Virus record (IMG/VR): IMGVR_UViG_3300020221_000072
Location: 1-32,226 of that record
Strand: one strand, 5' to 3'
Length of the DNA: 32,226 nucleotides
Source: a virus
Shown here: one piece after another, positions 1-32,226 of the stretch
How the letters are laid out: each line of letters begins with the position of its first letter
How positions within the stretch are numbered: position 1 is the first letter of the stretch
Notes under the pieces: generated by a model
The model's input: the letters and a program-made list of their open reading frames with translations, nothing else
What the model was told of the DNA's origin: nothing
The model's database searches: none
Translations under genes and position numbers: made by a program

Positions 1-275
1 GGGGGGTGAAAAAAAAAAATTTCAAAAAAAGTTGTGTGCGCGCATTCGAGAATTTTCTTTTGTGGGTACTTTTTACGACACCACTATACACCACTATACA
101 CCACCCTAAAACACCCATCTGTATACTCTAAGTCCTTGATCCTTGATCCTTTTTCCTCTTTCTATACACCACTAGGGTGTTTTTTGTTCAAAAAAAAAAA
201 AAAAAAATTTCACACTAGAAACACCCTAAAAGAGAGCTTCGCAAACTTCGAGGTGTATAGTGCCGTATAGTCCCC
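1..275. repeat. Gene-free left end with homopolymer runs and short direct/inverted repeats
   Basis: I find no convincing gene here; the open frames are low-complexity. The stretch holds A-runs near 10-19 and 190-207. A tandem 10-mer CCACTATACA is repeated exactly at 81-90 and 91-100, a partial copy CTATACACC lies at 162-170, and an inverted copy GGTGTATAGTG lies at 252-262. ACACCCTAAAA-type strings recur. The arrangement could be a terminal repeat, an iteron-like origin, a regulatory leader, or just the low-complexity end of the assembled sequence; the sequence alone does not decide. Confidence 0.6.
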
Positions 276-340
276 AAAAAAGAGCAAAAAGCCCCCCAAA
301 ACACCCACTTTTGGTGTACTAGTGTATTAATTTTTTGCTC
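276..340 (-). terminator. Candidate Rho-independent terminator of the early operon
   Basis: Read on the minus strand, GAGCAAAAA (340-332) pairs with TTTTTGCTC (290-282), a 9-bp stem that is rich in A-T. It encloses a smaller stem, CCAAAA with TTTTGG (314-309 with 301-296). A run of six T follows at 281-276. It lies downstream of the tRNA and of all the early genes, where an operon end is expected. The stem is weak, so termination may be partial. Confidence 0.5.
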
Positions 341-381
341 AAGCCCCCGGCGTGTCTCTGACGGACCATTTTTGGCTTTTT

Positions 382-455
382 TGGAAGCGGGGAGGGGAAT
401 CGAACCCCTGGCTCCGGGATATGAACCCGGTGTTTTGCCCCTAAACTACCCCGCG
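382..455 (-). tRNA. tRNA with CAU anticodon, initiator-like (tRNA-fMet candidate)
   Basis: On the minus strand the sequence folds as a full cloverleaf: acceptor 455-449/392-386, D arm GTTT/AAAC, anticodon stem CCGGG/CCCGG with loop TTCATAT (anticodon CAT), a four-base variable loop, T arm AGGGG/CCCCT with loop TTCGATT, and an encoded CCA at 384-382. The first acceptor pair is a mismatch (C1 against U72), and three consecutive G-C pairs sit next to the anticodon loop. Both are hallmarks of bacterial initiator tRNA. The acceptor strand begins CGCGGGG, as I recall for the E. coli initiator. Position 11-24 reads as U-A, which is elongator-like. An elongator Met or a CAU-Ile2 tRNA therefore cannot be excluded. 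It lies at the end of the early operon and may be co-transcribed with it. Confidence 0.9.
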
Positions 456-460
456 CTGGT

Positions 461-484
461 GTCTGCTGTCCTGTCTGCTGTCCT
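461..484. repeat. Two-copy 12-bp tandem repeat
   Basis: The 12-mer GTCTGCTGTCCT occurs twice in tandem (461-472 and 473-484), between the tRNA gene and the last early protein gene. It is probably a small slippage duplication in noncoding DNA. No function is evident. Confidence 0.7.
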
Positions 485-502
485 GCTCACTGCCCTACGT
501 CA

Positions 503-679
503 CTACTGTACCACCACCCCTTCCCTTTCCATCCCCGCTGACCCCTGTTCCAGGGCCCGTATGACGCTCTCCTTGGTCGTGAGGCCCATGACCTCAATTT
601 CCTCCAAATCCCCCCTGACGGTCATTAAAGGCCCAAAGAACAGGTAGTCCACTCCTGCCGTTCTGATCCTGACCACCAT
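503..679 (-). CDS. Small hypothetical phage protein (58 aa)
   Basis: Not recognised. The chosen start gives MVVRIRTAGVDYLFFGP at the N-terminus, predicted to be mostly beta-strand, followed by an acidic patch (GDLEEIEV) and a helical tail. The open frame extends further upstream, but there it only shadows the zinc-ribbon gene in another frame, so I start at the ATG at 679; no strong ribosome binding site decides this. It is the last protein gene of the early operon, before the tRNA. Function unknown. Confidence 0.5.
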   Translation of the reverse strand: MVVRIRTAGVDYLFFGPLMTVRGDLEEIEVMGLTTKESVIRALEQGSAGMEREGVVVQ

Positions 680-704
680 GACGGGGAAGTTTTGTCCTTT
701 GGCG

Positions 705-908
705 TCATCCTTGGTCGTCTTCGGCAGTGGGGGTGGAAAGGGCTTTTTGGAAGTCTTCAAGGGTCATCTCCAGGGTGCGGAAGGTGTGGTTGCAGGGCTG
801 GCATTTACGGACGCGTAGGTTCCATGTTGGGTAGTCCTTGTACTTTCTGGTCTCCAAAACTTCTGTCTTGGTATCACATTGTGGGCAGTGCATGGTGTAT
901 TGGGTCAC
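705..908 (-). CDS. Zinc-ribbon protein resembling the N-terminal domain of NrdR
   Basis: A 67-residue protein with two CxxC knuckles, C8-x2-C11 and C36-x2-C39. Between them are a TR motif (ETRKY) and a W-x2-R-x-R-x-C run, and FRTLE follows the second knuckle. This is the pattern of the zinc-ribbon half of NrdR, the repressor of ribonucleotide reductase genes. The ATP-cone half of NrdR is missing, so nucleotide sensing is not expected. It could bind DNA or a host protein. It overlaps the preceding gene by ATGA (908-905), which indicates coupled translation. The family resemblance is seen in the motif spacing; the function is inferred. Confidence 0.75.
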   Translation of the reverse strand: MTQYTMHCPQCDTKTEVLETRKYKDYPTWNLRVRKCQPCNHTFRTLEMTLEDFQKALSTPTAEDDQG

Positions 909-1171
909 ATGATGTAGCGTCGTTTGGGGGGTTTTTTGACTTCCTGGAGGGTTTCGTAGATCACGGCAAACTGCACTTGGGCGATGAAGAACTTCCTGTT
1001 GGGCACGGTGGGTTTTTTAAATTCTGGGTCTAGGAGTGTCGCGGCCCGTGCTTCGTGGATGGTGCGGAAGAATTTTGGGGATTGGTTGCGGTATTTAATT
1101 CTTCCGCGCTCGGTGCAGAAGGTCCAGCACACGTAGGTATCTCCGTTTATGCGGTCATTTTCTTTTGCCAT
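905..1171 (-). CDS. Hypothetical early phage protein (88 aa)
   Basis: Not recognised. I start at MAKENDRINGD (ATG at 1171), which overlaps the preceding gene by 17 bases; the longer upstream frame only shadows that gene. The C-terminus is basic (KKPPKRRYIM). A region around VCWTFCTERGRIKYR looks like beta-strand. The basic tail could bind nucleic acid, but that is a guess. It sits in the chain of coupled small early genes. Confidence 0.65.
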   Translation of the reverse strand: MAKENDRINGDTYVCWTFCTERGRIKYRNQSPKFFRTIHEARAATLLDPEFKKPTVPNRKFFIAQVQFAVIYETLQEVKKPPKRRYIM

Positions 1172-1409
1172 CTGCCCAGACGGTGATTCTTGCTGCAGCG
1201 CGGACGCAGTCTTTGGTAAGTCGTTCGATTTCGTCAATTTGATCTCCTGTTAGGTTGGCGTTAGCGCAGAGCTCTTGGAGGCGGCGGGCGTGTCGGGCGA
1301 GGATGACGCTGTGGATGCCTGGGTCGATCTCGTGGTTTGGGTCGATGGTGAGCATAGCTCTTCTTTCCTTGATGTCATCGCGTTCCATGCGTTTGAGGAA
1401 GGATTTCAT
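1155..1409 (-). CDS. Hypothetical helical early protein (84 aa)
   Basis: Not recognised. Strongly charged and predicted mostly helical (HARRLQELCANANLTGDQ, then DEIERLTKDCVRAAAR). It starts by ATGA overlap with the upstream membrane-protein gene and overlaps the next gene at its 3' end. No catalytic motif is visible. As part of the compact early operon it may be a host-takeover or accessory protein; this rests on position only. Confidence 0.7.
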   Translation of the reverse strand: MKSFLKRMERDDIKERRAMLTIDPNHEIDPGIHSVILARHARRLQELCANANLTGDQIDEIERLTKDCVRAAARITVWADGKRK

Positions 1410-1714
1410 TTCATCTCCGAGGGTTGTTTATCTGCCCACAAGTTCACGCAGACTTGCTCAAGGTCCAAGCTCGGTGGATTGGTACGGAGCGCATCTTTTA
1501 GTCCTTGGTTGTACGCTTCAATGACACTCTTGGGCAATATTTCCATGGGTAGCTCGTTGGATTTCATTTTGCTGATGCCAATGGCAATTAACGAGGTCAG
1601 CACTACCCCAACCAAGACACCCAGGCCCCACTGTTTGTTGCTTTCGTTCATTACACTCTCCTTTCTAAATGGGCAGTCGCGCCCTTGTTCACAATCTCCT
1701 TGGCAGCAGATCAT
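1406..1714 (-). CDS. Small membrane protein with N-terminal cysteine motif (102 aa)
   Basis: The N-terminus carries a compact cysteine motif (ICCQGDCEQGRDCP, residues 2-15), a pattern I associate with very short phage peptides. One transmembrane helix follows (about residues 30-48, LGVLVGVVLTSLIAIG) and then a soluble tail of about 50 residues. The ATG at 1714 overlaps the upstream stop as ATGA. A second start at 1651 (MNESNKQ) has a stronger binding site, AGAAAGGAG, and would give an 81-residue form without the cysteines. Both forms may be made. Probably inserted in the inner membrane; function unknown. Confidence 0.7.
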   Translation of the reverse strand: MICCQGDCEQGRDCPFRKESVMNESNKQWGLGVLVGVVLTSLIAIGISKMKSNELPMEILPKSVIEAYNQGLKDALRTNPPSLDLEQVCVNLWADKQPSEMK

Positions 1715-1875
1715 TTTTTTTTCGCCTCAAACAAAGCCTCATGCTCTTTCTCGTACTTAACGTACTCAAGACCAAACAAAGCGTTCAGTCCTGGGAGCAG
1801 CAACTCAAGCAATCTTGTACGCATGATGCGGCGGCGGGATCTGTACTTATGTCTTGCCGCAAATAAGACACTCAT
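1711..1875 (-). CDS. Very small basic protein (54 aa)
   Basis: A 54-codon frame that begins MSVLFAARHKYRSRRRIM and ends in FEAKKK. It overlaps the upstream HTH gene and the downstream membrane-protein gene, each by ATGA. This exact double coupling, in a cassette where neighbours are joined the same way, is the main support. The N-terminal half is very basic and could bind nucleic acid. No family recognised. Confidence 0.7.
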   Translation of the reverse strand: MSVLFAARHKYRSRRRIMRTRLLELLLPGLNALFGLEYVKYEKEHEALFEAKKK

Positions 1876-2150
1876 GTGTTCTTCTCCTCAGCGATTGCTT
1901 TGATTGCTTTCAGATGGGGTAATAGTAGGCGGACCTTTTGTGACCATGTGCCGAACAGGGCAACATGTTCGTCTTTGCCTTGTTTGTTCCATGGGTGCAG
2001 TCCGGGATGCTGAAAACGCTTTTGTTTGTGGACGATCTGTCTTGCTCTTTCTCTGCTTACCCCGTGTTCTTCGGCGATCTTTGTAAAGGAATCGCCCAGC
2101 ATGTATTGGGTAAACATTCGTTCGTTTCGTTCAAAAAGGCCGTGACTCAT
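1872..2150 (-). CDS. Helix-turn-helix protein resembling sigma factor region 4
   Basis: A 92-residue protein with a clear helix-turn-helix at about residues 17-42. SFTKIAEEHGVSRERARQIV has the layout of sigma-70 region 4, including the ERARQI recognition-helix signature. There is no sigma region 2. It could be a transcription regulator, an anti-host RNA polymerase factor or a DNA-binding adaptor. It is linked by ATGA overlaps on both sides. Homology is judged from the motif; the target is unknown. Confidence 0.75.
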   Translation of the reverse strand: MSHGLFERNERMFTQYMLGDSFTKIAEEHGVSRERARQIVHKQKRFQHPGLHPWNKQGKDEHVALFGTWSQKVRLLLPHLKAIKAIAEEKNT

Positions 2151-2320
2151 GTGTTTCTCTGGCTCATTTTTGACTTGGCGTAGTCTTCAACAGAAATGCC
2201 CAATCGCTCAATCAGCTTCAATTCTTCAGGGAATATCCGCACGACAGGCGTATTGTTTTTCCAACCAAAGTGTATGTCGTTGGGGGTTTGGTTCTGCCTA
2301 ACCTTTTTCTTGATCTTCAT
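2147..2320 (-). CDS. Small hypothetical protein (57 aa)
   Basis: Not recognised. I start at MKIKKKVRQNQ (ATG at 2320), which overlaps the previous stop as ATGA and has GGGAG upstream; an upstream ATG in frame only shadows the neighbour. The N-terminus is basic, followed by a strand-like FGWKNNTPVVRIFPEE and a helical tail. Possibly a nucleic-acid binding accessory factor, but that is inferred only from charge and position. Confidence 0.65.
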   Translation of the reverse strand: MKIKKKVRQNQTPNDIHFGWKNNTPVVRIFPEELKLIERLGISVEDYAKSKMSQRNT

Positions 2321-2547
2321 GCGTTTTTCTCCCGCAGCTTGATTTCGATGGCCCGTTCGTAATTCCATCCACGAAAGAGGTTGTCTTTTGCCCAGGCCGT
2401 GTGGATCTTTTCAATCTCCTCATCGGTCAGGTTCACCCAGGCTCTCTGCTGGCACTCCGTGGCGTAGTGCCTCATTTGATCCTCTGTAAACAGATCCTCT
2501 CCGGCAATTCGGTACTGAGCGGATGGCATCTTTAAGATATGGATCAT
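2317..2547 (-). CDS. Hypothetical early protein (76 aa)
   Basis: Not recognised. A mostly helical, charged protein with several tryptophans (RAWVNLTDEEIEKIHTAW). The stretch LTDEEIEKIH is reminiscent of short helical regions seen in many phage hypothetical proteins, without a known role. It is coupled to the preceding gene by ATGA (2547-2544) and to the next by ATGA. Confidence 0.7.
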   Translation of the reverse strand: MIHILKMPSAQYRIAGEDLFTEDQMRHYATECQQRAWVNLTDEEIEKIHTAWAKDNLFRGWNYERAIEIKLREKNA

Positions 2548-3113
2548 GTGTTCTTCTCCTTCAGCTTAGCTTCTAGCGCAGCAATCATGTCTACAACGTA
2601 AGGACGGTTTGCCAGTGAGATTTCTCTGGCCTCCTCTTTAGTTAACCCAACCCATTCTTTTTTCGGGGGTCTTGGAAGATGAACCTCTGTGCATGTAACG
2701 ACACCATCCCCCACGCCTTCTATTTTCATGTTGATTTCCTTGGGATCAATGGGTGTGCCGTCGTCATAGAACCCTTTGCCAGTGCTTAATAAACGGCCTA
2801 CATCTTCACTGAAAGATCTTTTTTTCGGTGGTGCTATGTAAACCCCTTTCCGTATCCGAACTCCACACACCTCAGCCGCTAACTGCCCAACTTGTTGCTG
2901 TGTTTTGTTCAAGTCAGTTCTGGTTTTGTAGTCCTCTGAAATCCCATCACAAATCTCAGCACACGCCTCACGCTCATCAGCCCGTACCAACTCCGCGAAC
3001 TTCTCAACATCAAGCCCATCGGCAAGGTTCACTGATTCGTTGTACATCTTTATATGCTTCATCTTTGTTTCCATGTAGGCCTTGATCCTTGATTCGTCGT
3101 CCTTGTCTCTCAT
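2544..3113 (-). CDS. Hypothetical early protein (189 aa)
   Basis: The start MRDKDDESRIKAYM at 3113 overlaps the stop of the DUF3310 gene as ATGA, so I prefer it to the longer open frame. An N-terminal helical part contains ADEREACAEICDGI (about residues 45-60), a string common in phage hypothetical proteins, and the C-terminal LTKEEAREI is also helical. The central region (SFSEDVGRLLSTGKGFYDD) is not recognised. It looks like a fusion or mosaic of short motifs seen in several phage early proteins. No catalytic function can be assigned. Confidence 0.75.
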   Translation of the reverse strand: MRDKDDESRIKAYMETKMKHIKMYNESVNLADGLDVEKFAELVRADEREACAEICDGISEDYKTRTDLNKTQQQVGQLAAEVCGVRIRKGVYIAPPKKRSFSEDVGRLLSTGKGFYDDGTPIDPKEINMKIEGVGDGVVTCTEVHLPRPPKKEWVGLTKEEAREISLANRPYVVDMIAALEAKLKEKNT

Positions 3114-3370
3114 TCTTCGCCACCTGTTTCGAGGAAGTCGATCAAGCGATTGATGTACCACCGTGCCTTTTTGTAGTCTTCGATGGCGTCTTCTTTAAAG
3201 GGGCCACGGGAGAGGTATTTCAGTGTGGTCAGGCGCAGGTGTCCGGCGAACTCCTCGGGGGAGCTCTTGGCCTGCATGAAGTCGATGGTCTCGATCCCGC
3301 CCACGGTGTAGTGTGGGGGGTGGTCGATGGTGCTGGGTTGGGGTTTTGGGTTGCGGACGATTTTTTTCAT
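3110..3370 (-). CDS. DUF3310 family protein (SaV-like)
   Basis: An 86-residue protein with the DUF3310 hallmarks: HPPHYTVGGIETIDFMQA near the N-terminus (about residues 17-34), then a helical stretch with LRLTTLKYLSRG and a K-K-A-R-W-Y-I motif (DYKKARWYINRLIDF). The family is widespread in phages and is often loosely annotated as a nucleotide kinase, with no experimental support that I know of. The start overlaps the previous stop as TGATG, so translation is probably coupled. Confidence 0.9.
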   Translation of the reverse strand: MKKIVRNPKPQPSTIDHPPHYTVGGIETIDFMQAKSSPEEFAGHLRLTTLKYLSRGPFKEDAIEDYKKARWYINRLIDFLETGGEE

Positions 3371-3723
3371 CAGAAGAGCTCCTTGTGGGTGGGGGAAGTG
3401 GTGGCGGTCACAACAGTGCCGTCGGGAGTGACGCGTAATTCTGGTCCTTCTGGCTCATCCGGGACTTCTTCCGGAAATAGGCGGTCAAAGTGGACAATTC
3501 CGCCTCCGTCTTGAACGGCCAGTTCATTCTCTCCCAGGACAGGCCACTCGGGTGGTTCTGTGCACTGGTCGATGGCCTCGGATAGCAAATCGGAAACAGC
3601 CCACAGTGCGTATTCGGTGTCTTCTCTTGAGTCATTACCCGCCCCTATGTTCTCCATGACAACGCGGACGATGCCGCGCGCTTTGCAAAGCCGTGTTTCA
3701 AGGTCCATCATCAGTGTGCTCAT
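3370..3723 (-). CDS. Hypothetical acidic early protein (117 aa)
   Basis: Not recognised. An N-terminal helical part (to about residue 55) is followed by an acidic, proline-rich C-terminal half (EEVPDEPEGPELRVTPDGT). The fold could be a short helical bundle with a disordered acidic tail, a common arrangement in small phage proteins that bind host factors; this is inference. It is coupled to its neighbours by ATGA upstream and TGATG downstream. Confidence 0.7.
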   Translation of the reverse strand: MSTLMMDLETRLCKARGIVRVVMENIGAGNDSREDTEYALWAVSDLLSEAIDQCTEPPEWPVLGENELAVQDGGGIVHFDRLFPEEVPDEPEGPELRVTPDGTVVTATTSPTHKELF

Positions 3724-3965
3724 TTGATATGCCTCCTTAAGAAGTTATAGACGCGGTCCTTGAGCCGTGGGCTGTCGGCCTTGGTCTGGATGACCTCGCG
3801 CAGATAGTCGTTACCGTCAAAGGCGCGGCCGGTGCGTTCTAAAAGGACGCGGCGCACTTCGGCTGCCTCTTGTAGGGCCTTGTCGCGCTCTTGACGGTAG
3901 CGGTCGGCCACCTCTTGCCAGTACAGGGCGTTGGCGCGCAGGGTGGCCTCTTTAAGTGGCATCAT
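3720..3965 (-). CDS. Hypothetical helical protein (81 aa)
   Basis: Not recognised. Strongly helical and charged, with a coiled-coil-like stretch (VADRYRQERDKALQEAAEVR, about residues 19-38) and a basic C-terminus (RVYNFLRRHIK). Two adjacent ATG codons (3965 and 3962) could each serve as the start. It overlaps the upstream gene by 14 bases and the downstream one by ATGA. Confidence 0.7.
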   Translation of the reverse strand: MMPLKEATLRANALYWQEVADRYRQERDKALQEAAEVRRVLLERTGRAFDGNDYLREVIQTKADSPRLKDRVYNFLRRHIK

Positions 3966-4191
3966 GTGTGGGCTCCTTTTTCATGGAAGAAAAGAGCTCT
4001 TTGTTGGACTTGGCCCAGGCCTCGCCCATGCTCTCGACGCCGACGATGTGGCCATCGCGAAAGGCGGTGAGGACCATGCGGATGATGTTGCGCTTCTCCG
4101 TGCTGTCCAGTTTGTAGATGTCTATGGCCTCTTCGAGCTCTGTTTCTACGGACTGCATCGTGGGCCATGCGGGTAGGTTAGGTGTGGTCAT
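3952..4191 (-). CDS. Hypothetical early protein (79 aa)
   Basis: Not recognised. Predicted to be all helical (VETELEEAIDIYKLDSTEKR, then IIRMVLTAFRDGHIVGVESM). A good binding site (GAAAGGAATCAATC before the ATG) supports the start at 4191, which also overlaps the upstream stop as ATGA. No known motif. Confidence 0.7.
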   Translation of the reverse strand: MTTPNLPAWPTMQSVETELEEAIDIYKLDSTEKRNIIRMVLTAFRDGHIVGVESMGEAWAKSNKELFSSMKKEPTHDAT

Positions 4192-4400
4192 GATTGATTC
4201 CTTTCTGAAAGTATTTCGTCTTCTAGGTTAATGATCTGTGATTCGTCCATGAATCGCAGAAGGTTTGCACTGTTTTTGCCGGACCCCCCGATAGGCTGGA
4301 CCTTGATGATGTCCACCTGTTCGGGAAAGCCGTTCTCGGCGGGCTCAATGGCGTACTGAACTATTACATCAAGCGTCAGCTGTGTGTGGATCGTGGGCAT
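4188..4400 (-). CDS. Hypothetical early protein (70 aa)
   Basis: Not recognised. I start at MPTIHTQLTLDV (ATG at 4400), preceded by AGAAAGGA at good spacing; a further upstream ATG in frame lacks such a site. The start lies inside the 3' end of the RHH repressor gene (32-base overlap). The sequence alternates strands (LDVIVQYAI, QVDIIKVQPIG) and ends in an acidic helix. It could be a small partner of the repressor, judged only by adjacency. Confidence 0.65.
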   Translation of the reverse strand: MPTIHTQLTLDVIVQYAIEPAENGFPEQVDIIKVQPIGGSGKNSANLLRFMDESQIINLEDEILSERNQS

Positions 4401-4587
4401 TGACATCCTTTCTGCTGTATGTGTGAAGTGTATCATACTCCTGTTGAATCAGCCGTGCAAGTACTTGTGTCACTGGGGCCTTGGTCTGTGCTGCGATTTC
4501 TTTCAGACGGGCCATGTTGTCAAAACGGATAACTGTGGAAAACCAAGCTTTATTGCGCTTGCTTGGTGCGACGTGTTTCCTGGTCAT
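4369..4587 (-). CDS. Ribbon-helix-helix (Arc/CopG-like) repressor
   Basis: A 72-residue protein with a basic N-terminus, one beta-strand (AWFSTVIRF, residues 14-22) and two helices (DNMARLKEIAAQTKAPV, then TQVLARLIQQEYDTL). This is the RHH fold of Arc and CopG repressors, which bind DNA as dimers through the paired strands. The start has a strong site (AGAAAGGAG). It is the first gene of the early operon, and a perfect palindrome lies about 40 bases upstream, so autoregulation is likely. The fold assignment is from the pattern; the operator link is inferred. Confidence 0.8.
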   Translation of the reverse strand: MTRKHVAPSKRNKAWFSTVIRFDNMARLKEIAAQTKAPVTQVLARLIQQEYDTLHTYSRKDVNAHDPHTADA

Positions 4588-4626
4588 TCTCTCTCCTTTC
4601 TGTGTATCACAACCTTAACACATTTT

Positions 4627-4638
4627 ACTACCGGTAGT
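4627..4638. promoter_or_regulatory. Palindromic candidate operator ACTACCGGTAGT
   Basis: A perfect 12-bp palindrome upstream of the RHH repressor gene, between that gene and the terminator of the replication operon. Its 10-bp core CTACCGGTAG recurs exactly at 13515-13524 and 18698-18707. A TTGCAC string that could be a minus-strand -35 element (4642-4637) overlaps its edge. I could not settle the -10 element. Confidence 0.5.
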
Positions 4639-4653
4639 GCAAGCGGGGCGATG

Positions 4654-4696
4654 AAAAAAAGGCGGCCTGCTCCAAAGAGGGGGGTGAGCAGGCCGC
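4654..4696 (-). terminator. Strong Rho-independent terminator after DNA polymerase
   Basis: On the minus strand a perfect 11-bp GC-rich stem, GCGGCCTGCTC with GAGCAGGCCGC (4696-4686 with 4672-4662) and a 13-base loop, is followed by C and seven T (4660-4654). It lies 60 bases past the polymerase stop and ends the replication operon. Confidence 0.9.
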
Positions 4697-4724
4697 AAGG
4701 GGCCCCTGTAGACCCCGAAGGAGA

Positions 4725-4748
4725 CTCCACACTGTCAACGATGTGGAG
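4725..4748. other. Short hairpin between polymerase stop and terminator
   Basis: CTCCACA (4725-4731) and TGTGGAG (4742-4748) form a 7-bp stem with a 10-base loop. There is no T-run, so it is not a terminator by itself. It may protect the mRNA 3' end or assist the downstream terminator. Confidence 0.4.
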
Positions 4749-4756
4749 CAAGGTCA

Positions 4757-6619
4757 TTATGCGGCCTCCCCCCAAGAAGGGCCAATCTCAACATCCACCT
4801 TTGAAGGGACTTCCAAGTCAACGGCGGTACGCATCACTTCTGACGCTTCAAGGGCCTCTTCTCTGGAGTAGACTGACAGGGCGATTTCATCGTGAACCTG
4901 CAACAGAAGATTGAATCCCGCCTTATGAAGAGCGATCATCCCGGCCTTTGTCTGGTCAGCAGCCGAGCCTTGAATAAGGCGATTCAGTCCTTTGTAAGTG
5001 AACGCTCGCTTAATCGAACGACCGTATTCTATAACGGCCTGCTCATACGGCAGGGCCTTGTTTACGCCCCATTGCGTGGGCTCCCAGAGCGGGAAGCGGC
5101 ACTTACGGCCAAGCAAGGTTCGGATTGATCCGCCGGAGGCGGGGTGCTCGATGCGCTTTTGGACGGCGTCCACTGTGCCGCGCAGGAAGGGGACCTTGGT
5201 GTGGAAGTTTTGAATAAGCTCGGCCGCTTCCTCTAGGGGAAGGTCAAGCTCGTTGGCAAGCTTATTTTTGCCCATGCCGTACATGAGTCCAAGGCCAATG
5301 GTCTTGGCCTGCTTGCGTTTAATCCCGGCCATGTCCGCAACCATCTGATGGAAGTCCGTATCAGGATTTTCCCTATAGGCCTCTGCCATCTTCTCCGCCC
5401 CCGGCAAGTCTAAAAGCGCAGAGTAATGGACCAAGAGCCGTGGTTCTTGGCTAGAGAAGTCACAAGCTGCCCACATGTTCTCTGCTTCTGGTAAGAACAG
5501 CCCACGGACCATGGGACCGATGACCTCATGCCGTGCAGGGACCTGCTGAAGGTTTGGGTTGGCCATGGACAGTCGTCCTGTGACCGTGCCGCCTTCATCA
5601 GAACGCAGCTGGTTGACGTGGGGGTGGATGCGGCCGTCGGCGGCGGAGAAATCCAGATAGGGCTGCAGGAACGTGCCGTGGGTCTTGTTCAGTTCACGTG
5701 CTTCGATGATGAGCTTGGCAATGGGGTGTTCGTGGTTCTGGAGGAATGACCGGGTGAAGCTGGGCAGTCCTGTGTTGCTCTTTGGGTAGGGAAGTTTGAG
5801 CTTGTCAAAGGCAATGGCGATGCTTGCAGCGGCCCAGATCTCAACCGAGGATCCTGTTAATTTCTTCAACTCGCGCTGTAGTGTCTCTTCGCGCTCTTGC
5901 ATCTGCACGATGAGGGTCTTGGCGCGGTCGCGGTCAAAGCGGATGCCGCGCTTGGTGAGGTTGATGAGGATGGGCAGGAGCTCTGTTTCGAGGTCAAAGA
6001 TCGACTCGATGTTTTCCTTGCGCAGCACAGTCTGGAAGTGTTGCCAGAGCTTTAGCGTGAGCGCGGCGTCTTGCTCGGCGTAGTCACCAACAAACATCGC
6101 AGGCAGCTTCCAGAGCTCCTTTTTGGCGTGGACGTTAAAGTCACTGGCGGCATCTTTTAGGGCCTGCTCGGACTTGATCTCTTTGAGATAGTCAAAGCCC
6201 AGGGCGTTGAGGCTATAAGAGAAGCGGTTCTCATCAATCAGCGGGGCCGCGATCATTGTGTCCAGGATTCGACCCTTAATCTCATATCCGTGGGCCATGA
6301 GCCACCCGCAATCGTAAGCTGCATTGTGCATAACTTTGTCAGCGGGAAGCAGAAGAACTCGTCGGATGAAGCGCTCAACGAGCCCCTGGTCAAGATTCCC
6401 TCCACCTTGATGTCTAACAGGGAAGTATCCGGTCCATCCGTCAACAGCGATGGCGTAACCAACAATGTAGCCATCGTTTCTTGGCCATCCGGGGCCGTAT
6501 TTCTCCATGTTAGGGTCACATGTTTCGAGGTCAATTGCGATCTCCTTCGCGTCCGATAGGTCTGGGAATTTGTCCGGGGGGACCCACTCTGTCTGGCGTG
6601 GGAACAGAGGTAATGTCAT
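4757..6619 (-). CDS. polA: Family A DNA polymerase with 3'-5' exonuclease
   Basis: The replicative DNA polymerase, 620 residues. The proofreading exonuclease motifs are intact: D30-x-E32, N99 with D103, and Y180-x3-D184. Polymerase motif A carries D387 (CDFSSQEPR), motif B is R435-x3-K439-x7-Y447 (RKQAKTIGLGLMYG), and motif C is QVHDE with H576 and D577. There is no 5'-nuclease domain, as is usual in phage versions. The position equal to E. coli Pol I Phe762 is Leu443; leucine here lowers speed and raises fidelity, and environmental studies associate it with slower or temperate phages. The start overlaps the helicase stop as ATGA, and a strong terminator follows. Confidence 0.97.
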   Translation of the reverse strand: MTLPLFPRQTEWVPPDKFPDLSDAKEIAIDLETCDPNMEKYGPGWPRNDGYIVGYAIAVDGWTGYFPVRHQGGGNLDQGLVERFIRRVLLLPADKVMHNAAYDCGWLMAHGYEIKGRILDTMIAAPLIDENRFSYSLNALGFDYLKEIKSEQALKDAASDFNVHAKKELWKLPAMFVGDYAEQDAALTLKLWQHFQTVLRKENIESIFDLETELLPILINLTKRGIRFDRDRAKTLIVQMQEREETLQRELKKLTGSSVEIWAAASIAIAFDKLKLPYPKSNTGLPSFTRSFLQNHEHPIAKLIIEARELNKTHGTFLQPYLDFSAADGRIHPHVNQLRSDEGGTVTGRLSMANPNLQQVPARHEVIGPMVRGLFLPEAENMWAACDFSSQEPRLLVHYSALLDLPGAEKMAEAYRENPDTDFHQMVADMAGIKRKQAKTIGLGLMYGMGKNKLANELDLPLEEAAELIQNFHTKVPFLRGTVDAVQKRIEHPASGGSIRTLLGRKCRFPLWEPTQWGVNKALPYEQAVIEYGRSIKRAFTYKGLNRLIQGSAADQTKAGMIALHKAGFNLLLQVHDEIALSVYSREEALEASEVMRTAVDLEVPSKVDVEIGPSWGEAA

Positions 6620-8151
6620 AAGGTAAAGCCTCTTGAATAGGTTTCGGGTTCGACGATATGCAATTCTCTTTTTGCTCTGGTTAGGCCCACATAGAGCAGT
6701 CTGCGCATGTCATCGGGATTCTTTTGCAGTTCTTCCATGAACCGTGCTGAGAGGTCCAGGCGCAGTAGGACATTGTCCGCCTCCCCGCCTTTTGCCGCGT
6801 GGACCGTGGACAGTTTCACAGGGGCCTCGCCTGTTAGGCGCACCCCACGCCTAAGAAGAGCGATGATGTAGTTGCGCTTATCCTCGGCGATCTTGGTCAG
6901 GGCCTCGTGCCAGATGACATCGGTCAGTAGGCCGTGGTGGTCTTTAAGCTTTTGCAGGGTGTAGAGAGCCTCGGGATCACCGTCTTTAAAGGACTTATTG
7001 CCGCGTTTGACAAACTCCGTGCCGAGGTGTTTGTAGACCAGCGCCACGGTCGCGTAGTCCACCTCTTTGCCCTTGCGCAGGTTCTCCCATCCGATGACGG
7101 CGCGCACGATGGTCTCAGAAACGCTGCGATGGCCGTTGCGCTCGAAGAGAACGCCTTGGTCCAAGAGCCAGCCGTGGATGGGCGTGAGGTAGTAGTTCGT
7201 GAAGGCAAGGATGAGCCAGTTGCCCTTGGTCACGTCCACGTCACTAAAGCGGTTGTACCAAAAGAGCGAGCCTTCAAATCCTTCCTTTGGTCGCCATGTC
7301 TTTGGCTGTCTAATGCGTATCCGGTCGGATACTTCGTTGGCAAGATCGTGAATGACCGGTGGGACGCGATAGGACTGGTCAAGGATGATGTTCTCTCCTG
7401 GCAGCGAGAGGAAGGTGTCTACGTCCGCCCCTGCCCAACGGTAAATGGCCTGATCATCATCCCCGGCGATGAAGGTTGTAACGCTACGCGCTACAAGTTC
7501 CTGGACCAAGTTCCATTGCAAACGAGAGAGATCCTGTGCCTCGTCGATGATGAGCAACTCCAGCGTGGGCAGGCGCTCGGGTTCGAGGATGATTTTTTCT
7601 AGGAGATCGGTGAAGTCAAAGAGCAGGCGCTGTTCTTTGTACTGGCGATAGGTGCGCTCAACAAACTCAAAGTGCCACCACTCGATGGAAAGGCCGCTCT
7701 GGTTGTAGTGTGTGCGCAGGTCCATGCCCCGGATCCGGGCAAGGTTGATCTCATTGAGAATCGGGTTGTCTGTTTTGACAAGGCCCTCTTCATCTGATTC
7801 GTCAACCGTCAGCGTGAGCCGTGCAAGCTTGGCAAATTCCCTAAAGTGCTCGGGCGACATCATGTCATTTTGCTTAACGCCCAGGCAGTGGTAGGCAAGA
7901 CTGTGTAGCGTCCGAAACCACGGGAAGTCACTGTTACTCTGCAGGTGCGGGAACTTCACAATCGCCCGCTCCTTGGCCTCGGCGGCCGCCTTGCGGGTGA
8001 AGGCAAAGTAGCCGATGTTCAAGGGCAGTGTGCCTTGTTCCAAGTACCGCTCTACGGTGTTGAGCAGGTAGGTTGTTTTGCCTGTTCCTGGCTATGGAGG
8101 GCCGAAGACTTTATTAATCTTCGGCCCTATTTCCTTTTCGGTTGTGTTCAT
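6616..8151 (-). CDS. UvrD-like SF1 helicase with in-frame amber in Walker A (possible ribosomal hop)
   Basis: A superfamily 1 DNA helicase. The natural ATG at 8151 overlaps the primase stop as TGATG. The first 19 codons read MNTTEKEIGPKINKVFGPP; then come TAG (8094-8092), CCA, and GTGKTTYLLNTVERY. Removing TAG-CCA gives a canonical P-loop, GPPGTGKTT, and a 509-residue protein. Downstream all SF1 motifs are intact: Ia (FAFTRKAAAEA), II (LIIDEAQDLSR), III (GDDDQAIYRWAGAD), IV (QSYRVP), V (TVHAAKGGEADN), VI (LYVGLTRAKRELH). Internal starts such as TTG at 8043 would make an ATPase-dead protein lacking Walker A. Either the ribosome bypasses the stop, or this copy is a fresh mutant or an assembly error. 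The identity is certain from the motifs; expression of the full product is inferred. Confidence 0.9.
8092..8094 (-). promoter_or_regulatory. Candidate recoding site: CCA-TAG-CCA inside Walker A
   Basis: The amber codon is flanked by two identical proline codons (CCA at 8097-8095 and 8091-8089). A peptidyl-tRNA(Pro) leaving the first and re-pairing with the second would skip six bases, and the next codon, GGA, continues the P-loop perfectly. The nascent chain ends in Pro-Pro just before the stop, a context known to slow termination. Confidence 0.45.
8099..8127 (-). other. Perfect 10-bp hairpin inside the helicase gene start
   Basis: On the minus strand GGGCCGAAGA pairs with TCTTCGGCCC around a nine-base loop, ending four bases before the amber codon. 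It is in the coding part of the helicase (codons 9-18). It has no T-run, so it is not an ordinary terminator. It may influence decoding of the stop or limit translation. Confidence 0.75.
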
Positions 8152-9677
8152 CAGAACGGGCTCCCCTTACTCTGCTCAGGCGTCTCGAACGGGGCGTCTT
8201 GCCGCTCGAACCGTGGGATGCGCCAGCATCTTGTCTGCCTGCCTTTTAGGAAAAGGGTGCAGGGCTCACCGCCGAGATCGCGGACGCGCTGGGCCATGCG
8301 ATTCAAGGACATGCCCAAGAAGTTATTGCGCTTTAAGTGTGCTTCGAGGTCCTTGAACCGGAAGTAGGTCTTGGCTTCTGCGTCATCTGTCCAAGGACGG
8401 CCCATGAGAATCTCATCGCGGTCCATGGCCTGTTGCAGGTGGGTGGTGAAGTCCTCTAAGAGGTCGAAGAACCGGCCAGTGAAGCTCGTGTCTTCTGGGG
8501 CCTCTTGGATCTGTTCGGTTTCGACCATCTCGCGCAGCAGGGAGTTGAGCACCTGCTCCCAGTCCTGTTTGCGTAAAGTAGGGGGCAGTACGTTGATGCG
8601 GTCGATGCAGGCCTTTTGGAAAAGGTTCTGGTTGTACAGGCTGTCGGTATCAAGCTCCAGCCGTCTGCCGTTCACGTCTAAGAACCACAGAGGCGGTTCG
8701 CTGTTGTACTTTGACAGTGAGGACAGGGCCGGGGAGTCTGGCCCATTGGCCCCGATCCCGTGTTTGCGAGTCCTGCACATGCTGCTGTTGCAAAAGCTGT
8801 TTAAGGGCTGGTCTTTGCACTTGTAGAGATAATCTTTTTTGGTCAGCTGCTTGACGATCACCTGTATTTCGGTGAGGCCCAGGGGCGGGTGAAAGTATTT
8901 GTTGTTATGTTCCATGAGCTTGGTATCCCAGTCATGGGGGTGGGCTTTTTTCAGGTAGATCCCGATGTTGAAAAGCCCGTTGTTTCGTGTGCCTTCGGGA
9001 AAGCCTTGTGTGCAAAGGGCCTGCAGGCATGGTGGGCCGTCAGGAATAGGCTGGTCTGGCTTCGCTGGTGGGCTGATGTTAGGGACTTCGTCCTGTACGT
9101 GATCTGCGTAGAGTTGGTAAAACTCTTCCAGGCTTGCGGCCGTGCCGTCGTCTTTCAACGCATAGCGCATGCCCTCGTCACCTGCGAAATAGGGCAGGTT
9201 CAAGAAGTTGCCCGTGTCGCCACGGTCAACAAGGATTTCGGATTGCTTGGGGAAGATCTCTCTGCCTGCCTCGCCTAAGAGCGCGGCCATGGCCTTGAGC
9301 GTAGACTGCATATCAGCCGCTGATATGGGCTGGCGCATGAAGAGAAAGCAATGCGCGCCGCTAGATTTACTGCGGCAGACGACAAGAGGGAGTTTTAGCT
9401 TGCGGACTTTTTCTACAAGGCCCTTGTGATCCAGCGGGTACTGGTCGATGTCGATGCAGCCCCAGATGCAGGTGTTGTCTGCGCGGATTGGAATAATCCC
9501 CAGGCTGGGCTCGACCCCCTGTAAATGCTTTTCCCACAGATCATCTGTTGGTGGCTGACGGACAACGACGGCCTTGCCAGTCTGTTTTCCATCACCGCGA
9601 GACTTGTCTATTTTGTACGTCCCGTATGCAACATCCAATCCGGAGAAAATTGCTTTGAACCGTGTTATGTCGGTCAT
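8151..9677 (-). CDS. Archaeo-eukaryotic-type (TOTE/PriCT-like) DNA primase
   Basis: A primase of the AEP superfamily, making primers for the polymerase. The N-terminal catalytic domain (to about residue 190) shows the D-x-D motif (IDIDQY, D76 and D78), a GAH motif (SSGAH, H109) and GNFLNLPYF (156-164), as in the primases of TOTE conflict systems. A PriCT-like region follows (RNNGLFNIGIYLKKA, 231-245), then a cysteine cluster C287, C296, C301 of zinc-ribbon type. No helicase ATPase domain is attached. The binding site GAGAAGAAG lies directly before the ATG, right after a terminator, so expression depends on read-through from the SSB gene. Confidence 0.85.
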   Translation of the reverse strand: MTDITRFKAIFSGLDVAYGTYKIDKSRGDGKQTGKAVVVRQPPTDDLWEKHLQGVEPSLGIIPIRADNTCIWGCIDIDQYPLDHKGLVEKVRKLKLPLVVCRSKSSGAHCFLFMRQPISAADMQSTLKAMAALLGEAGREIFPKQSEILVDRGDTGNFLNLPYFAGDEGMRYALKDDGTAASLEEFYQLYADHVQDEVPNISPPAKPDQPIPDGPPCLQALCTQGFPEGTRNNGLFNIGIYLKKAHPHDWDTKLMEHNNKYFHPPLGLTEIQVIVKQLTKKDYLYKCKDQPLNSFCNSSMCRTRKHGIGANGPDSPALSSLSKYNSEPPLWFLDVNGRRLELDTDSLYNQNLFQKACIDRINVLPPTLRKQDWEQVLNSLLREMVETEQIQEAPEDTSFTGRFFDLLEDFTTHLQQAMDRDEILMGRPWTDDAEAKTYFRFKDLEAHLKRNNFLGMSLNRMAQRVRDLGGEPCTLFLKGRQTRCWRIPRFERQDAPFETPEQSKGSPF

Positions 9678-9691
9678 CTTCTTCTCGGTTG

Positions 9692-9721
9692 AAAAAGGCC
9701 GAGGGCCGTGGGCCCCCGACC
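9692..9721 (-). terminator. Terminator between the SSB-like gene and the primase
   Basis: On the minus strand GGTCGGGGGCC and GGCCCTCGGCC form an 11-bp stem (two G-U pairs in RNA) around a CAC loop (9721-9711, 9707-9697), followed by five T (9696-9692). Only 14 bases separate the T-run from the primase start codon, so there is no room for a new promoter. It probably attenuates expression of primase, helicase and polymerase relative to the SSB-like gene. Confidence 0.8.
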
Positions 9722-9728
9722 TTGGAAG

Positions 9729-10493
9729 TTAGAACGGTGTTGTGCCTGTCTCTGCGGCCTCGTCGTGGTGCTTGACCTTCACGTCCCCGGCGTTAACCGA
9801 GGCAGCAAAAGCCTTTGCAGCCTGATAGACGAGCGCATCTTCAACAGGGCCGACACGTTCCACTTCCCAACCGAACCACTTGCCCTTGTCATTGGACTCA
9901 GCCACTGTGGTGAGTCGATAGACTTGGCTATACATGGGAGGCGTAAACAGTCCGCTCTTGCCTGCCACTTTTACGGACTGCATCATGCTGTTCCACTTGC
10001 GGGACTTCTTTAGCTGCGTGGACTTCATGCTAATCAAGGCAGGCTCAGGCGTACCGTCATCGCGAATGACCATCACATAGTGATTGGCCGTGTTCTCAAT
10101 GTAGTTGCCATTGTCCAGATAGTCCTTGTTCTCGCCCGGTTCACGGTGAGTGCGCGACAGCACGTCACTGGTGGCGGGATACATTGATACAGGTGCGCCA
10201 CTGCCAGACCCGCGAGGGGCCCACTCAATGTATTGCCGGACATAGGCACAAGGGATTACCTCAATGCCTTTCTTGCCATCGTACAAATCGCCTGTGACGC
10301 TGTTGTAAAGCATCCCAGGCATTGCCCCGTCAACCGTACCAACCTCGGGCGAGACATTGGTCAGAAGGCGCAGGAAAGGAAGCGCAAAGTCTTCCTGATT
10401 CATGCCTTCAAAACCGTCAAGGGCATCCTGCTCAAACATCGATGTGAGGGCTAAAGCGCCCTCGCTTTTTGCTGCAACGTCTGTCTTGGCCAT
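9729..10493 (-). CDS. SSB-like replication accessory protein (254 aa)
   Basis: Belongs to a phage family found next to replication genes and often suggested to bind single-stranded DNA. The core contains ALPFLRLLTNVSPEV (about residues 37-51), a GDLYDGKKGIEVIPC block and YIEWAPRGSG. The C-terminus is acidic and ends in a hydrophobic pair (HHDEAAETGTTPF), like the protein-docking tails of SSB (ending PF) and T7 gp2.5. That tail is the best evidence for an SSB role. The N-terminus shares LT-x2-FEQDA with the upstream coiled-coil protein. A terminator follows at once, which would make this gene more abundant than the replication enzymes. The function is inferred. Confidence 0.7.
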   Translation of the reverse strand: MAKTDVAAKSEGALALTSMFEQDALDGFEGMNQEDFALPFLRLLTNVSPEVGTVDGAMPGMLYNSVTGDLYDGKKGIEVIPCAYVRQYIEWAPRGSGSGAPVSMYPATSDVLSRTHREPGENKDYLDNGNYIENTANHYVMVIRDDGTPEPALISMKSTQLKKSRKWNSMMQSVKVAGKSGLFTPPMYSQVYRLTTVAESNDKGKWFGWEVERVGPVEDALVYQAAKAFAASVNAGDVKVKHHDEAAETGTTPF

Positions 10494-10505
10494 GATTCTT
10501 GGTCC

Positions 10506-11060
10506 TTAAAGAGATTTGATAGTTACTTTTTGGCCGATAAAGGCACCAAAAAGATCGGCAGGAAAAGCGTTGCCACGCTCGACCTGTTCTTTCACCCATG
10601 CTTTGAGGGTCATGGGCTCCACCTTTTCCGCTTGTTCGGCCGGGAAGCGTTGCTCACGGAGAAGATCCAGTAGACGAGCGCAGAGCTCGTCTTCGCCTTT
10701 GCCGAATCGGACAGAGACGATGTTCTTGATGATGTCATCGAAGCCGTTGGTGCGCAGCCATGCGAAGGCTTCTGCACGACGGGCCTCGGTGATCGAAGCA
10801 GAGTAGAAGGGCTTGAGCGTGACCTTGGAGCCGTCTTCCATGTCGAAGCCTTTCATGCCCAGGCTTGTCATGGCCTCGGGCATTGCCTCTTCGGTCAGTT
10901 TGCGGTACTGCTCTTTGCGCTCCTTGACCACGGACTCCATGTCCTCAATTTCTTTTTCCAGTTCCTTGGCCCTACGGGCCATGGCGGAAACACTGGCGAG
11001 ATCGGCATCAGCAACTTTAAGGGCTGCTGCGTCTTGTTCAAACAAATTCGTAAGACTCAT
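10506..11060 (-). CDS. Coiled-coil protein of the replication module (184 aa)
   Basis: The N-terminal third is a strong coiled coil (RRAKELEKEIEDMESVVKER, about residues 29-48), followed by MTSLGMKGFDMEDGSKVTL, a small beta region, and a mainly helical C-terminal half. The layout recalls nuclease-inhibitor or Gam-like phage proteins that coat DNA ends, but I do not recognise the family with confidence. It begins SLTNLFEQDA, nearly the same peptide found near the start of the SSB-like protein. Its first codons overlap the end of the upstream gene. Confidence 0.7.
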   Translation of the reverse strand: MSLTNLFEQDAAALKVADADLASVSAMARRAKELEKEIEDMESVVKERKEQYRKLTEEAMPEAMTSLGMKGFDMEDGSKVTLKPFYSASITEARRAEAFAWLRTNGFDDIIKNIVSVRFGKGEDELCARLLDLLREQRFPAEQAEKVEPMTLKAWVKEQVERGNAFPADLFGAFIGQKVTIKSL

Positions 11061-11382
11061 TTATTTCTCCTTTATGAAAGATATCGACCTGCAATGGAAC
11101 GTACAGCTTTTCACGGCGATCCCACTTCAACACTTTGTAGCGCCCGCTGTTCTTGGCCGCAGCCACTGAGCACACAATTCCTATGATCGCTGGATCCCCG
11201 ATGAGAACAAGATAATCCTCATCAGAAAATTTTTCAAGTCGGCGTCGAATCCGTTGTACTGTGGGCACGACGCTAAACAAGACCTGCGCATTAGGGGGTA
11301 GTACTGTGATGATCTCGCCAAACTGCAAAGCTGGGGTGACGTTGTGCTGAGTGGTCTCAGACGTGACGTAGACCTTTGCCAA
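11038..11382 (-). CDS. Hypothetical first gene of the replication operon (114 aa)
   Basis: Not assigned to a family. It starts at a TTG codon (MAKVYVTSETTQHN); AGAAAGGAG with six bases of spacing decides this over a nearby ATG in another frame that sits too close to the site. The sequence is rich in beta-strands (LQFGEIITVL, VLFSVV, DYLVLIGDPAIIGIV) and has a C-terminal KVLKWDRREKLYVPLQVD. It is transcribed from a good promoter just upstream and overlaps the next gene. Similar short proteins occur at the head of phage replication modules, without a known role. Confidence 0.75.
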   Translation of the reverse strand: MAKVYVTSETTQHNVTPALQFGEIITVLPPNAQVLFSVVPTVQRIRRRLEKFSDEDYLVLIGDPAIIGIVCSVAAAKNSGRYKVLKWDRREKLYVPLQVDIFHKGEINESYEFV

Positions 11383-11404
11383 TTCATTCTCCTTTCTAAA
11401 AACG

Positions 11405-11440
11405 AATTTGCATAGTACACTCTCACTTACGGCAATGCAA
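11405..11440 (-). promoter_or_regulatory. Minus-strand sigma-70-type promoter for the replication operon
   Basis: TTGCAT (11440-11435), 17 bases, then TACTAT (11417-11412), with transcription likely starting near 11405. It is followed by the ribosome binding site of the 114-residue gene. The match to consensus is good in both boxes and spacing. Confidence 0.7.
11408..11436 (+). promoter_or_regulatory. Possible divergent plus-strand promoter for SNF2 helicase/nuclease
   Basis: An inverted copy of the -35 box, TTGCAT (11408-11413), is 17 bases from GGCAAT (11431-11436), a poor -10 box. A promoter for the two plus-strand genes must lie in this 80-base gap or further left, and this is the best candidate I see. 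It overlaps the minus-strand promoter, so the two would interfere. Confidence 0.35.
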
Positions 11441-11462
11441 GTGCCGCTAGAAAGAGAGAAAT

Positions 11463-12917
11463 ATGGAAGACAAACATTTAGGGCGTTATCCCTTTAAAAA
11501 CAAGCCTTTCCTGCATCAGCAGGCCTATCTACAGCGCTTCTGGAAAGAGCCTGTGGCCGCGCTATTTGCTGATATGGGCACCGGCAAGAGCTTCATGTTG
11601 ATCAACAACACCGCAATGCTCTATGACCAAGGGCATATCAACGCGGCGCTTATCGTCGCACCCAAGGGCGTGTACAGGAACTGGTACAAAGTCGAATTGC
11701 CCAAGCACATGCCTGAGCACGTGGTGTACCGAATGGCTATCTGGAACCCTGCGCCGAGGAAGGCAGAGAAGAAGGCCCTTGATTCGTTGTTCGAGATCAC
11801 TGAAGACCTGAAGATCCTGATCATGAACATTGAGGCGTTCTCCACGCCCAAGGGGGCCTCGTATGCGCAGATGTTCCTGCGCAGCCACAAGGCTTTTTTT
11901 GCCGTGGACGAAAGCACGACAATCAAAAACCATTCGGCGCAAAGGACTAAGGCGACGATTAGGGCAGGCAGGCTGGCGAAGTACCGGCGTATTGCAACCG
12001 GGTCACCGGTGACCAAAAGCCCGATGGATCTGTTCTCCCAGTGTGAGTTTTTAAGCCCAGAATGCCTTGGGATTCACAGTTTTTATGCCTTTCAGGCCCG
12101 ATACGCGGTGATGATAGAGCGCTCTGTTGCAACGCACAGTTACAAACAAGTCGTAGGCTATCGACATCTGGATGAGATTCAAGAAAAACTATCACGCTTT
12201 AGTTTTCGGGTGCGCAAAGAGGAGTGCTTTGACCTCCCGGACAAGGTCTTTTTAAAGCGCGAGGTGGAGCTCACGCCTGAGCAGAAGCGCGCCTATGACC
12301 AGATGGTGCTGATGGCCCTGGTGACCTTTGAGAAGGGAATGACGACCACGACCAATGCGCTCACGCAGATCATGCGGCTGCAGCAGATCGTCTGTGGTCA
12401 TGTGACCTTGGACGGTGGAGAGATCGTCCCGATCAAGAACAACCGGCTTGATGAGTTGCTGTCTGCGGTGGATGAACTGGACGGCAAGATCATCATCTGG
12501 GCGCACTTCAGGCATGACATCGAGGCGATCAAGCTGGCCCTGCAAAAGGCCCACGGGATGAACAGTGTGGCTACCTACTTTGGTGACACAAAGGCCGAGG
12601 AAAGGTCCGAGATTGTGGATCGTTTTTCTGATGAAAACAGCGAGTTAAGATTTTTTGTTGGGCAGCCCAGGACGGGTGGGTACGGATTAACCCTAACGGC
12701 GGCGCATACAATGATCTACTACAGCAACGGCTATGACCTGGAAGTGCGGCTGCAGTCAGAGGCGCGCATTGACCGCTATGGCCAGACCAACAAAATGACA
12801 TATATCGACCTATTTACACCCAATACGGTGGACGAAAAGATCGTCGATGCGCTGCTGGAAAAGATGAACATCGCCAACACCATCCTGCAAGAGGATCCAA
12901 AGGAGTGGATTAAATGA
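11463..12917 (+). CDS. SNF2-family DNA helicase/translocase
   Basis: A superfamily 2 ATPase of the SNF2 group, 484 residues. Walker A is DMGTGKS (37-43). The motif II box is DEST (149-152) rather than DEAH, which is frequent in phage SNF2 enzymes. TGSP (179-182) is motif III. C-terminal motifs V (GGYGLTL, 405-411) and VI (QSEARIDRYGQ, 431-441) are present. The enzyme probably moves along or unwinds DNA in replication or recombination, or removes bound proteins. It has a good site (AGAAAGAGAG) before the ATG and overlaps the nuclease gene by ATGA. With that gene it forms the only plus-strand unit of the window. Confidence 0.93.
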   Translation: MEDKHLGRYPFKNKPFLHQQAYLQRFWKEPVAALFADMGTGKSFMLINNTAMLYDQGHINAALIVAPKGVYRNWYKVELPKHMPEHVVYRMAIWNPAPRKAEKKALDSLFEITEDLKILIMNIEAFSTPKGASYAQMFLRSHKAFFAVDESTTIKNHSAQRTKATIRAGRLAKYRRIATGSPVTKSPMDLFSQCEFLSPECLGIHSFYAFQARYAVMIERSVATHSYKQVVGYRHLDEIQEKLSRFSFRVRKEECFDLPDKVFLKREVELTPEQKRAYDQMVLMALVTFEKGMTTTTNALTQIMRLQQIVCGHVTLDGGEIVPIKNNRLDELLSAVDELDGKIIIWAHFRHDIEAIKLALQKAHGMNSVATYFGDTKAEERSEIVDRFSDENSELRFFVGQPRTGGYGLTLTAAHTMIYYSNGYDLEVRLQSEARIDRYGQTNKMTYIDLFTPNTVDEKIVDALLEKMNIANTILQEDPKEWIK

Positions 12918-13624
12918 TCGACATGATCCCGATTCGCAAGAAGTACATCTACGAAAAGCTTGAGCGTGTGGATGGCCCGGAGGGGCGAACCTATGGCGAG
13001 CAAAAGCTGCCGAGTGTGACCAGAATCCTGGCCGCGACCAAGGACCAGACTGCCCTTGACGCGTGGGCCGAGAGGATTGGCAAAGACAACGCAGAGCGGA
13101 TCAAGACCGAAGCGGCCATCGTGGGCACTCACATGCACATGGTCATGGACCGGATGATCGCGGGGCAGCCCCTCCCTCGCCCCACAAGCTGGCTCATGAC
13201 TCGTGGGTATGAGATGGGGTACAGGTTAATAAACACTTACTTCCCTAATCTGCAAGAGATTTGGGGGTCTGAGGTGACGCTCTACTATCCTAACAAGTAC
13301 GCAGGGACGACCGATTTAGTTGGAGTCTATCGAGGGCAGCCAGCGATAGTTGATTTCAAACAGGCCAATAAGCCCAAAAAGCACGAGTGGATTCAAGATT
13401 ACTTCCACCAACTGGCCGCGTATGCTCTGGCGCACGACGAAATTCACGGTTCGCACATCGAATTTGGGGCTGTTTTAGTCTCCGTGCAGGACGGAACTAC
13501 CCAAGAATTCACCACTACCGGTAGTGAATTCTTGGATTACAAGGCGCAGTGGATGGAGCGGGTGGATGCCTACTGGAGAGGCGATCCGGCGCGCAGTGTG
13601 GCGTCAAACGGGAAGAGTGACTGA
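12914..13624 (+). CDS. PD-(D/E)XK exonuclease (Cas4/RecB-type)
   Basis: A 236-residue nuclease. The catalytic core reads G-T-T-D134 then D147-F-K149 (AGTTDLVGVY and AIVDFKQA), with E120 before and Q166 after (HQLAAYA), which together match the D-(D/E)XK-Q layout of RecB/Cas4/lambda-exonuclease-like enzymes. GTHMHMVMDRM (71-81) resembles the helix that carries the metal-binding His in these families. Likely roles are 5' end resection for recombination or degradation of host DNA. Translation is coupled to the helicase. The 3' end overlaps the tail-to-tail end of the opposing virion operon by 55 bases and contains a long hairpin (13501-13535). Confidence 0.85.
   Translation: MIDMIPIRKKYIYEKLERVDGPEGRTYGEQKLPSVTRILAATKDQTALDAWAERIGKDNAERIKTEAAIVGTHMHMVMDRMIAGQPLPRPTSWLMTRGYEMGYRLINTYFPNLQEIWGSEVTLYYPNKYAGTTDLVGVYRGQPAIVDFKQANKPKKHEWIQDYFHQLAAYALAHDEIHGSHIEFGAVLVSVQDGTTQEFTTTGSEFLDYKAQWMERVDAYWRGDPARSVASNGKSD
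13501..13535. repeat. Long imperfect palindrome within the nuclease gene
   Basis: CCAAGAATTCAC on the left and its complement on the right flank a CACTACCGGTAGTG palindrome, giving a 16-bp stem with one three-base bulge. It lies about 35 bases beyond the end of the opposing virion operon and could be a protein-binding site or a structure that stalls convergent transcription. There is no T-run on either strand. Confidence 0.75.
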
Positions 13625-16600
13625 AGCATCTGCCTGCTCGTGGGCGGTTGTCCAGAAGCTCCGGGCATTGGTGGCGCAGCAGGAACCCTGGGCCCTGGTC
13701 CTTGAGGCCTGACACTCGGCGCACTGCTCAATCCCGGCATTCCCGTTGTGGGTGGCGCGGGAGGAAGTTGGCGGAGAAGCTTCGATGCTGGAGCTCCGGT
13801 GGTCGGAGTTTCAGGGACTTCCGAGATCTCTGGTGGGTTGTAGTCAGCGTCCGTGTACCCCTGGGACAAAAGGTAAGCATGCATTTGCCGTCCGAGCTTG
13901 ATCTGCTGCTGGGGTGTTACGGCGCGTTTATCAAGCATTGTGGCCATGAAGGCCGGGTCCTTTGTGGCATCTTCGAGGACGGAACGAACAGACAAAGAGG
14001 GCATCTTGTCAAAGAGTTCCTGTGCGACCGAAGCACCGTAGGCAGGGATTTGAATGGTTCCTGCACCACCGGCCATCCGAGAGATAGCCGAACCAGCCTG
14101 AGCACCGATAAATCGTGCCCCAAACTGACCGGCAAGACCCAGACGATTAATCACCTCATCCAAGACTTGACCGCTTTCCATGGCCGCCTCAATCTGCTTC
14201 ATGGGATTGAGCAATGCGCGTATGTTGTTGCCATGCGCCACGGTCATGATTCCCTGGCTGCGCATGAGTGCATACAGGGAAGGCTTGTTGGGAGCCAATG
14301 GGGTGAAGAAGGCCTTCTCAAATGCCAATGGACTGAACCCGCCCCCGCCTTTACTAGCCTGGGTGAAGGCATAGTCCATGATTGTGGCGCGCAGCCCGTC
14401 TACTGCATCAGGGCCCCCGGACTTAGCCAGTTTGACGAGCTTGTTTAGCTCGTATGTTGGGTTCTTCCCACGGATCATCTGTGTTACCACAGTCGTGGGG
14501 TTTTCCGTTTTGTCTGAAAGAAGCTTTGAAAATGTGGTCCGCTTTTTAAGGGAATCGTTAATTTTAGAGTTTTGACGGGTAACAAGGCTGAACAGGTTCT
14601 CCGCCCGTGCTGCGTTGTCCAAGTCTCCAGCAAGACCGGCTTTCCGAACAAGGGTGTTATTGTCTGCCGCCCACTGGATTAGACTGGGAACATCCAAACG
14701 GCTTTCAATCGTTCCATCAGGGCGCATGACCTGCTTAATGCTGTTGGCCGCTGCCAGACGAATAGTTATGTTTGCAGCATCGGCAACCGAGTCAGAGCGG
14801 TTCTTTGCATCGGGGATAAGGTCTTTTAGCAGCTGTCGGACAGCTGGGTTTTTACTTTCAGCAGCGATCCTTCTGCCCTCCTGCAGCAGGAAGGTAGAGG
14901 CGTCTTCGATCTCCCGCATACGCTGCGTTGTGAGGTCCGGGCCAATGCTGAAGGCTGCTTCAATAAGCGTTTCTGGTGTGTAGCGCATCGCGCCACGCGG
15001 GTCTTTTGACAGCATCTCACCAGCAAAGGTGCGGGTGTAGACATTGTTCAAGGCCTGGGAGTAGCTACGCGCCGTGTTGTAGGCGTCGCTGTTAAGACCA
15101 GATGCCTCATCGGACAGGTCTTTCAGAATAGAGTTTGCCAAGCTTGAATAGCTACGCGCCGCGTTACTATCGGGGGCATTTCCACTGGATGCCTTGCGCG
15201 CCTCGTTCAAAAGCTCACCGCGAAGCTGAACCAGATCAAACACGTCTATTGGCTTGTCATCAATGGCGGGCAGGAACTGCGATGGAACAACTTTGGTTTC
15301 TAGAAACTCAGGCGTACGCATTCCCTGCCGGTAGAGGTCAATAGCGTTTTCATCAATGCCGTATTCTGCCAACAGCCCTTTGACGTAGGGAGACAGGTTG
15401 TATTTAAATCCCGTTGGCGTAAGTTCCGCTGCGGTACGGGCGAGCTCTGCCCGGAAGTTGCCTGCTTCCACGGTCCGTGGATAGAGGTTCTGTTGCAGTG
15501 TTACGGGTGTTTCTTTAATGGGTACGCTTCCAAGAAAATCGGCCAACTCTTGTGGCGATTTTCTTACAAGCATAGGAAATGTCACGCCCGAGAATGGGTT
15601 TTTCTTGGAGAGGTCGTACTCCTGGAGGACATACTTACCGTTGTCCTTTCGTATGATTTGTTTGAAGTCGGGTTTCAGATGTCGTCTATCTTCGTAAATA
15701 GTTCGTGTACCTCCTTTTGTTTTTATCCGCTCCCATACATCATTTATTCTTCCAGTAAGAATATCTGGAGGGGGATCTCCTGGGCGAAGTCTTGAAGACG
15801 CACGACTGAGTTCATCACGATACCTCTGCATATCAGGCACTTCGAGGGCATCATCCCTAAAAAAACGCAGTTGATCCGGACTTAACTCCCCAATAGTTCT
15901 TAACGAGCTCTTGTACGCCTCGTCCCACAGCGCGCTTTCTACTTTACGAGCGTCGCGCAAGGAACCATTAATGGCGTCTTGGGTGACGCGGCCCACATAG
16001 GCACGGGCATCTGTGGTCGGATTTAGCTTGGAAATCCGTGCAATCTTCTCTGCTGCATCGGCGTGTGCAAAGACGAGACGATCTGCCAGATGCTTTTGCA
16101 GAGCTTGGTCGCGCATGTCTGCAACCTTTTGCAAGGACTCCATGTCACCCAGCCTCCGCAGCTGTGACATAAGTGCCTCATAGGCCTTGTACGCTTCTTC
16201 TCCTTGAGATCGTATTTCACCAGAGTAGCGTTCGTGCTGCTGCGCTAATGATTTTTCCAAAGCAATTAAGGCGGGGCTGCCTGTTTTTTGCGCTGCCGTC
16301 GGAGAAGGAACACCCGTTGGTAGTGTTGTTGTTAAGGCACGTATTAGTTGTTGCGGATCTTCCTTGAACTGATCTAAGATTTTCAAAAGCTGATCTGCTG
16401 CCTGACGTTGAGAACGGTTCAAGGCCCCAGAGGCCACACGCTGGCTTACGTTGTCATATACGTCGGAGGCCGCACTGGATAGCCAGCGGCTAGGGGTGAG
16501 GAAGCCAAAAGTGACCTCGTACAAAAACCGAGTTCCTGGATTACCTGGATCGAAGGTTTCAGCAATTCCTCCACCAAGACCAGCACCACCCGCCCCACCA

Positions 16601-17253
16601 ACCTCTGAAGTCGTAAAAAGAATGGGCCGTCTACGAGCAGTTTCACCAACTTGACTGAGAAAGCGAGAAACGACATTGCCTGACATCACCGGCATGCCAA
16701 AGGCAAGCGGGATGGTGGCCAAGGTTTGCCCTGTAGTATCTCCACCAATGCGATAGGGGAGAAGCTCATTCCTTGGAGGAGCCGGGAAGAACTGGTCCAG
16801 ATATTGAGAGTACCTGTCGCCCAGAGCAAAACCTCCGATAAACCCAAGAGCGGACATCGCCGGGACGGTAACAGGAGCAAAAGGCCCACCGAGAGTTCCT
16901 AGCTTTGCACCACCCACTGCACCGCCGAACGCGGGCATTAAAGCACTGGCACCGGTCTTGATCCCTCGTCCAAGGCCCAAGGCTACCTGCTCCGCTTTTT
17001 CCTCAAAGGTTGGTCCAATGGGAACAGACTTTCTTTCAAACTCATCTAGTTCCGGTGCAAATGCCCCAGGCGCGCGCTTTCCTGGTGGCGTGAACTGCTC
17101 GGCCATTGCGCCGAGATTGTCTGAATCAACCGGAGGAGGCAGGTCAGCAATATCTGTCACATTACCTGCTGAAAGGGATCCTCTTTTGGGAATGTCACTT
17201 CCAACCGGGACAGACCTTTCCTCCAGGTATCTTTCAAATTCGGCTGGTGTCAT
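13570..17253 (-). CDS. Large internal virion/ejection-type protein (1227 aa)
   Basis: The largest gene here and the last of the virion operon. Residues about 100-160 are glycine- and alanine-rich and hydrophobic (AFGGAVGGAKLGTLGGP, then ALGFIGGFALGDRY), as in proteins injected across membranes. The long middle is helical and charged. The C-terminus is proline-rich and low-complexity (PPAPPTTGMPG) and ends FPFDATLRAG. Size, composition and position with three similar neighbours point to an internal or ejected virion protein as in podoviruses; no enzymatic domain is recognised. The gene ends in TAG and overlaps the convergent nuclease gene by 55 bases. Confidence 0.75.
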   Translation of the reverse strand: MTPAEFERYLEERSVPVGSDIPKRGSLSAGNVTDIADLPPPVDSDNLGAMAEQFTPPGKRAPGAFAPELDEFERKSVPIGPTFEEKAEQVALGLGRGIKTGASALMPAFGGAVGGAKLGTLGGPFAPVTVPAMSALGFIGGFALGDRYSQYLDQFFPAPPRNELLPYRIGGDTTGQTLATIPLAFGMPVMSGNVVSRFLSQVGETARRRPILFTTSEVGGAGGAGLGGGIAETFDPGNPGTRFLYEVTFGFLTPSRWLSSAASDVYDNVSQRVASGALNRSQRQAADQLLKILDQFKEDPQQLIRALTTTLPTGVPSPTAAQKTGSPALIALEKSLAQQHERYSGEIRSQGEEAYKAYEALMSQLRRLGDMESLQKVADMRDQALQKHLADRLVFAHADAAEKIARISKLNPTTDARAYVGRVTQDAINGSLRDARKVESALWDEAYKSSLRTIGELSPDQLRFFRDDALEVPDMQRYRDELSRASSRLRPGDPPPDILTGRINDVWERIKTKGGTRTIYEDRRHLKPDFKQIIRKDNGKYVLQEYDLSKKNPFSGVTFPMLVRKSPQELADFLGSVPIKETPVTLQQNLYPRTVEAGNFRAELARTAAELTPTGFKYNLSPYVKGLLAEYGIDENAIDLYRQGMRTPEFLETKVVPSQFLPAIDDKPIDVFDLVQLRGELLNEARKASSGNAPDSNAARSYSSLANSILKDLSDEASGLNSDAYNTARSYSQALNNVYTRTFAGEMLSKDPRGAMRYTPETLIEAAFSIGPDLTTQRMREIEDASTFLLQEGRRIAAESKNPAVRQLLKDLIPDAKNRSDSVADAANITIRLAAANSIKQVMRPDGTIESRLDVPSLIQWAADNNTLVRKAGLAGDLDNAARAENLFSLVTRQNSKINDSLKKRTTFSKLLSDKTENPTTVVTQMIRGKNPTYELNKLVKLAKSGGPDAVDGLRATIMDYAFTQASKGGGGFSPLAFEKAFFTPLAPNKPSLYALMRSQGIMTVAHGNNIRALLNPMKQIEAAMESGQVLDEVINRLGLAGQFGARFIGAQAGSAISRMAGGAGTIQIPAYGASVAQELFDKMPSLSVRSVLEDATKDPAFMATMLDKRAVTPQQQIKLGRQMHAYLLSQGYTDADYNPPEISEVPETPTTGAPASKLLRQLPPAPPTTGMPGLSSAPSVRPQGPGPRVPAAPPMPGASGQPPTSRQMLQSLFPFDATLRAGSPLQ

Positions 17254-17255
17254 AG

Positions 17256-19196
17256 CTAGTCACGCGCCTTTCTACGAAGAACAACTCTGCCTGTTTGGGG
17301 ATCAATTCGCTTGTAAAGGGCGTCTGGAGCCAACGCAGAAAAAACTGCTCTTGACCTTTCTGGATCATTTGGATCAATTAAGGGAAGGTCCTTGACCCCC
17401 ATTAAATCACGTGTATTCCGAATCAGCCTCAGGTCATTAGCCGCAGCAAGGCGTTCGTCTACCTTGATGCTTTTGTCCTCGGACCCAGCCAAGGCATCCC
17501 TTTCCAATCTTTCCAATAGCAGGTCAATACCCACCAGTCTGTTTGAAAATGCAGCCTCGTCACGCAAGAGTGAGGGCAGCAGATCCAGTTCTTTTTTGAT
17601 GGACTGTCTTTCCCCTTCTGCAAAACGCGGGTTCGTGGCAATCGACCGGTTGATTCGGTTAATGGCGTTTGAGACGAAGGCATCTGCCTGTATTGGACCT
17701 GCACTGAGCTCGCCAAAAAATCCTGGGGTGTAGCGACCCAAGAAGGCCTGCGTGACATTGATCGGGCCTGTCGCACGACCGGCCATGGACAAGAGTGTAG
17801 GCATTCCGACCGAAGGCATTCCCCCTGTTGCCGGAGCGCCCGCAGCTCCTCCTGCAGGAGCAGCGGCTCCCGTTCCAGTGCCCGTGGGCCGTGGTCCGCC
17901 TTTATCTAGCGCAGCACGATCTGCAAAAGCTTTTTCTAAGAAGTCCAGTTTTGGAGGCTTCGTGTAAATCAACTCGCCTTTTTCATTCGTCTGCGGGTAA
18001 GGTGTATTCAAAATTCTGTAAGCGGAGGAAAACTTGCGATCCTCTTCCGGTGTTGTTTCTCCCAGCCCGTACCTTGTAGCAAGTTCAACAGCAATATTGT
18101 AGGCACTTCCTTCCACGCCTGAGCCAAAAGGTCCCTTTGTAGGTTTACCCAAAGCCTTGAGGTCTTCTTTAAACAAATCAGCAAGGTTCTTCTGCTGCTT
18201 GGCCAGCTGCTCTTTTTCCGCTTGAATTTGCTTCTCAGCGGCCTGCACTCCGGCCAGTTTGATGGCCCGATCCTCTTTTTCTATATCAGCTGCGTACTTC
18301 CCTACTGTTGTCGGTAGTGTGCGCACAGCACCAGCTAGACGGGCGAACTGACTGCCGCGCAAAGGACGGCCCTGCTCATCTACGTTTGCAGCATAGCCAA
18401 AGGCCCGTTGTCCAAGTTCCAAGAGCATCTGTGCCTGGGCAGACTTTCGATCAGTGCCTAGTATCTCTGCATACTGTTTGGCTAAGTCGCCAGACAGCTT
18501 TTTGATGTCGGATACGGGCGTAGGCGTTCTTAGCGAGGCGATAAAAGCCCTCTGGGCCTCGTCCCTTAATGCGGGAGGAAGCCTGGACAGAACAGATATA
18601 GAGGACGAGTCTTCTTTTGGGGTCACGCCGTCCTCGTCGGACCCATCTCTAAAATATTGAACAAGGCCCCCCTGAGCCATTTGCAAAGGAGGTTGACCTA
18701 CCGGTAGGCCAGCAATACCACCCTCCGGAGGAGGGGGCCCTGGAGGCATCATGCCTGGAGGAGGACCTGGGGGCATTCCTGGCGGTGGCCCGGGAGGCAT
18801 TCCCATTTCAGGTGGCATCATGCCAGGAGGAGGCATACCGGGGGGCATTCCTGGCGGTGGCCCTGGAGGCATGGCCCCTGGCATAGGAAGCGCGCCAATA
18901 CCTTGTTGGGCCAGCACTGGCTGGAGCATGGCAAGAACAGGCTCGGGTGTTTCGGCGGCAGCGGTATAGCCGACCAGATCGGCAAGTTCCTCGCGACGCG
19001 CATCGATGGAGCGCATGTCCCCACGAAGATTGTTCATCAGAATCTCAGGCGAATCCGGCGAACGGCCAAGCTCCTCAGCGGACTCGTAATCATCGCCCTC
19101 ACCTATGTCATCTTCTTCATTCATCATGTCCAGGAACCCCTGCATGATGCCGACGTTGTCGATGGGCATTTCTTCTATTTGCATGTCTTTTGCCAT
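17256..19196 (-). CDS. Virion protein with Pro-Gly-Met repeats (646 aa)
   Basis: An acidic N-terminus (EEMPIDNVGIMQGFLDMMNE) is followed by a Pro/Gly/Met-rich region of near-repeats (units such as MPPGPPPGM, about residues 105-155), then EGGIAGLPVGQPP and QGGLVQYFRDGS. The rest is helical, with a coiled-coil segment (QAAEKQIQAEKEQLAKQQKN) and alanine/glycine-rich linkers. The GG-I-A-G-L-P string is also in the 644-residue neighbour, suggesting a shared assembly or targeting element. Probably a structural or internal virion protein; no enzymatic role is seen. Two bases separate it from the next gene, and it ends with an ordinary TAG stop. Confidence 0.7.
   Translation of the reverse strand: MAKDMQIEEMPIDNVGIMQGFLDMMNEEDDIGEGDDYESAEELGRSPDSPEILMNNLRGDMRSIDARREELADLVGYTAAAETPEPVLAMLQPVLAQQGIGALPMPGAMPPGPPPGMPPGMPPPGMMPPEMGMPPGPPPGMPPGPPPGMMPPGPPPPEGGIAGLPVGQPPLQMAQGGLVQYFRDGSDEDGVTPKEDSSSISVLSRLPPALRDEAQRAFIASLRTPTPVSDIKKLSGDLAKQYAEILGTDRKSAQAQMLLELGQRAFGYAANVDEQGRPLRGSQFARLAGAVRTLPTTVGKYAADIEKEDRAIKLAGVQAAEKQIQAEKEQLAKQQKNLADLFKEDLKALGKPTKGPFGSGVEGSAYNIAVELATRYGLGETTPEEDRKFSSAYRILNTPYPQTNEKGELIYTKPPKLDFLEKAFADRAALDKGGPRPTGTGTGAAAPAGGAAGAPATGGMPSVGMPTLLSMAGRATGPINVTQAFLGRYTPGFFGELSAGPIQADAFVSNAINRINRSIATNPRFAEGERQSIKKELDLLPSLLRDEAAFSNRLVGIDLLLERLERDALAGSEDKSIKVDERLAAANDLRLIRNTRDLMGVKDLPLIDPNDPERSRAVFSALAPDALYKRIDPQTGRVVLRRKARD
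18698..18707. repeat. Third copy of the CTACCGGTAG core palindrome
   Basis: The exact 10-mer occurs here within the 646-residue virion gene, with CC/GG ends (CCTACCGGTAGG). The other copies are at 4628-4637 and 13515-13524. A random 10-mer would be unlikely to occur three times in about 32 kb, but codon bias could contribute in coding DNA. Confidence 0.6.
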
Positions 19197-19205
19197 AGTT
19201 ACCTC

Positions 19206-20234
19206 TTAAAGAACGCCTAATTTTTGACCTGCAGCGTAGGTAGTCAGCCCACCCAAGGCAACCCCCGCGATCTGCTGGAAAGGACTGGGCTGCGGGACCG
19301 ACGCAGAAGTGGTCGCCATTTGCGAAGAAGGCGCACCCTTGAAGATGTCGGACAAGAAGGCCGCTTGCTGATACGGAGCATAAAGCCGCTGCATTTCTGT
19401 TGCCCGCTGGGCTTCCAGACCCTGCTGTTGCAGTGCCTGCTGCGACTGGCCAAGCCCATACAAAAACCCAATGTCCCCTTGTTGCAGTTGCTGGGCCGTT
19501 TGTCCCAAGGCCGCTTGTTGAACCCCAAGTTGACCAAGCTGGCCACCTAGTTGGCCATATGTCTGCCCCAGGCCGCCAAAAAGCTGGCCAATCCCCAACT
19601 GGCGCCCCCGAGCCGCCTCCTGAGCGGCCATAGCCGCCTGCTGTGCCTGACCGAAATTCTGAGCGTAGTCCTGGGCGATGCGCTGAGACATGATGTCCTG
19701 CACATTGCGCTCCATCTCTGCCCGCTGCACACCCTCACGAGTGCCACCAAAAGCCCCAGCACGTACCGCCTGTGCCGCCTGTCCTTGTCCAGCAATATCT
19801 GCCTGACGACGGATGGCGCGAAGTGCCTGCTCAGTGACCGCCTCTTGATAGGGGTTCATGAAGGCAAGCGCCGAGCGCGGATCGTACATACCGGCTGCTC
19901 CTGCTCCTGCGATCTGAGCCGCGCTTAATGCACCAAGGCCTTCTCCCGCCGCCCCATAGCCCCCGCCCAAAGAGACATTGGCTGCTTGGATATAAGGCAA
20001 AAAGCTGCCAATGCCTTGTTGCATCCCAGCCTGAAGAGCGGCCTGCTGCGCAGGAGTAAACCCAGCAACCTGAAAGGAAGGCAGACGCGCTTGAAGCGTC
20101 TGTGCATAGGGAAGGGGTTTTCCTTCTGCCGTCTGGTCATAGGCAAGCTTAGCGGCTTCACCAAGCAAATTGAGCTTGATTGCCTCAAGCTCTGGTGCCT
20201 CTCGTACTATCTGGGTCTGTGTTTCGACAGCCAT
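19206..20234 (-). CDS. Gln/Ala-rich internal virion-type protein (342 aa)
   Basis: A helical protein rich in glutamine, alanine and glycine. It contains NPYQEAVTEQALRAIRRQ (about residues 127-144), then AGAFGGTREGVQRAE, a pattern I recognise from structural proteins in marine phage contigs. The C-terminal half has GQL/GQ repeats (GQTYGQLGGQLGQLG). It sits between the 644- and 646-residue proteins with gaps under ten bases. A role in the internal core or injection machinery is plausible; nothing indicates an enzyme. Confidence 0.7.
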   Translation of the reverse strand: MAVETQTQIVREAPELEAIKLNLLGEAAKLAYDQTAEGKPLPYAQTLQARLPSFQVAGFTPAQQAALQAGMQQGIGSFLPYIQAANVSLGGGYGAAGEGLGALSAAQIAGAGAAGMYDPRSALAFMNPYQEAVTEQALRAIRRQADIAGQGQAAQAVRAGAFGGTREGVQRAEMERNVQDIMSQRIAQDYAQNFGQAQQAAMAAQEAARGRQLGIGQLFGGLGQTYGQLGGQLGQLGVQQAALGQTAQQLQQGDIGFLYGLGQSQQALQQQGLEAQRATEMQRLYAPYQQAAFLSDIFKGAPSSQMATTSASVPQPSPFQQIAGVALGGLTTYAAGQKLGVL

Positions 20235-20237
20235 GGC

Positions 20238-22172
20238 TTATCTCCCCTTTCCTACGGGACCACCTTCGAGCATCTTCATTAACCGGTACATCTTTGCAGC
20301 GCCCTTGCGCCGTGAGCCGTTGCCCATGTTCCGTACAGACTTGGCAGTGAACACGAACTCACCGTCAGAGAGCATGGCCGGGATGGAATCCGAAGTTCCT
20401 GTTCCTGGTCCGTTAATCGCGCCTGTCTTGCGGGGGAAGTTGGTCACGCCCTCGGGACTAGAGCCCCTAGCTGCCCTATAGGGCATCCTGTCGAACGCCC
20501 CACGGACAAAGCCCCCGAAGAACTCAGGGCGCGTTTGGCGGAACGCTGCCGCTTCCTCTGCGCGCTGCCTGTTGTACTCTTCGAGCGACATGCCCCCTTC
20601 ACCTTCGATGGGCTTGAACAGGTTGCTGATGCCCCCGGTCGTCGCCTCAAGGGCCAAGGCGCCTGTGGCGGCTAGTGGGCCGTACTTGGCGAACACCCCA
20701 GGAGCTTCTTTAGTGGCCATTTGTTGAGCAAGTTTCATGGTCTCAGCAGTTTTAGGAAGCCCTTTTGTTGTCACTAGATCGTCAAAAATAGTGTCAGCAG
20801 AACGCCCCTGAATGCTTGCACGGGTTGGAGATAAGTACTCACTGTATGCTCTGCTTATTCTGGGGTATTTCTCACTAAACGATGGCTCAAGTGAAACTGC
20901 AGGAGTTGGAGTAGCCTGAGCAGCAGCAACTGCTCTTGCTTGCTGCCCTGCGTCTACAGCACCGGGCGCGGCTTCGTAGAAGGGTGAGGGAGAGCTAGGC
21001 GCTGTCATGGGCCCTCTTGTAAAGTCCGAAAATCCACCTATAACGGGGCCTCCAGTAGGGCCACCGGTTTCAACAATTTGCGCTGCTGATGGCGCCGGTG
21101 ACACGGCAGGTGCAGCCAAACTAGCGGCAGCGGGTGCAGGAGCAGCGGGCCGAACCATCTCAGCGGCAGCTTTAAAAGGCGCTGTAATTTGCTCTACACC
21201 ACGAGTAAACCCTTCGCCAAAGGTTTTTGGTGTGTTTGAAGGCACACCAGAAAAACCGGCATCACTAACTAGACCTGATCCCACATAAGCGGTAACCCCA
21301 GCAGTGATGCCCTTACGTAAGGAGTTCTTAAGGCCATCTCCAGCAAGAAGACTTGCGCCAAATGTGCCTATGCCAGCGCTCAACCCAAACTGCGCCGCAG
21401 TACCTAAAGTGATACCAGCAGTAGAAGACAAAGCACCTACAGCCATAGGCCCAAGAAACGCGCCTAGGGCCACTCCGATAACTATCCGTCCGACAGTGCT
21501 CTTGGCAAACTTTTTAAGTGCCCTGCCGATTTTCTTTAAGAAAAACTCAGGCAGCCCCGTGTATGGGTTGATGGTCCCTGAGCCACCCATCTGGCGCAAC
21601 ATCATCGCCTCTTCCGGCGTAATGTGGGCAAGCATGGTATCGCCACTACGGCCCATGGCGGCGAGCTCACGCGCAATCGGCTGCATCTGCGGCAGTCCAG
21701 CAATCCCGCCTTCGGCCATTTCCATGGGCATCTGAAGTCCCATGGGCCCTGGTTCGCGAGAAAGGTTTTCTGCCTCTTCCACAGCAATTCGCATTGCCAT
21801 GAAAAACTCAAGGTCAAAAGTCTCGGGCAGCAAGTCCTCAGAAATGCCTTCCTGAAGCAAGCGCATACGAACTTGAGGGTAGTTGTTGGGATCGTTGAGG
21901 ACGGTTTCCACAACACGGCGCATCATGGCAATCTCATCAGGCGTGAGACGCGCTTCACGAATAGCCTGTATGAACTCTTGAACCTCAGCGGGATCTACCT
22001 CCGACCCTGCTTCTAAGAGCTCTTTTGTGAACTGTGGATATCCTATGTCTCGTGCGGCCTGCTGCGAGGCAATAAGAGGAGCAAAAGAGTCCAGTCCGTC
22101 CTGGGAAGCCATTCCGCCTACATTTGTAGGCAGGTTCATAATTCCTGCACCGTTCATGGGTGTCCTTTCCAA
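20238..22172 (-). CDS. Virion protein with hydrophobic centre (644 aa)
   Basis: The N-terminal third is soluble and acidic. It contains MAEGGIAGLPQM, matching the 646-residue neighbour, and a helical stretch. A hydrophobic, glycine-rich region (about residues 224-300, GRIVIGVALGAFLGPMAVGA and following) could insert in a membrane. An alanine/proline-rich linker follows. The C-terminus carries the string SIPAMLSDGEFVFTAKSVR, which is widespread at the ends of phage tape-measure and internal proteins. This combination suits a protein that is ejected or measures the tail. The start has a good site (GGAAAGGACACCC). No catalytic motif. Confidence 0.75.
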   Translation of the reverse strand: MERTPMNGAGIMNLPTNVGGMASQDGLDSFAPLIASQQAARDIGYPQFTKELLEAGSEVDPAEVQEFIQAIREARLTPDEIAMMRRVVETVLNDPNNYPQVRMRLLQEGISEDLLPETFDLEFFMAMRIAVEEAENLSREPGPMGLQMPMEMAEGGIAGLPQMQPIARELAAMGRSGDTMLAHITPEEAMMLRQMGGSGTINPYTGLPEFFLKKIGRALKKFAKSTVGRIVIGVALGAFLGPMAVGALSSTAGITLGTAAQFGLSAGIGTFGASLLAGDGLKNSLRKGITAGVTAYVGSGLVSDAGFSGVPSNTPKTFGEGFTRGVEQITAPFKAAAEMVRPAAPAPAAASLAAPAVSPAPSAAQIVETGGPTGGPVIGGFSDFTRGPMTAPSSPSPFYEAAPGAVDAGQQARAVAAAQATPTPAVSLEPSFSEKYPRISRAYSEYLSPTRASIQGRSADTIFDDLVTTKGLPKTAETMKLAQQMATKEAPGVFAKYGPLAATGALALEATTGGISNLFKPIEGEGGMSLEEYNRQRAEEAAAFRQTRPEFFGGFVRGAFDRMPYRAARGSSPEGVTNFPRKTGAINGPGTGTSDSIPAMLSDGEFVFTAKSVRNMGNGSRRKGAAKMYRLMKMLEGGPVGKGR

Positions 22173-22242
22173 ATTAATATGTAGGCCTCGTTGGGCGCGC
22201 GCCGGGAAAGGACGCGAAATAACCCCGATTATCTGGTTTTTA

Positions 22243-22575
22243 TCAGTTCCTGTCTACTTCAAGGTAGGACAGATAAAAGACCACAGAACCCTCAGTAGAA
22301 GTTACGTTTAGCTCGTCTCCGGCCTCTAAAACACAAGGCACACCGTTGAAAACATCCACAGTCGCGTTGACGGAAAGTGTTTTTCCTCGAAGCAAATAAT
22401 GCGCCGGGGCAGAACCTCCTGTGTACTGGGTGACCGTAATCGACGAAGCCAACGCACCAGAATTAGTCACCCGCAAAGAGCGCAACACGCCGGTATTAGC
22501 CTCCGGCGCAGTGTAGATGGTCGTCTCTACCCCAGCAGAGGGGATGGATGTTTTCCTGAAATATTTGTTTGACAT
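22243..22575 (-). CDS. Small beta-rich virion protein (110 aa)
   Basis: The whole protein alternates short strands (SIPSAGVETTIYTAPEANTG, VLRSLRVTNSG, SITVTQYTGG, HYLLRGKTLSVNATVDV), like an immunoglobulin-type or jelly-roll sandwich. Such small proteins occur in aquatic phages beside the next gene type and are called virion structural proteins. It follows the 488-residue gene with no gap. The 70 bases after it, before the 644-residue gene, hold no clear terminator or promoter. Confidence 0.7.
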   Translation of the reverse strand: MSNKYFRKTSIPSAGVETTIYTAPEANTGVLRSLRVTNSGALASSITVTQYTGGSAPAHYLLRGKTLSVNATVDVFNGVPCVLEAGDELNVTSTEGSVVFYLSYLEVDRN

Positions 22576-24042
22576 TTACGCCACCGTGACCGTTGGAGCT
22601 ACTCCAGCTAGGGTAAGCCCAGCTGTTCCTGGGAAAGCGTAGATTATTGGGTTTCCTTGTACAGGGTCTGTAATATCAAAAAAGCTCAACGAACCCAGAC
22701 CGTCTCCCGTACCTGTAATTAGACGCATGGCCAGGGTGTAAATGTCCCTCGTTCCAGCCAGACTTATGCCTAGTTGCAGTGCAAAATTGTAGGAAACATC
22801 TACGTTTATAGGAACCTTAGCTTGGTTAGTGGAGGCTAACAAATCACTGTAAACAATGGTTCCGCCTGACATAGTTGTGGCCGTGGTATCACTCTCTATA
22901 TTGGCTGAAAGAGAAGTAAACGCTGCTCCAGAAAGTGTTGCATTTTTAACCAACGCCACTTCAAAAAGGTCGTTTGAAGATGTCGGCAGGAAAGAAAGTG
23001 CTGCCGGAAGCACAATTGCCCCCGTTCTGGTGGCCTTGAGCCGTGCAGAAACGACCGGGACAAAACTCGTGCCAACTCCAGTCAAAGCCGAAGTACGACG
23101 CGCCCAGATCTGAGAGGACTTTTGATCATAACCACCCTCAGAGATCACCGAAGAACAGATTTGTTTTAATGCCGAAGAGGACGCCGTGACGCCAGTATTT
23201 TCAATCTCATACCGCAAAGGCAGGATTGCCGTGGTCATATAGACCTTGTCAATGTCGTTGGCGTTATTAAATGTATGGCACACAATGAAGATGCCGTTGA
23301 TCACGAACCCCGCGCGAACCGAACCCACCCCCAGCCACTCAAAGTCCAAGAACAAAATCTGGCTCTTGGTCACATCAAACGTCAGTCCAGAAGGCCCCGT
23401 GCCGTCTAACTTGTCCCCGTTCCATGACGCTTGGTTCACGGTCCGAGCGTCGCTAGGCACCCCACTAGAAGAAGTCCTCAACACAAAAGAAAGCGTCGTT
23501 CCACTTTGCTGGAAAAACACCCCGTTATCGGTGTTGAAATACCCCACCCGCTGCCGCAGGTTGGTCTTGCCCGCATTCATAACCGAAGTGGCTAGAACAA
23601 GAAGACTTTTTCCCGGTTGGTAAGGGAAATTCCTAAATGTCTGACGTATGACCTTATCCCCTGAGGCCGTGCCAACATTAAGGTTCACGCTACTCTGATC
23701 CAGTAAATAGCTCGTCGAGCCACTACCCGTGAGCGCCGTGTCGTACTGCGAATCAGGCTGGTATCGGTTCTGGCTGTCAAAGACTGTGTAAGGCTGCGAA
23801 GTCCGCAGTCTGCCAAATGCATCTAAGGAAGTGGCGGAAAAAGGATAACCGTTCATTTCTGACTCTCCGCGACTCTCGAACCAGGACAAAGCGCCCTGCG
23901 TGTTTTCGCTAAAAACAGGCGTATAGGTTGAATTAAGCTGTAAAACGATCTGCTCAAGCGAACGCACAAGCTGGTTGAACTGCTGCGGATCATATTGTTG
24001 CGAGACAGCATTAGGCAGTCTGACATTGGTAATCTTGGACAT
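22576..24042 (-). CDS. Virion structural protein with DAFGRLRTS motif (488 aa)
   Basis: Beta-rich. The motif DAFGRLRTSQPYTVFDSQNR (about residues 74-93) is a sequence I recognise from many marine phage structural proteins. An N-terminal helix (QQFNQLVRSLEQIVLQL) may trimerise it. The centre has GLTFDVTKSQILFLDFEWLG, resembling lectin-like beta-sandwich strands. This suggests a tail or neck fibre-like component. It is immediately followed by the small beta-rich protein, which may be its partner. Role by family resemblance; receptor binding is a guess. Confidence 0.75.
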   Translation of the reverse strand: MSKITNVRLPNAVSQQYDPQQFNQLVRSLEQIVLQLNSTYTPVFSENTQGALSWFESRGESEMNGYPFSATSLDAFGRLRTSQPYTVFDSQNRYQPDSQYDTALTGSGSTSYLLDQSSVNLNVGTASGDKVIRQTFRNFPYQPGKSLLVLATSVMNAGKTNLRQRVGYFNTDNGVFFQQSGTTLSFVLRTSSSGVPSDARTVNQASWNGDKLDGTGPSGLTFDVTKSQILFLDFEWLGVGSVRAGFVINGIFIVCHTFNNANDIDKVYMTTAILPLRYEIENTGVTASSSALKQICSSVISEGGYDQKSSQIWARRTSALTGVGTSFVPVVSARLKATRTGAIVLPAALSFLPTSSNDLFEVALVKNATLSGAAFTSLSANIESDTTATTMSGGTIVYSDLLASTNQAKVPINVDVSYNFALQLGISLAGTRDIYTLAMRLITGTGDGLGSLSFFDITDPVQGNPIIYAFPGTAGLTLAGVAPTVTVA

Positions 24043-25920
24043 CTATCTAAGTCCATCCGGCTGCACATCTACCCGTAGTGTTCCATAACGCCAGTTGGTG
24101 CCAAGGGCATCACTAACAATCCGAAGCGAGATCTGCCTGCCGCGCGCCCGCGTGTCCACTTTCTGTGTGGTCGGGGTGATTACATAAGGGTCCAAGGAAC
24201 TGGGGCTGGCCGTGGCCTGGGGGTAGGGTCTTAGCAACAGGTTGACCGTGAGGTTTCCAAGCTGGTTTTTGAAGTCAGGGATGAACCGCTTCATGTACAG
24301 CATGTTATCCCCCTCTGATATATCAAAGTACCCAGACTGGATGAAAGCCACAATCGGCAGGCCGTCGCCGTTTACACCCTCTTCTTGGTTGTATACCAAG
24401 GTTCTACCGGGCGTTAAGCCGTAAATTGTAGAGATGGTGGGCTCGGTGCTGTCTTGGAGATACTCCGCACCAAGAGGCTTGGAATACGTCCCAAGATCAA
24501 CCCAAGCTGTTCGAGGCATCGTGCCCACGTGCCACGTGTTTTCAAGGTAGTTGTAGGTGACGAACCGGTCAATCTGGTCGCTGGTAAAGGAGCAATACCA
24601 CCAAGTCACCTCGTTGAACTGGGAATTCACCCCAGCATGGGTCTTGGCCCCTTGCACGACATTTATGTCCTTAAACACATAGTCTTGGACCGTGGACGGC
24701 AGCTTTTTAACCGTACCATCGAACATGTAAAACGCCTCAGTGCCCATCCAAAAGGCAACACCGTTCACGTCCACCGCAGCATGTGGCCCGATGCAGCCGC
24801 AGTTAGCGCCAAGCTGCTGAAACCCAAAAGTGTACGGCGGACCGACGTACTGCATGCCATGCAAAGATGTGTCGGTGAAGATCAAAATCTGCCCCCGCGA
24901 GCGCACCGCTGAGACAATACGGCTGCCATCTGTCAGGCGCTGCCCCCCAGCCGTGTTCGTGGCCGTCTCAGCAAAGGTGTTGATGTCCTCCTGGTTGGAG
25001 AAGCGCACAAACATCGGGTCTTGGGTGCTTGTTGTACCGATTACCGTTTCCGTACCAAAACAGACTAGATGCCTGTCTGGCGTGGACACAAGAGCATAGG
25101 CACTTTTCGTTGGAGCACCGCTAATGGCAGTGGCCCGTGTTCCAAGGCCCGCGCTCAAGTCCCAACGATAAATGGCTCCGTTGACAAGCTGGCAGATAAG
25201 GTCTTCACCAAATGTGTCTAACTGCCAGACGCGAGAGCTTAGAAACACCCCCGTTCCACTTGTTCTCGGAGTGTTCCAAGTGCTCTCGCCCCACGTTCCA
25301 ACGCCCCAGCCAAAGTCAAAAAAGCTGGTGTCCGTCCCAACGCTGATCTGATAAGTGCCTACAACAGCAGCCCCACCGTTTCCAGAGTCTGAGGCATTTG
25401 CTGAAACAGGAGAGGTAATTGTGTAGCTGTTGGCATTGATGATTGAGGTAATCTCAAACTGCGATTGCAAAATAGCCTGGGTTATATTTCCCCCCACCCC
25501 CAGACCATTCGCACCCACCCCGCTAAAAGTAACGAAATCCCCTACGGTTGCCCCGTGGGCATTGTCTGTTACTGTGATGACCGTGGATCCCGTAGAGGCG
25601 GCAAAGGTCACATCCCCAGCAGCGGTAGTGGCTCGAATAGGAGTGATATCGGCCCAAGAACCCCCAAAGAACACATACAGCTTTCTCGTGGTTCCCACGG
25701 CAGCATAAGGAGAGCCATCTAAGGCATTCCAGGTAAAAACCTCGCTTGCAAGGCCTACGAGGTAAGAATTAGCGTTACTGAACCGCGTCCAACCGCCCAG
25801 CTTTTCTGGCAGGCCGTAGCGAAAACGAATGAAATCCCCGTCAATCCAGCCGCCTTCCGCACCGTATTCGGTGTTCTGCTTGTCGATTCCTGGTTTTAGA
25901 AAGAGGCGGGCAAGGGGCAC
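24043..25920 (-). CDS. Tail/DNA-stabilisation-type protein (625 aa)
   Basis: Begins PLARLFLKPGIDKQNTEYGA and continues EGGWIDGDFIRFRYGLPEKL, a start shared by a large family of phage tail proteins that I relate loosely to the P22 gp10 DNA-stabilisation protein, part of the tail hub that closes the portal. The body is beta-rich, with repeated strands typical of propellers, and contains a WG motif (FGWGVGTWGESTWN, about residues 204-217). Both ends lie flush with the neighbouring genes. The family link is judged by the N-terminal pattern and is moderate. Confidence 0.65.
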   Translation of the reverse strand: MPLARLFLKPGIDKQNTEYGAEGGWIDGDFIRFRYGLPEKLGGWTRFSNANSYLVGLASEVFTWNALDGSPYAAVGTTRKLYVFFGGSWADITPIRATTAAGDVTFAASTGSTVITVTDNAHGATVGDFVTFSGVGANGLGVGGNITQAILQSQFEITSIINANSYTITSPVSANASDSGNGGAAVVGTYQISVGTDTSFFDFGWGVGTWGESTWNTPRTSGTGVFLSSRVWQLDTFGEDLICQLVNGAIYRWDLSAGLGTRATAISGAPTKSAYALVSTPDRHLVCFGTETVIGTTSTQDPMFVRFSNQEDINTFAETATNTAGGQRLTDGSRIVSAVRSRGQILIFTDTSLHGMQYVGPPYTFGFQQLGANCGCIGPHAAVDVNGVAFWMGTEAFYMFDGTVKKLPSTVQDYVFKDINVVQGAKTHAGVNSQFNEVTWWYCSFTSDQIDRFVTYNYLENTWHVGTMPRTAWVDLGTYSKPLGAEYLQDSTEPTISTIYGLTPGRTLVYNQEEGVNGDGLPIVAFIQSGYFDISEGDNMLYMKRFIPDFKNQLGNLTVNLLLRPYPQATASPSSLDPYVITPTTQKVDTRARGRQISLRIVSDALGTNWRYGTLRVDVQPDGLR

Positions 25921-26298
25921 TCAATAGCTCCATACGCTCGGGGTAGGTAGTTGCCCAGACCGAATGTCTACGTGGATAAAACGACCTGTGCCTTTTTGTT
26001 GCACACCAACACCGGTGAAGCCGTGTTTGAACGCCAGGGAGAGGATTCTGTGGGCCTCTGCACCCTCTGCCGCGATGTCAGCAGCCAAGCCTAATGCGTG
26101 AGCGCCAGGGGCGGGTTTTTTAGCTTCTACGGGGTGCTGTGGGCAGCGGTATCCGGAGGTGATCTTCATGGGTTTGTTGTACTCAGTTCTCATCGCCTGG
26201 AGCTTATCCAACAGACCTTCTTGGACACCCTCACCCCCGCAATGAGAGCAGATGAACTCTCTGACCGAAAAGTTGGGGTATTTTTCCCAGTTAATCAC
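25921..26298 (-). CDS. Endolysin: M15 family peptidase
   Basis: A cell-wall peptidase of the M15 (D-Ala-D-Ala carboxypeptidase/L-Ala-D-Glu endopeptidase) family, 125 residues. The zinc ligands are clear: H67 and D74 (GAHALGLAADI) and H109 (RFIHVD). The N-terminus has the usual FSVREFICSHCGG, with Cys17 and Cys20 possibly binding metal. It has no signal peptide, so it needs the holin. It overlaps the holin gene by ATGA, forming the lysis cassette of the virion operon. Confidence 0.92.
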   Translation of the reverse strand: MINWEKYPNFSVREFICSHCGGEGVQEGLLDKLQAMRTEYNKPMKITSGYRCPQHPVEAKKPAPGAHALGLAADIAAEGAEAHRILSLAFKHGFTGVGVQQKGTGRFIHVDIRSGQLPTPSVWSY

Positions 26299-26696
26299 TT
26301 CTTCTTACTCCAGATTTCCGCAATTTTTTCCATACCACGAGAACCAAAATAGAAGGAAAAAATAAGCATTCCCCATTGCCCGAGAAGAGTCACATACACT
26401 TCGTTAGCGTTATGCCCATAAGCCGACATCATCGCAAAAAGGAAGTAGGCCGCAAAGACAGCGATAAGAGCCATAGGACGGATGTTCTTGGATAACCACG
26501 AGTCACTCGCCATGTCTGCTTGTTGGCGCTTGGTGAGTTCCTCTTGTTCTTTTATATCTGCTTCGATCTGAGCAAGTTCACCTTTCTGAACCATCTCCAT
26601 GAGCTTTACCTGCGCCTCTGCCTTTGAGACAGGGTCTGGTATTACCCGATCAAGGATCTTTTCCCCAATCGAAAGAATGGCAGCAAGGGGCAACAT
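26295..26696 (-). CDS. Holin of the GTA three-helix type (PF11351-like)
   Basis: A 133-residue protein. The N-terminal soluble part has an amphipathic helical start (LAAILSIGEKILDRVIPDP) and a charged coiled-coil segment (VKLMEMVQKGELAQIEADIK). Then SWLSKNIRPMALIAVF leads into a first transmembrane helix (about 75-92), with a second at about 101-117. The SKNIRP string and overall layout match holins associated with gene-transfer-agent-like lysis cassettes. It would form lesions in the inner membrane so the endolysin can reach the wall. Its stop overlaps the endolysin start. Confidence 0.85.
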   Translation of the reverse strand: MLPLAAILSIGEKILDRVIPDPVSKAEAQVKLMEMVQKGELAQIEADIKEQEELTKRQQADMASDSWLSKNIRPMALIAVFAAYFLFAMMSAYGHNANEVYVTLLGQWGMLIFSFYFGSRGMEKIAEIWSKKK

Positions 26697-26705
26697 TGAT
26701 CTTCC

Positions 26706-27089
26706 TTATTCAACGGTTTCGACTTCTTTCCAGCTTACCGTGTCCTCATCCCAGGAATACATCTTCGGCGGTTCTCCCGTGCCAGCATCCTCGGGCATAG
26801 GTACAGGCGCGTTCCATTGGGCTGTTTCTTCGTTTAGCACCCAACTTGCGTATGGTTTCGGAGGAACAAAAGCGTCCAGATCAGCGTTGTAGGTGTAGCC
26901 GATCCCCGCATAGTTCTTGCGCTTGTTACCGTTGTAGCTAGTCTGCATCCAAGTACCACCGAACAGACGCTCGCAGAAAGCAGCACCGATATGCTCTTTC
27001 TCAACACCAAAAGCATCAGCCGTATCCTTGTTATCTACAACAATCACCTGAGTGACAATACCGTCCTCGATCTTAGCGTAGTGGGCCAC
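26706..27089 (-). CDS. Phage protein of the MAHYAKI family (127 aa)
   Basis: Starts MAHYAKIEDGIVTQVIVVDN and continues with WMQTSYNGNKRKNYAGIGYT, a conserved layout found in cyanophage and other marine phage tail modules, where it is annotated as a virion structural or tail-fibre-associated protein of unknown detail. The middle has FVPPKPYASWVL and the end is acidic with tryptophans (YSWDEDTVSWKEV). It lies between the holin and the ParB-like gene. Family recognition is good; function is not known. Confidence 0.8.
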   Translation of the reverse strand: MAHYAKIEDGIVTQVIVVDNKDTADAFGVEKEHIGAAFCERLFGGTWMQTSYNGNKRKNYAGIGYTYNADLDAFVPPKPYASWVLNEETAQWNAPVPMPEDAGTGEPPKMYSWDEDTVSWKEVETVE

Positions 27090-27100
27090 TTATTACTCCT

Positions 27101-27484
27101 TTACCAATTAGTTACAAATTCACGCATCTGCGTCTTGCCGCTTACCATGCTTGCATCTTCATACTCCGCAACATGATAAACAGATATATGGGTATAGCCT
27201 AGTTCTCTTGCGATTCTCACTCGATTGTTACCAACATGAACATTAAACACCTTGTTGCGAATACTTGTTGCCATGCCGCTTATGTCTGGGTTTGGTTTTG
27301 TCCTGTAACGCTCATCTAAAGACCAGACCACAATCGGGTTTAGCAATCCTTTTTCTAAAATGTCCTGCTTAATCTTTTCAACCATCACCTCATCAAACCG
27401 CACCACACTTATGCTTAACTGCTCTAGCGGGTACTCCGTGTAAAACTCTGGGAACTCGTTGTTCTTAGCCTTTAACAGATTCAA
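27101..27484 (-). CDS. ParB/sulfiredoxin-like domain protein (127 aa)
   Basis: A small protein with a ParB-type fold: an N-terminal YPLEQLSISVVRFDE, a helical part with EKIKQDILEKGLLNPIVVW, and the signature VGNNRVRIARELGYTHISVY (about residues 89-108), equivalent to the G-x-x-R catalytic/nucleotide loop. No helix-turn-helix or partition partner (ParA) is nearby, so partition is unlikely. ParB-like domains also act as nucleases or NTP-dependent switches. I infer the start at the TTG codon (27484), inside the 2OG oxygenase 3' end (20-base overlap). Why it sits among tail genes is unclear. Confidence 0.8.
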   Translation of the reverse strand: MNLLKAKNNEFPEFYTEYPLEQLSISVVRFDEVMVEKIKQDILEKGLLNPIVVWSLDERYRTKPNPDISGMATSIRNKVFNVHVGNNRVRIARELGYTHISVYHVAEYEDASMVSGKTQMREFVTNW

Positions 27485-28076
27485 GTTGTAACCCAGTTAA
27501 GTTCATCTCATCCCCTACAGAACCCACGGGGAAGGTGTTAAACGAAAGACTGATACGGGTCTGGTCTCCCTTTACTGTCTCAACCATGTGCGTAAGGCTT
27601 GATGGAAACAGCACCAGATCACCAGTACCCACCTCAAACCACCACGACTCAGAGTTCCAGATATTCCAATTCTCAGGAGGAAACTTGATCTGTTGGAACC
27701 CATCACGGTAGAAATAAATCTTGTCTGTCTCCCGATTGGCCTGGGGATAAAACACACCAGAGACAAAAGAGTTAGGGTGAGCGTGTTTGTGGTGGAACTG
27801 TCCAGGCTCGGTGTAGTTCGTCCATGACTGTGTTACCCGCAGACTGACATTGTGCTTAGGGTTATGCACAGTCTTGAAGTATTCCGCAACCTTGGTTTCG
27901 ATAAAGTCTCTGAGCTTGGTCATCTCCTTATTGCGGAGAATCGTGTTATCCACAGAGGTTGTGTTGCCCATGTTAGGGCGTGTTTCTTGGCCCTTTATGA
28001 ACGACAATTCTTTTGCAGTGAGATCACGCTCTAGCTTGTAGATCGCAACAGGTTGGGGGAATAGGTTGTGGATCAC
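27465..28076 (-). CDS. 2OG-Fe(II) oxygenase (PF13759-type)
   Basis: A putative dioxygenase of 203 residues. The central string HAHPNSFVSGVFYP (about 98-111) is the HxH-type metal motif of this phage family, with the distal His at 163 (SSLTHMVE) and Arg174 (TRISLSFN) as the probable 2-oxoglutarate anchor. The GTGDLVLFPS strand precedes the distal His, as in relatives. Such enzymes are frequent in cyanophage tail modules, where the substrate is unknown; it may hydroxylate tail-fibre residues or host proteins. The start overlaps the upstream gene by ATGA. Confidence 0.88.
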   Translation of the reverse strand: MIHNLFPQPVAIYKLERDLTAKELSFIKGQETRPNMGNTTSVDNTILRNKEMTKLRDFIETKVAEYFKTVHNPKHNVSLRVTQSWTNYTEPGQFHHKHAHPNSFVSGVFYPQANRETDKIYFYRDGFQQIKFPPENWNIWNSESWWFEVGTGDLVLFPSSLTHMVETVKGDQTRISLSFNTFPVGSVGDEMNLTGLQLESVKG

Positions 28077-28312
28077 GCAGCCACCTTTCTTCCTGTCAGT
28101 TCTTCTAGCTGCTCGGGCAACCAGATGGTGTTTATAGAGTCCTCAAACGCTTGTATCTTGTCCATGACTTCTCTGACTTCTTCCATGCTTGGTTGCGGTC
28201 TTGGGTCATCCCACTTAGTTATGACTGAGTTAGAGATTTCCCACTTAGCACCAGGGCGAAGTAGGTGCATGGCTGTATCCACGCCAACAAGTCTGTAAAT
28301 TTTTGCGTCCAT
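28073..28312 (-). CDS. Small tail-module protein (79 aa, WDDPRPQPS motif)
   Basis: The string ITKWDDPRPQPSMEEVREVM and the ending NTIWLPEQLEEL are recurring elements in marine phage proteins near tail-fibre genes and recall the layout of XkdW-like proteins. Helical at its C-terminal half. Its position, two bases after the glycine-rich fibre gene and overlapping the 2OG oxygenase gene by ATGA, suggests a role in fibre assembly or attachment. No enzyme motif. Confidence 0.75.
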   Translation of the reverse strand: MDAKIYRLVGVDTAMHLLRPGAKWEISNSVITKWDDPRPQPSMEEVREVMDKIQAFEDSINTIWLPEQLEELTGRKVAA

Positions 28313-28314
28313 AG

Positions 28315-29904
28315 TTAGATTGTGTATTTGATAATTACGATGCCAGAGCCGCCTGCTCCGCCATCAACAGTGCTACTTCCGCCACCGCCACCGCCACCAC
28401 CCGTATTGACAGTTCCATTTGTTGCGGCAGTTGCAGAAAAAACCCCGCCTGCGCCGCCTCCACCTGTTCCTCCAGATCCAGCCGTGTAAGGGCTTCTCAC
28501 CCCACCGCCGCCACCGCCAGCATAAGTAACTGATGATCCGCTTATGCTTGATGCGGTTCCGTTTCCGCCACTTCCCGAAACAGTAGAAGTCGCTGCACCG
28601 CCTGATCCATTAGCACCACCTCCACCTCCGGTTGTATCGTCATTTGCCCCGCCAGCCCCCCCATTGTTACCTTGAGAAGGGTTTACAGATGGCGTGTTCC
28701 CATTTCCTCCAGAAGGAGCAGGAGAACTGCCTCCTGTACGACCACCACCACCACCAGAGCCACCATTTTTCCCAGTTGAATTTGGGCCATACGATCCGCC
28801 GCCGCCACCTCCAGTTGAAGTGATAGTAGAAAAAACAGAATTAGAACCGTCATTCCCCCTTACTTCTTTTTCCCCAGCTACTGGCAAAGCAGCCCCCCCA
28901 GCACCAACTGTAACCGTATAAGTAGTTCCGGCAGTTACTGAAAAACCTGTTTCGGTACGAAAACCTCCAGCACCGCCACCACCACCAATTAGAGTTGCAC
29001 CACCACCCCCACCAGCCACAACAAGGTAGTCCACAGCAGTCACCCCTGTCGGGCAGACCCAAGACCCCGATCCTTTGTAGATATGCGTGACTGTGGTTCC
29101 TACTGGTACAAGGTATTTCAGAATGACAATGCCAGAGCCGCCCGCACCGCCAGTACCATTGCCTACTGCTGGCGTTGACCCACCACCACCACCACCACCG
29201 CCAGTATTGGTAGTACCAGTACCGCCACTTGTAGTCCCTCCACTCCCTGTGCCGCCACCACCATCGCCACCAGAAATACTTGTTCCGTCGTTTGATCCCC
29301 CGCTGCCACCACCTGCATAAGTTATTGAAGACCCAGAAATAGAAGATGTGATTCCATCACCACCATGACGCTGACCGTCAATGTTCCCTGCCTCTCCAGC
29401 TCCTCCTCCACCACCTGCATTTGGAATTGACCCGTTACCGCCGTTGTTACCTTGGGACGGGGAGGTTATTGGGTCGTTTCCAGAGCCACCGCTGGCGCTA
29501 GCACTTTGGGCTGCGCCTCCACCACCAGACCCACCTGAAGTTCCAGCGCCTGCGCCACTTCCCCCACCACCTCCACCGGCTGAAGTAATTGTGCTAAAAA
29601 CAGAACTTGATCCTTGGGGTGCGTTATTAGGTGGGTCACTAACAGCACCTGATCCTCCTGCCCCAACCGTTACTGTGTAAGTTGTTCCTGCGGTAACAGA
29701 AAAACCAGATGCGGTTCTATATCCACCCGCACCACCGCCACCACCCTGTCCAAAACCGCCCCCACCCCCACCAGCAACTACAAGCCACTCAACCTCTGTA
29801 ACACCTGTAGGACATACCCACTCACCAGTAGCGGTAAAGGATTGGATGACGGTGACACCGCTGCTCTTAAAAGTGCCGAGAATTAAATTTAAGATTCCGG
29901 TCAT
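28315..29904 (-). CDS. Glycine-rich tandem-repeat tail protein (529 aa)
   Basis: I start at MTGILNLILGTFKSSG (ATG at 29904), which has TGAGGA upstream and does not overlap the previous gene. The protein is two copies of one module: each begins with WVCPTGVT and LVVAGGGGG, has SVTAGTTYTVTVGAGG, then long glycine/serine/asparagine stretches, and ends GGAGGSGIVI-KY. The modules are about 240 residues each. Glycine-rich domains of this type are used at fibre tips to bind receptors (compare T4 gp38 and polyglycine-II domains). It is the likeliest host-recognition or decoration protein of the window. Confidence 0.85.
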   Translation of the reverse strand: MTGILNLILGTFKSSGVTVIQSFTATGEWVCPTGVTEVEWLVVAGGGGGGFGQGGGGGAGGYRTASGFSVTAGTTYTVTVGAGGSGAVSDPPNNAPQGSSSVFSTITSAGGGGGGSGAGAGTSGGSGGGGAAQSASASGGSGNDPITSPSQGNNGGNGSIPNAGGGGGAGEAGNIDGQRHGGDGITSSISGSSITYAGGGSGGSNDGTSISGGDGGGGTGSGGTTSGGTGTTNTGGGGGGGGSTPAVGNGTGGAGGSGIVILKYLVPVGTTVTHIYKGSGSWVCPTGVTAVDYLVVAGGGGGATLIGGGGGAGGFRTETGFSVTAGTTYTVTVGAGGAALPVAGEKEVRGNDGSNSVFSTITSTGGGGGGSYGPNSTGKNGGSGGGGGRTGGSSPAPSGGNGNTPSVNPSQGNNGGAGGANDDTTGGGGGANGSGGAATSTVSGSGGNGTASSISGSSVTYAGGGGGGVRSPYTAGSGGTGGGGAGGVFSATAATNGTVNTGGGGGGGGSSTVDGGAGGSGIVIIKYTI

Positions 29905-29912
29905 GTCAGTCC

Positions 29913-30995
29913 TCAGGTAAGGCCGCTGCCTGTGATGATCCACTCAACCGTTGGGGAGTTGGCAATTTTTACGCAAGTCGCTACACCGTTTGCCGCAAGA
30001 GTCCTACTTCCAGTCGTACCAGCAGGCGATAACCGCATCGTGTCAGTCGTGATAGCAATAGTCACCACACCCGCACCATTTTGATTAACAAAGGTCAGAA
30101 CCGTACCAACAGGATAAGCAACACTTGAGTTAGCAGGGATCGTAAATGTTCTTGCGGTAGTATCAGCCGAAGGGTGCAGGATTGTCTTACCAGAATCCGC
30201 AAGCACTAAGGTGTAAGCAGCAGATTGAGAATTTACTGGGGTGTTCCTGAACCCAACGGCATCTGTTCCGTCTACGGTACAGTTACTTAATTGACCTGAT
30301 GTTGGGGTTCCAAGGACGGGGGTTGTAAGAGTTGGGGAGGTTGCAAAAACCAGTAAACCTGTACCCGTTTCATCCGTCAAAGCCGCAAGTAAGTTTGCCG
30401 ACGATGGGGTTCCGAGGAATGTCGCTACGCCTGTGCCAAAGGAAGTGATGCCTGTACCGCCGTTGGCTACTGGAAGGGTGCCCGTGACGTTAGTGGCAAG
30501 GTTCACAAAGGTTGTTGACGTAGACCCCGTACCACCAGAAGCAATCGGTAACGCCGCGCCAAGGGTTAAGGAGGGGATGTGATCCACAGCCGTGACGACA
30601 TTTGTTCCGTCAGCATAGACCACTGCAGTTTTGGTATTAGGGATACTGACTCCAGTGCCCCCAGATATCTGAACAGTAAGCGTTTGCCCCGTTCCATTTT
30701 TCACGATATACATCTTTTGGATTGCAGGGACGTTTAAGGTAGCCGCGCCACCAGGAGATCCCCCACAATCTAAGTACAACGCTCGCCCGGTCTGAGAGTC
30801 ATTGTCATCAGTCAAAGAAAGAGTCTCAGTAGCCCCAGAAAAAGTGACCGTTCCCTTACCCCCAATCGCCTGCTCAAAACCGCGATATGTCCCAGGAGTG
30901 GCGCTACCGAAGTTGTTGTTTGTGATGTTTCCCCATTGACCAGCTTCTTGTCCGGTGCCTATGAGTTGAATCTTGTATTGCGAGTAAGTGCTCAT
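29913..30995 (-). CDS. Tail-fibre-like protein (360 aa)
   Basis: Starts STYSQYKIQLIGTGQEAGQW and GNITNNNFG, a start common in marine phage fibre-type proteins. The middle has the repeated LPIASGGTG and LPVANGGTG, a typical phage fibre element, and beta-rich ends (AYTLVLADSGKTILHPSA, TRTFTIPANSSVAYPVG). It probably forms a trimeric fibre stem to which the glycine-rich protein is added. The identity of the host receptor cannot be told. Confidence 0.8.
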   Translation of the reverse strand: MSTYSQYKIQLIGTGQEAGQWGNITNNNFGSATPGTYRGFEQAIGGKGTVTFSGATETLSLTDDNDSQTGRALYLDCGGSPGGAATLNVPAIQKMYIVKNGTGQTLTVQISGGTGVSIPNTKTAVVYADGTNVVTAVDHIPSLTLGAALPIASGGTGSTSTTFVNLATNVTGTLPVANGGTGITSFGTGVATFLGTPSSANLLAALTDETGTGLLVFATSPTLTTPVLGTPTSGQLSNCTVDGTDAVGFRNTPVNSQSAAYTLVLADSGKTILHPSADTTARTFTIPANSSVAYPVGTVLTFVNQNGAGVVTIAITTDTMRLSPAGTTGSRTLAANGVATCVKIANSPTVEWIITGSGLT

Positions 30996-31006
30996 GCTTA
31001 TTTCCT

Positions 31007-31855
31007 TTACGCTGCAACCGGTAGCCAGTTAGGGTTTTGGCTATCCGGGATATTTGTCCAGTTGGGCGTCTGACTGTCGTCAATATTAACCCAATTGGGG
31101 TTCTTTATGGTAGGTTTAGATCCGACTAAAACCAGCTGTCCTGTAGGCGGTGTGATGACCCGTGACTGCGCAACACCTGGGATCTGGCCTACAAGACTTA
31201 ACTGCGCAGTTCCTGGAATTCTTATCGCGCCTCTGATTACAACAACCGGAGCGCTTCCAACTATTACCGCCCCACCTGTAGGCGTGACAACCTTACCTTC
31301 AGTAACATCCGGGGCACTACCTACCGCATTTATCACACCTGTCGGAACAAAAATCCCTGTGTGTATAACAGGCGGTTGACCAACAAGGTTTAAGTCTTCT
31401 GTCCCAGGTATCCGAACCTGACCATCTATAAGCTCTGGTGCAACCCCTGCTAATGTGACCGTTCCTGTGGGGGGCGTTAATACCGCACTTTGTTCAATCT
31501 TTGGTGCAAACCCAGCAATAACCGCATCATTTGCCGCCGGGGTAATAAAGAAGTCTGTCCGAACTTCCGGAACTTGACCCGCTATAACAACCGCTGCCGT
31601 TCCAGGCGTTTTAACTTTTTCAATTACTATAACAACCGGAGCCGATCCAACTATTACTGCACCACCCGTGGGAATAACCCCAGTGTCAACCGTTGGGGCC
31701 GTGTTTAAGTCTGGTTCACCCCAGCCGTAATTTCCGTCCCACGCTCCAATGCCCCAGCCATGCAGGGTCGTAACGCTTCCCGTGCCAGGGATGACGGTAT
31801 TTTCAGACCCCCAGTCACCTATGCCCCAGGGGGATTCGCCCCAGCCAGCAGCCAT
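31007..31855 (-). CDS. Repeat-rich tail protein (282 aa)
   Basis: The N-terminus is full of WG pairs (GWGESPWGIGDWGSEN, GWGIGAWDGNYGWGEP). About eight degenerate repeats of 24-30 residues follow, with cores such as TGGAVIVGSAPVV and GTAAVVIAGQVPEV, which I read as short beta-hairpins. The C-terminus has NPNW-V/T-NI-DSQ-type repeats. Probably an elongated beta structure in the tail. The FDFGWGVGTWGES motif in the 625-residue protein uses the same WG style. No known domain. Confidence 0.75.
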   Translation of the reverse strand: MAAGWGESPWGIGDWGSENTVIPGTGSVTTLHGWGIGAWDGNYGWGEPDLNTAPTVDTGVIPTGGAVIVGSAPVVIVIEKVKTPGTAAVVIAGQVPEVRTDFFITPAANDAVIAGFAPKIEQSAVLTPPTGTVTLAGVAPELIDGQVRIPGTEDLNLVGQPPVIHTGIFVPTGVINAVGSAPDVTEGKVVTPTGGAVIVGSAPVVVIRGAIRIPGTAQLSLVGQIPGVAQSRVITPPTGQLVLVGSKPTIKNPNWVNIDDSQTPNWTNIPDSQNPNWLPVAA

Positions 31856-31856
31856 G

Positions 31857-32226
31857 TTAGGTCAACGTAAAGACACCAGTTGCAGCGGGAAGAACAGTCA
31901 GCGTATTGGGCGATGACACCGTGAACTGAGCAGAGCTTAACTGGCAGAAGCACAAGAGCTTTGCTGCTGAACCACTTGCATCTTTATAGATCACTGCATA
32001 CCTGACGTTCGTCAAAGGAGCACCCGAGGCAGTAAAGGTCAAGCCCACCGTGGAGTAGGTGAACTTCATCTGTTTAGCAGATGCACCAGTCGTCCATTGA
32101 CCCGTAGCAGGAACCAATGCTTTTCCGCCTGAAACGTACCCGCCAGTTGCTGAAATTTGAGCGGCTAAAGAACCAAAAGTACTCAAAGCAAAGTTATTTA
32201 CCGTAGCACTCGCCGAAGTTCTAAAA
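31857..32226 (-). CDS. Partial virion protein, 5' end beyond the window
   Basis: The frame is open from the right edge (TSASATVNNFALSTFGSLAA) to the stop at 31857, so the real start lies outside the window. The sequence is beta-rich and polar (KFTYSTVGLTFTASGAPLTN), like small tail proteins of marine phages. The stop is one base from the start of the repeat-rich gene. No domain recognised. Confidence 0.8.
   Translation of the reverse strand, partial: FRTSASATVNNFALSTFGSLAAQISATGGYVSGGKALVPATGQWTTGASAKQMKFTYSTVGLTFTASGAPLTNVRYAVIYKDASGSAAKLLCFCQLSSAQFTVSSPNTLTVLPAATGVFTLT

Follow-up and report, generated by a model that had tools for sequence, protein, structure and literature searches.

Elongator tRNA-Met and tRNA-Gln initiate translation in E. 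coli once the 1:72 mismatch and the three G-C pairs of the anticodon stem (3GC) are moved into them, and G2:C71, C3:G70 and A11:U24 aid formylation (PMC7949028). The formylase determinants are given as the 1:72 mismatch, G2-C71, C3-G70, G4-C69 and, as a minor one, A73, and both A73 and C32 are listed as elements for methionyl-tRNA synthetase (PMC9976931). The G30:C40 pair is the one contacted by 16S A1339 (PMC11497404). Phage-borne initiator tRNAs have already been described or annotated: phiLM21-like Sinorhizobium prophages carry tRNA-fMet(CAU) as a single tRNA gene (PMC12429752), and the tRNA-Met of phages such as CcrPW, phiCbK, phiM12, Lak and mycobacteriophages matches E. coli tRNA-fMet. 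The gene analyzed here joins them, being likewise phage encoded, initiator like and, as in some of these phages, the sole tRNA, although the phages are unrelated. A mosaic make-up like that of this tRNA was not found described in the literature searched.

A tRNA(CAU) gene in a tailed phage fragment

The window, by which the whole 32,226-base IMG/VR virus fragment, of environmental origin, is meant, carries the genes of a tailed phage (DNA polymerase, helicase, primase, exonuclease, tape-measure, virion, holin and endolysin). Its nearest annotated relative was Phage DSL-LC04 (61.5 kb), 69% identical in the polymerase-helicase region; Mesyanzhinovviridae, for example Bordetella phage FP1, were more distant. 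ARAGORN called a single tRNA, tRNA-Met(cat), and Rfam RF00005 matched positions 385-455 with 58.7 bits at a gathering cutoff of 29 (Table 1). The plain minimum-energy fold gave no cloverleaf (z-score -1.44, weak and uninformative), which is not unusual for unmodified tRNA sequences; the tRNA call is based on the covariance model and ARAGORN, not on the minimum-energy fold.

Table 1. Coordinates of the tRNA(CAU) gene, its diagnostic positions and the two adjacent small genes in the window.
Feature	Position	Strand	Basis
tRNA(CAU) gene including the encoded CCA (382-384)	382..455	-	ARAGORN; Rfam RF00005, 58.7 bits
C1, mismatched with U72 at 386	455..455	-	sequence
U72, mismatch partner of C1; U73 at 385	386..386	-	sequence
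G29-G31, 5' side of the three G-C pairs	426..428	-	sequence
C39-C41, 3' side of the three G-C pairs	415..417	-	sequence
CAU anticodon inside loop UUCAUAU	421..423	-	ARAGORN, sequence
Small ORF of 85 aa that starts with TTG and matches no Pfam family; its end lies 47 bases before the tRNA; homologue adjoins the L006/L466 tRNA	503..760	-	Pfam search, tblastx
NrdR-like zinc-ribbon ORF, 67 aa, second gene upstream; L006/L466 have a homologue in matching gene order	705..908	-	Pfam PF22811, tblastx

The tRNA(CAU) gene is intact. Written by its parts, the tRNA reads CGCGGGG UA GUUU AGGGGCA AAAC A CCGGG UUCAUAU CCCGG AGCC AGGGG UUCGAUU CCCCU CCCCGCU U CCA, with all stem pairs formed apart from 1:72 (acceptor 6/6, D 4/4, anticodon 5/5, T 5/5), the invariant tRNA positions kept and the CCA encoded. 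The D loop has 7 bases and the variable loop 4.

The second gene upstream covers the NrdR N-terminal zinc ribbon only (PF22811, E 9e-8). Just upstream of the tRNA, at positions 460-483, a 12-base unit that reads GGACAGCAGACA on the - strand occurs twice side by side. Positions 1-340 are AT-rich and non-coding, with long runs of A/T and recurring motifs of the GGTGTATAG type, and an origin, a regulatory region or a genome end is possible; the window ends inside this region, the sibling contig L094 ends inside it too, and it is partly conserved at L010 19543-20000 (73% over about 220 bases), where the tRNA is absent. Promoter and terminator matches around the tRNA were no more numerous than in shuffles, and a plasmid search gave weak partial tRNA matches only.

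Initiator and elongator features of the tRNA

The C1-U72 mismatch, the three G-C pairs and the CGCGGGG/CCCCGC acceptor pointed out in the preliminary description were all confirmed in the sequence. The anticodon stem CCGGG/CCCGG provides the three G-C pairs 29-31:39-41, and the formylase pairs G2:C71, C3:G70 and G4:C69 are all there. The mismatch, these acceptor pairs, the GGG/CCC stem, CAU and A37 are shared with bacterial initiator tRNA-fMet, including that of E. coli metY/metZWV and the U72-U73 initiators of Acinetobacter, Cardiobacteriaceae and Desulfohalobiaceae. In contrast, position 11:24 is the elongator-type U11:A24, whereas A11:U24 was found in 38/38 distinct sampled host initiators; the anticodon loop UUCAUAU has U32 and U38, whereas sampled host initiators have CUCAUAA with C32 and A38; and A9, A26, C27:G43 and the short D and variable loops also differ from bacterial tRNA-fMet. 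The discriminator is U73, and host initiators mostly have A73, which is not strictly defining because several of them carry U73. The preliminary description had listed neither U73 and U11:A24 nor U32, U38 and the lengths of the D and variable loops. Pseudomonadota elongator tRNA-Met resembles the window tRNA in its Y11:R24 class and A9 and, in some cases, in U32 and an acceptor one base off (GGCGGGG/CCCCGCU), and differs from it in a paired 1:72, A31:U39 in most, A38 and A73.

Reference host tRNAs from Pseudomonadota genomes comprised 38 distinct initiators, with a 1:72 mismatch and A11:U24, and 27 elongator Met and 21 Ile2 tRNAs, in which 1:72 is paired. The leave-one-out accuracy of a position-and-pair model was 86/86, a flattering figure because the initiator set had been picked partly by the mismatch and 11:24. 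The model scored the window tRNA at 32.6 bits for fMet, 49.5 for Met and 21.6 for Ile2 and preferred Met by 17 bits; the pull toward Met came from A9, A26, U12:A23, C27:G43, G51:C63 and U32, and that toward fMet from 1:72, 73, 31:39, 44 and 49:65. Three covariance models, each built from 13-14 host tRNAs and used in place of the tRNAscan-SE isotype models, gave 54.1 bits for fMet, 54.4 for Met and 42.9 for Ile2, leaving Ile2 out and fMet and Met tied. An Ile2 identity was rejected on this gap of 11 bits and on G4:C69 with the 1:72 mismatch, where Ile2 has C4:G69 and a paired 1:72; the 1:72 pairing expected of an elongator tRNA-Met is absent as well.

The initiator likeness proposed in the preliminary description held for the acceptor end and the anticodon stem, but the D arm, 11:24, A9, A26 and 27:43 are elongator like and the covariance scores tie. 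Of the two identities that it had set against an initiator, Ile2 is ruled out, and elongator Met is left unseparated from fMet by the covariance models and favoured by the position model. The window tRNA is a mosaic in which an elongator-like body carries the two features reported to be sufficient for an elongator to initiate.

Mismatched tRNA(CAU) genes in other phages

The sibling contig L094 has an identical tRNA but, with 99.9% identity over 5.9 kb, is uninformative, and the slot offers two independent sequences only. The other one comes from L006 (polymerase 89% identical), whose only tRNA occupies this slot and is preceded by homologues of both small genes. This tRNA(CAU), 49/75 identical to the window tRNA, has C1xU72, A11:U24 and the loop UUCAUAG (G38) without an intact 3GC, and its covariance scores (fMet 64.7, Met 49.9 and Ile2 44.4 bits) mark it clearly as an initiator. 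The mismatch, whose absence from relatives the preliminary description would have counted against an initiator, is thus present in a syntenic relative. An initiator-type tRNA (C1xA72; 71.2 vs 41.2) also lies at 3188-3262 of L040, just downstream of the DNA polymerase gene and so in a different slot, and in Xanthomonas phage DoCa5 (Mesyanzhinovviridae) an initiator-type tRNA that is not annotated adjoins a terminase gene; no tRNA was found in most other relatives, DSL-LC04 included. On the simplest reading, the tRNA would have been gained at several places.

The isolate phages Bordetella phage PHB09 (MN103401.1), Erythrobacter phage R6L (KY006853.1) and DoCa5 (ON932079.1) carry 1:72-mismatched tRNA(CAU) genes that are missing from their annotation, and those of R6L and DoCa5 adjoin a terminase gene. 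The tRNA(CAU) of viral contig L090, 60/76 identical to the window tRNA, and that of Bordetella phage vB_BbrS_PHB09, which is not annotated, are like the window tRNA in their 1:72 mismatch (UxU), U73 and GGG/CCC, with the loop UUCAUAC; they differ from it in A11:U24 (L090) and a variable loop of 5 bases, and belong to different phages.

A sample of viral tRNA(CAU) was scanned with the acceptor and the anticodon stem both left unfixed (L345-L462). The 1:72 mismatch was found in 36/117 distinct viral tRNA(CAU) among the matches listed and in 14/593 distinct non-CAU, non-His viral tRNAs of the same sample, indicating that it is not background. Among the matches listed, G2:C71 and C3:G70 were both kept in 33/36 mismatched compared with 21/81 paired tRNA(CAU) (Fisher p 1e-11, in a test that assumes independence of viral sequences that are phylogenetically related and come from contigs some of which may include host DNA); the two pairs occurred together in 24/593 of the other viral tRNAs of the same sample. 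G30:C40 was kept in 34/36 mismatched tRNA(CAU), whereas 29:41 and 31:39 varied and pairs 4:69, 6:67 and 7:66 drifted, again among the matches listed. The kept pairs are elements read by the formylase and the 30S head, which is evidence for initiator work, and with the formylase pairs so distributed the mismatched phage tRNAs(CAU) look, from sequence, to be maintained as initiators. Nor are they rare: for CAU tRNAs, the earlier statement that phages encode initiators far less often than elongators is wrong, as seen from the mismatched share among the matches listed and from the 411 phage records that match E. coli tRNA-fMet (E<0.01).

An intact 3GC was present in 0/36 mismatched viral tRNA(CAU) among the matches listed; the re-found L095 has it. 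The window's intact 3GC is therefore not typical of phage initiators, and co-occurrence of mismatch and 3GC was unsupported as a sign of selection. The missing 3GC with a kept G30:C40 might reflect alphaproteobacterial origin or selection. Most of the mismatched viral tRNA(CAU) sampled also have, unlike the window tRNA, R11:Y24 and A38 (among the matches listed). A preference of mismatched tRNA(CAU) for single-tRNA loci was not significant (14/32 vs 27/81, p 0.39, among the matches listed).

Proposed function and competing readings

The tRNA(CAU) encoded by this tailed phage is probably of the initiator type. L223, a proteobacterial initiator of ordinary appearance, also combines C1xU72 with U73, and the initiators of Acinetobacter, Cardiobacteriaceae, Dichelobacter and Desulfohalobiaceae have U1xU72-U73, so the acceptor end of the window tRNA is compatible with initiation. 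Since the mismatch and 3GC are reported to be sufficient when moved into an elongator, the tRNA is best read as having initiator-type function, although U11:A24 and U73, each of which deviates from a formylase determinant, should weaken formylation or charging. U11:A24 lowers the claim that the tRNA is a member of the initiators but not the claim that it works like one, because the 11:24 pair is an auxiliary element in formylation; U73 and U32, against the listed A73 and C32, may reduce charging. Together, the elongator-like body, U73 and U11:A24 suggest that formylation would be poorer than that of the host initiator and that some elongation is possible. One Acinetobacter genome (G021) holds two sorts of initiator (L214, L273), U73 and A73, both with U1xU72.

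The tRNA gene, 47 bases downstream of the small genes on the same strand, would be cotranscribed with them and processed. Through its CAU anticodon the tRNA would be charged with methionine and then formylated by the host formyltransferase. In the P site it would initiate phage translation alongside or in place of host tRNA-fMet. Candidate needs of the phage are a raised demand for initiator and a toxin that depletes host tRNA-fMet. Should it be common for phages to carry an initiator tRNA of their own, they would supplement translation initiation in addition to codon supply, and the survey gives a sequence-level sign of such use in that other stem pairs drift whereas the formylase pairs and G30:C40 are conserved. 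Mosaic tRNAs like this one could show which initiator features are sufficient in nature. The window tRNA is itself a modest curiosity rather than a surprise, start tRNAs being fairly common in viruses and the start hallmarks here standing on an elongator-like body.

It is rather unlikely that the gene encodes a phage elongator tRNA-Met for internal AUG, in which the first acceptor pair was lost by drift and the G-C anticodon stem is coincidental. Many elongators have G1:U72, a single change (G1 to C1) away from the mismatch, and the near-matching acceptor of some Pseudomonadota elongators, the body positions A9, A26, U12:A23, C27:G43, G51:C63 and U32, the preference of the position model and the tie of the covariance models are consistent with such a tRNA. 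However, the rarity of the mismatch in other viral tRNAs, the formylase pairs kept by mismatched viral tRNA(CAU) and the initiator score of the syntenic L006 tRNA argue for an initiator, and pair 31:39, G:C in the window, is A:U in most sampled elongators.

An initiator-type tRNA might instead have been kept because it resists a nuclease or toxin directed against host tRNA-fMet, for instance VapC, the phage copy having U38. Enteric VapC cleaves tRNA-fMet between A38 and C39 (PMC4105405), and anticodon-loop changes have been proposed as a phage tRNA escape from such nucleases; S. flexneri phages are reported generally to avoid tRNA-fMet (PMC10264068). The loop CUCAUAA was present in all initiator genes found (88/150 Pseudomonadota genomes) and deviant in 20/87 distinct viral pattern matches, and position 38 is U in the window and G in L006. 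When compared with every host-invariant position, however, position 38 was not unusually variable: it deviated in 12/61 and 2/36, against 22/61 and 31/36 for position 27 and 30/61 and 19/36 for position 9, and A38 was kept in 34/36 mismatched tRNAs of the less biased sample (among the matches listed). A specific anticodon-loop escape was therefore left without specific support; nuclease evasion is possible but, as the reason why the tRNA is kept, improbable. Similarly doubtful is a recurrent phage-specific kind of initiator, with a mismatched acceptor and G-C stem, an elongator-like body and a pyrimidine at position 38, which would be the natural counterpart of the laboratory elongator-to-initiator conversions and would be selected for still initiating translation after cleavage of host tRNA-fMet at A38-C39.

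A decaying tRNA gene without function, as the unusual U73 and loop and the unstable presence among relatives (most of which, including DSL-LC04, lack a tRNA) might suggest, is quite improbable in view of the other stem pairs, which are all intact, the invariant positions kept, the encoded CCA and the Rfam score of 58.7 bits.

The attachment-site idea of the preliminary description, a captured host tRNA end, is unsupported and very improbable: att sites commonly lie at tRNA 3' ends, but the window tRNA is complete rather than an end, no integrase was found in 20 scanned window proteins (about half of the phage genome lies outside the contig), and no host gene with its 3' half was found in 84,980 species genomes, a set outside which the host may lie. 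The 14 genome matches to the same 3' pattern were host initiators, and those parsed had the loop CUCAUAA and different T arms.
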